Below, piece by piece: positions 1 through 64,000 of a DNA stretch of 64,000 nucleotides; positions within the stretch are counted from its first letter, which is position 1; each line of letters starts with the position of its first letter. The notes below the pieces were generated by a model. The model did not search any database. It was not told where the DNA came from and saw only the letters and a list, made by a program, of their open reading frames with translations. The stretch comes from Hyphobacterium sp. CCMP332 (lineage in GTDB: Bacteria > Pseudomonadota > Alphaproteobacteria > Caulobacterales > Maricaulaceae): contig NZ_CP058669.1 of the NCBI RefSeq assembly GCF_014323565.1, forward strand, positions 1,143,501-1,207,500, in the 5' to 3' direction. Both the position numbers and the translations under genes were made by a program.

Positions 1-598
1 CCAGCCCCGCCTGAAACGCCGCAAGTCCCCACCAGATCATCTTGTGCCGCGGCTGGCAGACAGATGCCGCCAGCGCCGCCGTCGTACCGAACGCCATCAT
101 GGCGCCGAGCGTGTTCTTCTCCCACCAGATACCCTTCCACGCGCCGACGTGAATGTCGTGGTGAACGGCAATGCCGGGAAAAGCGAGCGACATGACGGCG
201 CTCATCACGCCAAGCACCACGAAAACGACCGCAAAAAGCGTGATCAATTCCCGCCAGTTAAAGCGCGACGCCAGAAGCAGGCCGAACAGCGTTGTCATGA
301 CCAGCGCAAAGCCCCGGCGCTGCGTTAGACCCGCATCCACCGACCACATGAAGGACACAAAACAGAGTATGGAGAGTGTGAGGATCAGCGGCGTCCGCCA
401 CAGCACTTCCAGAGTGCGTGCAGGCGTAATAACCATCCAGCCGATCGTCAGGGCGTAAACAGGCAACCACATCACGCGAAGAATGTCCGCCCCTTCCGGA
501 TCGGGGGTATCCGCCAGTAATGGGCCCAGCAAGCCCTGCGACACCAGAAACAGGATCAGACCGGCTAGAAAGAATTCCAGCGGGCGAAGTACATTCAT
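1..598 (-). CDS. O-antigen ligase/polymerase-like membrane protein, C-terminus cut by window edge
   Basis: The frame opens with ATG at 598 and runs off the left edge with 199 codons visible. The visible part has about five hydrophobic segments (roughly residues 9-28, 43-60, 67-86, 96-110, 118-140). It carries a WKGIWWEKNTLG motif near residue 155, typical of the O-antigen ligase / Wzy_C membrane family, which joins or polymerises undecaprenyl-linked glycan at the periplasmic face. It lies 45 bp downstream of a CpsD-like gene and a GumC-like gene on the same strand, so a role in exopolysaccharide or capsule polymerisation is inferred. Ligase and polymerase cannot be told apart here because the catalytic periplasmic loop is outside the window. 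Confidence 0.75.
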   Translation of the reverse strand, partial: MNVLRPLEFFLAGLILFLVSQGLLGPLLADTPDPEGADILRVMWLPVYALTIGWMVITPARTLEVLWRTPLILTLSILCFVSFMWSVDAGLTQRRGFALVMTTLFGLLLASRFNWRELITLFAVVFVVLGVMSAVMSLAFPGIAVHHDIHVGAWKGIWWEKNTLGAMMAFGTTAALAASVCQPRHKMIWWGLAAFQAGL

Positions 599-642
599 CC
601 GCGGCGCGGATCGCAAATTCCGGATATGGATGCTGACGTCGG

Positions 643-1308
643 TCAAGCGACGCGTCGCGACATATCCCGCGACCGGTTGCAGACAATTCCGGCCACGACA
701 CCGCCCCGCCTTTCAATGGCATCCCGGCGCGCCGCGATGGATCGCTCATTCCAGCTACCTTCGTCCGCCACCAAAATCACACCGTCCGCATCGGCAGCGA
801 CAGGCAGTGTTGCCCGGCTGGCGGCAGGGGCATCGATCACAGCAAGATCAATACTGCCGCGCACCGCATTCCAGTATTCCCGGGCAGTACCGAATTCGAG
901 CCGCTCGACGCCTGAGCGGGCGCGCTGGAATTCCGTGACATAGAGATGATCGGCACAGGCTTTGGCGACAAGACGCGCCTGGGCGCCGTGAGGTTCGGCG
1001 CGCCAGAAGGCATTGCGGCCGAAAGAGGCATCGAAGACTTGCGCTTCGGGCCCCGCCAGGGCGCGGGCATGCGAATTGCGGGCGAAATCCAAGTCGAACA
1101 GCCACACACCGCGTCGAGAACGCTCGGCGGCGGCGCGGGCAAATTCCCGCGCAATTGTCGACGTTCCGGCGTGCTTGCTCGCGCCCAGGAACATGAGCAC
1201 ACGGCCTTTCCCGCCCGGGCGCGCAATCGGCTCCAGCTGGTCGACCAGCGCCTGCATTTCAAATGAAAGATCAACCATCGAATCGCCGCGAATCATTTCC
1301 AGATACAC
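643..1308 (-). CDS. CpsD/CapB-like P-loop protein with degenerate Walker A (exopolysaccharide)
   Basis: About 221 residues related to the cytoplasmic tyrosine-kinase domain (CpsD, Wzc C-terminal half, ParA-like fold) that controls polysaccharide co-polymerases. The nucleotide loop at residues 42-51 reads GASKHAGTST, so the Walker A lysine normally found in GKS/T is replaced. A Walker A'-like FDLDF (70-74) and a B-like VIDAPA (about 157-162) are kept. There is no C-terminal tyrosine cluster. It follows the GumC-like gene on the same strand by 17 bp, matching the split co-polymerase/kinase arrangement. The start is uncertain: GTG at 1308, ATG at 1296 or ATG at 1278 are all possible and none has a strong ribosome-binding site. 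It may be a non-catalytic regulator. Confidence 0.75.
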   Translation of the reverse strand: MYLEMIRGDSMVDLSFEMQALVDQLEPIARPGGKGRVLMFLGASKHAGTSTIAREFARAAAERSRRGVWLFDLDFARNSHARALAGPEAQVFDASFGRNAFWRAEPHGAQARLVAKACADHLYVTEFQRARSGVERLEFGTAREYWNAVRGSIDLAVIDAPAASRATLPVAADADGVILVADEGSWNERSIAARRDAIERRGGVVAGIVCNRSRDMSRRVA

Positions 1309-1325
1309 AGCATTGATTGCATCGG

Positions 1326-2852
1326 TTAACGCCGACCCAACGCACTGCCTCTATCCGGCATTCGCGCCAGCACCGGAACCCCCGCCACGCGGGACGGCAT
1401 CGGGCCGAAGCCCTCTGTGGTGTCAGCCGTCCTGACCGGGCGAGCAACACGCTGCCGCTGACTTGTCGGCCCCACATGCTGGGTCCAGTAGCCCCGGATC
1501 AATCCGATGAGAACCGCTGTACCGGCCGCAAAAATGAAGGCCGCCGCCACGCCCAGCTTCTTCAGTGAGGTTCCTTCCGGCGCGGCAAAAGCACGCTCGA
1601 CAATTCGGACCGCATCCGCACTGCCCGGCGACAGGGATTGACGCGCCTCGGCTTCCGCCTGTTGCGTCGCGAGCACGGTCGCAGCCGCCGCCGTGGCTTC
1701 GACATTCTGGGCAAGACGCCGGTATTCCGGCTCCACACCGCGCAATCGTGAAATTTCATTCTGGACGGTCTGGAGTTGCCCCGAAATTGTGCGGGCCCGC
1801 GTCGCCTCTGCCGCCGCCACGGATTCAAGCCGCAATTGCTCCTGTACAAGACCCTGACGGACTTCGTTCACCCCGGTTCGGGTCTGGCCGAGACCTGCCA
1901 CACCGCCGCCCTCGAGAAACTCCTCCAGCTCTGCGATTTCGCGATCAATGGCCACGACGGGCGGCGCGGTTTCCAGATATCGTGCAAGCAGGCTTTCGCG
2001 TTCGAGACGCTTCTCGATCAACAAATTCTCTGCGCTGCTCTCGACATAGAGTTCGATATTCACTGGCATGTCTGCAACCCGCGCCGCTATAGCAGCCGCC
2101 GCAGCAGAAGAAGCCTGACGTTCGGACTGGGCGGTCGCCAGCGTGGTCTGAAGCGCCGCATTCTGGGTACGCAGCGCCGCAACATCAGAATCGTAGTCGG
2201 TAATATTGTTCGCGGTCAGAAACGCGTCCAGTTCATCCAGTGCCGCCGAATAGGCGGCATTGGCCTGCAGGCGGCGGTCAGCCACCCCCGTGGCACCATC
2301 TCCCGTCAGGACAACCTGGCGATATTCCAGATAGGCATCGACGATCGCATTCAGGATGGTTTCAGCCCGTTCGGGGCTATCGCTTTCGATCACCGGGATC
2401 AAAACCGAGGCACTCGGTGCCCTCACCACGGAAAAACTCTGCCGCATGGCCCGCAGGGCCAACTCCTCCGAACCGCCTTCTGCAAGAACAGCAGCCGGGC
2501 CGATATTTTCCAGAGCGATGCGGCGTACGGTTTCCGAATTCATGATCTCGGATTCCGACTGCATGACCTGCTCGATGATGAATCCGTCACCCGATCCGGC
2601 CGCACCGGGAGTCAGATCTTCATCGTCCAGGAGCACGAGCAGGCGAGCGCGGGCCTCATATGTTTTGTTCAACAACAAATAGGCAGCAGCACCGCCTGCT
2701 ATGAACAATACAAGGAAAACAGCAATAATGACGGCACGCTGCGACCAGACCATTTCGATCAGGTCATAAAGGTCCAGCTCCCGCCTTTCGTCCTCGGGAC
2801 GAGCGGGCTCATGCGGCGGCCTGGAACCGGTTCCGGATTGCATACGACTCAT
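1326..2852 (-). CDS. GumC/Wzz-family polysaccharide co-polymerase (chain length determinant)
   Basis: The 508-residue inner-membrane protein has the layout of polysaccharide co-polymerases: a short polar N-terminus, a transmembrane helix near residues 38-60, a long periplasmic region with extended coiled-coil (about 170-400), and a second transmembrane helix near 435-457. Members of this family set the chain length of exported polysaccharide and contact the outer-membrane exporter. No kinase domain is fused; the downstream CpsD-like gene probably supplies that partner. It is divergent from the Wza-like lipoprotein gene, with 95 bp between the starts. Family assignment is firm, the polymer unknown. 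Confidence 0.9.
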   Translation of the reverse strand: MSRMQSGTGSRPPHEPARPEDERRELDLYDLIEMVWSQRAVIIAVFLVLFIAGGAAAYLLLNKTYEARARLLVLLDDEDLTPGAAGSGDGFIIEQVMQSESEIMNSETVRRIALENIGPAAVLAEGGSEELALRAMRQSFSVVRAPSASVLIPVIESDSPERAETILNAIVDAYLEYRQVVLTGDGATGVADRRLQANAAYSAALDELDAFLTANNITDYDSDVAALRTQNAALQTTLATAQSERQASSAAAAAIAARVADMPVNIELYVESSAENLLIEKRLERESLLARYLETAPPVVAIDREIAELEEFLEGGGVAGLGQTRTGVNEVRQGLVQEQLRLESVAAAEATRARTISGQLQTVQNEISRLRGVEPEYRRLAQNVEATAAAATVLATQQAEAEARQSLSPGSADAVRIVERAFAAPEGTSLKKLGVAAAFIFAAGTAVLIGLIRGYWTQHVGPTSQRQRVARPVRTADTTEGFGPMPSRVAGVPVLARMPDRGSALGRR

Positions 2853-2947
2853 GGAGACGAGAAAAACGCTGCCCGGTTTAATTTTTCATTATCCGAACCG
2901 CGAAAGGTTGTTGTTCAGGTAAGAATTCTTCAAGCGAGACTCCGCCC
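2853..2947. promoter_or_regulatory. divergent promoter region of the polysaccharide export genes
   Basis: This 95-base gap separates the starts of the divergently transcribed GumC-like and Wza-like genes, so promoters for both must lie here or just inside the coding ends. It is more AT-rich than its surroundings (for example the TTTAATTTTTCATTATC stretch near 2878-2894). I cannot assign convincing -35/-10 pairs. The position is inferred from gene arrangement only. Confidence 0.5.
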
Positions 2948-3739
2948 ATGCGCACTTCCGTTCTGATACTGGCCTTTTGTCTGGCAGGGTGTGGCACCGC
3001 CCGAACGGTCACAAATGCTGTCACATCGCCCTTTGGCGGCGATCGCGAGCCGGACTACTGGAGCTATTCAGGCGCGCGGCCGGAAGGTTCCGTCGCACCG
3101 ACAAGCTGGAGCAGTCTTGAATTCGTCGAGTGGCGGTCGGCGGACCCGGCATTCCGCCTCTATCCGGGCGATGCGATCGATGTCACGGTCCATACGGCGA
3201 GCGAATTGAACCGGACCGTCACCGTCGGGCCGGATGGCCGGGTCAATCTGCCGCTCGCGGGTCGTGTGATGGTGGCCGGCAGAACGGATTCCGAGGCGGC
3301 AAGCTCGATTGCCGACGCCTATACGTCCATGCTGCGCAATCCGATTGTAGAAGTCACTGCCACCAGCTTCGCACCGCAAAACATTATTGTCGGGGGCCAG
3401 GTCGCGACGCCGGGCATGTTTGAAATGCCGTCGCGTATCGGAGCGCTCGAAGCCATTATGCTGGCAGGCGGCTTTCGCGACTCGGCAGCGCGTGGCGATG
3501 TCGTCATACTCAGACGCGCGCCCGGCGGCGACGGGCTGATGATGCGCACCGTGAATTTGCACCGGGCCCTTCGCGGCGACGGACAGGCCGACCCCTTCCC
3601 GCTGCAACGATATGACATTGTCTTCGTGCCGCGCTCGACCGTCGCCGAAGTCACATTGTTCGTCGAACAATATGTCTACGGTATCCTGCCGCTCGATCAG
3701 GCGTTTTCATTCGCCATTGCGGATGCGATCAACAATTAG
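2948..3739 (+). CDS. Wza/GumB-like polysaccharide export outer-membrane lipoprotein
   Basis: The 263-residue precursor begins with a lipoprotein signal peptide and lipobox LAGC, giving lipidation at Cys15. Residues about 70-150 form the polysaccharide export (Poly_export) domain, including YPGDAIDVTV and the VTVGPDGRVNLPLAGRV stretch. About 150-235 correspond to an SLBB-type domain starting at IIVGGQVATPG. Such proteins form the outer-membrane channel for capsule or exopolysaccharide. At 263 residues it is shorter than E. coli Wza (about 380) and close to GumB-type proteins. The divergent co-polymerase supports the role. Confidence 0.9.
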   Translation: MRTSVLILAFCLAGCGTARTVTNAVTSPFGGDREPDYWSYSGARPEGSVAPTSWSSLEFVEWRSADPAFRLYPGDAIDVTVHTASELNRTVTVGPDGRVNLPLAGRVMVAGRTDSEAASSIADAYTSMLRNPIVEVTATSFAPQNIIVGGQVATPGMFEMPSRIGALEAIMLAGGFRDSAARGDVVILRRAPGGDGLMMRTVNLHRALRGDGQADPFPLQRYDIVFVPRSTVAEVTLFVEQYVYGILPLDQAFSFAIADAINN

Positions 3740-3749
3740 AGAAATCAGC

Positions 3750-4022
3750 CTAGTGGCGAGTGGCCAACCAGTTGCGAGCCGCACGCTGAGCAGCCGAGAT
3801 CTGCATCGTGTCCATCTGGTCAGAGATTTCCTGACGATAGTATTTTGCAGCATCACAGCCCATCAGGGTCGCGAGATTGAACCATTTGTGGGCTTCGACA
3901 TAATCCACCGTGCCGCCCTGGCCGGTTGAATAGAGAAGTCCGAGCTTGCAGAGATCTTCGCCCGTCGGATCCGTGTTGACCACGTCGTGCGCTTGCGCCG
4001 TTTCCACATCAGTGAAAGCCAT
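3750..4022 (-). CDS. small Sel1-repeat protein
   Basis: This 90-residue protein contains one recognisable Sel1-like (TPR-related) repeat at about residues 22-60, with the pattern LGLLYSTGQGG...AHKWFNLATL. The remainder is helical and polar, and no signal peptide is seen. Sel1 repeats mediate protein-protein contacts; a specific partner cannot be named. It is convergent with the Wza-like gene, 11 bp away, and is probably transcribed alone. Stand-alone Sel1 proteins of this size are common in alphaproteobacteria. Confidence 0.75.
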   Translation of the reverse strand: MAFTDVETAQAHDVVNTDPTGEDLCKLGLLYSTGQGGTVDYVEAHKWFNLATLMGCDAAKYYRQEISDQMDTMQISAAQRAARNWLATRH

Positions 4023-4404
4023 TTTGGCCCCCGTTATCTGGCCCTCATGCCCGGCTTGATGCCGGATTAGCTATGAGAGCGTTCCACCCAATGCCCTGAG
4101 CCTTCTGGCCTCGGACAATCAGGAGAATCACCTCAGGGGTTTGCTATAAGGTTAAGAAAAATCAGGGTTAATCGATTTATTTGGTTTATTTCCGTTAGGG
4201 ATTCTTGATATCGGTTAAGGGGTCTGAATCCGGTCTGAATCACCCATCGGACTCCTTACCAGACCGCCCGCTTTCGTTAGGAGAGATCGCCAAAACCTTT
4301 CGATCCGCGAATTTTGCCGGATGCGGCAATCCGTTCCATCGTCAGCCGGGTCTTGCGTTGCTTTGTTCACAGGGTATGACAACGCAAACGATTTCAGGTG
4401 CCGC
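4023..4404. other. 382-bp intergenic region, AT-rich centre, no gene seen
   Basis: Lies between the divergent starts of the Sel1 gene and the 2OG oxygenase gene. The middle (about 4140-4215) is strikingly AT-rich, with several TTAA words (4152-4155, 4168-4171) and a palindromic ATCGAT. It is likely promoter DNA for one or both genes. I see no open frame with coding character and no rho-independent terminator. Confidence 0.5.
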
Positions 4405-5349
4405 ATGACCGACCAGATAATTCCCCCGGTATCGCTCACACTGGACGATACGAACCCGGATGTTTTTGCCGCCGAACTGGGCGAGGAATTCCGGCGTTTC
4501 GGATTTGCCGTCATTTCCGACCACGGTCTGGATCAGTCCCTCATCGATCAGGCGCTGAACAAGGCCAAGGCCTTCTTCGCCCTGCCAACCGAGATCAAGA
4601 ACAAGTATTATAAAGACGGCGGCGGCGGTCAGCGCGGCTATACGCCTTTTGGACGCGAAGCAGCCAAAGGCGTGGCACAGATCGATCTGAAGGAATTCTG
4701 GCATGTCGGCCGCGACCTTCCGGTCGGACATCCGTTCCGGAAAATCATGCCCGACAACATCACACCGGCCGAAGTGGACGGCTGGCACGCCGTGACGCGG
4801 CTGTTTGACGCGCTGGACCAGCTGGGCAATCGCCTCTTGCGCGCTGTCGCCCGCGATCTCGGCCTGCAAGAGACCTTTTTCGACGGCACCGTCGAGGACG
4901 GAAACTCCATCCTGAGACTATTGCACTATCCGGCGCAGGAAAGTGCACTGCCCGAAGGATCCATTCGGGCAGCCGCTCATGAGGATATCAACGTCATCAC
5001 GCTCTTGCTCGGCGCTGAAGAAGCCGGGCTCCAGGTCATTGACCGGCGCAGCGGCGACTGGATCGACGTCAACCCCCCCGCCGGCTGCCTCGTGATCAAT
5101 GTCGGCGATATGCTGCAGCGGCTGACCAATAATGTGTTGCCGTCGACAACGCACAGGGTTGTGAATCCGGCGCCGGAACGCCAGAGATTCGCACGCTATT
5201 CCCTGCCCTTCTTCCTGCACTTCCGGCCGGACTATGAAATCCGCTCACTAAAAAATTGCGTCAGCGCCGAAAACCCGGACCGCTATCCTCAGCCGATCAC
5301 AGCTCAGGACTATCTTCTGGAGCGCCTCAAGGAAATTCGCCTGATTTGA
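4405..5349 (+). CDS. 2-oxoglutarate/Fe(II)-dependent oxygenase, isopenicillin-N-synthase family
   Basis: The 314-residue protein has the DIOX_N region (about 6-110) followed by the 2OG-Fe(II) oxygenase barrel (about 165-275). Iron ligands are visible as H192-x-D194 (AHEDIN) and H250 (STTHRVVNP), and the co-substrate motif as R264-Y-S266. The family hydroxylates or oxidises small molecules using 2-oxoglutarate; the substrate cannot be read from sequence. The ATG at 4405 was chosen because alignable sequence starts there; the open frame extends to 4321 but that part looks non-coding. No operon partner is apparent. Confidence 0.88.
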   Translation: MTDQIIPPVSLTLDDTNPDVFAAELGEEFRRFGFAVISDHGLDQSLIDQALNKAKAFFALPTEIKNKYYKDGGGGQRGYTPFGREAAKGVAQIDLKEFWHVGRDLPVGHPFRKIMPDNITPAEVDGWHAVTRLFDALDQLGNRLLRAVARDLGLQETFFDGTVEDGNSILRLLHYPAQESALPEGSIRAAAHEDINVITLLLGAEEAGLQVIDRRSGDWIDVNPPAGCLVINVGDMLQRLTNNVLPSTTHRVVNPAPERQRFARYSLPFFLHFRPDYEIRSLKNCVSAENPDRYPQPITAQDYLLERLKEIRLI

Positions 5350-5588
5350 ACATCCCCCCGACCGGTGACGAACAAAATCTAGCAGCGATCAACAGCCCGT
5401 CCATGACGCGATACTCGAAAGCGTCAGAACATGGCTTCAGCAGCGATCATCGCGATCAGCTGGTCGCCAAATCAATGGCGGAAAAATCGGTCGCTATCAA
5501 AAAATGACATGGAGCGGGCAATTCGCCTTGCAGATCGCAACATGCTTCTGTCCGGGACACTGGAAGAACCGCTCGAGCAAAAAAAAAG

Positions 5589-5726
5589 CTAGAGCGTCGT
5601 CGACCAGATCAGCAGACCAAGGCTCAAGGAGGAACCAGCACCGACCAGCGTCAGGGCCAGTCCGTTGTCTTTCCAGCTTTGTCCCTTGCGGAGGCGGCGC
5701 GCGGACTCTTTGGTTTTCTTGATCAT
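5589..5726 (-). CDS. 45-residue single-pass membrane protein
   Basis: A short frame on the minus strand from ATG at 5726 to TAG at 5589, preceded by a good ribosome-binding site (AAAGGAG ending 8 bases before the start). The N-terminal 20 residues are rich in Lys and Arg (KKTKESARRLRKGQSWK). The rest is one hydrophobic helix (about 23-45). It resembles the neighbouring 46-residue protein at 5833-5973 in size, charge layout and a Trp just before the helix. Coding is supported by the ribosome-binding site and the paired architecture. The function is unknown. Confidence 0.6.
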   Translation of the reverse strand: MIKKTKESARRLRKGQSWKDNGLALTLVGAGSSLSLGLLIWSTTL

Positions 5727-5832
5727 GGGGAGGCTCCTTTTTGGATTTTATTACGGGGAAATGGTGTTTTCCTCATCCCGTTCAAGGAGCGAAATCAAGT
5801 TAATGAACCCCATTTTTCAAAGGGTTATTCCG

Positions 5833-5973
5833 TCAGCTAATGGCCGCAAAAACCAGATATCCGGCACCGAGAATAACCACGGCAGCAAGGAGTGATATCA
5901 CCAGCGTATGCTCCTGCCAGCGCTTCCGCTCGCCCTGCCGGGCTTCGGTTTTTTCGATTTTCTGTTCCATCAT
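5833..5973 (-). CDS. 46-residue single-pass membrane protein
   Basis: ATG at 5973 (or the adjacent in-frame ATG at 5970) follows an AAAGGAG ribosome-binding site by 5-8 bases. Residues 1-22 are highly charged (QKIEKTEARQGERKRWQE) and residues 24-45 form one hydrophobic helix, so it probably sits in the inner membrane with a cytoplasmic charged head (inferred). It lies 107 bases upstream of the similar 45-residue gene and about 110 bases downstream of the DUF4199-like gene, all on the same strand. No family is recognised. Confidence 0.6.
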   Translation of the reverse strand: MMEQKIEKTEARQGERKRWQEHTLVISLLAAVVILGAGYLVFAAIS

Positions 5974-6086
5974 CAAAACTCCTTTCACGCTTTGACGTGG
6001 CGCTATCGACGCAGACTTCAACCCCCTGAAGCCGGAAAACCGACTCCAGGATCCATAAAAATATTCGTATATATAATGCGTTAGGC

Positions 6087-6620
6087 TTAAACTGCGCGCT
6101 TTGGCAAGACTTTCGGATTGCGCAGAATGGCCGCGGAAATCAGCGACACCAGCAGCCCGACCGGCAGAATTTCGGTGAAAGTAAGCGGGATCCGGAACCA
6201 CCAGTTGGAATATAGCGCGGCCATGGCCTGACTTTCCTCGACGAAAGCCGCCAGCTCCGCCTCGCTGGCACCGTTGGCCTCGCGCAAGGCAATCTGCGCC
6301 TCCAGGTAATCGCTCATCCAGGCATCGCCATTGGAGGCGAAGAAAACCTCCCACGCCGCGACATAGATGGCGCCGGCCACGATCGAGACCTGCACACCCA
6401 GCCAGAAGGCCGGCAGGAATTTGATGACCCCGCCCTTTTCTTGATCGCGGTAGCGCTTGATCGCCACAAAGACCATCGACAGCCCGACCAGCATGGTCAG
6501 ATAGCCGACCATTTGCGATCCGGCGCTGCCCTGTTGCGCCAGAAGCGTGAAGCCAACGAGCATGGCCCCGCCAATGAACACACCGCCGATGGCGCCGAAA
6601 ATCAATCCATATCTCAACAT
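6087..6620 (-). CDS. DUF4199-like inner-membrane protein
   Basis: A 177-residue protein with about four hydrophobic helices (roughly 4-27, 36-54, 69-92, 145-166) and a glycine-rich first helix. The layout and the FVAIKRYRDQEKGG loop after helix two fit the DUF4199 family of uncharacterised membrane proteins. The ATG at 6620 has GGATGAG upstream. It is the next gene after the membrane-anchored LuxR regulator (110 bp gap, same strand), suggesting the two act together. The function is unknown. Confidence 0.75.
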   Translation of the reverse strand: MLRYGLIFGAIGGVFIGGAMLVGFTLLAQQGSAGSQMVGYLTMLVGLSMVFVAIKRYRDQEKGGVIKFLPAFWLGVQVSIVAGAIYVAAWEVFFASNGDAWMSDYLEAQIALREANGASEAELAAFVEESQAMAALYSNWWFRIPLTFTEILPVGLLVSLISAAILRNPKVLPKRAV

Positions 6621-6729
6621 GTCTCATCCCCTTCCGGATCGTTTCAGATATCCGGTATCAGCCACGAATTCACGCCGTGCGCATCACCCGAACGGGTGGA
6701 ATCGACATCATCAAACGTTTTTCCAGTCA

Positions 6730-7143
6730 TTACGGCACGAGCGAGAGAAAACGCGCTTTCTCGATCGCTGACACGCGGCCGGAGACCTCGAGTTTCGAAA
6801 ACAGGCTGGCGATGTGGCTTTTCACCGTATTGGGAGACAGGCCCAGTTTTTGCGCAATGTCCTTGTTCGAACCGCCACTACAGAGCGCCTGCAAGACTTC
6901 CAGCTCCCGCCGCGTAATGCCCAGAGATGTCTGGGCCGCGACATTGACCTCGAAGCCTTTGACGGGCTTCCGGCATGAGAGGATAATCCCGACCCATGCG
7001 CCCAGCGCAGCAAAGGCGACGGCAATGATCATGAACATGATTTCCAGCCCGAACCGGCGGGCGAGAAACTGGTACTGCACCCATTCCAGCGCAAAGACGC
7101 TAACGGCCAGCAGGCCCGCATAGATCAATATGGTTCGCCCCAT
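6730..7143 (-). CDS. membrane-anchored LuxR-type transcriptional regulator
   Basis: From ATG at 7143 the protein has 137 residues. It has two predicted transmembrane helices (about 4-22 and 33-55), a short linker, and a C-terminal LuxR/GerE helix-turn-helix (about 74-137) with the usual LTxRE-like start (GITRRELEVLQ) and the NKDIAQKLGLSPNTVKSHI recognition region. There is no receiver domain. Such proteins bind DNA from the membrane, possibly signalling through a partner membrane protein such as the next gene (DUF4199-like). An alternative TTG start at 7167 adds eight residues. The regulatory target is unknown. Confidence 0.85.
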   Translation of the reverse strand: MGRTILIYAGLLAVSVFALEWVQYQFLARRFGLEIMFMIIAVAFAALGAWVGIILSCRKPVKGFEVNVAAQTSLGITRRELEVLQALCSGGSNKDIAQKLGLSPNTVKSHIASLFSKLEVSGRVSAIEKARFLSLVP

Positions 7144-7185
7144 GGCGCCATATTGGCGGTCAGGCAAGCAGAAGGGAAGAGGTGA

Positions 7186-8676
7186 TCAGAGCCCCAGCTT
7201 CGCCTTCAAAATCTCGTTCACCGCCTTGGGATTGGCTTTGCCCTGCATGGCTTTCATGACCTGTCCGACAAACCAGCCCAGCGCACGCGGATTTTTCTCT
7301 ATCGAGGCCACCTGATCGGGATTGTCGGCAATCAGCTGATCGACCACCGCTTCAATCGCGCCGGTATCGGTGACCTGTTTCAGCCCGCGTTTCTCGACGA
7401 TTTCGGCCGGATATCCGCCCTCATCCCACAGGATTTCGAACACGTCCTTGCCGATCTTGCCGGAGATAACGTCGGTCGAGATCAACTCCACGAGCTGGCC
7501 CAGTTGCTCCGCCGAAACCGGGCTGTCTGTAATGCCCATGCCTTCGCGGTTGAGACGGCCGAACAATTCATTATTCACCCAGTTGGCAGCAATCTTCGCG
7601 TCCCGGCCATCGGCGACGGCCTCGAAATAATCGGCGCGGTCCTTGTCGGCGGCCAGAACCGATGCGTCATACTCCGACAGCCCCATCTCGCTGACAAAGC
7701 GCTTGCGCTTGTCAGCCGGTAATTCGGGCAATTCGGCCTTGATCTCGTCGATCCGGGCTTGCGGGATTTCCAGTGGCAACAGGTCGGGCCACGGGAAGTA
7801 GCGGTAATCGTGCGCTTCTTCCTTGGACCGCATCGACCGCGTCACGCCCTTATTGGCATCGAACAGCCGGGTCTGTTGCTGCACTGTGCCACCCTCTTCC
7901 ACCAAATCGATCTGGCGGCGCGCTCGTAATCAATCGCCATCTGGATGAAACGCATGGAGTTCATGTTCTTGATCTCGCAGCGGGTGCCGAGATGTTTGAA
8001 ATCCTGCGTTTCCATGTATTTCTCATACTGTCCCGGACGGCAGACCGAGACGTTGACGTCGGCGCGCAGGTTGCCGTTCTGCATGTTGCCGTCGCAGGTG
8101 CCCGGTAGCGCAGGATCTGGCGCAGCTTCTTCACGCAGGCCGCGGCCTCCTCGGGGCCACGAATGTCGGGGCGACTGACGATCTCCATCAGGCAGACGCC
8201 GGTGCGGTTCAGGTCCACGAAAGACATGTTCGGGTCCATGTCGTGGATGGATTTACCGGCGTCCTGTTCCATGTGGATACGCTCGATCCGGACCTTGCGG
8301 GCGATGCCCGGCTCCATATCCACAAGGATTTCACCCTCACCCACCAGCGGATGATAAAGCTGGCTGATCTGGTAGCCCTGCGGCAGGTCGGGATAGAAAT
8401 AGTTCTTGCGGTCGAAGGCCGACCAGAGGTTGATCTGGGCCTTGAGGCCAAGCCCGGTGCGCACCGCTTGTTCAACACAGAATTGGTTGATCACCGGCAG
8501 CATGCCGGGCATGGCGGCATCGACAAAGGCGACGTTGGAATTGGGCTCGGCACCAAATCGGGTGGACGCCCGGAGAAGAGCTTGGCGTTGGAGGCCACCT
8601 GCGCGTGCACCTCCATCCCGATGACAAGTTCCCAATCGCCCGTGGCACCTTGCAATACATAACTATGGTCGCTCAT
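7186..8676 (-). pseudogene. gatB: gatB, Asp/Glu-tRNA amidotransferase subunit B, frame broken by three apparent 1-base deletions
   Basis: GatB binds misacylated Glu-tRNA(Gln) or Asp-tRNA(Asn) and, with GatA and GatC, amidates it. Family sequence is continuous only if the frame is changed three times: near 8570 (after AKLFSG), near 8104 (after RQILRY) and near 7922 (after MAIDYE). Each break is cured by adding one base, and the repaired gene would be 1494 bp (497 residues), the normal length. The ATG at 8676 overlaps the stop of the upstream small gene (ATGA). Since gatA and gatC are intact and the enzyme is normally indispensable, sequence error is more likely than true decay. I class it as broken as written. 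Confidence 0.85.
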
Positions 8677-8924
8677 TCCTGTTCCTCAGTTTGAGCCGGA
8701 GGTGTATCCGTGTTCGCAGCCACAACAATGCGCCAGGCTGCGCGTGTCATTATTCCGAAAATCACCAGTCCAATGCCGAGGCAGAGGCTGATAATCCCGA
8801 TCAGCAGGCCATTCGGCAATGTCACGGCATCCGTGATCAAAAGCGCGCCAAACAGCGTTGCCGCGGCACCGATCAGCAAGGCCGGGCCGGTAAAACGAAG
8901 GACGGGGTGTGGGCTCACCACCAC
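8673..8924 (-). CDS. 83-residue two-helix membrane protein within the gat operon
   Basis: GTG at 8924 starts inside the last codons of gatA, and the TGA at 8673 overlaps the gatB start (ATGA), so it is translationally wedged between the two. It has two hydrophobic helices (about 13-31 and 38-60) and an acidic, proline-containing tail. I recognise no family. The tight overlaps on both sides argue that it is a genuine gene. Any role in tRNA amidation is only suggested by position. Confidence 0.65.
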
Positions 8925-10390
8925 TTCCCCGGCTTGTGGCTGAAGGCGGCCGCATCTTCCAGAGCAGCGCCGACCGAGAACAGGGTCTCTTCATCCAGCG
9001 CCGGCGTGATCACTTGCAGTCCCAGCGGCAGGCCGGACGCGTCCAGCCCGGCCGGAACCGACATGGCCGGCACCCCGGCGATATTGGCCGTCACCGTGAA
9101 AATGTCATTGAGATACATGGAAATCGGATCGCCCGACTTTGATCCCAGTTCGAAGGCCCCGGACGGTGTGGATGGCGTCAGCAGCGCATCGCAGGTCTCG
9201 AACACCTTGTCGAAGTCTTCCAGAATACGACGGCGGACTTTCAGGGCCTTGAGATAATAGGCGTCATAATAGCCGGCTGACAGCACATAGGTGCCCATCA
9301 GGATCCGGCGCTGGACTTCATGGCCAAAGCCTTCAGCGCGTGATTTTTCGTACGTCTCGGTCAGGTCCTGCCCTTCCACCCGCAGGCCATAGCGCATGCC
9401 GTCATAGCGCGCGAGGTTGGACGAGGCTTCGGCCGGATTGATGATGTAATAGGTCGGCAGCGCATATTTCGTATGCGGCAGGGAGACATCGACAATTTCG
9501 CAACCGGCGGCCTTCAGCCAGTCCACGCCCTGTTGCCACAGCGTCTCGATCTCCGCTGGCATACCGTCCATGCGGTATTCCTTCGGCACACCAATGCGCT
9601 TGCCTTTCACCGACGCGGCCGCAGCGGCCACGAAATCCGGCACGTCCAGCGGCAGTGAGGTCGATTCTTTCGGATCATGGCCGGACATGGCCTGCATCAG
9701 GATGGCCGCATCCTTGACCGTCTTGGCAAACGGGCCCGGATGATCCAGCGAAGAGGCAAACGCCACAGCGCCCCAGCGGGAGGCCCGACCGTAGGTCGCT
9801 TTTACGCCGACCGTACCGGTAAACGCCGCCGGCTGACGGATAGAGCCACCCGTATCGGTGCCGGTTGCACCAAAGCAGAGATCGGCCGCGACCGCTGTCG
9901 CGGAGCCCCCGGACGAACCGCCAGGTGTCAGTTTGGCCTCGGACCCCTTGGCCCGCCATGGATTGATGACATTGCCATAATAGGACGTCTCGTTTGACGA
10001 CCCCATGGCGAACTCGTCCATATTGGTCTTACCGAGGAAGACGCCGCCTTCCGCCCACAGCTTCGACGTAACGGTCGATTCATAGGGCGGCTTGAAGCCA
10101 TCGAGTATGTGCGAACAGGCCGTCGTCGAGACGCCTTCAACCGCGAACAAGTCTTTTACCGCGATGGGGGCGCCTTCGATCAGACCGCCTTCGCCCTTTG
10201 CCAGGCGCTCATCGGACGCCTTGGCCATGGCCAGCGTCTTGTCGCGGTCAAACACCGTGAAGGCATTCAACGCGCCCTGCGAGGCTTCAGCCGCATCCAG
10301 CGCCGCTGTCGCAACGTCCGTCGCGGACAGTTCGCGGGCTTTCAGTTTTGCGGTGATATCCGCAAGCGAAAGGGAAAGAAAATCAGTCAT
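8915..10390 (-). CDS. gatA: Asp/Glu-tRNA amidotransferase subunit A
   Basis: The 491-residue amidase-signature protein generates ammonia from glutamine for the GatCAB complex. The Lys-Ser-Ser catalytic set is visible: K79 in PIAVKD, S159 in the PGGSSGGSA loop, and S183 in DTGGSIRQP. The length is typical (about 485-495). The ATG at 10390 overlaps the stop of the upstream GNAT gene as ATGA, indicating translational coupling. Downstream it overlaps the small membrane-protein gene by 10 bases. The assignment is firm. Confidence 0.97.
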
Positions 10391-10869
10391 GACCCGACGG
10401 CCTCTTTAACGGGGATAGCAAGTTCGAAATAGATATTCTGGTCGCTCTCCGGCGGATAATCGCCAAAGGCGGGGCGGCGCACATATCCGGCGGATTCATA
10501 CAGCGCTATGGCGGCATGCTGCAGCGATCCGGTCTCAAGCCGCACACGGTCATACCCCTTTGCGCGGGCGCACTCGTGCGCGGTCTCCAGCAATTGCCGG
10601 GCAATGCCCTGGCCACGTGCTGACGGCGTCACGAACATGCGCTTGATCTCGGCATAATCCGGATAGCGGCGCAGCGCGATCGTGCCGACCTTTTTCCCGG
10701 AACCGGTTTCGGCCATGAAGAAATCAATGTCATCACTGAGAAGTTCTTCGGGCAGGAGCGGAAAATTATTCTCCGCATCATAATGGCCCGACAAGCCGGC
10801 ATCGAGCGCTGCGATAAGCTCGCGCGCTTCGGTGCTGAGCGGATCAGCCGGCTTGACGGTTATCGCCAC
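10387..10869 (-). CDS. GNAT-family N-acetyltransferase in the gat operon
   Basis: A 160-residue protein with a GNAT fold over about residues 45-150. It includes the acetyl-CoA-binding segment [11 protein letters not shown] (motif A, R/Q-x-x-G-x-G/A) and a C-terminal YESAGY motif. It is expected to transfer an acetyl group from acetyl-CoA to an amine or protein N-terminus; the substrate is not predictable. It starts with GTG at 10869 overlapping the gatC stop by one base and ends overlapping gatA by four, so it is embedded in the gatC-gatA operon. Confidence 0.88.
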
Positions 10870-11156
10870 TATTCCACGCTCTTGGGCACGACGAAGAAGC
10901 CCTCTTCAGAGCTTGGCGCATTCGCCAGCACCTTGTCGCGGATGCCACCGTCAGAGACGACATCCTCGCGCTGTGGCAGCGGAAATTTCACCGGCGTGGT
11001 CATCGGTTCAACGCCGTCGACATCGACCTCGTTGAGTTGCTCGATCCAGTCGAGAATGCCGTTCAACTCGCCGGTCAGGGTCGCCAGGCGGTCGCTGGGT
11101 TCGGCAATGCGGGCCAGCCGCGCAATGCGGCGGACATCGTCTTCTGTGACGGACAT
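10869..11156 (-). CDS. gatC: Asp/Glu-tRNA amidotransferase subunit C
   Basis: A 95-residue protein with the characteristic GatC pattern: an N-terminal helix (VTEDDVRRIARLARI), the LNGILDWIEQLNEVDVDGVEPM segment in the middle, and the FVVPKSVE end. GatC wraps around GatA and stabilises the GatCAB complex. It is the first gene of the minus-strand operon gatC - GNAT - gatA - small membrane protein - gatB. A divergent gene, ruvX, begins 111 bp away, so the operon promoter lies in 11157-11267. Confidence 0.96.
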   Translation of the reverse strand: MSVTEDDVRRIARLARIAEPSDRLATLTGELNGILDWIEQLNEVDVDGVEPMTTPVKFPLPQREDVVSDGGIRDKVLANAPSSEEGFFVVPKSVE

Positions 11157-11267
11157 GAAAATCGCCCTCTTTCGTGGAGTTCATCCAGATCGGCTTCTGA
11201 CTAGCAACGCCTATGCTGCAGCGCAAGAAAGCTTGACTGAAAACCGCCACAAGCGCACCCAAGAAAA

Positions 11268-11711
11268 ATGAATGATACGCCCGATCTGCCGCCAACCGGC
11301 CCCCTCCTCGCCCTTGATCCGGGCGAAAAGACCATCGGCGTGGCGGTCTGCAACGGCGACCGCACGGTGATCACACCGGTCGAAACCATTCGCCGAACAA
11401 AATTTACCGCCGATGCCATGCGTGTCTTCGAGCTGTTTGACGAGTTTTCCTGTGTCGGTCTGGTCATCGGCCTGCCCATCAATATGGATGGCTCCATCGG
11501 CCCGAGGGCCCAGTCTGCGCGCGCGCTCGGCAATAATCTGAAACGCCTTCGTGATTTGCCGATCCGCTTTCAGGATGAACGATTATCCTCCGACAAGGCC
11601 GAAGACCGCTTGCGGGCGGCCGGCAAACGCCGCGAGGAGATTGAAAGAGTGATCGACGCCCACGCTGCCGCCGTGATTCTTGAAGACGCCATCGGAGCTC
11701 TGACAGCATGA
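11268..11711 (+). CDS. ruvX: putative pre-16S rRNA nuclease / Holliday junction resolvase-like YqgF
   Basis: A 147-residue protein with the YqgF RNase-H-like fold: N-terminal LALDPGEKTIGVAV holding the first catalytic Asp, a central FQDERLSS stretch with the second acidic residue, and DAHAAAVILEDAI near the C-terminus with the third. YqgF is linked to 5' processing of 16S rRNA in E. coli and is also annotated as a putative resolvase. The length is normal. It overlaps the downstream transporter gene by four bases and is divergent from the gat operon. Confidence 0.92.
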   Translation: MNDTPDLPPTGPLLALDPGEKTIGVAVCNGDRTVITPVETIRRTKFTADAMRVFELFDEFSCVGLVIGLPINMDGSIGPRAQSARALGNNLKRLRDLPIRFQDERLSSDKAEDRLRAAGKRREEIERVIDAHAAAVILEDAIGALTA

Positions 11712-12634
11712 CGGTCATTCTGGGCGCCCTTTTGCCGATTTTCGCAGTGATCGGCGTAGGCTGGGGTCTGCGCCGGTCCAATCTGATGCCCTCGGAAATG
11801 TGGCCGGCGGTTTCACGCCTCGCCTATGTCGGTCTCTCACCGGCACTGCTTTTCTCGGTCATTTCCCGCGCCGACTTCCAGAATATCACCGTTGCACCCG
11901 CCATTCTGGCCGCCGTGCTCGGTTTCCTATCCATGGGCGGGCTCGTGATCGCGCTGAAGCCGCTGATCAAGACCGATGGCCCCGCCTTTACCAGTGTCTT
12001 CCAGGGATCTGTGCGCTGGAACGGCCTCGTGATTCTGGCCCTCGCTACCTTGTCTTACGGACTGGATGGCGAAGTGCTCGTCTCGCTCATCATGGTGGCC
12101 ACCATTCCTGTCGTGAACGTCATGGCCGTGACCGTGCTGACGGTCTGGGGCGCACACGAGAAAACGCCGGACATCAAGGCTGTTCTCTGGCGGATCATCT
12201 CCAACCCGCTTATCCTCGGGTGCATCGCCGGCGCGATCGCCAATCTACTGAACCTGTTTCAGACCGGACCGATCGCGGATGTGCTCGCTCTCATGGGACG
12301 CGCAGCGCTGCCGCTCATTCTCCTGGCCGTCGGCGCGGGACTGGATTTTACCGCGCTCAATGCCCGGCGGGGCCTCCTCGCCCTGACCGCCTTCAACAAG
12401 CTGATCATTGCCCCGCTGGTTTTCGGCGGGATCGCCTGGGCTCTGGGTGTCCGCGGCGAAGCGCTGGCCATCGTTGTCCTCGTCGGCGCCTCGCCGGGCG
12501 CCGCGTCGGCCTATGTGCTGGCGCAGCAGCTTGGCGGCGATCGCCGCCTTTCCGCCGGAGATGTGACCGCGACAACGCTCTTGTCCTTCGTGACGCTGCC
12601 GGTTGCCGTCTGGATTGCCACGCAGATCGGTTGA
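11708..12634 (+). CDS. AEC-family (auxin efflux carrier-like) transporter
   Basis: A 308-residue membrane protein with about ten hydrophobic helices arranged as two five-helix halves around a central polar loop. It matches the AEC/malonate-type permease family in size and in the N-terminal LLPIFAVIGVGWGLRR segment and the C-terminal GASPGAASAYVLAQQ region. The substrate is unknown (organic acids or similar are typical). The ATG overlaps the ruvX stop (ATGA), suggesting co-transcription. It is followed by a palindromic repeat at 12650-12728. Confidence 0.85.
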   Translation: MTVILGALLPIFAVIGVGWGLRRSNLMPSEMWPAVSRLAYVGLSPALLFSVISRADFQNITVAPAILAAVLGFLSMGGLVIALKPLIKTDGPAFTSVFQGSVRWNGLVILALATLSYGLDGEVLVSLIMVATIPVVNVMAVTVLTVWGAHEKTPDIKAVLWRIISNPLILGCIAGAIANLLNLFQTGPIADVLALMGRAALPLILLAVGAGLDFTALNARRGLLALTAFNKLIIAPLVFGGIAWALGVRGEALAIVVLVGASPGAASAYVLAQQLGGDRRLSAGDVTATTLLSFVTLPVAVWIATQIG

Positions 12635-12649
12635 CAAAAATGCGTCTTC

Positions 12650-12728
12650 CTCCGGCTTGCCTGCCCTCGCGAAAGCGGGGGACCGGAGGACCTCTGAGAT
12701 CCTCCGATTAAATCGGAGGATGACGGAA
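12650..12728. repeat. REP-like palindromic repeat, possible bidirectional terminator
   Basis: The intergenic stretch between two convergent genes holds a perfect palindrome (ATCCTCCGAT, 3-base loop, ATCGGAGGAT) followed by GACGG, preceded by a second, weaker G/C-rich inverted pair (CCTCCGG...CCGGAGG). A related double palindrome lies at 51070-51146, also ending in GATGACG. The shared terminal TGACG and palindromic heads resemble short dispersed REP elements. At this position it may also terminate transcription from both sides, although it lacks a long T-run. Confidence 0.6.
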
Positions 12729-12737
12729 TTACGGAAC

Positions 12738-13646
12738 TTATAAGCAAAGCCGCTCGCCCTCGCGGGCGATGCGATATCCACGATCCAGCACTTCCTGCGT
12801 TTCCGCACTGTCCTCATACCGGATCGGATTGGTGTGATTGTAGTGGATGAAGCGGATACGCTGGCGGATATCGTCGGGATAATCCTGGAACAGATCCATG
12901 GTTTCGGTAACGCGCGGATGCGGAATCGCGCTCATATCCCGGCCGGGCAGCTCATTGTTGTCGAAAAAAGTCGCATCAATATAGATGAGGTCGTCTTCCA
13001 TAACGACGTCCTCGATGCGAATTCCCTGATCCGCCCATTCCTCCCAGCTATCGATATCCGGAATGAAGACCACGGAGAGTTCGGGCCCCTGAATTCGAAA
13101 CCCGGCGGTCTCGGCATACTCGCGGCGGTGCGGCACATCCCAGGCCGATACCGCGAGGCGCGGCGTCAACTCCACCGGCTGCCCCGCCGTCATGACCTGC
13201 AAATCGATATTCCCGTATCCGGCCAGCTGGTCCCACGGACCATTGGTCGACAGAAATTCCGCCATGATTGGCAGGGTATGAACCGGCACGTCAGATGCGC
13301 TCATCGATTCAAAGCCGAGGAACATCAGGCCCGTATAATGGCCGATATGCGCATGGGTCAGAAAGACACCGTCAGGCGCGCCCTCTGTGCCCGCAAGCGC
13401 GTTCAAATCGTGCATCTGCTCACGAAAATCCGGCGTCGCTTCAAAAATGAAACGTTCGCCCGCTTCATGATCCACGATGCCCAGCGAGACCACCCGCCGC
13501 CGCAGACTTTCATCTTCCCAGGCAGGGTCGGCCTGAACATTGACCTGTGGAACGCCGCCGTCTTGCGACACGCCCAGGACAACCAGCTCAACGGTGCACC
13601 GGGCAGGTGAAGCCGCCTGAAGCGCTGCAGCCAGTATTGTGAGCAT
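12738..13646 (-). CDS. PqqB-like metallo-beta-lactamase-fold hydrolase, probably exported
   Basis: The 302-residue protein starts at ATG 13646, which has a strong GGGAGAGA site. A short hydrophobic N-terminus suggests export (weak). The body is a metallo-beta-lactamase fold related to PqqB: VVLGVSQDGGVPQ near the start and LTHAHIGHYTGL around residue 107 in place of the classical HxHxDH. Later ligand-like histidines occur in WDVPHRR and RFIHYNHTNP. No other pqq genes are present, so it is probably not a PQQ biosynthesis gene. The substrate is unknown. It is divergent from pyrB. Confidence 0.8.
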   Translation of the reverse strand: MLTILAAALQAASPARCTVELVVLGVSQDGGVPQVNVQADPAWEDESLRRRVVSLGIVDHEAGERFIFEATPDFREQMHDLNALAGTEGAPDGVFLTHAHIGHYTGLMFLGFESMSASDVPVHTLPIMAEFLSTNGPWDQLAGYGNIDLQVMTAGQPVELTPRLAVSAWDVPHRREYAETAGFRIQGPELSVVFIPDIDSWEEWADQGIRIEDVVMEDDLIYIDATFFDNNELPGRDMSAIPHPRVTETMDLFQDYPDDIRQRIRFIHYNHTNPIRYEDSAETQEVLDRGYRIAREGERLCL

Positions 13647-13771
13647 AATCTCTCTCCCGAAATCTGCCAAAGGCGCGGATTCCAAACCCTTGATTTTCAT
13701 GGCAGTCAGGTCAATGACTTGCCGTTGATCGAGTCTCACCCTATACCGCCCGAAATCAGCTGGGAATTCAC

Positions 13772-14740
13772 ATGGGTCGCGCTGACTTCAGTTATGACTT
13801 TCCTCATGACCGTCTGATCACGGTCGATGACCTCAATCCTCTGGATATCCAGATTCTGTTTGAACGCGCGGAGCACTGGCTCGCCATCAATCAGTCCCCC
13901 GACAAAAAGCACGATGCGCTCAAGGGCCTGACCCAGATCAATCTGTTTTTCGAGCCGTCGACGCGCACGCTGGCCTCCTTCGAACTCGCCGGCAAACGGC
14001 TGGGCGCGGACGTCGTCAATTTCTCCGCTGCCAATTCTTCCACCAAGAAAGGCGAGACTCTCGCCGATACAGCCCGCACACTGGCGGCCATGCACCCGGA
14101 TCTGATCGTCGTGCGCCATAACACGTCCGGCGCAGCCGACTTCATCCACCGCGAAACCGGCATCGCCACGATCAATGCCGGTGACGGCATGCATTCGCAC
14201 CCGACACAGGGCCTGCTGGACCTCTTTGCTCTGTCCCGGCGGATTGGCGATGTTGGCGGCAAGCGGGTGTTGATTGTCGGCGACATTCTGCACAGCCGCG
14301 TCGCCCGGTCAGATGTCGGCATGCTCAATCTGCTCGGCGCGGAAATTCGCCTCTGCGCCCCGCCAACCCTGCTGCCGACAGATGTCGACCGTTGGGGTGC
14401 CGAAATTTTCCATGATCTGGATGATGCGCTCGATGGCTGCGATGCGGTCATCACGCTGCGCCTGCAAAAGGAACGGATGTCAGGCGCCCTGATCCCGTCG
14501 TCTCGCGAATATTACCATTTCTGGGGCGTCACTGCCCGGCGGCTCGAGTTTGCCAACCCCGACTGTGTTGTCATGCATCCCGGCCCCATGAACCGCAATG
14601 TCGAGATAGAGAGCACGCTGGCCGATGATGACGAGCGCAGCCTGATCCTCGATCAGGTCGAGGCCGGTGTCGCCATTCGCATGGCCGTACTCGAACAACT
14701 GGGACAGCGCGCCCGCAAGAATGCGAGGCCCGGACAATGA
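13772..14740 (+). CDS. pyrB: aspartate carbamoyltransferase catalytic subunit
   Basis: PyrB condenses carbamoyl phosphate and aspartate in pyrimidine synthesis. The 322-residue protein shows the carbamoyl-phosphate motif F-E-P-S63-T-R-T, the SSTKKGETL loop, HPTQ at 143-146, and the C-terminal MHPGPMNRN aspartate-binding region. No pyrI is present. Instead it overlaps by four bases with a dihydroorotase-like gene that lacks metal ligands, the arrangement seen for dodecameric bacterial enzymes such as those of Pseudomonas. The assignment is firm. Confidence 0.97.
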   Translation: MGRADFSYDFPHDRLITVDDLNPLDIQILFERAEHWLAINQSPDKKHDALKGLTQINLFFEPSTRTLASFELAGKRLGADVVNFSAANSSTKKGETLADTARTLAAMHPDLIVVRHNTSGAADFIHRETGIATINAGDGMHSHPTQGLLDLFALSRRIGDVGGKRVLIVGDILHSRVARSDVGMLNLLGAEIRLCAPPTLLPTDVDRWGAEIFHDLDDALDGCDAVITLRLQKERMSGALIPSSREYYHFWGVTARRLEFANPDCVVMHPGPMNRNVEIESTLADDDERSLILDQVEAGVAIRMAVLEQLGQRARKNARPGQ

Positions 14741-16014
14741 CGGCGATCACCATCCGCAATGCCCGTATCGTCGACCCCGCAACCGGCCGTGACGAGTTGG
14801 CCAGCCTGCGCGTTGAAAACGGCCTGATTGCCGATATCGGTGACGGCATCGCACAGGACGATGATAACATCATTGATGCCAACGGCGCTATTCTCGCCCC
14901 GGCGCTGATTGATCTGCGGGCCGCCATCGAACCGGCTTTCACGCCCGGCGGCGAAACGCTCGACAGCCTCGCGCGCGCTGCGGTTGCAAGCGGGGTCGGA
15001 ACCATTGTGATTTCGCCAACACGGCAAATGCCCATCGATCATCCTGAAACCGTCATGGGGCTTCGATCTGCGACCCTTCCCCTGCCGGTTCGAACGCTGA
15101 TTTGCGCCGGTGCCACGCTTGGTCTGCGCGGCGACGCCTTGTCCGAACTCGGCCTCATGGCGACGAGCGGCGCCGCCATGGTGTCTCAGGGCGACGATCC
15201 CGTTGCCGACACGGCCACGCTTCGGAATGTTCTCAGCTACGCTTCCGGATTCGAGCTCTGGGTGGCGAGCCCGCCGCGTGACGCGGGTCTGTCCCGGCAG
15301 ACGGTCGCGACGGAAAGCGAAGCCGCAGCCCGCTTTGGTCTGAACGTCGAGCCCACCGTTTCCGAACGCATGGCGATTGATCGCGACGCTTCACTTGCAG
15401 AGCTGACCGGTGCGCGTTTGATGATTGACCGTGTCTCCACCCGCGATGGCGTCGAAGCCATCTCCCGCGCCCGAAAGCGCGGTATTGAAATCTCCGCGAC
15501 GGTGGCCATTGCCAATCTCACACTCAACGCTGTGGATGCCGACGGGCTCGATCCGGCTTACCGCCTGACACCACCGCTTCGCAGCGAAGACGACCGCCGG
15601 GCACTGGTCGCGGCGATTGAAGCTGGTCTCATCGACGCGGTGGTGTCCGATCACCGCCCAATGGATCTGGATCAGAAGGCCCAGCCTTTCGCAGACGCAG
15701 CCACCGGCTCCATCTCCATCGAAACCCTGCTCGCGGCCATGCTCGGACTGGTTCACGAGGAAGAGCTGGATCTGGTCTCCGCCTTGCGTCCCCTGACCAG
15801 CGGTCCGGCGGAATTGCTGGGCCTGCCCCAGGGCCGCCTCGAAGCAGGCGCGCCGGCCGATCTGGTCTTGATTGATGGTGACGCGCCCTGGGTCTTCGAC
15901 ACAAGAAACAGTGCGTCCGCGCGGCGAAATTCAGCCTGGCAAAACAGGCGCTTTCAGGGCCGGGTCTTGATGACCATGGTCGATGGGGGCATTGTATACA
16001 ACCTGAAGGGGTGA
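14737..16014 (+). CDS. pyrX: dihydroorotase-like protein, probably catalytically inactive (PyrC'/PyrX type)
   Basis: The 425-residue protein is homologous along its length to class I dihydroorotases (amidohydrolase fold) and keeps the late SDHRP motif. However, the metal-binding D-x-H-x-H segment near the N-terminus reads D59-L-R61-A-A63, so both histidines are missing. In Pseudomonas the pyrB-linked pyrC' product likewise lacks these histidines, is inactive, and is needed for aspartate carbamoyltransferase assembly. The same structural role is inferred here from the overlap with pyrB. A functional pyrC should exist elsewhere. It is often annotated simply as pyrC. Confidence 0.88.
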   Translation: MTAITIRNARIVDPATGRDELASLRVENGLIADIGDGIAQDDDNIIDANGAILAPALIDLRAAIEPAFTPGGETLDSLARAAVASGVGTIVISPTRQMPIDHPETVMGLRSATLPLPVRTLICAGATLGLRGDALSELGLMATSGAAMVSQGDDPVADTATLRNVLSYASGFELWVASPPRDAGLSRQTVATESEAAARFGLNVEPTVSERMAIDRDASLAELTGARLMIDRVSTRDGVEAISRARKRGIEISATVAIANLTLNAVDADGLDPAYRLTPPLRSEDDRRALVAAIEAGLIDAVVSDHRPMDLDQKAQPFADAATGSISIETLLAAMLGLVHEEELDLVSALRPLTSGPAELLGLPQGRLEAGAPADLVLIDGDAPWVFDTRNSASARRNSAWQNRRFQGRVLMTMVDGGIVYNLKG

Positions 16015-16020
16015 CGCGAT

Positions 16021-16626
16021 ATGTCAGGCTGGGAAATCATTTCAACAATACTGGCCGCCACGGGCGGTTATCTGTTCGGATCCATCCCTTTTGGTCTGGT
16101 CCTGACGCGGATGGCGGGGCTCGGCGATATCCGCGAGATCGGCTCGAAGAATATCGGCGCCACCAACGTCTTGCGGACCGGCCGGAAAGATCTGGCCGCC
16201 GCGACGCTTGTTCTGGACGCGGCCAAGGCCGGTATGGCCGCCCTCCTCTTCACATTCCTGTTCGGCACGACCGCTGGTCTCGTCGCCGGCGGGGCGGCCT
16301 TTCTCGGTCACTGCTTCCCGGTCTGGCTCGGTTTCAAGGGCGGCAAGGGTGTCGCCACATTCTACGGCACCCTGTTTGCCGTCGCCTGGCCGGTCGGTTT
16401 GCTCGCAGCACTGACATGGATCGGCATGGCGCTGATGCTGCGTATTTCCTCGCTCAGCGCCCTCGTAGCCGCAGCGGCAGCGCCGCTGATTGCCTATGCC
16501 TTTGACCGGCCCGGCGTTGCTGTGCTGTGCATCTTTCTCGCCATCCTTATCTACTGGCGGCACCGCGCCAATATTTCCCGACTGCTCGCCGGTGATGAAC
16601 CTTCAATCGGCGCAAAGAAGGCGTGA
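16021..16626 (+). CDS. plsY: glycerol-3-phosphate acyltransferase (acyl-phosphate type)
   Basis: PlsY transfers the acyl group of acyl-phosphate to glycerol-3-phosphate, the first step of phospholipid synthesis, in the inner membrane. The 201-residue protein has about five helices and the three family motifs: GSIPFG (about 19-24), GSKNIGATNVLR (about 41-52), and GFKGGKGVATF (about 105-115). It is 6 bp after the dihydroorotase-like gene and overlaps dprA, so it belongs to the pyrB-dprA operon. Confidence 0.96.
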   Translation: MSGWEIISTILAATGGYLFGSIPFGLVLTRMAGLGDIREIGSKNIGATNVLRTGRKDLAAATLVLDAAKAGMAALLFTFLFGTTAGLVAGGAAFLGHCFPVWLGFKGGKGVATFYGTLFAVAWPVGLLAALTWIGMALMLRISSLSALVAAAAAPLIAYAFDRPGVAVLCIFLAILIYWRHRANISRLLAGDEPSIGAKKA

Positions 16627-17744
16627 TCCGGCAGGAACTGACCCACGCCGAGCGCGTCGACTGGCTGCGGCTGGCGCGCACGCCACAAGTCGGACCCGTT
16701 GCGTTTGCAAAATTGATCGCCCGTTATGGCAATGCCGGTGACGCACTCGAAGCCCTCCCCGCCCTCGCCGCGAAAGGCGGCCGCATCAACGCCCTGAAAA
16801 TCGTCAGCCGCGAAGAGGCCGAGGCAGAGCTTGCTGCCACTGACAACTTCGGCGCACGCATTCTGATGGCGTGTGAGCCGGAATACCCGGACTTGCTGGC
16901 GGTTCTGGATCCGCCGCCACCGGTGATCAGTGTGCAAGGCAGACTCGATCCGGATGCGGCCCCGTGCTGCGCCATTGTCGGCTCCCGCAATTCCTCTGCG
17001 ATCGGCATCCGCTTTGCGCGCGATGTTGCAAGAGAGCTCGGTCAGGCAGGTATCACCATCGTATCCGGGCTGGCACGCGGCATTGACGGCGCCGCCCACA
17101 CGGGTGCCCTGGACACCGGCACGATTGCCGTCCTCGCCAGCGGACTGGACCATATTTACCCGCCGGAACATGCCGACCTCCATCAGGCGATCGCACAACA
17201 AGGATTGCTGGTCACGGAATCTCCGCTCGGCGCCGTGCCGACGGCGCGCGATTTTCCGCGTCGCAACCGGCTGATATCGGGTCTGTCGCTCGGAACGGTC
17301 GTCATCGAAGCGGCCATGCGATCCGGGTCGTTGATTACGGCGCGTCTGGCGGCCGAACAGGGCCGCGAAGTCATGGCGACACCGGGATCGCCTCTGGATC
17401 CGCGAGCCAAAGGCACCAATAAGCTGATCCGCGATGGCGCGGCGTTGATCGAGAGCGCTGATGATATCCTCGACATTTTACGTCAGGCCAAACGGCCCGT
17501 CGCCGCCGAATCCGACACGCCAGACTATATGGCGGACACAGATGACGAAGCTGATGCCACGGTCCGGACCCGTATCGCGGAGCTTCTGTCGCCCTCACCG
17601 GTCTCTATAGATGAGCTCGTGAGGCAGTCAGGTGCCAGCGCCGGCGAAGTCCATAGCGTATTGATCGAACTGGAACTCGCAGGCCGCGCAAGTGTTCTGC
17701 CCGGCGGTCTCGTCCAGATGGCGCTTCAGGATGACCCGGATTGA
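16623..17744 (+). CDS. dprA: DNA-processing protein DprA (transformation/RecA loader)
   Basis: DprA protects incoming single-stranded DNA and loads RecA. The 373-residue protein has an N-terminal helical region (about 1-70), the Rossmann-like core with SRNSSAIG, VSGLARGIDGAAH and FPRRNRLISGLS motifs, and a C-terminal winged-helix-like domain (about 310-370). The GTG at 16623 overlaps the plsY stop. A small gene on the opposite strand overlaps its last 19 bases. The position between plsY and topA is common in alphaproteobacteria. Confidence 0.95.
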   Translation: MIRQELTHAERVDWLRLARTPQVGPVAFAKLIARYGNAGDALEALPALAAKGGRINALKIVSREEAEAELAATDNFGARILMACEPEYPDLLAVLDPPPPVISVQGRLDPDAAPCCAIVGSRNSSAIGIRFARDVARELGQAGITIVSGLARGIDGAAHTGALDTGTIAVLASGLDHIYPPEHADLHQAIAQQGLLVTESPLGAVPTARDFPRRNRLISGLSLGTVVIEAAMRSGSLITARLAAEQGREVMATPGSPLDPRAKGTNKLIRDGAALIESADDILDILRQAKRPVAAESDTPDYMADTDDEADATVRTRIAELLSPSPVSIDELVRQSGASAGEVHSVLIELELAGRASVLPGGLVQMALQDDPD

Positions 17745-17917
17745 TGCCGTTCGGATTCCAGCGCCAGAAGTGGAATGGCCGACTTTATGAGGTCACTTGA
17801 TCGCTCAAGACCTGCCTGCCGCGAAAGCGCCGCCAGCTCTCCCAACATTTCAGCAACAAAGTCAGCCGCCTGTTCCGGCAGTATGGTCTCGATCTCACCG
17901 GCTGTTTGAATATCCAT
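17726..17917 (-). CDS. 63-residue hypothetical protein between dprA and topA
   Basis: The frame starts at ATG 17917 after a clear GGGGGAG site and ends inside the 3' end of dprA (19-base convergent overlap). The product is mostly helical and acidic (EAD-rich), with an amphipathic segment around residues 16-50. There is no signal or transmembrane helix. I do not recognise a family. Similar small helical proteins near topA occur in related bacteria, but this is recalled, not checked. The good ribosome-binding site supports coding. Confidence 0.6.
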   Translation of the reverse strand: MDIQTAGEIETILPEQAADFVAEMLGELAALSRQAGLERSSDLIKSAIPLLALESERHQSGSS

Positions 17918-18071
17918 GAACTCCCCCGCTCGCGCATAAGGTGAATACATTACGTAAGCGACTTATAATTGCAAGCAGGAGTGGTGTGTTGACACGCCTG
18001 TTAGGCTACATCAGTTTCCGCCGCCATTTACCGGGCTTTTTTCCCGGCCAGAATTATCCGGAAGTTATTGA

Positions 18072-20645
18072 ATGAACGTCGTTGTCGTCGAATCGCCTGC
18101 CAAAGCCAAAACCATCGAAAAGTATCTGGGAAAAGACTTTCAGGTCTTTGCCAGCTTCGGTCATGTCCGCGATTTGCCTGCAAAGGACGGGTCCGTAAAA
18201 CCCGACGAAGATTTCGAAATGACGTGGGAAGTTGATGCGCAATCCCAAAAACGCGTCAAGGCCATAGCGGATGCTGTCAAAGGCGCGGATCGCCTCGTTC
18301 TGGCGACTGACCCGGATCGCGAAGGCGAAGCCATTTCATGGCACTTGCTGGAGGCGCTGACCAAGCGCCGCGTCCTGAAAGATGTCGAAGTCCAGCGCGT
18401 GGCGTTCAACGCCATTACCAAGACGGCCATTCTGGAGGCCATGAAGCATCCCCGTGCCGTGGATATGGAATTGGTGGAAGCCTATCTCGCGCGGCGGGCG
18501 CTGGATTATCTGGTGGGCTTCACCTTGTCGCCCGTGCTCTGGCGCAAACTGCCCGGCGCGCGGTCCGCCGGTCGCGTGCAATCGGTGGCACTGCGCATTG
18601 TTTGTGATCGCGAACTGGAAATCGAAAAATTCCGCTCTGAAGAATACTGGACCGTAGATGCGGATATGGTCTCCGGCGGCAGCCAGCCCTTCCGTGCAAG
18701 GATGGTCCAGTTCGACGGCCAGAAGCTGGGCAAACTGTCGATCAAGGATCGCGCCATGGCGACTGCGGCAGCCGAAGCCATCAAGGCCGCTGACCTGACA
18801 ATCGGAGCCGTGGAAGCCAAACCGGCCAAGCGAAATCCCGGACCACCATTCACGACATCGACCCTGCAGCAGGAAGCCTCGCGTAAGCTTGGCTTCAATG
18901 CGCAACGCACCATGCGAACAGCGCAAAAGCTCTATGAGGGCGTTAATATTGGCGGCGAGACCGTAGGCCTCATCACCTATATGCGGACGGACGGCGTCGA
19001 TATGGCGCCCGAAGCCATTTCTCAGGTTCGCGACGTGATCAGCAGCCGCTATGGCAGCCTCTATTCCCCCTCTTCGCCGCGTATCTACAAGTCCAAGCAG
19101 CGCAATGCCCAGGAAGCGCACGAGGCGATCCGCCCGACAAGTTTTTCGCGGGCACCGGAAGATTTGCACCTCGATGAGGATCAGCGCCGCCTGTACGAAC
19201 TCATCTGGAAGCGCGCGGTCGCCAGTCAGATGGAAAGCGCCCGTTTCGAGCGCACCACGATCGACATCCAGGACAGCAACAAGACGCTGGCGCTCAGAGC
19301 GACCGGTTCGGTCTTGTTGTTTGACGGCTTCCTGACCCTGTATCAGGAAGGCCGCGATGATGAAGACGAGGAAGGCGAAACCCGGCTACCCAAAGTCTCC
19401 AGCGGTGCCGCTGCGGAAGCGAAAAAGACCCACGCAGACCAGCACTTCACCCAGCCGCCACCGCGCTACACCGAAGCGTCTCTGGTCAAACGGCTGGAAG
19501 AGCTCGGCATTGGCCGCCCGTCGACCTATGCCTCCACCCTGTCTGTTCTGCGAGAGCGGGAATATGTCCGCATGGACAAGAACCGCTTCATTCCCGAAGA
19601 CAAGGGCCGCGTAGTCACCGCCTTCCTCGAAAAATTCTTCGAGCGCTATGTCGAATATGATTTTACCGCCAGTCTCGAAGACCAACTCGACCGCGTGTCG
19701 CGCGGCGATCTCGACTGGAAGGCTTTGCTCCGCGATTTCTGGACGGGCTTCTCCGGCGATGTCGAAAAAATCGGTGATTTGCGCATCGGCGAGGTACTGG
19801 AAGCGCTCAACGAAGCATTGGCGCCCCACATCTTCCCGGAAAAGGAAGACGGTTCGGATCCGCGTCTTTGCCCGTCCTGCAACAAGGGACGGCTGTCGAT
19901 TCGGTTGGGCAAATTCGGTGCCTTCCTCGGCTGCGACAATTACCCGGACTGCAAATTCACCCGCCCCCTTGGCGCAACGGAAGACAACGGCATGGCCGAG
20001 GGCGATGGCGCGCTCGGTGAGGATCCGGCCAGCGGAGAAACCGTTTATCTGAAGGACGGTCGCTTTGGCCCCTATGTCGAACTGGCTTTGCCAGGGGAGG
20101 AAAAGCCCAAGCGTTCCTCCATCCCGAAAGGCTGGTCGAAAGACGAACTCGATCTGGAAAAGGCGCTGAAGCTTCTGTCACTCCCGCGCACTGTGGGCGC
20201 GCACCCGGAAGATGGCGAGATCATCGAAGCCGGACTGGGCCGCTACGGACCTTTTGTGAAGCATGGCCGCCTCTATGCAAACCTGCCCAATATCGAAGAA
20301 GTCTTTGAAATCGGCCTCAATCGCGCGGTAACGGTTCTGGCCGAGAAAAAGGCCACGCGCGGCGCACCGCAAGCCCTGAAGGAGCTGGGTGAGCATGAGG
20401 GTGAGCCGGTTCGCGTGATGAGCGGCCGTTATGGCCCCTACATCAAGTACAAGAAAATCAACGCCACACTGCCGAAAGGTACCGATCCGGAAACAATCGA
20501 TCTGGAAACAGCGATGAAGCTGGTGGCAGAAAAAGAAGCCAAGGGCGGCAAGAAACCGGCTCGCAAAAAGGCCCCGGCCAAGAAAAAACCGGCCGCCAAA
20601 AAGAAGGCTCCGGCAAAGAAAAAGGCGGCACCGAAGAAAGCGTGA
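18072..20645 (+). CDS. topA: DNA topoisomerase I
   Basis: The 857-residue type IA topoisomerase relaxes negative supercoils. It begins with the TOPRIM domain (VVVESPAKAKTIEKYLG; DPDREGE near 80). It has the active-site tyrosine in ITYMRTDG (about 300), one topoisomerase zinc finger (CPSC...CDNYPDC, about 597-625), repeated GRYGPY-type C-terminal motifs, and a Lys/Ala/Pro-rich tail of about 30 residues. Such tails are common in alphaproteobacterial TopA. The stop overlaps the rnr start (GTGA), so the two are coupled. Confidence 0.97.
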   Translation: MNVVVVESPAKAKTIEKYLGKDFQVFASFGHVRDLPAKDGSVKPDEDFEMTWEVDAQSQKRVKAIADAVKGADRLVLATDPDREGEAISWHLLEALTKRRVLKDVEVQRVAFNAITKTAILEAMKHPRAVDMELVEAYLARRALDYLVGFTLSPVLWRKLPGARSAGRVQSVALRIVCDRELEIEKFRSEEYWTVDADMVSGGSQPFRARMVQFDGQKLGKLSIKDRAMATAAAEAIKAADLTIGAVEAKPAKRNPGPPFTTSTLQQEASRKLGFNAQRTMRTAQKLYEGVNIGGETVGLITYMRTDGVDMAPEAISQVRDVISSRYGSLYSPSSPRIYKSKQRNAQEAHEAIRPTSFSRAPEDLHLDEDQRRLYELIWKRAVASQMESARFERTTIDIQDSNKTLALRATGSVLLFDGFLTLYQEGRDDEDEEGETRLPKVSSGAAAEAKKTHADQHFTQPPPRYTEASLVKRLEELGIGRPSTYASTLSVLREREYVRMDKNRFIPEDKGRVVTAFLEKFFERYVEYDFTASLEDQLDRVSRGDLDWKALLRDFWTGFSGDVEKIGDLRIGEVLEALNEALAPHIFPEKEDGSDPRLCPSCNKGRLSIRLGKFGAFLGCDNYPDCKFTRPLGATEDNGMAEGDGALGEDPASGETVYLKDGRFGPYVELALPGEEKPKRSSIPKGWSKDELDLEKALKLLSLPRTVGAHPEDGEIIEAGLGRYGPFVKHGRLYANLPNIEEVFEIGLNRAVTVLAEKKATRGAPQALKELGEHEGEPVRVMSGRYGPYIKYKKINATLPKGTDPETIDLETAMKLVAEKEAKGGKKPARKKAPAKKKPAAKKKAPAKKKAAPKKA

Positions 20646-22906
20646 GTGGCAAAAACAAATCCGACCCATCCGGATTCACGCGCGAAGCGCTGATTGAAGC
20701 CATTCGGCTGGGCCGCGGCGAGTTTGGCAAACGCGAAATTGTCCGCGCCTTGCGGCTGAAGGGCGACGACAAGATTGCCCTCAAATTCGCGCTCCGGGAA
20801 ATGCTCGATGAAGGCGTGATCCGGAAGGAAGGCCGAAGCGGTTTTGCTCTTACCGAAGCCCTGCCCAGCGTCATGGTGGTTGTCATTCATGACCGGGACA
20901 CAGATGGCGAACTGCTGGCCCGCCCCGAAAAATCCCGCGATGATCCGCCCCTGATCCGCCTCGCACCCGGCGAAGGTGCCGGCGGGGCGGGCAGCAGCGC
21001 ACTTGGCATAGGTGATCGCGCGCTTGTCCGCATCGAGCCAGAGGGGGACGGCAGCTACGAAGCCCGTCTGATCCGCAAGCTCGGACAAAGTGCGCATAAA
21101 ATCCTGTGTGTTCTGTCCAAGGGCAAGGGTGCGCCCCGCCTCAAGCCCGTGGATCGCCGCAGCCGCCATGAACTGGTTCCGGCCAAGGGCGAAGCGGCCA
21201 AGGCAAAGGATGGCGATCTCGTTATCTGCCGGATCGGCCGCGAACATCATCATGGCTTGAAAAGCGGCATTATCGAGGAGGTCGTTGGCGATGTGAATTC
21301 GCCCGGCGCGGGCAGTCTGATCGCCCTCCACTCGCACGGGATCGAAACCGGTTTCAAGGATGAAGAGCTCGCTGAAGTCGAAAAGCTGAAACCCGTCACA
21401 ATGGGTGATCGCACGGACCTGCGCGATACGCCGCTGATTACAATCGACCCGGAAGACGCGCGCGACCATGACGATGCCGTCTGGGCGGCTCCGGACACCG
21501 ACCCGAAGAATGAAGGCGGATGGATTGTTCTCGTCGCGATTGCGGACGTATCCGCCTATGTGACATCAGGCTCGGCGCTGGACCAGGGTGCCCTGCGCCG
21601 CGGCAATTCCACCTATTTGCCAGACCGTGTCGTCCCGATGTTGCCCGAACGGCTGTCGAACGATTTGTGCTCTTTGCGGGAGAAAGAGGAGCGCCCCTGC
21701 CTCGCGGTGCGCATGATCTTCGACAAGGATGGCAACAAGCGCGGGCACACCTTTATCCGAGGATGGATGCGCTCCGCCGCCAAGCTCGCCTATGGCGAGG
21801 CACAGGACGCCATTGACGGGCGCAGCAGCCCGAAGGGTGAGCCCCTCCTCGAAAACGTGCTGAAGCCACTCTGGGGCGCTTACAGGGCGCTAGCTGCGGC
21901 GCGCAAGCGCCGCGGTGCGCTCGAAATCGACGCCCCGGAACGCCGCGTCCGGATTGGTGAAGACGGCAAGATAAAGGAGATCGAGACGCGTGAGCGCTTT
22001 GATGCCCACAAGCTGATCGAAGAATGCATGATCCAGGCGAATGTCTGCGCGGCAGAAACGCTGGAGCAAAAAGGCCGGCCTTTGATCTACCGGGCGCACG
22101 AACCACCCAGCCTCGAGAAAATGGATGCGCTGGCCGACTTTCTGCAAACCATTGATATGAAATGGTCGCGCGGCGAGCCCCCCCGCCCGGACCGCTTCAA
22201 CCGTCTGTTGGAGCAGGCCAAAGGCGGCGAACATTATGAAACCGTCAACGAGGTGGTTCTGCGCTCTCAGTCGCAAGCCGTCTATTCGACGGAGAACCCC
22301 GGACACTACGGGCTCAATCTGCGTAAATATGCGCATTTCACCTCTCCCATCCGCCGATATGCGGACCTGACCGTTCACCGCGCCCTGATCCGGGGCTGCA
22401 AGCTCGGCAAGGACGGCCAGACTGAAGGCGAGGCCAGCCAGCTGGAAGCCATCGCCGAGGACATTACCGCGCTGGAACGCCGATCAATGGCCGCAGAGCG
22501 CGATGCCACGGACCGGTATATCGCGCTCTATCTTGCCGAACGTGTCGGCAACGAATTTGAAGGCCGGATTACCGGCGTCACCCGCTTTGGTCTCTTTGTA
22601 AGGCTGCATGAAACAGGCGCGGACGGGCTCGTCCCGATCAGCCGCCTCGGCGATGAACGTTTTCATCATGATGAAGCCCTTCATGCGCTGATTGGCCAGT
22701 ATTCCCGCGATATGTACCGGCTCGGTCGCTCCGTGACGGTGCGGCTGGATGAAGCCACGCCCGTCACCGGAGGTCTGCTGTTCGATATGCTGACGCCGCC
22801 GGAAAAAGGTCCGCGCCAGTCTCCGCGCGGCCGTGGCAAGCCTCAAGGGGGACGGCCGCAATCCTCCTTCAAACGCCAGCCCCGAAAAAAGGGGCGCCGC
22901 AGATGA
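20642..22906 (+). CDS. rnr: ribonuclease R
   Basis: This 754-residue 3'-5' exoribonuclease degrades structured RNA. Order of domains: an N-terminal winged-helix-like region (about 5-75), cold-shock/OB domains, the RNB catalytic core with the DPEDARDHDDAV metal-binding motif (about 279-290), the S1 domain (about 635-715), and a basic Gly/Arg/Lys-rich tail. The start is GTG at 20642 overlapping the topA stop. It also overlaps the downstream Nudix gene by four bases. Confidence 0.96.
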   Translation: MSGKNKSDPSGFTREALIEAIRLGRGEFGKREIVRALRLKGDDKIALKFALREMLDEGVIRKEGRSGFALTEALPSVMVVVIHDRDTDGELLARPEKSRDDPPLIRLAPGEGAGGAGSSALGIGDRALVRIEPEGDGSYEARLIRKLGQSAHKILCVLSKGKGAPRLKPVDRRSRHELVPAKGEAAKAKDGDLVICRIGREHHHGLKSGIIEEVVGDVNSPGAGSLIALHSHGIETGFKDEELAEVEKLKPVTMGDRTDLRDTPLITIDPEDARDHDDAVWAAPDTDPKNEGGWIVLVAIADVSAYVTSGSALDQGALRRGNSTYLPDRVVPMLPERLSNDLCSLREKEERPCLAVRMIFDKDGNKRGHTFIRGWMRSAAKLAYGEAQDAIDGRSSPKGEPLLENVLKPLWGAYRALAAARKRRGALEIDAPERRVRIGEDGKIKEIETRERFDAHKLIEECMIQANVCAAETLEQKGRPLIYRAHEPPSLEKMDALADFLQTIDMKWSRGEPPRPDRFNRLLEQAKGGEHYETVNEVVLRSQSQAVYSTENPGHYGLNLRKYAHFTSPIRRYADLTVHRALIRGCKLGKDGQTEGEASQLEAIAEDITALERRSMAAERDATDRYIALYLAERVGNEFEGRITGVTRFGLFVRLHETGADGLVPISRLGDERFHHDEALHALIGQYSRDMYRLGRSVTVRLDEATPVTGGLLFDMLTPPEKGPRQSPRGRGKPQGGRPQSSFKRQPRKKGRRR

Positions 22907-23571
22907 CGGCGCCGAAAGGCAAAGCCCTGCGGCCAAAACTGGCAGGCACCCTGATCCTAACCCGGCAGTCAGCGCGCGGCCAGGAAATCCTGATGGGCAA
23001 GCGCTCGACCCGACACGTCTTCATGCCCGAGCAATACGTCTTCCCGGGCGGGCGCGTCGATCGTGCTGACAGCTATGCGCCGCTGGCCGGCATGTTCGAG
23101 GGCGAGGATCTGGACTGCATGTGCCGGGTCCTGACCGAGCGGCGCGCGCGGGCGGCCGCAGCAGCCGCCATTCGCGAGACCGCCGAGGAAGCCGGTTATC
23201 TGGTCGGAAGTGAAGGCAAGGTCTCGTCCCGGCATCGCAACTGGGCCCCGTTCCGCAAATCCAACATCCAGCCGGACGCGTCCGCCTTGCGCGTGATTGC
23301 GCGCGCGATAACGCCTCCGGGCCGGGTCCGCCGGTTCGATGCCTGGTTCTTTCAGGCCGATGCCGAAAGCGCTGTCGCGGGCAGGGTCAAACGCGAGACC
23401 GACGAGCTGATTGATATCCGCTGGGTCACGCGCGCAGAAGCCGAAACCCTGCCGCTTCCCCATGTCACGCGGTTTGTACTGGGCGAGCTGGATCGCCGTC
23501 AGGCGGACCCTGCAAAACGTCCAAGGCACATCAGAGAATTGGCAAGACGGATGCAGATCGATCCGTTATAG
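22903..23571 (+). CDS. Nudix hydrolase
   Basis: A 222-residue protein with a Nudix domain in its N-terminal two thirds. The Nudix box is read as FPGGRVDRAD ahead of an insertion and then AAIRETAEEAGYL (RExxEExG, about residues 88-100). The insertion between the first Gly and the helix is longer than in compact Nudix enzymes, as in coenzyme A- or NUDT19-type members (inferred). The substrate is unknown. The ATG overlaps the rnr stop, so it is the third gene of a topA-rnr-nudix operon. Confidence 0.88.
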   Translation: MTAPKGKALRPKLAGTLILTRQSARGQEILMGKRSTRHVFMPEQYVFPGGRVDRADSYAPLAGMFEGEDLDCMCRVLTERRARAAAAAAIRETAEEAGYLVGSEGKVSSRHRNWAPFRKSNIQPDASALRVIARAITPPGRVRRFDAWFFQADAESAVAGRVKRETDELIDIRWVTRAEAETLPLPHVTRFVLGELDRRQADPAKRPRHIRELARRMQIDPL

Positions 23572-23578
23572 CGCGCCC

Positions 23579-24757
23579 ATGCTTGCCCGCCTCTTCCATG
23601 TTCACGACGCCGGACGTCAACGATCCCTGATCGCCGCCATATTGTGCGCGACACTTTGCGGCTGCGGGTTTTCACTTCTGATGCCGGTTATGTCGCTCAA
23701 TCTTGAAGCCATGACGGGTTCGGGAAAACTGATTGGCCTTTTCGGGGCCGCCGCCGCCTTGTCGACGGTAATCGCCAGCCCGTTCGCGCCGCGGCTCATG
23801 TCGCTGATTTCTGGCCGCAAGCTGATCATTATCGCCCTGCTTCTCACGGCAATTTCGCACCCCATCTTCCCGCTGGTGCCCGATGTCGGCGTCTGGTTTC
23901 TCGTCCGCTTCCTGTCGGGCATGGCGATCACCATCGTCTTCGTGGCGTCCGAGACCTGGATCAATCAGATCGCTCCGCCCGAACGGCGGGCGACCATCCT
24001 CGGCCTGTATGCGACCGCACTGGCGGCGGGTTTCGGGACGGGCGGATTACTGCTGGCTGCCGTCGGCTCGGAAGGCTGGTCGCCCTGGGTGGCAGGCAGC
24101 CTGCTTTTTGCCATAGGTGCCCTGCCGATTGCCTTTCTCCGGGGTCCGGATATCGCACCGCCGGATCTGGAGCACACGACTGCAAGATCCATGTTGCGAG
24201 CCGCCTGGATGGCACCGGCCGCCATTGGCGCCGGCCTTTTGTTCGGCGCAACCGAGCAGAGCTTCTTTGCGGTGTTTCCAGTTTACGCTGAACGCGTCGG
24301 ACTGATGGATGCCCAAATCGGCTTCATGATGGCGGCGGGTGCAATGGGCGGGATTGCCCTACAGGCCCTGCTGGGACGCATTGCCGACCGTGTCGGGCGC
24401 CTGCGGGTGGCCTTTTTCGCCACATTGGTTTGCCTGACCGGCCCGCTCTTTATCTATTTCGCCAGTGATTATGCCCTGGCGCTATATGGCGTGATGTTCT
24501 TTTACGTCGGCGTCGCGACAGGGCTATATACGCTGGGCCTGGCGCTGATCGGCGAGCGTTTCGACGGGGGCTCGCTGGCCGCAGCAAACGCGACCTTCAT
24601 CATGGCTTACGGGGTTGGTTCGCTGGCAGGACCTGCGCTGGGCGGTGCGGCTATGGATATAATCGATCCCCATGGCCTGTTGATCGTGACCAGCGGTTTT
24701 GCGCTCATCTATCTGGTCTTTCTGGGCTACCGCCATTTCACGCGCACAACCAGTTGA
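23579..24757 (+). CDS. MFS transporter
   Basis: A 392-residue membrane protein with about 12 hydrophobic helices and a central cytoplasmic loop near residue 190. It resembles the YcaD/sugar-drug group of the major facilitator superfamily (GRIADRVGRLRVA loop between helices in the second half). The ATG at 23579 was chosen because upstream in-frame sequence lies within the Nudix gene and is not hydrophobic. It follows the Nudix gene by 7 bp. The transported compound is unknown. Confidence 0.88.
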   Translation: MLARLFHVHDAGRQRSLIAAILCATLCGCGFSLLMPVMSLNLEAMTGSGKLIGLFGAAAALSTVIASPFAPRLMSLISGRKLIIIALLLTAISHPIFPLVPDVGVWFLVRFLSGMAITIVFVASETWINQIAPPERRATILGLYATALAAGFGTGGLLLAAVGSEGWSPWVAGSLLFAIGALPIAFLRGPDIAPPDLEHTTARSMLRAAWMAPAAIGAGLLFGATEQSFFAVFPVYAERVGLMDAQIGFMMAAGAMGGIALQALLGRIADRVGRLRVAFFATLVCLTGPLFIYFASDYALALYGVMFFYVGVATGLYTLGLALIGERFDGGSLAAANATFIMAYGVGSLAGPALGGAAMDIIDPHGLLIVTSGFALIYLVFLGYRHFTRTTS

Positions 24758-24781
24758 CACCTGCGTTCCTGTGCGTATGTT
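24754..24781 (+). promoter_or_regulatory. candidate sigma70-type promoter of rpmG
   Basis: TTGACA at 24754-24759 and TATGTT at 24776-24781 are separated by 16 bases, and the rpmG start is at 24843, leaving a leader of about 55 bases. The -35 box overlaps the stop codon of the upstream MFS gene. The match is good for an alphaproteobacterial housekeeping promoter but has not been tested. Confidence 0.5.
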
Positions 24782-24842
24782 CCGCGCCTCTTGCGACCGG
24801 AATATTCCGGCGTGATCGTCATGTGCATCAGGGAATTTCGTC

Positions 24843-25010
24843 ATGGCTAAGCCGACAACCATCAAAATCCGTCTGAACTCCACGGCGGGGACCGGCTATT
24901 TCTACGTGACCAAGAAAAACGCCCGTACCATGACCGAGAAAATGGTCGTCCGGAAATATGACCCGGTCGTCAAAAAGCACGTCGAATTCAAAGAAGGCAA
25001 AATCAAGTAG
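24843..25010 (+). CDS. rpmG: 50S ribosomal protein L33
   Basis: A 55-residue basic protein with the L33 pattern: [26 protein letters not shown], and [17 protein letters not shown]. It belongs to the zinc-independent (cysteine-free) L33 type. A leader with AGGGAATT precedes the ATG. It is convergent with pleD, 19 bp away. It was too short for a generic length cut-off but is unmistakable. Confidence 0.97.
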
Positions 25011-25029
25011 TCTGACGACTCTTGAGCTT

Positions 25030-26406
25030 TCAGGCCGCTCGGCTGGGCTTTTGATCTGACATCACACAATTCCGGCCTGCCGCCTTTGCGCGGTAGAGGG
25101 CCTCATCGGCGCGCCGCATAACGGTGTCCACATCGTCGCCTGGCCGGATTTCCGCGACCCCGATCGAGACCGTGACGTCCAGCATTTCTGCGGCGCCCGG
25201 CAAGCGGAATGGGGCTTCAGCGACACCGGCGCGCAGGCGCTCTGCCCCGGCTTGCGCCTCGGACATGGGGGCGTCCGGCATGAGAACCACAAATTCCTCT
25301 CCGCCATAGCGGGCCGCAAGGTCCACCGCGCGCAACCGCGACCTCAACCGGGTCGCAAATTCGATCAGAACGCCGTCACCCGCCTCATGCCCGTAAGTGT
25401 CGTTCACCCGTTTGAAATGGTCGAGATCGGCAATCACCACAGACGCTGATGTCTCGCCGGACGCCACCATTTCAGCGACCTGCTGCAAACGCGACGAGAT
25501 ATACCGCCGGTTATGAAGCTGGGTCAGAGGGTCAGTAATCGCCATTTCCAGGCTGTCTTCCAGACGCTCCCGGAGCGTGTCAGCATAGCGTTTCCGGCGT
25601 AGCTGGGTCCAGATTCGCGCATTCAGCTCACCGCGATCGACCGGACGGTGAACAATATCATTCACGCCAAGATCCAGTGCGCGAACAGACCGGCTCACCT
25701 CGTCCGGATCAACAATCGCCAGAATTGGCATTTGCCGCGTTTCGGAATTCGCCCTTATGCGCGCGCAAACGCGCAAGGCATCGTACGCTTTTGTCGTGAG
25801 GTCGATCAGCGCCAGATCATAACCATTGGCCGACCGGGCAATCGCTTCCGCCGGATCCGTTTCCGTATCGACTATCGCCTGCGTCGGCAATTTGCTGCTC
25901 AGGTGCGTGGCGATGCGTTCCTCACCGGCGATCAGCAAGATGCGGGCATCCTGCAAAGCGTCCGGTTCGCTATCCACCGGAGAGAGGCCGCGCTCCTCGA
26001 CCTTTTCTTCACGCAGGCGCAATTCATCCAGCAGCACCTTCAGTCGCAACAGCGAGCGGATGCGCGCAAAGAGCGGCAGATTATCGACGGGCTTTGTCAG
26101 GAAGTCGTCAGCGCCAGCCTCCAGTCCACGAACGCGGTCCTCTGGCTGGTCCAGTGCCGTCACCATAACAACCGGAATATGGCGTGTCCGGCGATCGGCC
26201 TTGAGGCGGCGGCAGGTTTCAAATCCATCCAGCCCCGGCATCATGACATCCAGCAGGATCACATCGGGCTGTTCCGCGAGGGCGCACTCAATGGCGGCCT
26301 GGCCGCTGGTTGCCGTCACGACGTCGAAATACTCGGCTCTCAGTTTGGCTTCAAGCAGGCGGACATTGGCTTCCTGGTCATCAACAACAAGGACGCGCGC
26401 ACTCAT
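25030..26406 (-). CDS. pleD: PleD-type diguanylate cyclase response regulator
   Basis: The 458-residue protein has two receiver domains (about 3-120, with Asp53 in [10 protein letters not shown], and about 153-270) followed by a GGDEF domain (about 285-450). The active motif is GGEEF, and the allosteric I-site RAVD lies five residues before it, so it should make cyclic di-GMP and be product-inhibited. In Caulobacter, PleD drives the swarmer-to-stalked transition. Here it overlaps divK by four bases, the same pairing as in Caulobacter. Confidence 0.95.
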
Positions 26407-26780
26407 GCCGCCTCCTCACCAAGAAAACCCCGAATCGTCTCTATGAAAACCGAAATACTGATGGGCTTGGACATATAGGCTTCGCACCCGCCCTCGCGGA
26501 TGCGTTCTTCATCGCCCTTCATCGCAAAAGCGGTGACGGCAATGACCGGAATCGATGACAGATCATCGTCATCTTTCAGCCACTTGGTGACTTCCAGACC
26601 GGAAACTTCCGGCAATTGAATGTCCATGAGAATGAGATCAGGAGAATGTTCCCGCGCCAGATCCAGCGCGTTCAGACCATTATTCGTACCAACAGTCTCG
26701 TAGCCATGAGCTTCGAGCAAGTCGGAAAAGAGCTTCATATTGAGCTCGTTGTCCTCGACTATGAGAACCTTTTTGGGCAT
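26403..26780 (-). CDS. divK: single-domain response regulator DivK
   Basis: A stand-alone receiver domain of 125 residues with acidic pocket ED near the start (VEDNELN), phospho-acceptor Asp in [10 protein letters not shown], a Thr in AVTAFAM, and the conserved Lys in SKPIS. The sequence and its overlap with pleD identify it as DivK, which relays DivJ/PleC phosphorylation to control DivL-CckA-CtrA in the cell cycle. The ATG at 26780 is preferred (CAGGTC before it); an upstream in-frame ATG at 26792 would add four residues. Confidence 0.93.
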
Positions 26781-26963
26781 GACCTGAAGCATGACACCGC
26801 CGCATTCCCGTTGCTAGGGCACGTCATTGCGCACCCTGTTTCACCCCGTAAGCACTTAAGCAGATGATCCTTAATCAAGGATGAGTCGGCGCCGAACTTT
26901 TCTCCTTTCCCGGAACAAGATAAGAACGGCAATATTAATCATAACCCGGGCAAGGGCGAAAGC

Positions 26964-27866
26964 ATGATTCGAATCGGCGTGGATCTGGGCGGCACAAAAA
27001 CCGAAGTTGCCGCAATCGATTCGAATGGCCAGACACGCTATTCCGTGCGGGAGGCCACGCCCGATCAATATGAATCCAAAATCCGCCTGATCGCGAAGCT
27101 GGTGCGATCGACTGAAGAATCCCTGCAAAGTGATTCGCTTTCGGTCGGCATCGGCCATCCCGGCTCCATCAATCCGGCCACCGGTCTGATCCGGAATTCC
27201 AACTCCGCGGCGCTCAATGGCCGCGCGCTCGACAAGGATCTTGCGACGGCACTGAACCGTCCCGTGCGCTGCGCCAACGACGCCAATTGCTTTGCCCTGT
27301 CAGAGGCGGTCGACGGGGCCGGGCAAGGCGCAAAATCCGTGTTCGGCGTGATTCTCGGCACCGGTGTCGGCGGCGGTCTGGTTCTGAATAATTGTCTGCA
27401 CGAAGGTCATGGCCTGCTGGGCGGGGAATGGGGTCATACCTCCCTGCCCTGGCCATCGGTCGACGAAGCACCGGGACCGCCCTGCAAGTGCGGATTGCGA
27501 GGCTGTATCGAAAGCTGGATTTCCGGCCCGGCCCTGACTGCAGATCATCAGCGGCGCAGCGGCGAAGCCCTCACCGGCGAACAAATCCTCGACAGGGCGC
27601 GCGCCGGTGATCCGGCTGCTGAGGCGTCGCTGGATCGCTTTCAGGACCGCCTCGCACGCGGCCTCGCCACCATTGTCAACATCGTTGACCCCGAAGTGAT
27701 CGTTCTGGGTGGCGGGTTGTCCAACATTCCGGGCCTGGCAGAAAAAACAGGCCAGCGTCTGCCCGGCTATGTCTTCAGCGATCAGGTCACAACGCGAATC
27801 GTCAGGAATACGCACGGAGACAGCTCCGGCGTCCGGGGTGCAGCATGGCTCTGGCCCCTGACATGA
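26964..27866 (+). CDS. ROK-family sugar kinase (fructokinase/N-acetylglucosamine kinase-like)
   Basis: A 300-residue kinase of the ROK family: ATP loop GVDLGGTKTE at residues 5-14, the catalytic Asp in CANDANCFAL (about 93-102), the GTGVGGG motif (about 130), and the zinc-binding H-x9-C-x-C-x4-C-like segment (CKCGLRGCIE). It phosphorylates a hexose such as fructose, mannose or GlcNAc; which one cannot be decided. It overlaps the dinB start by four bases. Confidence 0.87.
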   Translation: MIRIGVDLGGTKTEVAAIDSNGQTRYSVREATPDQYESKIRLIAKLVRSTEESLQSDSLSVGIGHPGSINPATGLIRNSNSAALNGRALDKDLATALNRPVRCANDANCFALSEAVDGAGQGAKSVFGVILGTGVGGGLVLNNCLHEGHGLLGGEWGHTSLPWPSVDEAPGPPCKCGLRGCIESWISGPALTADHQRRSGEALTGEQILDRARAGDPAAEASLDRFQDRLARGLATIVNIVDPEVIVLGGGLSNIPGLAEKTGQRLPGYVFSDQVTTRIVRNTHGDSSGVRGAAWLWPLT

Positions 27867-29125
27867 GCCGCCCTCCAGGCTATTGCCGCGCCTGCCTTGC
27901 ACCGCTGGGTGAAAGCGACACCTGCGCATCATGCGGCCGGCAGAAAGCCCTGCGCCATCCGGAACTGAACGAATTGTCCATAGCGCACATTGATTGCGAT
28001 GCCTTCTACGCCGCGATCGAGAAACGCGATGACCCGTCACTGGAAGACAGGCCGGTCATTATTGGTGGCGGCAAACGCGGCGTTGTCTCGACGGCCTGCT
28101 ATGTAGCGCGGCTCTATGGTGTGAAATCCGCCATGCCCATGTTCAAGGCCCTCAAAGCCTGCCCGGACGCGGTGGTCATCCGCCCCCGAATGGACGTCTA
28201 TGCCGAGGAAGGCCGCCGCATCCGCAAGATGATGCAGGATGTCACGCCCATCGTGGAACCGCTCTCGATTGACGAGGCATTTCTGGACCTGACCGGCACA
28301 CAGCGCCTGCACCACGCCCCGCCAGCCCTCACCCTCTTGCGGCTGCAAAAGCAGATCCATCAGGAGGTCGGCATCACGGTTTCGGTCGGCCTGGCCTATA
28401 ACAAATTCCTCGCCAAGACCGCATCCGACATGGACAAGCCGAACGGTTTTTTTTTCCTCGGCCGGGCCGATGCACCCGATTTCCTCAAAGTCCAGTCGAC
28501 GCGCGCCGTCTATGGCGTCGGACCGGTCTTCGCCGCCCGCCTGGAACGCGATGGCATCAGGACACTGGCCGATGTCATTCGCGTCGGTGAAAAGACAATG
28601 GCGTCGCGCTATGGCGATGGCGGCTATCGCCTGGCGAAGCTGGCCACAGGCGAGGATTACCGCACGGTCGCGCCTGACCGCGAACGCAAAAGCGTGTCCT
28701 CTGAAACCACCTTCTTCGACGATATCGGCGATTTGCCAGAGCTTGAATCGAAGCTCTGGAAGCAATGCGTGCGCGTCGCCGACATGGCCAAGGCGAAGAA
28801 TGTGTCCGGCTATGTGGTCACGTTGAAACTGCGCACGCAGGACTTCAGGATCATCACGCGCCGGCGCACCCTGTCCGATGCCACACAGCTGGCCGACACC
28901 CTGTTCCGGGTCGGGCAGGAACTCCTGAAGCCGGAGGCCGATGGCCGGAAATTCCGCCTGATCGGAATTGGGATTTCAAATCTCGTGGATGGCAGTATGG
29001 ATGCCATGGACCTTCTGGATCCCGGAGCCCCCCGCCGCGCCGCCGCAGAGCGCGCCATGGACAAGGCCCGGGCCAAATTCGGTGAATCAGCGATCATGAA
29101 GGGCCGCGGTTTCAAACCGAAATGA
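27863..29125 (+). CDS. dinB: DNA polymerase IV (Y-family) with N-terminal zinc-ribbon-like extension
   Basis: From ATG at 27863 (ATGA overlap with the kinase gene) the protein has 420 residues. The Y-family polymerase core carries catalytic acidic residues in HIDCDAFYA and SIDEAFLD, followed by the helix-hairpin-helix thumb and the little-finger domain (about 290-395). Ahead of the core, C8-x2-C11 and C21-x2-C24 form a likely zinc ribbon, an extension found in some alphaproteobacterial DinB proteins. It performs translesion synthesis. No LexA box was recognised upstream. Confidence 0.93.
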   Translation: MSRPPGYCRACLAPLGESDTCASCGRQKALRHPELNELSIAHIDCDAFYAAIEKRDDPSLEDRPVIIGGGKRGVVSTACYVARLYGVKSAMPMFKALKACPDAVVIRPRMDVYAEEGRRIRKMMQDVTPIVEPLSIDEAFLDLTGTQRLHHAPPALTLLRLQKQIHQEVGITVSVGLAYNKFLAKTASDMDKPNGFFFLGRADAPDFLKVQSTRAVYGVGPVFAARLERDGIRTLADVIRVGEKTMASRYGDGGYRLAKLATGEDYRTVAPDRERKSVSSETTFFDDIGDLPELESKLWKQCVRVADMAKAKNVSGYVVTLKLRTQDFRIITRRRTLSDATQLADTLFRVGQELLKPEADGRKFRLIGIGISNLVDGSMDAMDLLDPGAPRRAAAERAMDKARAKFGESAIMKGRGFKPK

Positions 29126-29185
29126 CGTCCCGCTTGCGAGGGCGCGCGCGCCGCGCTAGGCGAAGATAAAGAACAGGAGACTGAC

Positions 29186-29647
29186 ATGTCCGATGCCGAA
29201 AAACGCCTGTCTGATCTGGGACTGACACTGCCGGAAGCCGCCGCCCCCGTGGCCAATTACGTGCCCTATGTGCGCACCGGCAATCATCTCTATGTCTCCG
29301 GCCAGATATCCTTCGGGCCGGATGGTCTCGTGAAAGGCCGGCTCGGCGAAACCATGAATGTTGAACAGGGCCAGTCTGCCGCGCGGCTCTGTGCTCTCAA
29401 TCTGATCGCCCAGCTGAAAGCCGCGCTCGATGGCGATCTGTCCCGCCTCGTTCGCGTGGTGAAACTCGGCGGATTTGTCTGTGCCACGCCGGAATTTGAA
29501 GCTATTCCGAAAGTCATCAATGGCGCCTCCGACCTGATGGTCGAGGCCTTTGGAGACGCCGGGCGCCATGCCCGCTCCGCCGTCTCCTGCCCGGTTTTGC
29601 CGCTCGGCGCCGCCGTGGAAATTGATGCCGTTTTCGAGATTGCCTAA
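29186..29647 (+). CDS. RidA-family protein (YjgF/YER057c/UK114)
   Basis: A 153-residue protein of the RidA superfamily, long version, with the typical N-terminal PYVRTGNHLYVSGQ segment and GLGETxN-like region (RLGETMN). Canonical RidA removes reactive enamines formed by PLP enzymes using a conserved Arg near residue 105. Here VCATPEFEA occupies that region, so the exact subfamily is unclear. The ATG follows an ACAGGAGA site. Its last four bases overlap the convergent membrane-protein gene. Confidence 0.88.
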   Translation: MSDAEKRLSDLGLTLPEAAAPVANYVPYVRTGNHLYVSGQISFGPDGLVKGRLGETMNVEQGQSAARLCALNLIAQLKAALDGDLSRLVRVVKLGGFVCATPEFEAIPKVINGASDLMVEAFGDAGRHARSAVSCPVLPLGAAVEIDAVFEIA

Positions 29648-30264
29648 CGCATCAACCGAACCTGCAGTTTTCCGATACCGACAAAGATCGCACTGGTGAT
29701 GACGAATGTGAGGATCAGCCCGACCAGCTGTATCGCCACCCCGCCATATCCCAGCGCATTCACATCGAGGAAGGGATAGGGATAGAAGCTCGTAATCGCT
29801 CCTTTGATCAGCGTATAGGCCGTGTAGACGACCGGATAGACCTGCCACGAAATGATGTGCCCGAAACGGGTCAACCGCTCGCCCGACAGGAAAAGCCACT
29901 CGAGAAAAACCGCCAGTGGCACGATGGTGTGCAGGAGATGATTGGCATACCATTCAATGCCTTGCGGATCATGGATCGCGGCCAGCAGGACATGATAGAT
30001 CACCCCGACCAGCACGATATAGCTCGTCACGGCCGTGCGGATGGTGTCTTTCAGGAAGAAGCGGCCAAGTCTGGTCTCTGGCGCGAACGCCGCCGCGCCC
30101 CAGCCCACGGCCACAAGGCAATTCGTGGTAATGGTGAAATAGCTGAAATAGCGCAGCGTCGCGATGGCGAAGCCGTCATTCGTGCCCGATATGAAGGTCG
30201 TATACTGGATCAGCACCGCGGCAAGGGCCGTGAGGGCGATGCCGCCCCGCACCAGCCGGCTCAT
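29644..30264 (-). CDS. Pr6Pr-family membrane protein
   Basis: A 206-residue protein with six to seven hydrophobic helices and the signature of the Pr6Pr (FAR-17a/AIG1-like) family: LRYFSYFTITTN near residue 37, HLLHTIVP in the middle, and YPYPFLD towards the end. The conserved Thr and His residues are those proposed as catalytic in AIG1-type lipid hydrolases; activity in bacteria is unproven. It overlaps the upstream SDR gene by four bases and so is probably co-transcribed with it. Confidence 0.85.
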   Translation of the reverse strand: MSRLVRGGIALTALAAVLIQYTTFISGTNDGFAIATLRYFSYFTITTNCLVAVGWGAAAFAPETRLGRFFLKDTIRTAVTSYIVLVGVIYHVLLAAIHDPQGIEWYANHLLHTIVPLAVFLEWLFLSGERLTRFGHIISWQVYPVVYTAYTLIKGAITSFYPYPFLDVNALGYGGVAIQLVGLILTFVITSAIFVGIGKLQVRLMR

Positions 30265-31004
30265 GCTGTCATCCCGCCGCAGACTTTCAGCGTCGTACCA
30301 TTGATGTAGGAGGCTTCATCACTGGCAAGGAAGGCCACCGCATTGGCCACTTCGTCGGCTTCACCATAGCGGCCCAGCGGCACCATCATTTTCTGAAGCT
30401 CGGCCGTCTGGCCATCAGCCGGATTCATATCCGTATCAATCGGCCCTGGCTGGATAACATTGGCGCGAATACCCTTGCGGCCGAATTCGCGGCCTGCCGC
30501 GCGGGTAATCAGTTCGGCAGCCGCCTTGGAGGACGAATATACGCCCACACCGGCCATCTGCGCCGAGTCCCCGGCCACCGACCCGATGGTCACAACGGAC
30601 GAGCCCGGCTTCATCACCTGATAGGCGGCGCGCATGCCTTCGAACACGGCCGTCACATTGATCGCCAGCATTTCGTCCCACACCTCGTCGGAACATTTCG
30701 ACAGTGACGTCAGCGGATAAACACCGGAATTGTTGACCAATACGTCCAGCTTGCCATGGCGCGCGGCAACATCCGCGACCAGTTTTGCGGTTTCGCCGCG
30801 CTTTGACGCGTCGCAATGCACGGCTTCCGCCTTGCGGCCCATGCCGCGAATTTCTTCGGCCACCGCCTCGGCCTTGTCTTTCGATCCGCCATAGGTCAGC
30901 ACAATGTCTGCGCCTTCCGATGCCAGCCGTCTGGCAATGGCTGCGCCAATACCGCGCGACCCGCCCGTCACAAGCGCAATTTTTCCCTCAAAACGTGATG
31001 TCAT
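30261..31004 (-). CDS. SDR-family oxidoreductase
   Basis: A 247-residue classical short-chain dehydrogenase. It has the cofactor motif TGGSRGIG (residues 13-20), a basic residue pattern after beta-2 suggesting NADP(H), the NNSG motif (about 90), catalytic Ser in IGSVAG (about 142), and Y-x3-K as YSSSK (about 156-160). It resembles 3-oxoacyl-ACP reductase (FabG)-like enzymes, but the substrate cannot be assigned. The Pr6Pr gene follows with a four-base overlap. Confidence 0.92.
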   Translation of the reverse strand: MTSRFEGKIALVTGGSRGIGAAIARRLASEGADIVLTYGGSKDKAEAVAEEIRGMGRKAEAVHCDASKRGETAKLVADVAARHGKLDVLVNNSGVYPLTSLSKCSDEVWDEMLAINVTAVFEGMRAAYQVMKPGSSVVTIGSVAGDSAQMAGVGVYSSSKAAAELITRAAGREFGRKGIRANVIQPGPIDTDMNPADGQTAELQKMMVPLGRYGEADEVANAVAFLASDEASYINGTTLKVCGGMTA

Positions 31005-31087
31005 GTCTTTTGTCCTCCCGATTTTGAACAGACATAGCGCGGGCGGCGCCTTTCCCCAATGACAAAACGCGCCTATCTCCTGAAGCC

Positions 31088-32233
31088 ATGACCGGGATCA
31101 GATTTCGCACGCTGTCCAGCCTGTCCGATGTGGAGAAATCTGCCTGGGATGCCGTCGCGAATCCGCCCGGCGATGCATACGATCCCTTCCTGTCCTGGGA
31201 CTTCCTGCAGGCACTGGAAGAAAGCGGCAGCGCCACGACGCAGACGGGCTGGCAGAGTGTTCACCTGATCGCCGAGGATGAGGCTGGCGCACTTGTGGGG
31301 GCCCTGCCCGGCTATGCCAAATCCCATTCCTATGGCGAATATGTTTTCGACCATGCCTGGGCTGATGCCTGGGAGCGGGCCGGCGGACGATATTATCCCA
31401 AACTGCTGAGCGCCGTGCCGTTCACGCCGGTCACCGGCCGGCGCCTGTTATCGCCGGACGCCAGTATCCGCGAGGGGCTGGTGAAGGCTGCCATGTCGAT
31501 TACGGAGCAGAACGGCCTGCCGGTCTGGTCGATGAATTTCCCGGCGGCAGACGACCGGGAAATGACTGAAGGTCTCGGTCTCCTGCATCGCGTGGACCGG
31601 CAGTACATCTGGGAAAATGCCGGCTATCAGACCTACGATGATTTCCTCGGCGACCTGGCCTCGCGAAAGCGAAAGGCGCTGAAAAAGGAACGCGCCGCCG
31701 CCAATGCCGATATCGAGATTGTCGGCCTGACCGGCGATGATCTCCGGCCCGAGCACTGGGACGTTTTTTTCGCCTGCTATCAGGACACCGGCGTCCGAAA
31801 ATGGGGCGCGCCCTATCTCAACCGGGCCTTTTTCGATCTGATCCATCAGCGTATGGCCGACAGGGTCTGGCTGGTGTTGGCCAAACAGGACGGCCGCTAT
31901 ATCGCTGCGGCGCTGAACTTCATCGGTTCGGATGCGCTTTATGGCCGCTATTGGGGCCGCTTGGCGGACACGCCCTTTCTGCACTTCGAGCTCTGCTATC
32001 ATCAGGCCATCGACTTTGCGATTGAACACGGCCTCTCGCGCGTCGAAGCCGGGGCGCAGGGCGAGCACAAGCTGGCGCGGGGCTATCGCCCGCGCGCGGT
32101 CCATTCGGTGCATTACATTCCGGATGAAGGTTTCCGCCGCGCAGTCGCCGATTACCTCGATTACGAGCGCGGGGCCGTGCTGGCCGATATCGAGGCGCAA
32201 CAGGCCGAATTGCCCTTTAAAACTTCATCCTGA
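31088..32233 (+). CDS. FemAB-like / DUF482 GNAT-superfamily protein
   Basis: A 381-residue protein of the FemAB_like (DUF482, PF04339) family. Typical segments include WDAVANPPGDAYDPFLSWDFL near the N-terminus, HAWADAW near 90, and EAGAQGEHKLARGYRP near 325. The fold is a pair of acetyltransferase-like domains. By analogy with FemAB it may transfer an aminoacyl or acyl group, but family members are uncharacterised. It is divergent from the SDR gene and followed closely by the DUF2007-like gene. Confidence 0.88.
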   Translation: MTGIRFRTLSSLSDVEKSAWDAVANPPGDAYDPFLSWDFLQALEESGSATTQTGWQSVHLIAEDEAGALVGALPGYAKSHSYGEYVFDHAWADAWERAGGRYYPKLLSAVPFTPVTGRRLLSPDASIREGLVKAAMSITEQNGLPVWSMNFPAADDREMTEGLGLLHRVDRQYIWENAGYQTYDDFLGDLASRKRKALKKERAAANADIEIVGLTGDDLRPEHWDVFFACYQDTGVRKWGAPYLNRAFFDLIHQRMADRVWLVLAKQDGRYIAAALNFIGSDALYGRYWGRLADTPFLHFELCYHQAIDFAIEHGLSRVEAGAQGEHKLARGYRPRAVHSVHYIPDEGFRRAVADYLDYERGAVLADIEAQQAELPFKTSS

Positions 32234-32249
32234 TTGTTAGACTGCGATC

Positions 32250-32759
32250 ATGGGTCGAATGATACAGCTCACAGAATTCTGGTCGGCAGGTGAAGCGGCA
32301 ACAGCCGTCTCAGCGCTGCAGGCGGCGGGTATTCCGGCCATCTGCCCCGATCATCATACCAGCCATTACTTGCTCTATCTGGGCATGGGGGCCACAGCTT
32401 GCCGCGTTCTGGCGCCCGCATCCTCGGTCGATGACGCTAAAACCATTCTGAACGTCATGCCGGATCAGGGCTCGCGGCTTCATGCCTGCCCGGAGTGCGC
32501 TGGTGCCAGCCTGCAAAAGCGCAAATGGTGGATCACCCTGCCCCATATGCTCTGGATGCTGGCAACGGGAGCCTATGGCTATGGCCACCAATTCTGGCTG
32601 AAGCGCGACCGGAAATGTATGGAGTGTCGCCATGATTGGACGCCGGAACCGGCGCTCCCCATGACGGAGGCTGAAATCGGGTATGCGCCCGACACACCGC
32701 CGCTGGGTGATTTGGCACAGAGATACTTCGAACGCTTCATGGCCTTGCGAAAACTCTAA
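32250..32759 (+). CDS. DUF2007-like protein with a C-terminal zinc-binding segment
   Basis: A 169-residue protein. Residues about 5-70 resemble the DUF2007 (putative signal-transducing) fold, with EAATAVSALQAAGIPA and VLAPASSVDDAKTIL. After residue 75 a CPEC pair and a later CMEC pair (about 130) could bind zinc, with a hydrophobic segment between them (about 92-110). The function is unknown. It may start at 32250 or at the ATG at 32262. It lies 19 bp before the HIT gene. Confidence 0.7.
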   Translation: MGRMIQLTEFWSAGEAATAVSALQAAGIPAICPDHHTSHYLLYLGMGATACRVLAPASSVDDAKTILNVMPDQGSRLHACPECAGASLQKRKWWITLPHMLWMLATGAYGYGHQFWLKRDRKCMECRHDWTPEPALPMTEAEIGYAPDTPPLGDLAQRYFERFMALRKL

Positions 32760-32778
32760 CAATCAATGGGATACCAGC

Positions 32779-33210
32779 ATGAGCCTGTCCGGAACATATG
32801 ACGACCAGAACATCTTTGCGAAAATCATCGCGGGTGACGCCCCGGCGATCAAGATATTCGAGGACGATGTCGCCGTCGCCTTCATGGACATTTTTCCGCA
32901 ATCGCCGGGCCATTGCCTCGTTGTACCGAAGGAGCCCGCGCGTAACCTGCTCGACCTGTCTGAAGACATGGCCGCAAAAGCGATCCAGCGTGTCCAGAAG
33001 CTGGCACGGGCGGTGGAGGCCGCGCTTCAGCCCGACGGCATTGTGGTCACCCAATTCAATGGCGCGCCGGCCGGGCAGACCGTCTTTCACATCCATTTCC
33101 ACATCATCCCGCGCTGGGAGGATGTGCCGCTTGGCCGCCATGGCGGCAAACAGGCGGATATGGATGAATTGGCGGCACAGGCCAGGAAAATTGCCTCATT
33201 TCTGGACTAG
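32779..33210 (+). CDS. HIT-family nucleotide hydrolase/transferase
   Basis: A 143-residue histidine-triad protein with N-terminal FAKIIAGDAPA and the triad HIHFHIIPR at about residues 100-108, as in Hint-type AMP-lysine hydrolases. Nucleotide-binding ATMDIFPQSPGH-like sequence is present as AFMDIFPQSPGH. The length is normal. The stop codon TAG at 33208-33210 is formed at the boundary of the IS630 insertion: TA is the target dinucleotide and G is the first base of the element. Confidence 0.93.
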   Translation: MSLSGTYDDQNIFAKIIAGDAPAIKIFEDDVAVAFMDIFPQSPGHCLVVPKEPARNLLDLSEDMAAKAIQRVQKLARAVEAALQPDGIVVTQFNGAPAGQTVFHIHFHIIPRWEDVPLGRHGGKQADMDELAAQARKIASFLD

Positions 33211-34251
33211 AGCATGACCCGATTTCATGGAATCGGGATTCCCAAGGGCCTTGGGATGTGATTCAAGCTTCATGCTGGATGGGAGGCCAGCATGAATGAC
33301 GGCTCCTTATTCGATGGATCTTCGTGAGCGCGCGATGGCGCGCAAGGCGCGGGGCGAGACGCATCGCGAGATTGCCGCGGCGCTTGAGATCAGCCCGTCA
33401 TGCGTGTCGAAGTGGGTCAAGCGCGAGCGCGAGACGGGGTCTTTGGCGTGGGGCCGGATCGGCGGCCACAAGCGGCGAACCCTGTCCGGGGAGGTCGCCG
33501 AGTGGCTTCGCGATCGGGTCGCGTCGGGGCCGGTGACCTTGAGGGGCCTGACTGCGGAGCTGGCGGAGCGCGGGATCAAGACCCAGCCGCGTGCGGTCTG
33601 GGTGTTCCTGCATGACGAGGGCCTGAGCTTCAAAAAAAACTCTGCTGGCCGAGGAGCAGACGCGTCCTGACGTGGCGCGCAAGCGGGCGCGCTGGATGAG
33701 CCGGCAGGGGCGGATCGATCCGCGGCGGCTGATCTTCCTCGATGAAACCTGGGTGAAGACCAATATGGCGCCGCTGCGCGCTGGGGGCCGAGGGGCGGCG
33801 CTTGAAGGGGTATGCGCCCCACGGCCGCTGGAAGACCCTGACCTTCATCGCCGCCCTGCGCCATGACCGGATCGAGGCGCCCTTCGTGATCGACGGCCCG
33901 ATCAACGGCGCGTTCTTCCAGGCCTATGTCGAGCAGATCCTGGCTCCCACCCTGTCACCCGGCGATGTGGTGATCCTGGACAATCTCGGCAGCCACAAGG
34001 GCAAGGCCGCCAGGGCCGCCGTCAGGGCCAGAGGCGCCCATCTGATCTTCCTGCCGCCCTACAGCCCGGACCTGAACCCCATCGAGCAGGTCTTCTCCAA
34101 GCTCAAGCATCTGATGCGCAAAGCCCAGCCCAGAACCCCCGAGGACACATGGCGAAAAGCCGGCCAGCTCCTCGACCTCATCAGCCCGGACGAATGCGCC
34201 AACTACCTGACTAACTCAGGATATGGTTCCGTCTAATGGAGCCCCGCTCTA
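33208..34251 (+). mobile_element. IS630-family insertion sequence, complete ends
   Basis: The element is bounded by TA dinucleotides (33208-33209 and 34250-34251), the target-site duplication of the IS630/Tc1 group. Imperfect terminal inverted repeats start GAGC at both ends, and 16 of the first 25 positions agree. Inside is a DDE transposase in three frames. It inserted exactly at the stop codon of the HIT gene. Its last 285 bases are repeated almost perfectly at 36571-36855. Confidence 0.85.
33296..34236 (+). pseudogene. IS630 transposase, frame broken (one A-run insertion, two G-region deletions)
   Basis: Conceptual repair gives about 313 residues: an N-terminal helix-turn-helix (MDLRERAMARKARGETHREI region), then the DDE catalytic domain with FLDETWVK (first Asp), VILDNLGSHK (second Asp) and PYSPDLNPIE (Glu). 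The frame changes at an 8-A run near 33632-33639 and twice near 33780-33800. A-runs are known frameshift sites in IS630 elements, so the first break could be programmed; the other two are not in slippery sequence. As written, a full protein needs three shifts, so it is probably inactive or mis-sequenced. Confidence 0.8.
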
Positions 34252-34264
34252 AGTCAAAGGCCGT

Positions 34265-34720
34265 CTAGCGGAAGCCCCGACCGATAGAAATGGCGCGCCA
34301 ACACTCACCATAGGTGCCTGTCTCAAAGCTCGGCCCCATAACAATGGCACACTGGTCGCGGGTGGCGCGCGTAGCCGGGCGGACGACAATGCCGAACTGG
34401 ACCGACTCAGGGAAACCGCTGGTGGTCATCCCCGGCGAAAGGATCTGGCCGAGCACCGCACCAATTCCTGACCCTTCACCGGGAGTGAAAACGGCGCTGT
34501 AATGGCTTGGATTGCCATTCCTGAAGCATGACAGGACAACGGCCGTTTCGGTGACGTGGGCACCCTGAATTATGCAGCTGAGCTGTCCGCCGGCATCCAC
34601 TGGTTGGGCGGTAAGCCCCGGGCGTTGCGGCTGAGCAGGCTGGGACCGGCTTTGCGCCTCAGTCACTGACCCAAGCATATTCACCACTAGAACTGCTACA
34701 ATCAATCCTGTTCTTGACAT
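34265..34720 (-). CDS. secreted hypothetical protein between insertion sequences
   Basis: From the ATG at about 34720 the 151-residue precursor has a clear Sec signal peptide (TGLIVAVLVVNMLGSVTEA, cleavage after about residue 23). A Gln/Pro-rich linker (about 24-45) follows, then a mature domain with cysteines near residues 48, 65, 124 and 139 that could form disulphides. No family is recognised. It stops 14 bases after the IS630 right end and is bounded on the other side by the IS110 element, so it may be acquired cargo or an old resident gene stranded between elements. Confidence 0.65.
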   Translation of the reverse strand: MSRTGLIVAVLVVNMLGSVTEAQSRSQPAQPQRPGLTAQPVDAGGQLSCIIQGAHVTETAVVLSCFRNGNPSHYSAVFTPGEGSGIGAVLGQILSPGMTTSGFPESVQFGIVVRPATRATRDQCAIVMGPSFETGTYGECWRAISIGRGFR

Positions 34721-34914
34721 GTGCATCTCCAAAGCCTGACAGGCAAGAAGGTTAACACAACTGTCAGAAGCCGTGAATATGATTCAGCGCTCAGGGCCGA
34801 CGGACAAGAAAAGTTTATGCAATCTCCAACCAGCTCTACCGTGACCTGAGCCCCATATTGGAGCCAAACCTAATGACGGGGCGATTAATCTGACAGAACT
34901 CCGGAGCGGGCGCT
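34721..34914. other. intergenic region upstream of the secreted protein gene
   Basis: About 195 bases between the secreted-protein start and the presumed left end of the IS110 element. It must hold the promoter of the minus-strand gene. I see no open frame with coding character, no terminator hairpin, and no IS630-like sequence here. Confidence 0.4.
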
Positions 34915-34921
34915 GTCATGT

Positions 34922-34933
34922 GTGGACGGCCCC
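34922..34933 (+). repeat. subterminal inverted repeat of IS110-type element, left copy
   Basis: The 12-base word GTGGACGGCCCC is exactly matched in inverse orientation at 36277-36288. The pair brackets the transposase gene asymmetrically, as expected for an IS1111-group element. Confidence 0.7.
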
Positions 34934-35186
34934 CGTTTAGCAAGGGTTGATTTGGGTGACTTTTGATCATTGCGGGTTGCGGTCATGTGTCCGGCCTATT
35001 GACGCGGTAGCGATGACCGCTGGCCCTGATGAAGTCCGCGTGCTGAGATCCCTCTCAGAGGATCGAGCTCTTACGCCCTGACAACGCCTCGGGTTTTCCT
35101 CAGCTGCGGCCCCGTTTGATCATCATCACTTACATCTGCCCTCGCATCTCTTCAGCGGTGCCGTGTGGGCTACCGCATGCTCTGTT
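34934..35186 (-). ncRNA. candidate bridge/seek RNA region of the IS110-type element
   Basis: IS110 elements are guided by an RNA encoded in their non-coding end, and IS1111-type members carry it downstream of the transposase. This 253-base stretch is that end. It contains an 8-base perfect stem (GCGGTCAT at 34979-34986 with ATGACCGC at 35013-35020, 26-base loop) and a second hairpin (GATCC at 35047-35051 with GGATC at 35060-35064). No coding frame of note is present. Exact RNA ends, and loops matching target and donor, cannot be fixed without more copies or folding. Confidence 0.45.
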
Positions 35187-36209
35187 TCACACCATTGCAG
35201 GTGCCCGATAGGTCTCGCCGCGTGCCAGCACCGCCCAGGCGATGCGCGCGGTCTTGTTGGCCATCGCCACAGTGGCTACGCGTGCCGGCTTGCGCTCCAG
35301 CAGACGCCTGACCCAGTTGCCCGTTGCCGACGTGTTGGTGCCAACGCGCCGGATGACCGAGGTCGCCCCCACCACAAGAAGCCTGCGCAGATATCCATCG
35401 CCCATCTTTGATATGCACCCCAGACGGTCCTTACCACCCGACGAGTTCTGGCGTGGCACCAGCCCAAGGAAGGCGGCGAACTGGCGTCCGGACTTGAACA
35501 CCGATGGGTCGGGTATGCTCGCGGACAGTGCGGTCGCCGTGATCAGGCCTACGCCAGGTATGGTCTCCAGTCGCTGACTGGTTTCATCTTCGCGGTGCCA
35601 GGCCATGAGCCGACGCTCCAGTGCACGGATCTCAGCCGCCAGATTATCGAGCTGGGCCATCAGGCTGCTCAGGGCCGAGCGAGCGATGTCTGGCAAGCCG
35701 GGCATCTCCTCATCGCGCATCGCTTCGAGCAGAGCGGCCAGCTTGTGTGGACCCTGCGCTGTGATGATGCCGAACTCGGCCAGATGGCCGCGGATCGCAT
35801 TGAGCACCATGGTGCGTTGGCGCATCAGGAGATCGCGCGTCCGGTGCAGCATCATCACACCCTGGCGCTGCGCACTCTTGACCGGAACAAATCGCATGGT
35901 GGGCCGCGTCACCGCCTCGCAGATCGCCTCAGCATCAGCCACATCATTCTTCTGACGCTTGACGTAGGGCTTCACATAGGCCGGCGGGATCATCTTCACC
36001 TTATGGCCCAATGCGCCGATCTCGCGGGCCCAGAAATGGGCTGTGGCGCAAGCTTCCAGCCCGACCAGGCAGGGTGGCAGGTCGCGCAGGAAATCCAGAA
36101 CGCCATTCCGGCGCAGTTTCTTGCGGAACAGGACTTCACCATGCGCGTCAACGCCGTGAAGCTGAAAAACAGATTTGGCCAGATCAATGCCGATTGTTGT
36201 AAGAGTCAT
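35187..36209 (-). CDS. IS110-family (IS1111 group) DEDD transposase
   Basis: From the ATG at 36209 (AAGGAA upstream) the protein has 340 residues. The N-terminal RuvC-like DEDD domain starts TTIGIDLAKSVFQLHGVD and includes GLEACATAHFWAR and KNDVADAEAICEA. The C-terminal transposase_20 domain contains TIPGVGLITATAL and FAAFLGLVPRQNSSGGKDRLG with the catalytic serine region. The gene is intact, so the element may still be mobile. It is oriented opposite to the flanking IS630 sequences. Confidence 0.93.
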   Translation of the reverse strand: MTLTTIGIDLAKSVFQLHGVDAHGEVLFRKKLRRNGVLDFLRDLPPCLVGLEACATAHFWAREIGALGHKVKMIPPAYVKPYVKRQKNDVADAEAICEAVTRPTMRFVPVKSAQRQGVMMLHRTRDLLMRQRTMVLNAIRGHLAEFGIITAQGPHKLAALLEAMRDEEMPGLPDIARSALSSLMAQLDNLAAEIRALERRLMAWHREDETSQRLETIPGVGLITATALSASIPDPSVFKSGRQFAAFLGLVPRQNSSGGKDRLGCISKMGDGYLRRLLVVGATSVIRRVGTNTSATGNWVRRLLERKPARVATVAMANKTARIAWAVLARGETYRAPAMV

Positions 36210-36276
36210 CGTGGACGGTTCCTTCCGTTGCTGCTGTCTAACAGCTCCAGCATGGCACATTGCGATGCCGTAGGTC

Positions 36277-36288
36277 GGGGCCGTCCAC
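36277..36288 (-). repeat. subterminal inverted repeat of IS110-type element, right copy
   Basis: Reads GGGGCCGTCCAC on the plus strand, the exact reverse complement of 34922-34933. It lies about 68 bases upstream of the transposase start. Confidence 0.7.
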
Positions 36289-36335
36289 CCCATCAGAGAA
36301 ACAGCCCGTTAGACGTGGCCGGGCATCCTGCCCGT

Positions 36336-36458
36336 ATGACCAACCCATTTCGCTACTTCAAGACTTGGCCCGAGATCATCCGCCTGGCAGTAGTGATGTA
36401 TATCCGCTTTCCGCTCTCGCTGCGGAATGTGGAGGATCTGCTTCATGAGCGCGGGATC
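36336..36458 (+). pseudogene. IS6-family transposase remnant, N-terminal 41 codons
   Basis: Begins MTNPFRYFKTWPEII and continues through RFPLSLRNVEDLLHERGI, the well-conserved N-terminus of IS6/IS240-type transposases. After residue 41 similarity stops, and the DDE domain is absent. The open frame runs on through unrelated sequence into the truncated IS630 copy in a wrong frame, making a meaningless chimera. It lies about 40 bases outside the right end of the IS110 element. No IS6 terminal repeat was recognised. Confidence 0.7.
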
Positions 36459-36570
36459 TACTGCTCTGCTCCGCAAAAAGGTAGGGCGACGCGGTCTCGG
36501 TGGAAGCGATATGGGCTGATCCGCTCGGACGTATCCCGCGAAGCGCCCCGGCTGAGCTTCCGCTGGAGCG

Positions 36571-36855
36571 GTGGTGATCCTGGACAATCTCGGCAGCCAC
36601 AAGGGCAAGGCCGCCAGGGCCGCCGTCAGGGCCAGAGGCGCCCATCTGATCTTCCTGCCGCCCTACAGCCCGGACCTGAACCCCATCGAGCAGGTCTTCT
36701 CCAAGCTCAAGCATCTGATGCGCAAAGCCCAGCCTAGAACCCCCGAGGACACATGGCGAAAAGCCGGCCAGCTCCTCGACCTCATCAGCCCGGACGAATG
36801 CGCCAACTACCTGACTAACTCAGGATATGGTTCCGTCTAATGGAGTCCCGCTCTA
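36571..36855 (+). mobile_element. truncated second IS630 copy, 3' 285 bases only
   Basis: Matches 33967-34251 base for base apart from about three substitutions (for example CCC to CCT near 36735 and GCCCC to GTCCC near 36845). It carries the transposase C-terminus (VILDNLGSHK to the stop at 36840) and the right inverted repeat, ending in TA at 36854-36855. The 5' three quarters are missing, and an IS6-type remnant plus about 110 unexplained bases adjoin it. The terminal TA forms part of the recQ stop codon. Confidence 0.88.
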
Positions 36856-38655
36856 GGTCTGCGCGCGCAGCGCCGCCAGAAAGACTTCGCCAAGATCGGC
36901 CAGCTTCTTCGGTCCGACCCCGTTGACCGCGGCCATCTGCTCCAGATTTTCAGGCCGCAAATGGCACATATCAATCAGGGTCGCATCGGAAAATATGACA
37001 TAGGCGGGCACATTGCGTTCCGCAGCCAGCTCGCGGCGTAAATTCTTGAGTGCGGCCAGCAATCCGGAATCAACGTCGCTCTCGCCCGCCTTGCTCGCGC
37101 GGGTACGGCGGGGCTTCCGCTCGCCTTTGCCAATGACGATCTCTCGCAGCTCAAACGTCTCGCGGCCGCGCAACACAGCATCGCCACGATCCGTGAGCTT
37201 GAGGACACCAAACTGATCGATATCGGATTTCAGATATCCGCCGGCGACCGCTTGCCGGATCAAGCCTTGCCAGAAGGCCTTCGGCCGATCCTTGCCAATG
37301 CCATAAGTTGGTAAAGCATCATGCCCGCGCGCCCGGACCTTGTCCGTATCTCCGCCCCTCAGCACATCGACAACATGGCCAGATCCGAAGGACTGGCCGG
37401 TCCGGAGAATGGCGGAAAACAGCATTTGCGCTTCGCGTGTCCCATCCAGAAGAACCGGCGGGTCGAGGCAAATATCGCAATTTCCACATGCCTTCGCACC
37501 CGGCTCGCCGAAATAGGATAACAGCGTGATGCGCCGACACTGGGTTGCTTCGCAATAGGCCAGAAGCGCATCAAGGCGCTGATGCTCGCGCCGCTTATGC
37601 CCCTCATCCTCACCGTCGCCATCAATGAAACGCCGGCGCAGCCCGGCATCGCCCATGCCGTACAGCAGCATCGCGTCGGCGGGCGCACCGTCGCGGCCGG
37701 CCCGGCCAATCTCCTGATAATAGGCCTCCATGGAGCCGGGCATGTTCAGATGGAAGACATAGCGGATATCCGGCTTGTCGATCCCCATCCCGAACGCGAT
37801 CGTCGCCACCATAACAACCGCGTCCTCGGCCATGAAAACTTCCTGATTCTCACGCCGCATTTCTGGCGACATCCCGGCATGATAGGGCAGTGCCCGGTAG
37901 CCTTCGGCCTTGAGCAGGTCCACAACCTCTCCCGTCAGTTTGCGCGACAGGCAATAGACAATGCCGGACTGTTCCCTGCGCTCCGCCAGAAATTCGAGAA
38001 TTTGAGACTTCCACTGGAGTTTCGGCGTAACGGAGAGGTTGAGATTGGGGCGGTCGAAGCCGCGCACGATGGTTTCGCCTTCACCGTTGAACAGTTTTTC
38101 GGTGATGTCAGCGCGCGTGGCACTATCAGCTGTGGCCGTAAATGCCGCCAGTGTCGCATTGGGGAAATGATGTTTGAGTTGCGAAAGCTGCTCGTATTCA
38201 CGCCGGAAACTGGCACCCCACTTGGAAATACAATGGGCTTCATCGACGACAAACAGGCCCGGCTCGACCGATTTGAGCGCATCCAGCATACGTGGCGTCA
38301 TCAATCGCTCCGGCGAAAGATAAAGGAGCTTTGCCTCTCCCGACTGAAACGCCCGCCAGGCAGCGACATTTTCCTCGCGGCTGCGCCCGGAATGGATCGC
38401 CACCGCGGCCACTCCGTTTGCCACCAGCCCGGCAACCTGATCATCCATCAACGCCACCAGCGGCGAGATAATGATCGAGGGGTGGTCCCGCATCAGGGCG
38501 GGCACCTGATAGCAGAGCGATTTACCCGCCCCGGTCGGCATGACGCACAGCGTATGCTTGCCTTCCAGCAATCGCTCCACGATCTGTATCTGGCCGGGCC
38601 GGAATTCGGGAAACCCGAACACGGACTTCAGGACAGAATGAGCGGACACAGTCAT
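36853..38655 (-). CDS. recQ: ATP-dependent DNA helicase RecQ
   Basis: RecQ unwinds DNA in recombination and replication repair. The 600-residue protein shows Walker A PTGAGKS (about 41-47), the DEAH box VVDEAHCISKWG, the QEIGRAGRDG motif VI, the four-cysteine zinc site (C...CGNCDIC), an RQC region, and a C-terminal HRDC domain (about 520-598). The ATG at 38655 (MTVSAHSVL) was chosen because the upstream extension is not family-like. Its stop codon TAG straddles the end of the truncated IS630 copy. Confidence 0.95.
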   Translation of the reverse strand: MTVSAHSVLKSVFGFPEFRPGQIQIVERLLEGKHTLCVMPTGAGKSLCYQVPALMRDHPSIIISPLVALMDDQVAGLVANGVAAVAIHSGRSREENVAAWRAFQSGEAKLLYLSPERLMTPRMLDALKSVEPGLFVVDEAHCISKWGASFRREYEQLSQLKHHFPNATLAAFTATADSATRADITEKLFNGEGETIVRGFDRPNLNLSVTPKLQWKSQILEFLAERREQSGIVYCLSRKLTGEVVDLLKAEGYRALPYHAGMSPEMRRENQEVFMAEDAVVMVATIAFGMGIDKPDIRYVFHLNMPGSMEAYYQEIGRAGRDGAPADAMLLYGMGDAGLRRRFIDGDGEDEGHKRREHQRLDALLAYCEATQCRRITLLSYFGEPGAKACGNCDICLDPPVLLDGTREAQMLFSAILRTGQSFGSGHVVDVLRGGDTDKVRARGHDALPTYGIGKDRPKAFWQGLIRQAVAGGYLKSDIDQFGVLKLTDRGDAVLRGRETFELREIVIGKGERKPRRTRASKAGESDVDSGLLAALKNLRRELAAERNVPAYVIFSDATLIDMCHLRPENLEQMAAVNGVGPKKLADLGEVFLAALRAQT

Positions 38656-38774
38656 GGGCGGCGCGGTTTCCGGCGAGCAATGGTCAGAAAGCCCGACACT
38701 ACCGCGCGCTGGAGACGCCGGCCATCGCTGCAACGCATTCAAAGACAGCAGTCGGTGAGCCCCCTCACCTGATG

Positions 38775-39593
38775 TCAGATATGCGGGCTCCACATCATTG
38801 TCCACGCCCCGAACACGCCGAGCGCGGTGGTGGCGGTTGCCCCGAGCATCAGCCCGGACACTGCAAGTTTGACAGCGGATGACCGGCTTTCGATGGCCAG
38901 AAAATAGACTTCCAGAATGGCCAGCGGCAAGAGATAGCTGCCAAACGCGATAAACATGTCGAACGGCCCGTTCAGCGAGCGGCTCATGCCCACACCGCCT
39001 GTCGCTATCGCCCACGACATATAGCCAAGACGCGTAAACCAGACCCCGCTGAGCAGAATAAAGGTCCGCATCGCCCAGCGCCGATGCTGATCCACCTTGC
39101 GCTGCCGGATGAAGTAGAAGGCGGTGGCGGCCGTAATCAGCACCAGCACGCCATTGATCGTCGTACCCCATCCGCCAAGGTCCGTCAGGCGCGAGTCACG
39201 GCCCCAGATCATCCAGATTCCGCCAACAGACATCACAACCGCTACTAGAAGATAGGTGCGGCCGGTCCAGCGATGGATCGCCGGAAAGCGGTTCCGGATG
39301 GGCGGCATCAGCTGCATTGTGCCGCCAATACAGATTACCGCTGTCAGCAAGGCGTGGGACACAAAGGCGAGATTGCCGATCAGATCACCCGCCGTATAGC
39401 CCTGGATTAGCCCGACTTCGTCCCAGCTGGCCCAGTTGCCGCTGGCTGTGCGCGGGCCATAGGCGGCGATCACATAATAGGCAAACAGCCATTGCCCGAT
39501 AACGGCCACGAGGAACCAGAGCAGTCCGGTGGTTTTGAGAACAGTGTGCGCATTCAGTGCGCGGCGCGCGGGAGACGCCAGTGTATCGACCAT
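38775..39593 (-). CDS. DUF2306 membrane protein
   Basis: From ATG at 39593 (AAGGAAT upstream) the product has 272 residues and about seven hydrophobic helices. It has the DUF2306 features HRWTGRTYLL near the middle and HRRWAMRTF with paired histidines and arginines that may bind a cofactor. The function is unknown. It is divergent from a membrane-linked AraC regulator starting 155 bp away, which probably controls it. Confidence 0.85.
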   Translation of the reverse strand: MVDTLASPARRALNAHTVLKTTGLLWFLVAVIGQWLFAYYVIAAYGPRTASGNWASWDEVGLIQGYTAGDLIGNLAFVSHALLTAVICIGGTMQLMPPIRNRFPAIHRWTGRTYLLVAVVMSVGGIWMIWGRDSRLTDLGGWGTTINGVLVLITAATAFYFIRQRKVDQHRRWAMRTFILLSGVWFTRLGYMSWAIATGGVGMSRSLNGPFDMFIAFGSYLLPLAILEVYFLAIESRSSAVKLAVSGLMLGATATTALGVFGAWTMMWSPHI

Positions 39594-39747
39594 GATGAAT
39601 ATTCCTTCTTGTCGTGCCGGCCTTGGTTGGCCGGTCATGGAAAAGGAATGAACGATCGGGCGGGCACCGGCTCGCCGATTCAGAAATCGGCGAGAGAAAA
39701 TCACAAACTTGCATATCGGTCGGGATCAGGCGCATCATGGCACACGA
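39594..39747. promoter_or_regulatory. divergent promoter region between the DUF2306 gene and the AraC-type regulator
   Basis: This 154-base gap holds the starts of both transcripts. It contains an interrupted inverted repeat around CCGGC...GCCGG near 39620-39640 and further CCGGCTCGCCGA-type words. These may be regulator binding sites, but no promoter boxes stand out. Confidence 0.4.
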
Positions 39748-40860
39748 ATGGAGGCCACCGTGTTTGCACTGGGCGCAGGATTGAAAATATTCGCAATATC
39801 TGCGGCGGCGGTCTGGCTTGGATGGATCGCCCTTCGGCGCGCCTTCTCGCAACTTCACCTGATCTGGGCCGGCTTTTGCGTCGGATTGATCGCCATCATG
39901 CTGATCGAAGTTCTGGGTCGGGAAACGATCGGTGTTGCCTACCCCGTCATGGCGATTGCCAGTTGCGCCTCCTGTTCCTTTTTTTGGCTCACATCCCGTG
40001 CCCTGTTTCGTCATGACGCCGCGATTGACTGGCCCGAAATGGCCATTGTTGCCGGGATTTTCCTTCCGACAATTTTTGACCAGTTCGCGCTGGCCCTGAA
40101 TTTTGGCGGGATGGTCGGCGAGGCAGGCCTCGCGCAGTGGATGGAGCGACTGGACGGCATGCAGGCCTTCTTCAGCTCGGCCGCCCTCCTTCTGGCGTTT
40201 GGCGAGGGGCTGAATGGCTGGTCGGGGATTTCCGATAGCGAAAATCGCATTCGCTACATTTTCCTGTCCAGCTTCGGGGCCGGCGTTGTCATCTGCGTCA
40301 TGCTGTTCGACCATGGACGACTGACATTCATATCCCCCGGACTGACGGTGCTCATTCAGGGCTTTTGTGCCGCGATGATCATGTGCAGCGTCAGCCTCGC
40401 CATCATTTTCCGTCAGACAAACCCCCTGCCCTCAGGCGCTGCACGAAAAACGCCGCCGGCGACAGACGATGAAATCGCATTGGCGCGGCGCGCTGAAGCC
40501 CTCGTGGCCGAAGGCGCCTATCTGGATCCGGAGCTCAAGGTATCGACCCTCGCCCGGCGCCTGCACGAAAAAGACTACAAGGTCTCACGCGCCATCGTCT
40601 CGGCGCTCGGACACCCGAATTTCAACCGCTTTATCAATAAATACCGAATTCGCCATGCCGAAGACCTACTGGCGGATACGGCATCCAGCGCCAGCATTCT
40701 CGATATTGCACTGGATAGTGGCTTTGCATCTCTGGGGCCGTTCAATCGCGCTTTCAAGGAAGCCAACGGCCTGACGCCGCGCGAATATCGCCGCGAAAAG
40801 GAAAAGACCGCCACCGGGATCGGTGACGGCCTGTCCTCATCTGAAGTCTTTGCCGAGTAG
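39748..40860 (+). CDS. AraC-family regulator with N-terminal multi-pass membrane domain
   Basis: The 370-residue protein has seven or so hydrophobic helices over about residues 5-225. A C-terminal AraC helix-turn-helix pair follows (about 245-350), ending ILDIALDSGFASLGPFNRAFKEANGLTPREYR. Such membrane-bound AraC proteins sense signals in or at the membrane. The ATG at 39748 is chosen over an upstream frame start. The divergent DUF2306 gene is the likely target (inferred). Confidence 0.88.
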   Translation: MEATVFALGAGLKIFAISAAAVWLGWIALRRAFSQLHLIWAGFCVGLIAIMLIEVLGRETIGVAYPVMAIASCASCSFFWLTSRALFRHDAAIDWPEMAIVAGIFLPTIFDQFALALNFGGMVGEAGLAQWMERLDGMQAFFSSAALLLAFGEGLNGWSGISDSENRIRYIFLSSFGAGVVICVMLFDHGRLTFISPGLTVLIQGFCAAMIMCSVSLAIIFRQTNPLPSGAARKTPPATDDEIALARRAEALVAEGAYLDPELKVSTLARRLHEKDYKVSRAIVSALGHPNFNRFINKYRIRHAEDLLADTASSASILDIALDSGFASLGPFNRAFKEANGLTPREYRREKEKTATGIGDGLSSSEVFAE

Positions 40861-40865
40861 GCTGT

Positions 40866-43196
40866 CTAGCGAACCGGCTCTTTGGCTTTCTTCTTGCCAC
40901 TGCCCTTGGGCTTTTTCGGCTTGAGCCGGTCGCCCGGCGTAATGTCGAAATCGAGACGATCCTTGTCCGCCGCATCCACATCCACCTTCACAAGGCCACC
41001 GGATTTGAGTTGGCCAAAGAGAATTTCATCGGCGAGCGGCTTCTTGATGTGCTCCTGGATAATGCGGGACAATGGCCGCGCACCGAACTTCTGATCATAG
41101 CCGCGGGTGGCGAGCCATTCCGTCGCCGCATCACTCAATTCGAACGTGATGCCGCGATCTGCCAGTTGGGCTTCAAGCTGCAACACGAATTTCTCGACCA
41201 CGCGGCTGACAATCGGCTGAGACAGGCCGGCAAACGGAATGATCGCATCCAGACGGTTGCGGAATTCCGGCGTGAACAGCTTTTCGATCGCCGCCACATC
41301 ATCGCCTTCGCGCTTGTCACGGCCAAAGCCGATGGCTTCCTTCGCCGCATCCGATGCGCCCGCATTCGTTGTCATGATCAGGACCACATTACGGAAATCG
41401 ACCTTCTTGCCATTGGCATCGGTCAGGCTGCCATGATCCATGACCTGCAGGAGGATATTGAACAGGTCCGGGTGGGCCTTCTCGATTTCGTCCAGCAGCA
41501 GAACCGCATGCCGGTGCTGGTCAACCGCATCCGTCAGAAGGCCGCCCTGGTCATGACCGACATAGCCAGGAGGCGCACCGATCAGGCGTGAAACGGTGTG
41601 GCGCTCCATGTATTCGGACATGTCGAAGCGCAGGAGCTCGACACCCAGGATAGACGCCAATTGCTTGGCCACTTCGGTCTTGCCGACGCCGGTCGGCCCG
41701 GAAAAGAGATAGTTGCCGATCGGCTTTTCCGGCTCGCGCAGTCCGGCGCGCGACAGTTTGATCGCCGAGGAGAGTTTCTCGATCGCTTCATCCTGGCCAA
41801 AGACGACATGGCGCAAGTCCGACGGCAGGGATTTCAGCGCGACTTCATCATCCTTGGAAACAGATTTTTCCGGGATGCGGGCAATTTTCGCGACAACCGT
41901 CTCGACTTCTTTCACACCAATCGTTTTCTTGCGCTTCGAGGGCGGCAGAAGCCGCATGCGGGCCCCGGCCTCGTCGATCACATCGATGGCCTTGTCCGGC
42001 AGTTTCCGGTCGGTGATATAGCGCGAGGCGAGGTCTACAGCCGTTTTCACCGCTTCATTGGTGAAGCGCACATCGTGGAATTCCTCGAAATAGGGCTTCA
42101 GCCCCTGAAGGATTTTCACCGTGTCATCCCGGCTGGGCTCGGTCACATCAATCTTCTGGAAACGGCGGGCCAGCGCCCGGTCCTTCTCAAAATGCTGGCG
42201 GAACTCCTTGTAGGTCGTGGAACCCATGCAGCGCAGGCTTCCCGATTGCAGCGCCGGTTTGAGGAGGTTGGATGCATCCATCGCGCCACCAGACGTCGCG
42301 CCGGCCCCGATAACGGTGTGAATTTCGTCAATGAAGAGAATGGCACCGTCGCGCGCTTCCAATTCCTTGACGACCTGTTTCACGCGCTCTTCGAAGTCAC
42401 CGCGATAACGGGTGCCCGCGAGCAGTGTCCCCATATCCAGCGAATAGATCGTGGCGTCCTGAAGCACTTCAGGAACATCTTTCTCGATGATCTTGCGGGC
42501 GAGGCCCTCGGCAATCGCCGTCTTGCCCACGCCCGGATCGCCGACGAGGAGCGGATTATTCTTGCGGCGGCGGCACAACACCTGAATGCAGCGTTCGACC
42601 TCAGCCTCGCGGCCGATGAGCGGATCCACACCGCCTTCGCGCGCCTTGGCATTCAGATCGACGCAGTAGGCCGAGAGCGCATCGCCCTCTTTCTCGTCAT
42701 CCTCATCCAGATCGTCTTCCATGGCGCCACGCACCGGCCGGGCTTCGCTTTCGCCCGGACGTTTGGCAATGCCATGGGAAATGTAGTTCACCGCGTCATA
42801 GCGCGTCATATCGCGCTCGGCGAGGAAATGGGCGGCATGGCTCTCGCGCTCGGCAAAGATCGCGACCAGCACATTGGCGCCGGTCACCTCTTCGCGGCCG
42901 GCATTCTGGACGTGGATGACGGCGCGCTGGATGACGCGCTGGAAACCGGTTGTCGGCTTGGCATCTTCATTGTCATCAACCGCCAGATCGCCCAGCTCGG
43001 CGTCCACAAAAGCGGTCAGCGTCGACTTCAACTCCCCCAGATCGACATCGCACGCTTTCATCACTCCGGCGGCATCCTCGTCATCAACAAGGGCCAGCAA
43101 CAAGTGTTCCAGCGTGGCGTATTCATGACCACGTTCATTCGCAAACCCGAGGGCGCGGTGAAGCGTGTCTTCGAGAGAGGTTGAAAATGAGGGCAA
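40866..43196 (-). CDS. clpA: ATP-dependent Clp protease ATP-binding subunit ClpA
   Basis: The 776-residue AAA+ unfoldase feeds ClpP. It has two N-terminal Clp repeats (about 1-140), AAA domain 1 with [13 protein letters not shown] (about 215), AAA domain 2 with [14 protein letters not shown] (about 500), and a C-terminal D2-small domain. It ends with a Lys-rich tail. The apparent start is TTG at 43196 with AAGGAAT upstream. It begins 3 bases downstream of the clpS stop, so they are co-transcribed and ClpS adapts N-end substrates to it. Confidence 0.96.
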
Positions 43197-43199
43197 CGT

Positions 43200-43529
43200 C
43201 TATTCCTTTTCCATCGTGCATTGCAGCGGGTGCTGCGCTCGCCGGGCCAGATCCATCACTTGGGCGACCTTCGTCTCGGCGATCTCGAAGGTAAACACGC
43301 CGCAAACGCCGACGCCATTCTGATGGACATGAAGCATGATCTGCGTCGCTTCTTCTGGCGACTTGTTGAAGATCCGCATCAGGACCTCAATGACGAACTC
43401 CATCGGCGTGAAATCGTCATTCAGCATGACCACCCGGTACAAAGACGGTTTTTTCGTCTTCGGGCGGGTGCGTGTGGCAACTCCTGTCTGGCGATCAGGG
43501 TTGCCGGGTTTATCGCGGCGCTCGGTCAT
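43200..43529 (-). CDS. clpS: ATP-dependent Clp protease adaptor ClpS
   Basis: A 109-residue protein with a flexible N-terminus and the ClpS core: [20 protein letters not shown] (N-degron pocket; NDD motif) and [24 protein letters not shown]. It delivers N-degron proteins to ClpA. It is upstream of and adjacent to clpA on the same strand. Its promoter must lie in 43530-43680. Confidence 0.96.
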
Positions 43530-43684
43530 CGATTCGGCTCGTCGCTGTCTGCCTATTAGATAAGCAAGCTTTGTGCCCTGGGAAGGGCTGAAACGCGATA
43601 CTCAACAGCTTCCCTCCAATCTGGAACCAAATTGTGACATCCGATCGTTCAAAACGTGACCGGATTCTCGTTACCAAAGGGCAA

Positions 43685-43718
43685 AAGAAAAAGGCCCGGC
43701 GGAAAAGACCGCCGGGCC
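43685..43718 (-). terminator. rho-independent terminator downstream of the phasin gene
   Basis: Read on the minus strand, a 10-base perfect stem (GGCCCGGCGG, loop TCTTTT, CCGCCGGGCC) at 43693-43718 is followed by TTTTTCTTTT. It lies about 57 bases past the phasin stop codon. Confidence 0.88.
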
Positions 43719-43774
43719 AGTTAGGGAGAATGTATCGGGCAGTTCGGGGGAGAACGACCTGCCCGAAATCAGCT

Positions 43775-44431
43775 CTAGCGAGCCGACTGAACCATTTCGA
43801 CCGACGCCGCGACGCGGTCATTGATCGGCTTGGTTACTTCTTTGACCGCTCCGGCATAAAGCTCGGAGGTCTTGGTCATTTCAGACATGAACATGTCCAT
43901 GGACGATTTCACGAAATCGGTTTGAACCTCGATCATGTCCTGAACGGATTTGGCGGTGGTCAGCGCCTTGGTGGCGGCAACCGCAGATTCCATCGACGTC
44001 TTGGCATAGGCCACGGCGTTGGTGTTCAGTACTTCGGCGTTCTTGCCGGCGGCTGTTGCAGACGCGATGACGGCTTCGACGTTTTCTTTCTGGAAAGCGT
44101 TCAGCTCGTTGACCGACTTCAGCGACTTTTCGAAACCTTCCTTGAAGGCCTGATTGCCGGCAGTGGTCATTTGCTCGATCGTCTCATTGGCAGCGGTTTG
44201 TGCGTTTTTCATAACTTTGGTGTCCTTTTTCGGGGAGGATTTGGTTTTCGCCTTGGCAGGCTTACGAGTAACGGTCTTTTTTGCCGTCGCTTTCTTGGCC
44301 GGTGCCTTCGGGGCAGCTTTCCTGGCGGCGCGATCGGTCCGGGCCTTTTTGGCGGCCGGTGCTTTCACCGTTTCCGTCTTGGCTTCGGTTTGCGCTGTCT
44401 CGGCAGCAGGTTGTGCGGTCGTATCAGTCAT
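43775..44431 (-). CDS. phasin-family protein with N-terminal Lys/Ala/Pro-rich region
   Basis: From ATG 44431 the 218-residue protein has a disordered N-terminal third. This includes a histone-H1-like basic stretch (KKARTDRAARKAAPKAPAKK and onward, about 28-75). A helical phasin_2 domain follows (about 80-215). Phasins coat polyhydroxyalkanoate granules; PhaF-type phasins carry a similar basic tail at the C-terminus that binds DNA, here at the N-terminus instead. Expression is probably from the promoter at 44475-44503 and ends at the 43685-43718 hairpin. No other pha genes are in the window. Confidence 0.85.
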   Translation of the reverse strand: MTDTTAQPAAETAQTEAKTETVKAPAAKKARTDRAARKAAPKAPAKKATAKKTVTRKPAKAKTKSSPKKDTKVMKNAQTAANETIEQMTTAGNQAFKEGFEKSLKSVNELNAFQKENVEAVIASATAAGKNAEVLNTNAVAYAKTSMESAVAATKALTTAKSVQDMIEVQTDFVKSSMDMFMSEMTKTSELYAGAVKEVTKPINDRVAASVEMVQSAR

Positions 44432-44474
44432 TTTCAATCTCTTCAGCGACTCGTTTGTTCGCAGTTGCAGCATT

Positions 44475-44503
44475 TGTATGCCAAACCTTCGCAGCTGCGT
44501 CAA
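44475..44503 (-). promoter_or_regulatory. candidate promoter of the phasin gene
   Basis: On the minus strand TTGACG (44498-44503) and CATACA (44475-44480) are spaced by 17 bases, about 45 bases ahead of the phasin start. TGC/GCA-rich words surround it (GCAGCTGC at 44491-44498, GTTGCGCTGCA at about 44511-44521). These resemble the CTGC...GCAG-like sites bound by PhaR repressors. The assignment is by eye only. Confidence 0.4.
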
Positions 44504-44583
44504 CAAAAATGTTGCGCTGCACCATAAATAATTTGCGACGGTCTTAACGTGACAGAAACGGGTCTGGGGTTGGATCGTTCCCT

Positions 44584-45891
44584 ATGAATGCTCTGCGCAG
44601 CCTCTTTCTCTCGGTCGTCATCATCCTGTCGTGGGGGCTGGCACCCGACGGGTATGCCGATACACGCCGCTATGCGGCTTTTGTTGCGGATGCGAATTCC
44701 GGTGACGTCCTGCACAGCCGCCTGGCCGATGCCCAGCGTTATCCGGCCTCCCTGACCAAGATGATGACACTTTATCTTCTGTTCGAAGCGATCGAGGCGG
44801 GTGAACTCTCCCTGTCAGATACCCTCACCGTCTCTCGCATTGCGGCCAGCCAGCAACCATCCAATCTAAATCTCTCCCAGGGCGATACGATTACCGTCGA
44901 AACGGCCATCCGGGCTCTGGTGATCAAGAGCGCCAATGATGTCGCGGTCGTTGTGGCCGAACAACTGGCCACGACCGAACGCGCCTTTGCCGTTGAGATG
45001 ACGGCCCGGGCCCGCGAGCTGGGCCTGTCCAACACGACATTCCGGAATGCGTCCGGCCTTCCCAATTCGCGGCAGGTCACCACGGCACGCGACATGGCGC
45101 GGCTGACCGTGGCCCTGCGCCGCGACTTTCCGCAATACATGCCGTATTTTTCAGAGCGCAGCTTCACCTATAACGGCCGCACCTATCGCTCCCACAACAA
45201 TCTGATTGGCCGCGTCGATGGCGTCGACGGGATGAAAACCGGATATATCCGGGCATCCGGCTTTAATATCGCCACAACCGCAGAACGCGATGGCCGCCGT
45301 CTGGTAGCTGTCGTGATGGGCGGTCCGACGGCGTCCTACCGGGATGCCCATGCCGAGCAATTGATTAACGCCGCTTACCGCTCACTTGAGAACCGCGAAG
45401 CGCTGATTGTGGCCGTGCAGGATCTGACACCCCGCCTCAACCCCATCCGCGAGCATGACATTATCGCAACCCAGATTGCCGCCCTGGACTTGTCACCGCC
45501 GGTGGCGCAGGGCGATGGTGACGCCTTGCCGCCCCTTCGCATCGAGATGACGGACGATATGGGCGCGGCGCCCACAACCACGCATGCATCGGTGGACGCA
45601 GAACCCACCCTGATCACCTTTCCGGACGAGCCCTCGCCCCCGCCGTCCGGCTGGGCCATTCAGGTCGGTGCCTATGCCGATGAAGCGGCCGCAAGGGCGC
45701 GTCTCGAAACCGTACAGACTCTGGCCGGCGAGCTGGGCGATGCCGAGATGTACACGCCGCGTTTCGAAGCCAATGGCCGAACCCTCTTCCGGGCGCGGTT
45801 TACCGGCATAAATGCCACAACCGCCCGCGCGGCCTGCGCCCGGCTCGCCGCCCGCGACGAGCCCTGCTTTGCCGTGGCACCTGGCAGCTAG
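44584..45891 (+). CDS. D-alanyl-D-alanine carboxypeptidase (PBP5/6 type) with C-terminal SPOR domain
   Basis: A 435-residue precursor with a signal peptide (about 1-25). The peptidase_S11 domain has S-x-x-K in ASLTKMMT, S-x-N in KSAND, and K-T-G in DGMKTGY. After a Pro-rich linker (about 310-355) a SPOR domain (about 355-433) begins GWAIQVGAYADE. It trims peptidoglycan pentapeptides in the periplasm, and the SPOR domain binds denuded glycan at division sites. It is divergent from the phasin gene and convergent with the J-domain gene (4-base overlap). Confidence 0.93.
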   Translation: MNALRSLFLSVVIILSWGLAPDGYADTRRYAAFVADANSGDVLHSRLADAQRYPASLTKMMTLYLLFEAIEAGELSLSDTLTVSRIAASQQPSNLNLSQGDTITVETAIRALVIKSANDVAVVVAEQLATTERAFAVEMTARARELGLSNTTFRNASGLPNSRQVTTARDMARLTVALRRDFPQYMPYFSERSFTYNGRTYRSHNNLIGRVDGVDGMKTGYIRASGFNIATTAERDGRRLVAVVMGGPTASYRDAHAEQLINAAYRSLENREALIVAVQDLTPRLNPIREHDIIATQIAALDLSPPVAQGDGDALPPLRIEMTDDMGAAPTTTHASVDAEPTLITFPDEPSPPPSGWAIQVGAYADEAAARARLETVQTLAGELGDAEMYTPRFEANGRTLFRARFTGINATTARAACARLAARDEPCFAVAPGS

Positions 45892-46334
45892 TTTTTCAAA
45901 AGAACATCACGCGCTTCTGTCAGGCGGCGCGACAGGCCATCCGTGCCGCCGGAATCCGGGTGAACGCGTTTCATCAGGGTGCGATAGGCCGTCCGGATTT
46001 CCTCATTGGATGGATTGCCCTCAAGGCCCAGAATATCGAGTGCTTCTTCGCGGCTGATGGCTTGAATTGTGGGAGTAGTCGTTTGCTGGCCATTCCGGCC
46101 TGGCTTGGGACGAAACCCCGCCCCGACGGCCATCATGCCAATCCCGAATGTCGCCAGCGGCGCGCCCAGAATGGCCAGACCCCGCAATGTCAGAAGGCCG
46201 CCGAAAATCGCTGCCGCGAGGCCGAGCGTGATCCGTGACCAGCGCGCAGCTTCTGCCGTTTCCATGCGGGCAAAGGCGCGGGAGACCAGCACCAGAATGA
46301 CAAGGGCAGCAAAACCCAGAAGCAGAAATGGCAT
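45888..46334 (-). CDS. membrane-anchored J-domain protein
   Basis: A 148-residue protein with an N-terminal helix (about 3-19), a further hydrophobic region (about 35-75), and a C-terminal J domain (about 97-147) with the HPD signature at 125-127. The layout matches Tim14/Pam18-like bacterial J proteins that recruit Hsp70 (DnaK) to the membrane. It overlaps the mipZ stop (TGATG) and is probably in the same transcript. Confidence 0.87.
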   Translation of the reverse strand: MPFLLLGFAALVILVLVSRAFARMETAEAARWSRITLGLAAAIFGGLLTLRGLAILGAPLATFGIGMMAVGAGFRPKPGRNGQQTTTPTIQAISREEALDILGLEGNPSNEEIRTAYRTLMKRVHPDSGGTDGLSRRLTEARDVLLKN

Positions 46335-47215
46335 CAGAAGGGAATCTTTGTATCCACCAGTTCGGGCAACTTAAGGACCGTCAGCAGATCGCGCAATTCC
46401 TGACGCGCGGCAACATGGCTCATCGAGAAGGCCACAGCCGAACCGTCCTCTGTCAGATCCAGCAAGGTCAGGCCCAGCGGAAACAATTCGCGATAGATGA
46501 CACGTTCGGCAAATCCCGGTGCCATGCGGAACCCGATCCGTTCGGACAATTTCTTCAGGCCATCCCCGACGCGGCGCTTGTTGCGCGCATCCAGCTGGGA
46601 CATGCGATTGCGCATCACAACCCAGTCAATCGAGGTCTTGTCGCGGCCAGCGCGCTTCTTGCGGCAGTCCCAGACCATCTCCGAATAGACGCTTGGCCGA
46701 CCGACTTCAAAAGTCTGTGCGTCGATCTCCGCGAGCAGATCGAAATCGATGAAACTGTCATTCACCGGCGTGATGATCGTATCGGCCACGGCATGCGCCA
46801 GCCGCGAATAATAGGTGTCCGATCCCGGTGCATCGACGATGATGAAGTCATGCTCGGCCTTCAGCTCGCTGAAAACGGCCTGAAAGCGGGCATCTTCCTC
46901 GGCTTCCGCTTCGTCGAGATGCCGCAATGCACTGGCTTCAAGGCGGACTTCCTTTGGTATTGGCAGGTCGACGCCATAGCGTTCGGCCCAGTCACGGCGG
47001 TTTTGCAGGTAACGGCCAAATGTGCGCTGTCTCAAATCGAGATCAATGACGCCGACCGATTTTCCCATCCGCATGAGGGCGATCGACAAATGCATGGCAA
47101 CCGTCGATTTGCCGGCCCCGCCTTTTTCATTGCCCACAATAATCACATGGGGCCCCTTGTTTCGCCGTATCAGACGAAAGCGGCCAGGACGGTCAGTCTG
47201 CGTCGAAAAATTCAT
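46334..47215 (-). CDS. mipZ: division plane positioning ATPase MipZ
   Basis: A ParA/MinD-superfamily ATPase of 293 residues. It has a deviant Walker A NEKGGAGKST (about 28-37), DLDLRQRTFGRYL switch I region, and a Walker B-like VDAPGSDTYYSRLAH. These features are specific to MipZ, which forms a gradient from ParB-bound poles and inhibits FtsZ away from midcell. It is restricted to alphaproteobacteria without MinCD, which supports the taxonomic inference. It is followed by the J-domain gene. Confidence 0.94.
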   Translation of the reverse strand: MNFSTQTDRPGRFRLIRRNKGPHVIIVGNEKGGAGKSTVAMHLSIALMRMGKSVGVIDLDLRQRTFGRYLQNRRDWAERYGVDLPIPKEVRLEASALRHLDEAEAEEDARFQAVFSELKAEHDFIIVDAPGSDTYYSRLAHAVADTIITPVNDSFIDFDLLAEIDAQTFEVGRPSVYSEMVWDCRKKRAGRDKTSIDWVVMRNRMSQLDARNKRRVGDGLKKLSERIGFRMAPGFAERVIYRELFPLGLTLLDLTEDGSAVAFSMSHVAARQELRDLLTVLKLPELVDTKIPF

Positions 47216-47302
47216 GTGACACCGGATGTAGGGACAAACTCATGGCTCTTATAGAGCAAGTCCGGTGCCAAGACTAACAACGGATTCCAATTGTGAGAAT
47301 TA

Positions 47303-47857
47303 TTACCGGCCCAGCGTTTGGCCCGTGAAATCGGTCACAGCGCACCATCCGCCGGCCGCCTCTACCTCCCGGCAAGCCGCGCGCGCATCGGCTTCGGTGT
47401 CAAATGGCCCGGCCTTGAGGCGAAGATACTGGCCGCGCGAGCCGAGATCGGCCGCCTCCAGGCGCGCGGTTCGTGATGCCAGAAGGTCCGGGAAAAGCGC
47501 TTGCAGCGATTGCCAACCCGAAACTGCATTTTCCTCCACGCGGTAGGAGGCCAGATGAATGGCATGAAACAGGCTCTGCCCGCCTTCAGGGTCGGGCGCA
47601 ACCGGGTCGGGTTCCGGAAGGGGCTCGGGCGGGGCTGCCAATCGCAAGGCCAATGTCCGCATCTCGTCTTCGACCGCATCCAGCGCAGCCGGGTCGTATC
47701 GCGAACGGTGGTCCAGGTCGGCGGCGAGCCGGGCGGCCATCTGCGCACTGGACGATTGCGCAACCGGCGCGGCCGGCTGCAACGGCAGGTCTTCCCGCGT
47801 TGTCATGCAGGCACCGAGTGAAAATCCCAGCAGAATTATGAGGCCATTGCGGATCAT
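47303..47857 (-). CDS. SPOR-domain lipoprotein
   Basis: From ATG 47857 the 184-residue product starts with a lipoprotein signal (LIILLGFSLGAC, Cys17). It continues through a Pro-rich linker (about 75-95) and ends in a SPOR domain (about 100-183) with YLRLKAGPFDTEADARAAC. It likely binds peptidoglycan at the septum. It is 87 bp upstream of mipZ on the same strand and may share transcription. No catalytic domain is seen. Confidence 0.82.
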   Translation of the reverse strand: MIRNGLIILLGFSLGACMTTREDLPLQPAAPVAQSSSAQMAARLAADLDHRSRYDPAALDAVEDEMRTLALRLAAPPEPLPEPDPVAPDPEGGQSLFHAIHLASYRVEENAVSGWQSLQALFPDLLASRTARLEAADLGSRGQYLRLKAGPFDTEADARAACREVEAAGGWCAVTDFTGQTLGR

Positions 47858-47920
47858 GTTTCGTGTGTAGCGCGAGTCGCATGGCTTGCGTCCAGAGCCA
47901 AGCCGCATTATCCGCCAATT

Positions 47921-48787
47921 ATGAGTGATTTATCCGCCCTTCCCCTGCCGTCTACGGCTGATCTCGCCCACTTGCGCCGCATCGTAGCGGAATGGCGGCA
48001 CGATGGCCTTCGTATCGGCTTTGTGCCGACAATGGGCGCATTGCATGACGGGCATCTGTCGCTGATCGCAAGGGCTAAGGAAAAGGCCGACCGGGTCGTG
48101 GCCAGCATATTCGTCAATCCCACCCAGTTTGCGCCGGGCGAAGATTTCGACGCCTATCCACGCACGATGGACGCTGACGCCGCCAAACTCGCCCATGCCG
48201 GATGCGATCTGCTGTACGCGCCCGTGGCATCAGACATGTATCCGGATGGTTTTTCGGCGACCCTGACCGTTGGCGGTCCCTCACAGGGGCTGGAGACAGA
48301 TTTCCGCCCGCATTTCTTCAACGGCGTCGCCATTGTCGTGGCCAAGCTCTTCAACCGGGTTCAGCCGGATATCGCCGTTTTCGGCGAAAAGGATTATCAG
48401 CAATTGCTGGTGATCCGGCACATGGTGCGGGATCTGGACTTGCCGATAGAGATCATTCCGGGTGAAACCTTGCGCGAACGCGATGGTCTCGCCCTGTCCT
48501 CACGCAACGCCTACCTGTCGACAGACGAGCGGCGCGTAGCCGCAAGCCTCAATGAAATCCTCGCCGCCTTCGCGCATGATCTCTCGACCGGAATTGACTG
48601 GGAAACAGCGCAGGGCAAGGCGTTGGCGAAAGCCGCCAATGCCTTTGAGCGGGTCGATTACATTGAAGCACGATGCGCTGAGACGCTCGCCCCGCTGCCG
48701 CCCGGCCCGGTTCACCAGCCCGCGCGGGTTCTGGCGGCGGTCTGGCTCGACAAAACACGGCTCATCGACAATATGCCGGCGGTCTAG
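47921..48787 (+). CDS. panC: pantothenate synthetase
   Basis: PanC joins pantoate and beta-alanine using ATP. The 288-residue protein has the HIGH-like GALHDGH motif (about 42-48), FVNPTQF (about 65-71), VFGEKDYQQL (about 150), and ALSSRNAYL (about 188) with KMSKS-like function. The length is normal. The ATG at 47921 lies 63 bases from the divergent SPOR lipoprotein. No panB is adjacent. Confidence 0.96.
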   Translation: MSDLSALPLPSTADLAHLRRIVAEWRHDGLRIGFVPTMGALHDGHLSLIARAKEKADRVVASIFVNPTQFAPGEDFDAYPRTMDADAAKLAHAGCDLLYAPVASDMYPDGFSATLTVGGPSQGLETDFRPHFFNGVAIVVAKLFNRVQPDIAVFGEKDYQQLLVIRHMVRDLDLPIEIIPGETLRERDGLALSSRNAYLSTDERRVAASLNEILAAFAHDLSTGIDWETAQGKALAKAANAFERVDYIEARCAETLAPLPPGPVHQPARVLAAVWLDKTRLIDNMPAV

Positions 48788-48788
48788 C

Positions 48789-49226
48789 CTACCAGGCGCC
48801 GATCTCGATCAGCTTGCGGCGCAAATCCGGTGGCAGGCTTTCTCCCCCCGCCGCCGGATCACTGATGTCCATAGGCGCTTCCTCGGCCTTCAGATAACGC
48901 CAGCCCTGAAACGGGCGCCGTGCGGCCGGAGCGGTGCGAATGATCTCCGGATCCATCACGATGGCGCAGCGGCGAATACCATCCTCGCCCATCACCTCAT
49001 CCAGCGACACAATGCGCTGGCGGCACTGGATGACCCGTTTGATCACCCAGTAAAGCGACCCGCCATCCAGCAGCTTCCCGGCCTGTTTGGGAAACATCCG
49101 CGTGACATGCACAGAATGGAGCGGCTCGCCCCGCGCAGCCTGCTCTTTCGAGCGGCGGGCACGATAGGCTTCCAGATCTTCGACGCTGTCGATGCCCACG
49201 CAGAATTTGAGGAGATGCAAGGTCAT
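48789..49226 (-). CDS. DUF1489-family protein
   Basis: A 145-residue protein matching the alphaproteobacterial DUF1489 family: LHLLKFCVGIDSVEDLEAY at the N-terminus, HVTRMFPKQ in the middle, and RPFQGWRYLK towards the end. Cytoplasmic, no known function. It is convergent with panC, 1 base after its stop. The family is nearly confined to alphaproteobacteria, agreeing with the organism inference. Confidence 0.9.
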   Translation of the reverse strand: MTLHLLKFCVGIDSVEDLEAYRARRSKEQAARGEPLHSVHVTRMFPKQAGKLLDGGSLYWVIKRVIQCRQRIVSLDEVMGEDGIRRCAIVMDPEIIRTAPAARRPFQGWRYLKAEEAPMDISDPAAGGESLPPDLRRKLIEIGAW

Positions 49227-49263
49227 GGCATGAGAGCTAGGACGTTTCTCCTAACCCGCCAAG

Positions 49264-49989
49264 TCACGGCTCGACATATTCCACATCGGAGAAGTCAAAG
49301 CGCACATTTTGCTGCTGCCGCTGGAACAGAGCGCTGACATCGACAACGGTCGACATGGAGGTCATCACCGGCGCCGGAAGCCCTTCAAAGCGCTGAAAAT
49401 CCATGACCATTTCAAATTCATGGACGCGCGCCGCCGGATTGGGCTTGAAGCTCACCGGGGCGAAAATGCGAATGCGCTCAATATGACCCGCCGTCGCCAC
49501 TGATAATTCGCCCGACAAATGTTCTGCCATGGAATCGGCCTCGTCCGAGTCGGGGTCGAGATCGGGGCTGAACGAGTATCCACCACCGGATGTCCGCTCC
49601 ACACTTCCGGTAATCATGCGCGCGGTTTCCGCCGTAAAGAACAGGCCCCCGCCACTGCCTAACGAGATCGACCGGCCATTGTCCCCGTCGTCGTCATCAT
49701 CCGGCGTATTCATATCGACCCACATATCGGCCAGCTCTCCGGAAAGGGAATCCGGACTCGCAGGCGATATCAGCGTCCATTCCTCACCATCGGCCTGCGC
49801 GCCATCGAAACGCAATTCCATGGCGTCGTCATTCATCGAGACGCGCATATTGAACCGCCAGACGGCATCATCCGGGGCGTCATACCCCAGCGTCAGCGCG
49901 TCGGCCAAAGGCTGTGGATAGGTGGAAGTGTCGGAAAACGCGGTGGCGGATACGATCAGCGCAGCCGCAGCGGCAGCAATAATTCTCAT
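49264..49989 (-). CDS. exported hypothetical protein
   Basis: From ATG 49989 the 241-residue precursor has a Sec signal peptide (RIIAAAAAALIVSATAFS, cleavage near residue 19). The mature part is acidic with a DDDDD run near 105-112 and otherwise beta-rich. I recognise no domain. The start was set at the Met that begins the signal peptide. A likely periplasmic location is all that can be supported. It lies 38 bp upstream of the DUF1489 gene on the same strand. Confidence 0.68.
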   Translation of the reverse strand: MRIIAAAAAALIVSATAFSDTSTYPQPLADALTLGYDAPDDAVWRFNMRVSMNDDAMELRFDGAQADGEEWTLISPASPDSLSGELADMWVDMNTPDDDDDGDNGRSISLGSGGGLFFTAETARMITGSVERTSGGGYSFSPDLDPDSDEADSMAEHLSGELSVATAGHIERIRIFAPVSFKPNPAARVHEFEMVMDFQRFEGLPAPVMTSMSTVVDVSALFQRQQQNVRFDFSDVEYVEP

Positions 49990-50063
49990 GCAAAAATCCC
50001 TTTGCCCGTCAGATGCCCCGCCGCGCAAAGGGATAGCCTTGCCATGATCATTTCGCCAGAATT

Positions 50064-51029
50064 TTATGCCGCGCGATCGCGAAACCCGGTCGGCGAACCG
50101 GCATCGATGTCGAATGTGGTTTCACTCTTGGGCATGGGCTTGGTGTGCCGCCAGATTTTCTTGGCCATCTTGGAAAAGACCAGCTTCATATAGGCGCCGG
50201 GCCCGGCCGCTTCGGTCGATTTCGGGTCCATGCCGAACCGGCGGCGCAATACGCCATTGGCGTGAAGCACACCGTTCTTCAGCAGGGATTCCGGCGTCAC
50301 GATTTCCATCGTCACCGAAACATTCATGCCCGACAGATTCTGAACCCGGTGCGGACCGTGAAGCGGCCAGCTGGTAAACATGCCCGGCACCAGATCAACG
50401 GCTTCACACTCATCATCCCAGCTGGATTCAAACGGAAGATCCTCGGTCTGCTCCAGGTGCAGGATGGCTTCCATGCGCTCATCCGTCAGGAAGGGAGCGG
50501 CCGCCGGATAGATGCGAATGCGCTTCTTGCCGCGGACATGCCAGAGAATGGTTTCGGAGACATCGGAGTGGATGAAGACCTGCGCGGTCGGCGAGGAAAT
50601 CAGGATTCCGCTCTCGGCGTTCAACGTCTTGTAGCCCGGATTGAGGCGCTTCATATCGGCCATCATCTGGTCGAAAAGCGGCCGATAGACCGGATCCACA
50701 CACATCGCTTCACGAAGATTGATCCAGAGCTTTCCGGCGCGGACCGCTTCCAGCATTTCCATGCCGGACAGATCGCCCGGATCTCCCGCACGCCAGCTAT
50801 CGGCGCCCTCGTCCAGATCCCCCATCGTGCAGAAATCCGTCAGCTCGCGGGGGTGCCGCTCGATCAGCGCCGCCAGCGCCTCATCGGAAAATTCGTCGCG
50901 TGTGTGCAAATCGTGCTGACCCACGACAACCTTTTTGCGGAATCCGGATCGGGCATCATTGCCCCAATCCGTGACAACATGCTGCGTTTTCCGGGTTTCG
51001 CCTGTACCGTTCATGGCCATCTCCATCAT
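50064..51029 (-). CDS. cupin-like (JmjC-related) domain protein
   Basis: A 321-residue protein with a cupin/JmjC-like core. The probable metal ligands are H-x-D in FIHSDVSETILWHV (about residues 155-168) and a later His in WPLHGPHRVQN (about 225-235), with RGKKRIRIYP between them. Related proteins are 2-oxoglutarate-dependent hydroxylases or sugar-sensing cupins, so the role is uncertain. The start could be ATG 51029, 51023 or 51014; GGGGAATG precedes the first. It is preceded by a REP-like repeat. Confidence 0.8.
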   Translation of the reverse strand: MMEMAMNGTGETRKTQHVVTDWGNDARSGFRKKVVVGQHDLHTRDEFSDEALAALIERHPRELTDFCTMGDLDEGADSWRAGDPGDLSGMEMLEAVRAGKLWINLREAMCVDPVYRPLFDQMMADMKRLNPGYKTLNAESGILISSPTAQVFIHSDVSETILWHVRGKKRIRIYPAAAPFLTDERMEAILHLEQTEDLPFESSWDDECEAVDLVPGMFTSWPLHGPHRVQNLSGMNVSVTMEIVTPESLLKNGVLHANGVLRRRFGMDPKSTEAAGPGAYMKLVFSKMAKKIWRHTKPMPKSETTFDIDAGSPTGFRDRAA

Positions 51030-51069
51030 TCCCCTCTGACGAGAGCAAGGATCGGGCCAGCTTGCCCAT

Positions 51070-51146
51070 ATTAGACATCGTCACCCTCCGACTTGATCGG
51101 AGGGCCTCTTCTAGGGCGAGGTCGTCCGGTCAAGCCGGACGATGAC
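51070..51146. repeat. REP-like double palindrome
   Basis: Two palindromes face each other: CCCTCCGACTTGATCGGAGGG (about 51079-51099, preceded by GTCA) and CGTCCGGTCAAGCCGGACG (about 51123-51141, followed by ATGACG). The outer GTCA/TGAC ends make a composite inverted unit like a BIME. The second half resembles the repeat at 12650-12728. It may stop transcription between the two minus-strand genes. Confidence 0.6.
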
Positions 51147-51160
51147 GCATCGATTGAAAA

Positions 51161-53116
51161 TCAGGCCGCCGCTTCGTCTTCCTCGGCCATCGTCACCAGC
51201 GCATCGCCCTCACCGACCTGATCGCCGGCGGCAATGGACACGCTCGCAATCACACCGTCGCGCGGCGCGGCCAGTGCGTGCTCCATCTTCATGGCTTCCA
51301 GAACGAGCAGCTTCTGCCCCTTGGTGACGGTATCGCCCTCGGCAACGTTTAGCGACAACACCTTGCCGGGCATGGGCGCTTTCACAAGGCCCCCGGCATC
51401 GGCACCATCGGCGGCGGCATCGGGGCGCGGCAGGCTGAACCGGCTCGCGCGGCCATCAGAAAAGACGATGACGCTTTCGGCTTCTGTCACGATCCGGCCT
51501 GACGTCGCCATGCCATCGAGGATAAAGGTATCTTCGCCCAGCCGGGCGCTGAGGGTTCGCCCTTTGACAGGGGCTGCGCTCAAAGCGACATCGAGGGTAT
51601 CGCCTTCATATTCCAGGCGTATCCGGATTTTCGTATCGGCATTCGCGCGAAATCCGTCTTTCAAAGCCCAGGGATCATTGGAATTGGCTACCTGATCGCG
51701 TTCCAGAAAGGCGCGCGCCGCAAGGGCGGCATCACGCTTCGGCGCGCCGGCAGGAATAAGCGTTTCTGCCTTCTCCGCAATCAGGCCGGTCGAGAGCCGT
51801 GCCGCCTGAAAATCATCATCGCGCAGACAATTGCCGAGAAATCCGCCATTGGTTTTCACCGGATAGACCCGCGTGGCGGCCAATGCGGCCAATGACCGCT
51901 CGATGGCTGCATCCCTGTTGGCGCCGAATGCGATGATTTTTGCGATCATCGGGTCGTAATGCATCGAGACCTCGCCGCCCTGCTCGACCCCGCTATCGAC
52001 GCGCACACCGTCTATGCCGCGCGGCAGATCGAGAATATCCAGACGCCCGATGCTCGGCAGGAAACCGTTCGATGGATCCTCGGCATAGAGCCGCGCCTCG
52101 ATGGCATGGCCCTTCAGGCGGATTTCATCCTGTTCCGGCACCGAGCCGCCCGCGGCGACCCGTAGCTGAAGCTCGACCAGATCCAGCCCCGTCACCAATT
52201 CGGTGACCGGATGCTCCACCTGAAGCCGCGTATTCATTTCCATGAAGAAAAAGCCGTCTTCGCGCAGCGCGCCGGACCCGTCGACGATAAACTCCACCGT
52301 TCCCGCGCCCTCATAATTGACGGCCTTGGCGGCCTGCACGGCCGCGGAACACATGGCGGCGCGGACATTCGGCGTCATGCCGGGTGCTGGCGCTTCCTCG
52401 ATCACTTTCTGGTGACGGCGTTGCAGCGAGCAATCCCGCTCGAACAGATGGATAACGCGGCCCCGGCTGTCGCCAAAAACCTGCACCTCGATATGACGCG
52501 GATTCTCGATGAATTTCTCGATCAGCACTTCATCATTGCCAAAAGAGGATTTCGCCTCCCGCTTGCAGCTATCCAGCAAATCCAGAAAGTCAGTGGAGGC
52601 CTCGACCTTGCGCATCCCCTTGCCGCCCCCCCCGGCCACGGCCTTGATCAGGACCGGATAGCCAATCGCATCAGCAGCATTTTTCAAATGCTCGGGATCC
52701 TGATTATCGCCGTGATAGCCGGGCGTCACCGGCACGCCAGCGTCTTCCATCAGCTTCTTGGCCCGATCCTTCAAGCCCATGGCGCGGATCGAGTCCGGCG
52801 ACGGGCCGACGAATTTGATGCCCGCATCGGTGCAGGCCTGCGCAAATTCGGCATTCTCCGACAGAAAGCCATAGCCGGGATGGATGGCGTCCGCCCCGAT
52901 CTGCCTGGCCGCTTCGAGGATCTTGTCCGCCCGCAGATAGCTTTCCGAACTGGGGGCCGGCCCCAGCAGAACCGCCGCGTCGGCCTCTTTGACGTGCGGT
53001 GCCTCGGCATCGGCTTCCGAATAGACAGCCACCGTGCGGATACCCATGCGCTTGGCCGTGCGCATGACCCGGCGGGCGATTTCCCCGCGATTGGCAATCA
53101 GAAGCGTTTCAAACAT
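51161..53116 (-). CDS. mccA: methylcrotonyl-CoA carboxylase, biotin-carrying alpha subunit
   Basis: A 651-residue acyl-CoA carboxylase alpha subunit. It has a biotin carboxylase N-domain (about 1-110), ATP-grasp with GGGGKGMRKV (about 162-171) and EMNTRLQVEHPVTE, a C-domain to about 445, and a linker. The biotinyl domain near the C-terminus has the biotin lysine in EAMKMEH. Alone it could serve propionyl- or methylcrotonyl-CoA. The nearby carboxyltransferase of MCC type and the AUH-like and isovaleryl-CoA dehydrogenase genes favour leucine degradation. The DUF817 gene lies 3 bp upstream. Confidence 0.9.
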   Translation of the reverse strand: MFETLLIANRGEIARRVMRTAKRMGIRTVAVYSEADAEAPHVKEADAAVLLGPAPSSESYLRADKILEAARQIGADAIHPGYGFLSENAEFAQACTDAGIKFVGPSPDSIRAMGLKDRAKKLMEDAGVPVTPGYHGDNQDPEHLKNAADAIGYPVLIKAVAGGGGKGMRKVEASTDFLDLLDSCKREAKSSFGNDEVLIEKFIENPRHIEVQVFGDSRGRVIHLFERDCSLQRRHQKVIEEAPAPGMTPNVRAAMCSAAVQAAKAVNYEGAGTVEFIVDGSGALREDGFFFMEMNTRLQVEHPVTELVTGLDLVELQLRVAAGGSVPEQDEIRLKGHAIEARLYAEDPSNGFLPSIGRLDILDLPRGIDGVRVDSGVEQGGEVSMHYDPMIAKIIAFGANRDAAIERSLAALAATRVYPVKTNGGFLGNCLRDDDFQAARLSTGLIAEKAETLIPAGAPKRDAALAARAFLERDQVANSNDPWALKDGFRANADTKIRIRLEYEGDTLDVALSAAPVKGRTLSARLGEDTFILDGMATSGRIVTEAESVIVFSDGRASRFSLPRPDAAADGADAGGLVKAPMPGKVLSLNVAEGDTVTKGQKLLVLEAMKMEHALAAPRDGVIASVSIAAGDQVGEGDALVTMAEEDEAAA

Positions 53117-53119
53117 GTG

Positions 53120-53917
53120 TCAGGCCTTTCCCGCTTTTGGCGGTCCCGCGCGGTGCACCGCCGCCACGAGCACAAAACTGATGATCATCAGGAGATACCA
53201 CGATCCGAGCTTTTGAATCGACACCGGGCTCCAGTCGACCCCGTCCTGATGCGGATAGGACCAGGCGCGGGCATAGGTGCCGATATTCTCGGCAAACCAG
53301 ATAAACAGCGCGACCAGCAACAGCCCCACGACCATCGGCATGAAGCGGTGTTTTTCATCCGGCCGGAACCAGATGACGCACGGACCGTAAATGGCCAGCG
53401 TCGCGGCATAAAGCGCCAACCGGATATCGATCGTGAAATGATGGGTGAAGAAGTTGATATAAATCGCCAGCGCCAGAAGGCCTTGCAGCCAGAGCGGCGG
53501 GAAGCGGTCAAACCGGAATTCGAAAATGCGCCAGACCCGCGCGATATAACTGCCGACGGCGGCATACATGAAGCCGGAAAACAGCGGCACACCCAGAATC
53601 CGCAAATAAGCCTCCTCCGGATAGATCCATGAACCGGCCGAGGTTTTGAAAATCTCCATCACCGTGCCGACGATATGGAAGACGAGGATCACCCGCGCCT
53701 CCTCCCAGGTTTCCAGCCGCGTGATCAGAAACCCCGCCTGAATGGCAATCGCGGAGAGCGTCAGGAAGTCGTAACGCGGCAGAAACGCGTCATCAGGATA
53801 GAACAGGAATGTCCCGAGCAATAGCGCCACCATCGCACCGCCGAACAGGCAGGCCCACGCCTGCTTGATGCCGAAGGAAATGAATTCAAACAGGAATTGC
53901 GTGACCGGCCCGCGCAC
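53120..53917 (-). CDS. DUF817-family membrane protein
   Basis: A 265-residue protein with about eight hydrophobic helices and the DUF817 hallmark FKTSAGSWIYPEEAYLRILGVPLFSGFMYAAVGSY region (about 90-125; quoted here as a span, key residues S-W-x-Y-P). The apparent start is GTG at 53917. The frame remains open upstream to the hydratase stop, so the true start may lie up to 70 bases earlier. Function unknown. It is sandwiched between mccA and the AUH-like hydratase on the same strand. Confidence 0.85.
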   Translation of the reverse strand: MRGPVTQFLFEFISFGIKQAWACLFGGAMVALLLGTFLFYPDDAFLPRYDFLTLSAIAIQAGFLITRLETWEEARVILVFHIVGTVMEIFKTSAGSWIYPEEAYLRILGVPLFSGFMYAAVGSYIARVWRIFEFRFDRFPPLWLQGLLALAIYINFFTHHFTIDIRLALYAATLAIYGPCVIWFRPDEKHRFMPMVVGLLLVALFIWFAENIGTYARAWSYPHQDGVDWSPVSIQKLGSWYLLMIISFVLVAAVHRAGPPKAGKA

Positions 53918-53989
53918 ATAAGCCGTCCGCCACGCCTCCCGGCGCGCGTGCAGCCAGGCCCGCGGATTGCGAAAGACCTCCAGCGCGGA

Positions 53990-54787
53990 TTACTCCATCC
54001 AGCTCGGCTTGCGCTTTTCAAGGAAGGCGGCAAGGCCTTCCTGCCCCTCATCGCTGGCGCGGCGATGGGCAATCCGCTTGGCCAGATCATGCATCAGGCC
54101 GTGATCGATCTTGTGCCCGGCGACATCATCGACGAGTTCCTTCGCATCGGCGACGGCGCCCGGAGCGGCGCTGAAACCCAGCTTGGCGACATATTCCGCC
54201 ATATCATCCAGCTCATCGGCGGTATCGACGACATATTGAACCAGCCCGATCATATGGGCGAATTGCGCATCAAAGCCTTCGGCTGTCGCAAACAGCGCCT
54301 TTGCCCATTTCGGCCCGATAGCCCGCACGACAAAAGGTGAAATCGTCGCCGGGGTAAGGCCCAGCTTCACTTCCGAGAAGCTGAATTTTGTATCCTTGAC
54401 TGCAATGGCCACATCACACGCGGCCACCAGTCCGGATCCGCCTCCCATGGCGGCACCCTTGACCAAGGCAATTGTCAGCTGCGGCAGATGGAACAGCTTG
54501 TAGAGCATGCCGGCCAGCGCCTCGGCATCCTCGATATTCTGCTCGCGGGTATAACCTGCGGCATTCTTCATCCAGTTCAGATCCCCACCGGCACAGAACG
54601 TATCGCCAGCCCCGCGCAGCATGACAATGCGGACTTCATCGGTGTTCCTGGACAGAAGGTCGAACATCTCGCTGAGCGCATTGATCGTTTCGCGGTCGAA
54701 CGCATTTTTCTTGTCAGGCCGGTTGATCGTGATAACCGCCAGCTCACCGGGGGTGACATCCAGCAGTACGGGTTGTGGGTCGGACAT
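53990..54787 (-). CDS. enoyl-CoA hydratase family, probable methylglutaconyl-CoA hydratase
   Basis: A 265-residue crotonase-fold protein. The oxyanion hole and glutamate region are seen in FCAGGDLNWM (about 62-71) and KGAAMGGGSGLVAACD (about 103-118), and FSEVKLGLTPATI follows with the second acidic residue. The K-x-A-M-G-G-G pattern and the neighbouring mccA suggest AUH/LiuC, hydrating 3-methylglutaconyl-CoA in leucine breakdown. The ATG at 54787 has GGAG 7 bases upstream. A specific substrate is inferred from context. Confidence 0.87.
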   Translation of the reverse strand: MSDPQPVLLDVTPGELAVITINRPDKKNAFDRETINALSEMFDLLSRNTDEVRIVMLRGAGDTFCAGGDLNWMKNAAGYTREQNIEDAEALAGMLYKLFHLPQLTIALVKGAAMGGGSGLVAACDVAIAVKDTKFSFSEVKLGLTPATISPFVVRAIGPKWAKALFATAEGFDAQFAHMIGLVQYVVDTADELDDMAEYVAKLGFSAAPGAVADAKELVDDVAGHKIDHGLMHDLAKRIAHRRASDEGQEGLAAFLEKRKPSWME

Positions 54788-54966
54788 GCGCAAACTCCAA
54801 TTCAGCTTCGTCTTCGTCTAGCGCGTCTCGCGATAAAAGAAAAACGGCGAATTGTCCGGATCATAGAGGCCGGATTGGCAAATACCGCACGCTTTTATCC
54901 AGAGACGCAGTTGGCGTCTTGGGCGTGACCGGCAAAACTGGATCGGATGATGAAGCCCCCGCAAAG

Positions 54967-54998
54967 AAAAAGCCGCCGACCCGGAGGTCAGCGGCTTT
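54967..54998 (-). terminator. rho-independent terminator of the small membrane-protein gene
   Basis: On the minus strand an imperfect 13-base stem (AAAGCCGCTGACC, loop TCCG, GGTCGGCGGCTTT) is followed by TTCTTT. It starts about 23 bases after the stop of the gene at 55021-55413. Confidence 0.82.
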
Positions 54999-55020
54999 CC
55001 ATTCCGGTTTTTCCGCGATG

Positions 55021-55413
55021 TCAGTCGCCGCGGAAAATCATACCCTTGATCCCACCCAGGATCAGGATGCCAATGAAATAGGCGATGGCGAGTGCGCCCG
55101 CATACAGCCAGTAATTCATTTCCGTCAGATTGGCCGTGACCATTCCGAAATCGAAACCGTCCATCCCGCCCCCGCGGACCATCGGCATGACAATGTCCAC
55201 AATCAGGTGGATGATGGTCGCGACGATTGTGAAGATCAGAATGGCACCGGCCGACCGGAGCAGAATCGCCATGACCAGGGCGATAACGCCGAACTGGATC
55301 GCCAGAGGCATCCAGTTCACCACTTCACCATTGCCGGCATAGGTCAGAAGGCCAGGCTCAAAAAACGCGTAACCCTGGTCAAACCAGCCGCGTGCAGTGT
55401 CCAAAAATTCCAT
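55021..55413 (-). CDS. 130-residue membrane protein, unknown family
   Basis: From the ATG at 55413 (GAGGGGAAT upstream) the protein has about three hydrophobic helices (roughly 34-52, 56-78, 103-124) separated by a glycine-rich loop (RGGGMDGFDFG). I do not recognise a family. The terminator at 54967-54998 shows that it is transcribed as a short unit. It sits between the SOUL-like and hydratase genes. Confidence 0.7.
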   Translation of the reverse strand: MEFLDTARGWFDQGYAFFEPGLLTYAGNGEVVNWMPLAIQFGVIALVMAILLRSAGAILIFTIVATIIHLIVDIVMPMVRGGGMDGFDFGMVTANLTEMNYWLYAGALAIAYFIGILILGGIKGMIFRGD

Positions 55414-55566
55414 GGCGTTATTCCCCTCGGTTTCGCCCACGCGCCCATATACTACCCCAGAAAGAGCGCATTGTTAAAACATTCTTAGGAAAAACCGGCC
55501 GCTGGCAACCCCACTCGCGTGACAGGCGAAGGAATTCTGCTCAACCACCGGGGCCTGATTCCTCGA

Positions 55567-56181
55567 TTATCGGGCAGAAACGGGTATCTGGACTTCATGC
55601 CGGCGGAACGGAATCGGCGTCCAGGGCGGGCTGTAGGACGCATAAACCGGCTCGCCCGTCACTTCATAGCCATTGGCAGCAATCCAGGATGTCAGCTCGG
55701 CTTCATGCTGACCGATTGTTTCACTGTTGCGGCGCCCGCGGAATTTGATCACCGCCATTTGATGTGTTGGGACTTCGCGGATATTCACGGCCGGATTGTT
55801 TGGCCGGGGCAGTGTTTCCATGGTCCATTCCGCCGGCATGATAAATGCCACTGTCCAGCGATCATCGCCCGATGGTGTGGACGTCACCGGCGCGGTCATA
55901 TCGATCGATTGCCCCCGGCGGGTCGTCACCGGTGCCGTCATATCAATGGACTGCCGCGGCGCATTATTGCCGAAGATGTAATCCGCAAGCGGCCGGAATC
56001 CGCGGCTCCCCGCCTCCTCGCGCGAACCACTCACCTCGACTTCAGCGACGATCATCGACGCATATTCGCGGATCTCGATATCGCCCTCGCTGCGCAGGAC
56101 GGTGTGGCTCGGCTCATCAGCGGCCATGGCTTGGCCTCCCCAGAGGGAAAATATGGCAGACAGGAAAGCAAGAATGCGCAT
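55567..56181 (-). CDS. exported SOUL-family heme-binding-like protein
   Basis: A 204-residue precursor with a signal peptide (about 1-20, ending GGQAMA). The SOUL domain includes IEIREYASMIVAEVEVSG near the N-terminus and the repeated SIDMTAPVT motif (two copies, about 78-100). SOUL proteins bind heme or other hydrophobic ligands in eukaryotes; bacterial members are poorly studied. It is probably periplasmic. The gene is 57 bp downstream of the carboxyltransferase gene. Confidence 0.87.
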   Translation of the reverse strand: MRILAFLSAIFSLWGGQAMAADEPSHTVLRSEGDIEIREYASMIVAEVEVSGSREEAGSRGFRPLADYIFGNNAPRQSIDMTAPVTTRRGQSIDMTAPVTSTPSGDDRWTVAFIMPAEWTMETLPRPNNPAVNIREVPTHQMAVIKFRGRRNSETIGQHEAELTSWIAANGYEVTGEPVYASYSPPWTPIPFRRHEVQIPVSAR

Positions 56182-56238
56182 GGCGGCCTCGTATCTTTTT
56201 CATACAAGGTCGTACGCAAACGCGATCCGATTGGATGA

Positions 56239-57846
56239 CTACATCCTGAAGACGCCGAACCTGGTATCCGGGAAGGGCGCATTCAACGCGGCGGAAAGCG
56301 ATAGCGCCAGAACCCGGCGCGTATCCGCCGGCGCGATGATGCCGTCATCCCACAGCCGCGCCGTCGAGAAATAGGGCGAGCCCTCTTTTTCATAGAGGTG
56401 GCGGATCGGTTGTTTGAAGCTGTCCTCCTCCTCGGCCGACCAGTCTTCCCCCCTCGCCTCCATCCCGTCGCGCTTGACGGTGGCCAGAACGCTGGCCGCC
56501 TGCTCTCCGCCCATCACCGAGATGCGCGCATTGGGCCACATGAAGAGGAAGCGTGGGCTGTAAGCCCGTCCACACATGCCGTAATTCCCGGCCCCGTAGG
56601 ACCCGCCAATAATGATCGTGACCTTTGGTCCGGCAAAACAGGACACCGCTGTCACCAGCTTGGCCCCGTCCTTGGCGATGCCGCCGGCCTCGTATTTGGA
56701 CCCGACCATGAAGCCGGTGATATTCTGCAGGAAAATCAGTGGAATTTTCCGCTGCGCGCACAACTCGATGAAATGCGCGCCTTTCTGGGCGCTTTCGGAA
56801 AACAATATGCCGTTATTGGCAATGATGCCGACGGGCATGCCGTGCAGGCGCGCAAAACCGCAGACCAGCGTCTCGCCATAAAGTTTCTTGAACTCGTCAA
56901 ATTCCGAGCCATCGACGATACGGGCGATCACTTCGCGCGCATCATAGGGCGTTCGAAGGTCGGTCGGCACGACGCCGTTCAACTCGTCCGGATCATAGGC
57001 CGGCTCGACAGGCTCGGACACATCCTGCGCCGAGGTCTTGGTCGTATTCAGCGTGCCAACGATCCGCCGCGCCAGGAACAGCGCATGCTCGTCATCCATG
57101 GCGTAATGATCGGCCACGCCGGACTGACGCGCATGCACATCCGCACCGCCGAGATCCTCTGCCGAGATCACCTCGCCCGTCGCTGCCTTCACCAGCGGCG
57201 GGCCGCCGAGAAAAATCGTGCCCTGCTTGCGAACAATGATGGTCTCGTCCGACATGGCCGGTACATAGGCGCCGCCCGCCGTACACGAACCCATCACCGA
57301 AGCGATCTGCGGAATACCCGCCGCCGACATCTGCGCCTGATTGTAGAAAATCCGGCCAAAATGCTCGCGATCGGGAAAGACTTCTGACTGGTGCGGCAGA
57401 TTCGCACCGCCACTATCGACCAGATAGACGCACGGCAGGCGGTTCTGCATCGCGATTTCCTGCGCCCGCAAATGCTTCTTCACCGTCATCGGATAATAGG
57501 CACCGCCCTTGATGGTCGGATCATTGCAGACAATCATCACCTCGCGGCCCGACACGCGGCCGATACCGGCAATTATCCCGGCCCCGTGCACATTGCCCTC
57601 ATACATGCCGTTAGCCGCCAGAGCACCAACTTCCAGAAACGGCGAGCCCGGATCGAGCAACCTTTCCACACGGTCACGCGGAAGCAGTTTGCCACGCGAC
57701 AAATGCTTTGCGCGAGCGCGCTCCGAACCGCCTTCCGCGGCCTCGGCGGTTTTCCCGCGTAATTCCGCGACAAGGCCGAGCATGGCTTCGCGATTGGCCC
57801 TGAAGGCTTCTGAATTCGGATCGGCTGAAGATGTCAGTCGGCTCAT
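56239..57846 (-). CDS. mccB: methylcrotonyl-CoA carboxylase, carboxyltransferase beta subunit
   Basis: A 535-residue carboxyltransferase with two crotonase-like halves. The length and the segments [32 protein letters not shown] and [20 protein letters not shown] match the methylcrotonyl-CoA type (about 535 residues) rather than the shorter propionyl type. It carboxylates 3-methylcrotonyl-CoA in the leucine pathway with MccA. The ATG at 57846 (MSRLTSS) was chosen since family similarity begins there. It lies on the same strand as mccA but 3.1 kb upstream of it. Confidence 0.93.
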
Positions 57847-57968
57847 GAAGACGCCCCGCATTGATTGACGCCAATTAAGCCGGGCGCGGGCCCGGGCGCA
57901 ATGCCGGGCCTGCATCCGATCAGGGATGCAGATGCATCACACGCCCTGACGCAACACGGAGAAGACCA

Positions 57969-58772
57969 ATGAAACGCCTTTTCATCACCGCACTGATGGC
58001 CGCGGCCCTCCCCTTTGCCGCACTCGCACAGGATGAGCGCCCGCAAGTCATGGTGCTAGGCATGTTCCACTTCACGGGCGGGGGCTCGGACTACGTCAAT
58101 TCCGCGGTGGACGACTATTTCTCGCCTCAAAGACAGGCAGAAATTGACGCCCTTGTCGTACAACTGGCAGAGTTCAATCCGACCAAGATTGTCGTGGAAC
58201 TCACACCGGACGGCGAAGACCATTTCAACGAAAGCTATCAAGCCTATCTTGGTGGAAACCACGAACTCACCGTGAATGAGCGCCAGCAGATCGGCATGCG
58301 ACTGGCAGCCCGCCTCGGGCATGAACGGCTCTATGCCGCTGACTATTCCATTGGCATGGATTTTGACGCCATGATGGGAGCTGCTGCGGAAAACGGCCAA
58401 ACTCATCTCTCAGATCGCCTTCCGCAGTTGATGGGGGAAATACAGACGCTCGATGAAAGCCTGAATCAGGCCGGCATTTCAATCGGCGAACGCTTGCGGG
58501 TCTATAACACAGCTGAATTCCTAGCGGCACATAATGTCTATCTGACGCTGGCCCAGATGGGATCCGTCGAAAACCCGGCGGGTGCCAACGAAATGGCGGG
58601 CTGGTGGGGCCGCAACCTCCATACCTTTGCGCAAATCGCCCAGCTCTCCGAGCCCGGCGACCGGATCCTAGTCATCTACGGCTCCGGCCACAAATTTCTG
58701 CTGGATCAGTTCTTCCAGGATGCCGCCGAATTTGAATGGGTCGATGCTCTGAATTATCTGCCGACGGAATAA
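57969..58772 (+). CDS. exported DUF5694-like protein
   Basis: A 267-residue precursor with a signal peptide (RLFITALMAAALPFAALAQ, cleavage near residue 21). The mature part opens VMVLGMFHFTGGGSD and continues FSPQRQAEIDALVVQLAEFNPTKIVVE, patterns of the DUF5694 family related to TraB-like proteins. Histidines near 35 and 241 (GSGHK) could be catalytic or metal ligands. Function unknown. It ends at a strong terminator (58801-58831). It is divergent from mccB. Confidence 0.75.
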   Translation: MKRLFITALMAAALPFAALAQDERPQVMVLGMFHFTGGGSDYVNSAVDDYFSPQRQAEIDALVVQLAEFNPTKIVVELTPDGEDHFNESYQAYLGGNHELTVNERQQIGMRLAARLGHERLYAADYSIGMDFDAMMGAAAENGQTHLSDRLPQLMGEIQTLDESLNQAGISIGERLRVYNTAEFLAAHNVYLTLAQMGSVENPAGANEMAGWWGRNLHTFAQIAQLSEPGDRILVIYGSGHKFLLDQFFQDAAEFEWVDALNYLPTE

Positions 58773-58800
58773 GCCCCTTGCGCTTCACGCCGCTTGGCGA

Positions 58801-58831
58801 AAGGCTCCCGGTGAAACATCGGGAGCCTTTT
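58801..58831 (+). terminator. rho-independent terminator overlapping the next gene's ribosome-binding site
   Basis: A 10-base stem (AGGCTCCCGG/TG ... CA/TCGGGAGCCT) with a small GAAA-like loop is followed by TTTTTC and, two bases on, by the ATG at 58834. The GGGAG of its 3' arm (58821-58825) is 8 bases from that ATG and is the only Shine-Dalgarno-like sequence. Confidence 0.85.
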
Positions 58832-58833
58832 TC

Positions 58834-59670
58834 ATGACCTATTCCAGCTTTGCCGTCACACAGGACGGGCCGATCGCAAGAATCACCCTGAACCGGCCGG
58901 ACAAGCGCAACTCCATGACACCGGAATTCTGGGCAGAACTGCCCGATGCCGTAGGGAAACTGTCCGATGAGGGACAAACCCGCGTCCTGATTCTGGAGGC
59001 TGAAGGCCCGGTCTTTACCGCCGGCATGGATATTTCGGTCTTCACCAACCCCAACGCGCTAGCGACCGGCACCTCTTCGCATCGCGAAGCCTTCATGACG
59101 GCAGCGTTGGCCTTGCAGGACAGTTTTACCGCTTTCGAGACCGCACGCTTCCCGGTGATCGCCAGTATGCAGGGCCCTTGCGTCGGCGGCGGCGTTGACA
59201 TGATCTGCGCCTGTGATCTGCGTTTTGGCACAAGGGACGCCTGGCTCCGGATCGAGGAAACCAATATCGGCATGTTTGCCGATGTCGGCACATTGCAGCG
59301 CCTGCCCAAGCTGATCCCGGAAGGTGTGGCCCGGGAACTGGCCTATACCGGCGAGAATCTGACGCCCGAGCGCGCCGAAAAACTCGGCCTTTACAATGCG
59401 GTGCTGGAGGATGCGGAATCGCTTCGCAACCACGTGGACCGGATCGCTTCAAGTATCGCATCAAAAGCCCCGCTCACCATTTCCGGCACAAAGCGGTCCT
59501 TCCTCTATGCGCGCGATCATTCCGTCGCCGACAGCCTGCAACATGCCATGACGCTGCAGGCGGCCATGTGGAGCACCGACGATATTCGCGAAGCGATGAC
59601 GGCCCGGGGCGAAAAGCGCGAAGGGAATTTCACGCCGCTGACGCCTGTCAAACGCATGGGGCGATCATGA
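58834..59670 (+). CDS. enoyl-CoA hydratase/isomerase, dienoyl-CoA isomerase (ECH1)-like
   Basis: A 278-residue crotonase-fold protein. VFTAGMDISVF and QGPCVGGGVDMICACD make the oxyanion hole and first acidic site. FADVGTLQRLPKLI carries the Asp typical of delta3,5-delta2,4-dienoyl-CoA isomerases, so a role in oxidation of unsaturated fatty acids is inferred. Its start lies directly after a terminator hairpin whose 3' arm supplies the ribosome-binding site. It overlaps the next gene by four bases. Confidence 0.88.
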   Translation: MTYSSFAVTQDGPIARITLNRPDKRNSMTPEFWAELPDAVGKLSDEGQTRVLILEAEGPVFTAGMDISVFTNPNALATGTSSHREAFMTAALALQDSFTAFETARFPVIASMQGPCVGGGVDMICACDLRFGTRDAWLRIEETNIGMFADVGTLQRLPKLIPEGVARELAYTGENLTPERAEKLGLYNAVLEDAESLRNHVDRIASSIASKAPLTISGTKRSFLYARDHSVADSLQHAMTLQAAMWSTDDIREAMTARGEKREGNFTPLTPVKRMGRS

Positions 59671-60029
59671 GTTGTCAGGGCAGTTGCCATTGCGGGAATA
59701 TCCAGTGGAAAACAGCGAGCCTTCCCGAATGGCTGACGAAATGTACGTGCAGTTTTTGCCGGAAAAGCGCGGCCATGTGGGGTCGCACAGATCACGAACA
59801 TACCGATATCGAATACGGCACCGGAAATGTGACCCGCTATGTTCACGGCGACAAGACTCTGGCGTTCATCTCCTGTGGCGTCTGCGGCTGTACCACTCAT
59901 TGGGAGAGTCTGGACCACATCAGGCCCCGCCAGCTGAAGCTGAATTTCGCAACAGCTGACGCCGCAATCCCTGATTCGATTCCGGTGCGCCTGTTCGACG
60001 GTGCCGATAGCTGGGACTATCTCGATTGA
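59667..60029 (+). CDS. GFA-family protein (CENP-V/glutathione-dependent formaldehyde-activating type)
   Basis: A 120-residue zinc-binding protein. The cysteine patterns are SCQGSCHCGNIQW at the start, CTCSFCRK at about 27-34, and CGVCGC near 78-83, as in the GFA/Mss4-like fold. Substrate unknown; despite the name, most family members are not proven to act on formaldehyde. The ATG overlaps the upstream isomerase stop (ATGA), so they are co-translated. Confidence 0.9.
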   Translation: MSCQGSCHCGNIQWKTASLPEWLTKCTCSFCRKSAAMWGRTDHEHTDIEYGTGNVTRYVHGDKTLAFISCGVCGCTTHWESLDHIRPRQLKLNFATADAAIPDSIPVRLFDGADSWDYLD

Positions 60030-60088
60030 CCTGCCAGCAAAAGCGAATTCATCTTGTGCGACAGGCAGGCTCCGCGCAATAAGGAGCG

Positions 60089-61819
60089 ATGGATCTGAAT
60101 CTGTCCTTTCTCGGTTTTTTTGACGACGTGGGCAAAGCCACGCTAAAAGCGGTTGAGCACGAGGTCGAATGGTTCTGCCTGCCGGCCGGGCACATGCTTT
60201 TCGCGGAGGGCGAGCCCTCGGACGCCTTCTACCTGTTGAGGTCCGGCGCTCTGGCAGCCTTCCGTGACGGCGCCATGGGGCGTCCGAATCTGCTGGGTTA
60301 TATTCGCGCCGGCGAACCGGTCGGCGAAATGTCCATGCTCGAAGAGCGCCCGCATTCGGCCAGCGTTTATGCCATGCGGGACAGCGAAATAGTTCGCCTG
60401 CCAACGGCGTCATTTGAACGCCTGGCGGACAAGCACCCGTCACTGATGCGGGAATTGTCCAAAATGATGTTGCGACGGCTCAGATCCGGCCCGCAACGGG
60501 ATGGGTCCGAACCCAGGGTCTTCGCACTGGTGTCGTGCTCGCCGACCATCGACCTCGATTACCGGGCGAAGGAGCTCCAGACTGCCCTCGCCCGCATCGG
60601 CGTCACCTGCGCCATTGTCGGGGATGAGGCCGCAGACTGGCAGGGCCCGAAACTGGATGCGTTCGAGCGCGATCACCACGTTGTGCTTCTGGCGGCGAAG
60701 CTGGGCGATAGCAATTGGGCCCGGCGCGCCATGGGGCGTGCGGACCGGGTCTGGCTGCTCGCGAGGGGCGATGCCCGACCCTCAACGCCGCTCTTGCCCG
60801 ACGACCCCTCTCCTGCCGCGCGATTGAAACTGCTGGATGTTGTGCTGGTGCATGATGGCGGTAAAAGCCCGGCATCCCGTCCGCAGGAATGGGCAGATGC
60901 CGCAGAAGCGGCCCGGGTGTTTCACTGGCGGCAGGAACGCAATGATGACCTCGCCCGGCTTGCCCGGACGCTGGCCGGAAAATCCGTCGGTCTGGTCCTG
61001 TCGGGCGGCGGCGCGCGGGCTTATGCGCACATCGGCGCGATTGATGCCTTCCGCAAAGCCGGGATGGAATTTGATTTTATTGGCGGCGCATCCATGGGCG
61101 CCATTATTGCCGCAGGCGTGGCCCTCGAATGGAGTCAGGAGGAACTGGTCGAACGCGTGAGCGCGGCATTCGTTGCGTCCAACCCGCTGGGCGACTGGCA
61201 ATTGCCGGTGATCTCCCTGTCGCGCGGGCGTCGGGTCGACGAGCGGCTGGAAGAACATTTCGGCGATGTCGAGATCTCCGACATGTCCCGGCCCTTCTTC
61301 TGTGTGTCGTCCAACCTGTCCAACGGCCGGCCCTTCATTCACCGCCGCGGGCGCTTGCGGGATGCCTTGCGTGCCTCCATTGCCATTCCCGGCATCCTTC
61401 CGCCGGTCATCGATGGCGAGAATGTGCTGGTCGACGGGGCGGTTTTCACAAACTTTCCATCCGAACAGATGAAAGCCTTCCATCGCGGCGTCAGTGCCGG
61501 CAGCGATGTGACCCGGGCCAAGGGGGTGAACCCCTCCGACTTCCGGAATCCGCCGGGCTTTTTTGGATGGGTGCGCCAGCACGGATTGAATGAATTGCCC
61601 CCGATCGCTTCGCTTCTGATGCGTTCGGCGACAGCCGGCGTGATGGTCGGCCAACATCAGGCATTCCGCGAGGCCGTCGACCTCCTGGTGCTGCCGGAGA
61701 CCGAAACCGATTTGCGGCAATGGAAGCTGTTTGAGGACACCGTCGATTCCGGACGGCGTGCCGCTGAATTCGCGATGTCGGAACTCAGCCGCGACGAACT
61801 CGACGCCTTTGGGCTCTAG
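60089..61819 (+). CDS. patatin-like phospholipase with N-terminal cyclic-nucleotide-binding domain
   Basis: A 576-residue protein. Residues about 12-130 form a CRP-type cyclic nucleotide-binding domain (GEPSDAFYLLRSGALA, GEMSMLEERPHSASV). Residues about 300-470 form a patatin domain with GGGARAYAHIG oxyanion loop, the nucleophile in GGASMGA, and the catalytic Asp in LVDGAVFTN. This is the bacterial NTE/RssA-like layout; it hydrolyses acyl esters of (lyso)phospholipids, perhaps gated by a nucleotide. It is transcribed alone, 59 bp after the GFA gene. Confidence 0.92.
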   Translation: MDLNLSFLGFFDDVGKATLKAVEHEVEWFCLPAGHMLFAEGEPSDAFYLLRSGALAAFRDGAMGRPNLLGYIRAGEPVGEMSMLEERPHSASVYAMRDSEIVRLPTASFERLADKHPSLMRELSKMMLRRLRSGPQRDGSEPRVFALVSCSPTIDLDYRAKELQTALARIGVTCAIVGDEAADWQGPKLDAFERDHHVVLLAAKLGDSNWARRAMGRADRVWLLARGDARPSTPLLPDDPSPAARLKLLDVVLVHDGGKSPASRPQEWADAAEAARVFHWRQERNDDLARLARTLAGKSVGLVLSGGGARAYAHIGAIDAFRKAGMEFDFIGGASMGAIIAAGVALEWSQEELVERVSAAFVASNPLGDWQLPVISLSRGRRVDERLEEHFGDVEISDMSRPFFCVSSNLSNGRPFIHRRGRLRDALRASIAIPGILPPVIDGENVLVDGAVFTNFPSEQMKAFHRGVSAGSDVTRAKGVNPSDFRNPPGFFGWVRQHGLNELPPIASLLMRSATAGVMVGQHQAFREAVDLLVLPETETDLRQWKLFEDTVDSGRRAAEFAMSELSRDELDAFGL

Positions 61820-61821
61820 GG

Positions 61822-62541
61822 CTAGCGATATTCCGGATTGGGGTGATCGAAGCGCGCGCCATCGTCCCAGGCCTTGCGCGAATTACCGGTCGCCGGCAGG
61901 CCGCCAGCCTGTTTCAGCATTGAAGCCATGTGCATGAGATTCCAGGCCATGACGGTGGTGTTGCGCTTTGTGAACTCATTGTCGAAGCCGACATGGCCCT
62001 CGCCTTCATCCATTTCATCGCCATAGCTCGGCCCCGGCCCGGCCTCTCCGATCCAGCCGCAATCCGCCTGTGGCGGGATGGTGTAGCCGATATGTTGGAG
62101 CGCATAGAGCACACTCATGGAGACGTGCTTGATGCCATCCTCGTTTCCGGTCACAACGCAGCCGCCCGCCTTGCCGTAGAAGACATACTGGCCTTTGTCA
62201 TTGGTCTGGCCGGATTGGGCGTAGAGACGCTCGATCAGCATCCGGCAGACCGAACTTTCCTCGCCGAGCCAGATCGGCGTGCCGACGACGAGGATGTCCG
62301 CAGCACTCACACGCTCCCAGAGTGCCGGCCAGTCATCGTGCTTCCAGCCCTTCTTCGTCATGTCGGGATAGACGCCAAAGGCGACATCATGATCGACAAG
62401 ACGGATCAGATCCGTCGAGACGCCCTGCTTGTCCATGATGGCCTGGGCATTGGCCATCAGGATTTCGGTATGGGATGTTTCAGGTGATTTTTTCAGCGTG
62501 CAGCCGATAAACAGCGCTTTCAGCCCGGAATAATCGGTCAA
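61822..62541 (-). CDS. flavodoxin-like NAD(P)H-dependent oxidoreductase
   Basis: A 239-residue flavodoxin-fold protein of the NADPH-dependent FMN reductase/WrbA-like group. It has an N-terminal phosphate loop (FIGCTLKKSPETSHT, about 12-26), VVGTPIWLGEESSVCRMLIERL around 86-107, and GGCVVTGNEDG around 131-141 binding FMN. The electron acceptor is unknown. Its ATG overlaps the upstream lipoprotein stop by four bases, so they are a two-gene unit. Confidence 0.88.
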   Translation of the reverse strand: MTDYSGLKALFIGCTLKKSPETSHTEILMANAQAIMDKQGVSTDLIRLVDHDVAFGVYPDMTKKGWKHDDWPALWERVSAADILVVGTPIWLGEESSVCRMLIERLYAQSGQTNDKGQYVFYGKAGGCVVTGNEDGIKHVSMSVLYALQHIGYTIPPQADCGWIGEAGPGPSYGDEMDEGEGHVGFDNEFTKRNTTVMAWNLMHMASMLKQAGGLPATGNSRKAWDDGARFDHPNPEYR

Positions 62542-63002
62542 TTCATGCCTCCGCTATCACAGGCCACATAGTCTTCAACCCGGTCAAATTGGCGATTATC
62601 CCAACGCAGGACGCCATCCTGAGGCGTCGAAAAATGAAAGGTCCGCTCATAAGGGGCATCCATGCCGTCGCACATGCCATTCAGCTGATAAACGCCATCC
62701 GTCTCTGTCACGCCTGCAATGGTGCAGGCATCCATGCCCATAATGATGTCATAGCGGGAAATCACGATCAGCCCGTCGCCGCTGAGATTGTCTTCGCTGC
62801 AGGCTTCGATCTGTATACCCCAGCGGCCATCTATGGATCGGCCCTCCATGGCCTCTTCATCCATCGCCTCATTCGCCATTTCGTCTTGTTCGGCGGGCAT
62901 GGCGGAGTCCGCATCCGCGAGCTCGACATTACCGCCCGGATCGTCGCCGGCAGAACACGCCACCAGCAGTGTGGATGCAGCGGCCAATAGGATCGCTTTC
63001 AT
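62538..63002 (-). CDS. hypothetical lipoprotein
   Basis: A 154-residue precursor with a lipobox (LLVAC, Cys16). An acidic, Met/Ala/Glu-rich linker (about 20-55) follows, then a compact C-terminal domain with Cys residues at roughly 68, 97, 115 and 148. No family is recognised. It is probably anchored in the outer or inner membrane. It is translationally coupled to the downstream oxidoreductase gene. Good coding character and signal make the gene itself likely real. Confidence 0.78.
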   Translation of the reverse strand: MKAILLAAASTLLVACSAGDDPGGNVELADADSAMPAEQDEMANEAMDEEAMEGRSIDGRWGIQIEACSEDNLSGDGLIVISRYDIIMGMDACTIAGVTETDGVYQLNGMCDGMDAPYERTFHFSTPQDGVLRWDNRQFDRVEDYVACDSGGMN

Positions 63003-63083
63003 GGTTTGCCTCCGTGACTAAACCCTCAGTCTAGCAGACAGAAGAGGATCGGCCAGTTTCCCCCGGTGAGCGGCGGCGCAAGA

Positions 63084-63452
63084 TCAGGGCGCCTCGACCT
63101 GTTGCCACAGCTCCAGCTTCACGCCATCGCAATCGATTATCCAGGCAAATTTGCCATATCCCTCATCGGAATAGTCGAGAATGTCGAGGCCCTTGGCTTT
63201 GAGCTCTGCGATAAATGCATCGAGATCATCGACGCGGAAATTGACCATGAAAGGCTTGTCGCTGGGCTTGAAATATTCGCCTGACCCGAAGGCACCGATC
63301 AGACTGTAGGGCGCATCGCCCGTCTCTTCAGACCAGCGCAGCATCGGCCCGTATTCGCCCTCGAGGCCGAGATATTCCTTGTACCAGGCGCGCGTTACCG
63401 CCGGATCTTTCACCACATGGAATACGCCGCCCAGCCCTGTGATCTTCGCCAT
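63084..63452 (-). CDS. VOC-family (glyoxalase-like) protein
   Basis: A 122-residue protein of the vicinal oxygen chelate superfamily. It opens ITGLGGVFHVVKDPAVTRAWYKEYLG, has FMVNFRVDDLDAF in the middle, and ends FAWIIDCDGVKLELWQ. Putative metal ligands are His15 and Glu117. Function unspecified. It lies 59 bp downstream of the isovaleryl-CoA dehydrogenase-like gene and is probably in the same transcript. Confidence 0.9.
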   Translation of the reverse strand: MAKITGLGGVFHVVKDPAVTRAWYKEYLGLEGEYGPMLRWSEETGDAPYSLIGAFGSGEYFKPSDKPFMVNFRVDDLDAFIAELKAKGLDILDYSDEGYGKFAWIIDCDGVKLELWQQVEAP

Positions 63453-63511
63453 GATCGTCCTCCCTTCTGGGAGTAGGTTATCAAATGATCAGGGCAATGG
63501 GCAGTTCAGAA

Positions 63512-64000
63512 TTACGCGCTCTCGTCAAACAGCTCACGGCCAATCAACCAGCGGCGGATCTCGCTTGTGCCGGCGCCAATCTCGTAGAGTTTGGCATCGC
63601 GCAACAGGCGGCCCGTCGGATATTCGTTGATATAGCCATTTCCGCCGAGAAGCTGAATCGCATCCAGCGCGCTCTGGGTGGCGGCTTCCGCAGCGAACAG
63701 AATGGCACCAGCGGCATCCTTGCGCGCTTTCTCGCCCCGGTCGCATATCTTGGCGACTTCATAGACATAGGCGCGCGACGCATTCATGCGCACATACATG
63801 TCGGCCAGCTTGCCCTGAACCAGCTGGAAGGACCCGATCTCGCGATTGAACTGCTTGCGCTCGTGCACATAGGGCAGAACGACATCCATACAGGCGGCCA
63901 TGATGCCGACCGGTCCCCGCCAGCACGACGCGCTCATAATCCAGCCCGGACATCAGCACGGCACGCCCTTGCCCTCTTCGGACCCAACACATTCTCGAAC
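63512..64000 (-). pseudogene. isovaleryl-CoA dehydrogenase C-terminus, frame disrupted, cut by window edge
   Basis: The long intact part (63512 to about 63905) reads [41 protein letters not shown], and [20 protein letters not shown], the C-terminal acyl-CoA dehydrogenase domain of the isovaleryl-CoA dehydrogenase type. Family sequence continues upstream ([12 protein letters not shown], then NVLGPEEGKG) only by changing frame near 63914, near 63961 and near 63980. Each site can be repaired by small indels, suggesting poor sequence near the edge. It is the first leucine-pathway step, matching the nearby mcc genes. Confidence 0.85.

Follow-up and report, generated by a model that had tools for sequence, protein, structure and literature searches.

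Bridge RNA and seekRNA systems, in which a non-coding RNA of an insertion sequence guides its transposase, have been in print since 2024 (PMC11187229, PMC11208160). For the IS1111-group elements ISEc11, ISPa11, ISKpn4 and ISPst6, the seekRNA paper describes a non-coding region downstream of the gene for a transposase of about 340 amino acids with an S(t)G motif, subterminal repeats of 11-13 bases with extensions of 7 and 3 bases, and guides that consist of a complement of the target top strand followed by a match to the bottom strand (PMC11187229). This guide order is reversed in ISEc21, a member of the IS110 group (PMC11187229). The bridge RNA of IS621 contains a target loop and a donor loop with two guides each, core bases included (PMC11208160). 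IS621, however, belongs to the IS110 group, with an RNA from the left end and subterminal repeats of 2-3 bases, whereas right-end bridge RNAs with donor-binding bases are predicted for IS1111 elements in ISfinder (PMC11208160). Two further IS1111-group elements, IS4321 and IS5075, insert in the terminal inverted repeats of another transposon, those of the Tn21 family (PMC8269217).

Here, we analysed a window of 64,000 nucleotides from the alphaproteobacterium Hyphobacterium sp. CCMP332 and found an element with the downstream non-coding region, subterminal repeats, extensions, guide order and transposase of ISEc11 and its kin. Its RNA is predicted to have the two loops, with two guides each, of the IS621 bridge RNA. 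The kind of system is thus a known one, and the element is a further, undescribed example. Based on a structural model and on matches to insertion sites, the 3' non-coding end very probably encodes a bridge RNA (the long seekRNA form, about 166 nt) that would guide the DEDD transposase into the terminal repeat of an IS6-family element. In this it differs from ISEc11 and its kin (PMC11187229), as it does in having an RNA that is predicted and donor guides that are proposed; IS4321 and IS5075 resemble it in using the repeat of another mobile element but aim at Tn21-family repeats rather than at the IS6-family repeat next to the start of the transposase gene (PMC8269217). Titles and abstract openings returned by a literature search named no IS1111 element in IS6 ends, and we do not claim that such a case is absent from print.

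Results

An IS1111-group element present in four copies

The insertion sequence occupies 34919-36295 of the window (minus strand, 1377 bp). A preliminary description of the locus had reported an intact DEDD transposase, and the reading frame at 35187-36209 (minus strand) is indeed open, encodes 340 amino acids and matches both Pfam domains of the family, DEDD_Tnp_IS110 (PF01548) and Transposase_20 (PF02371). The NCBIfam model NF033542, 'IS110 family RNA-guided transposase', scored 361.7 bits, and the motif GL-P----S(t)G can be read by eye in the translation as GLVPRQNSSG. Sequence matches to solved transposases were obtained for ISCro4 (E 3.5e-12) and, over residues 180-335 only, for IS621 (E 1.3e-11). 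A TIGR-Tas endonuclease model also gave a weak, sub-threshold match to the protein (E 1.2e-4; 22.1 bits, where the cut-off is 100).

The subterminal inverted repeats reported earlier are perfect over 12 bases, with GTGGACGGCCCC at 36277-36288 on the left and GGGGCCGTCCAC at 34922-34933 on the right (both minus strand). The element had been taken to end at these repeats, at 34922 and 36288. Because IS1111 elements have 7 (left) and 3 (right) bases outside their subterminal repeats (PMC11187229), we placed the true ends outside, at 36295 and 34919, which adds the left extension TGATGGG (36289-36295, minus strand) and the right extension ACA (34919-34921, minus strand). The ends given by this 7/3 rule agree with the flanks of all four genomic copies and with uninterrupted IS6 ends; they are the same in the four copies, one of which measures 1376 bp. 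A TGA on both sides leaves an ambiguity of up to 3 bases. Between the stop codon and the right repeat lie the 253 non-coding bases previously noted, downstream of the transposase gene. The element thereby shows several features of the IS1111 group: the motif, repeats with 7/3 extensions, a long downstream non-coding region, and one target in one orientation.

The genome, a single contig of 2.69 Mb, holds four full copies, in one of which a one-base gap in the transposase alignment splits the frame. They represent three independent sites, since the window copy and the copy at 216 kb share one duplicated stretch of 3458 bases (99.9%; window 33402-36856, genome 214,615-218,072). In the window, the element is flanked by direct repeats of about 285 bases (33967-34251 and 36571-36859), both of which contain the terminal part of a DDE_3 transposase ORF. 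Six partial matches to the right end of the element (L005-L010) were found as well. These fragments of 28 to 99 bases lie beside TGACA or TGGCA sites and are perhaps the remains of earlier copies cut away by IS6-linked deletions. In a plasmid search, 1370 records contained a match and nine covered at least 80% of the query, with identities of 65-72% among the matches listed.

A conserved RNA structure in the 3' non-coding end

The non-coding ends of 39 relatives, none from the window's own group and all with a transposase identity to the window's element of at most about 60%, were aligned, and the alignment was then folded. The consensus contained 27 pairs, 16 of them with changes on both sides. 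Paired combinations filled 96.5% of 1051 cells, and this share fell to 22.8-45.3% when partners were shifted by 1-3 columns. Structural covariation among homologues, whose absence would have refuted the proposal of the preliminary description, is present in this computed structure, with both-side changes in 121 cells against 38.3 after shuffling.

A covariance model (R1), made without the window's group, matched 34965-35130 on the minus strand with 115 bits (E 3.2e-30); the next match within the 64-kb window had an E value of 4.8. Across the genome, where 150 of 1340 first-look candidates were scored, the four matches at E ≤ 0.001 were the four element copies. The model recovered 55 of 74 sources outside training at E 1e-5 or better, a test set in which some sources are close kin of training rows and L001-L004 are identical in the RNA stretch. 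Among these 74 it missed L049, L107-L116, L122 and L006-L010, and it scored L005 and L020 at only E 0.02 and 0.0049; L110-L116 are distant (about 27-36%), L107-L109 partial and L006-L010 short remnants. The earlier placement of an RNA at 34934-35186 can hence be narrowed to a conserved, structured core at 34965-35130, on a strand (minus) that had been left unstated.

All parts of the predicted fold lie on the minus strand. In the outer helix of the target loop, 35098-35104 pairs with 35042-35048 and all seven pairs change on both sides among the 39 relatives. Model placement and pair counts also locate an apical hairpin, GGGC..GCUC, at 35065-35078, and a closing helix of the donor loop in which GCGG (35036-35039) pairs with CCGC (34979-34982), with 97.4% of cells paired and little variation. 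Within the donor loop, a local hairpin (GCGGU/ACCGC, 35004-35020) has both-side changes in three of its five pairs.

Two other hairpins had been proposed in the region. The letters of the 8-base stem (GCGGTCAT/ATGACCGC, 34979-34986 and 35013-35020) are there, but they are not one of the conserved helices. Six of its eight pairs could be counted on the 39 relatives. The share of paired cells was slightly above that of shuffles (85.0% versus 82.5%; 0 of 500 as high), as was the covariation score (0.248 versus 0.208; 1 of 500), but both-side changes stayed at shuffle level (two cells, in one of six pairs, versus 1.3; 211 of 500 as high), and the inner two pairs were unpaired in 19 and 13 of the 39 rows. 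This stem joins the second GCGG of the region to the last CCGC, whereas the conserved fold joins the first GCGG (35036-35039) to that CCGC and leaves the second GCGGU with its own local partner, ACCGC. We favoured the conserved fold because both-side changes occur in three of five pairs of the local hairpin, compared with one of six for the stem. Likewise, the letters GATCC..GGATC of the second hairpin (35047-35064) exist, but its pairing is not conserved (40.0% of cells versus 39.9% shuffled); in the conserved fold these letters are shared between the left target guide and the 3' portion of the outer helices. Both hairpins were rejected as functional helices.

Could the stretch be an ordinary 3' end with chance hairpins? 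The little or no covariation of these two hairpins would suit that reading, as would single-sequence folding of the window RNA, which was unexceptional (z -1.45; 15 of 200 shuffles as good). No Rfam family reached its gathering score in the window, and 34900-35200 gave chance-level matches only (best E 3.3). The model match, the pair covariation, the genome-wide matches and the guide and swap tests below speak against chance, which we regard as hardly credible.

Target guides follow the insertion site

In the target loop, we located two guides that fit both flanks. The right target guide GGCGUUGUCA (35079-35088, minus strand) is the complement of the right flank TGACAGCGCC with one G-U. The left one, UCCUC followed by the core UGA (35055-35062, minus strand; the guide proper at 35058-35062), has the same letters as the top strand of the left flank, which it fits at 4 of 5 bases in the window's own copy. 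The top-strand complement comes first, as in IS1111 seekRNAs.

Of 118 loci with a transposase match, 92 gave ends by the repeat rule, eight gave none (L017, L020, L033, L034, L040, L049, L122, L124) and 18 were skipped for an identity below 47% or a match that did not extend to residue 330. From the 92 we removed twelve with a short flank (L013, L042, L050), an odd left end (L022, L023, L028, L073, L103) or a repeated site (L046, L091, L092, L096), leaving 80 sites; L016 and L076 were retained despite right ends that seem to be misread. The segment test drew on 78 sites, since the structural alignments contained no row for L031 or L044.

A scan that compared positions in the RNA and in the flanks at the 80 sites revealed a diagonal on the left. 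Position 35058 agreed with L-1 in 77 of 80 sites (z 11.1; permutation maximum 7.1), followed by 35060 with L-3 (z 9.8), 35061 with L-4 (z 9.1), 35059 with L-2 (z 7.6) and 35062 with L-5 (z 6.2), with weaker off-diagonal signals also present. On the right, where the permutation maximum was 6.3, a complementary diagonal ran through R3, R5, R6, R7 and R9 (z 6.0 to 8.1). Off-diagonal pairs reached comparable values there, for example 35133 with R6 (z 7.1), and we tentatively ascribe such signals to relatedness. The window's right guide sits one base closer to the apical hairpin than the scan diagonal.

Guides were also scored as segments, which avoids alignment shift and tolerates small offsets. 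At the 78 sites, right guides matched their own flanks at 7.23 of 8 bases and other flanks at 5.63, and left guides at 4.04 versus 2.66 of 5; 0 of 10,000 permutations reached either value. Because small offsets are allowed the background is high: over all pairings, 24% reached at least 4 of 5 on the left and 33% at least 7 of 8 on the right, compared with 61 and 67 of 78 for own pairings.

As permutation ignores kinship, relatives with different guides and sites were compared pairwise by swapping guides, in pairs that are not mutually independent. When the non-coding ends were at least 90% identical, 46 of 59 pairs fitted better unswapped (12 ties, 1 worse). The corresponding counts were 56 of 62 (5 ties, 1 worse) at 85-90%, 39 of 43 (4 ties) at 80-85%, 196 of 232 (30 ties, 6 worse) at 70-80%, and 2412 of 2573 (108 ties, 53 worse) below 70%. 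The expectation that the loops match the flanking insertion site was thus borne out, with computed guides that fit the junctions and change with the target. In principle, the stretch might be conserved as DNA, namely as a right-end binding site of the transposase, with the resemblance to the target arising otherwise. Its location in the element end and the strong conservation of some parts would agree with this. Compensatory changes in the helices, however, and the fact that close relatives with different targets have correspondingly different guides are difficult to reconcile with a DNA site, and we consider it very improbable. The bridge RNA that had been proposed is supported by both the covariation and the junction complementarity.

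Three Maricaulis elements with 87-89% transposase identity (L011, L012, L013) closely resemble the window's element in their RNA but differ from it in left guide and left flank. In L011 the left guide UUGUC faces the flank TTGTC. In L012 UCGUC meets TTGTC with one mismatch, and the right guide has one mismatch beside two G-U. In L013, which stands outside the guide counts because its left flank has only 6 bases, UAAUC faces TAATC and the right guide fits TGACATTGCC with one G-U. No IS6 transposase was found near these three sites. Many of the largely Rhodobacterales elements L021-L090 have right flanks like GGACATTCGC in common, with differing left flanks.

The target is an end of IS6-family elements

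All four full copies (three independent sites) share one insertion point and one orientation. Each lies 40-45 bases upstream of a gene for an IS6-family transposase or of what is left of it, and the target is not duplicated. The intact IS6 transposase of this genome scored 195.6 bits with NCBIfam transpos_IS6 and matched Pfam DDE_Tnp_IS240. In the window, the IS6-family transposase gene whose terminal repeat serves as the target survives as a remnant at 36336-36515 (plus strand; 65% identical in tblastn to the intact transposase, residues 1-56); 36336-36458 alone gave no Pfam match. The stretch 36336-36840 consists of this transposase-start remnant and then a DDE_3 piece, which we take to be IS630-like and in which the last part of the ORF at 33802-34236 recurs.

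Since an inverted motif that closes with TCTGACA, 44-46 bases from the gene end, is common to the start and end sides of IS6 elements, our reading is that the insertion point would fall within the IS6 terminal inverted repeat. Fourteen IS6 matches (two in one gene) occur in the genome. The gene start is visible in 12, four of them occupied and eight free, and none of the six visible gene-end sides is occupied. The sequence of one free start side, TTTCCTC/TGACAGCGCC, corresponds to the two flanks of copy L002 joined together; at this uninterrupted end the left guide fits at 5 of 5 positions and the right guide at 10 of 10 with one G-U. UCCUC fits at 4 or 5 of 5 positions in six of the eight free start sides and at 3 in the other two, compared with 4 in one of six gene-end sides and 2 or 3 in the others. 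The right guide, G-U included, fits at 9-10 of 10 at start sides and at 8-9 of 10 at gene-end sides. These counts come from a repeat made without the target-like pattern; a first comparison, of pattern-found and hand-sorted sites, had omitted L140. All six partial right ends adjoin TGACA or TGGCA with a similar stretch after it.

The donor loop and the joined ends of the element

We next consider the donor loop, whose left guide CACAUGA (34983-34989, minus strand) has the same letters as the right end CACA joined to the left end TGA. Against a permutation maximum of 7.8, position 34987 equals RE-2 in 75 of 77 distinct elements (z 9.9) and position 34985 has the base of LE+1 in 48 of them (z 10.3), and this computed covariation indicates that CACAUGA reads the joined ends. 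The proposed right donor guide UUCAUCA (35027-35033, minus strand) could pair by sequence with the left end TGATGGG at 7 of 7 positions, two of them G-U; 35032 follows LE+6 in 65 of 77, with a z of 5.2 that does not reach the permutation maximum of 7.4. The donor loop would thus read the element's own joined ends, clearly on one side and weakly on the other.

An alternative is that only the first half acts as a guide, as a short seekRNA with the target loop, while the second half binds the transposase or aids processing and the protein reads the ends through the inverted repeats. RNAs of 70-100 nt are reported to be the abundant form and to suffice for ISEc11 movement, and the parts of the seekRNA paper drawn on here assign target matches and no donor ones (PMC11187229). 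A short guide would not account for the covariation of 34987 with RE-2 and of 34985 with LE+1, however, and donor-binding bases are predicted in IS1111 RNAs (PMC11208160). We therefore judge the short guide unlikely and prefer an RNA with two guiding loops.

The target-loop base 35057 (minus strand), the first core base, equals LE+1 in 59 of 77 elements (z 10.7). At the 39 of 78 sites where LE+1 and the first base of the target differ, it agrees with LE+1 at 25 sites and with the target base at 7. That it follows its own left end over the target may be a hint to the place of strand exchange.

Discussion

By analogy with the IS1111 and IS621 literature, we infer that the RNA is transcribed and that the DEDD transposase would bind it. 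Excision would yield a circular form of the element, with a promoter created at its junction. TTGC or TTGA occurs 25-31 bases before the circle junction in 74 of 79 elements, a hint from sequence only, and the promoter consensus behind it is one we presume. The second loop of the RNA would pair with the element's own joined ends, and the circle would then insert, through strand exchange, in the terminal inverted repeat beside an IS6-family transposase start.

The locus provides an annotated candidate guide RNA with both target guides, proposed donor guides, its target and free sites in the same genome. The targeting rules of IS1111 elements thereby become testable in a simple two-plasmid assay. 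The element belongs to a mostly alphaproteobacterial group in which close relatives show natural changes of aim, and IS6-family ends join the transposon ends used by IS1111 elements. The left guide of the window's element prefers the IS6 repeat next to the transposase start to the one at the opposite end, and its Maricaulis kin, with a closely similar RNA, have other left guides that fit other flanks. On this basis, we raise the tentative idea, which may well prove wrong, that this IS1111 lineage exploits the ends of other insertion sequences and shifts its aim among sites through changes in a few bases of the guides; insertion within the repeat would then switch the IS6 host off.
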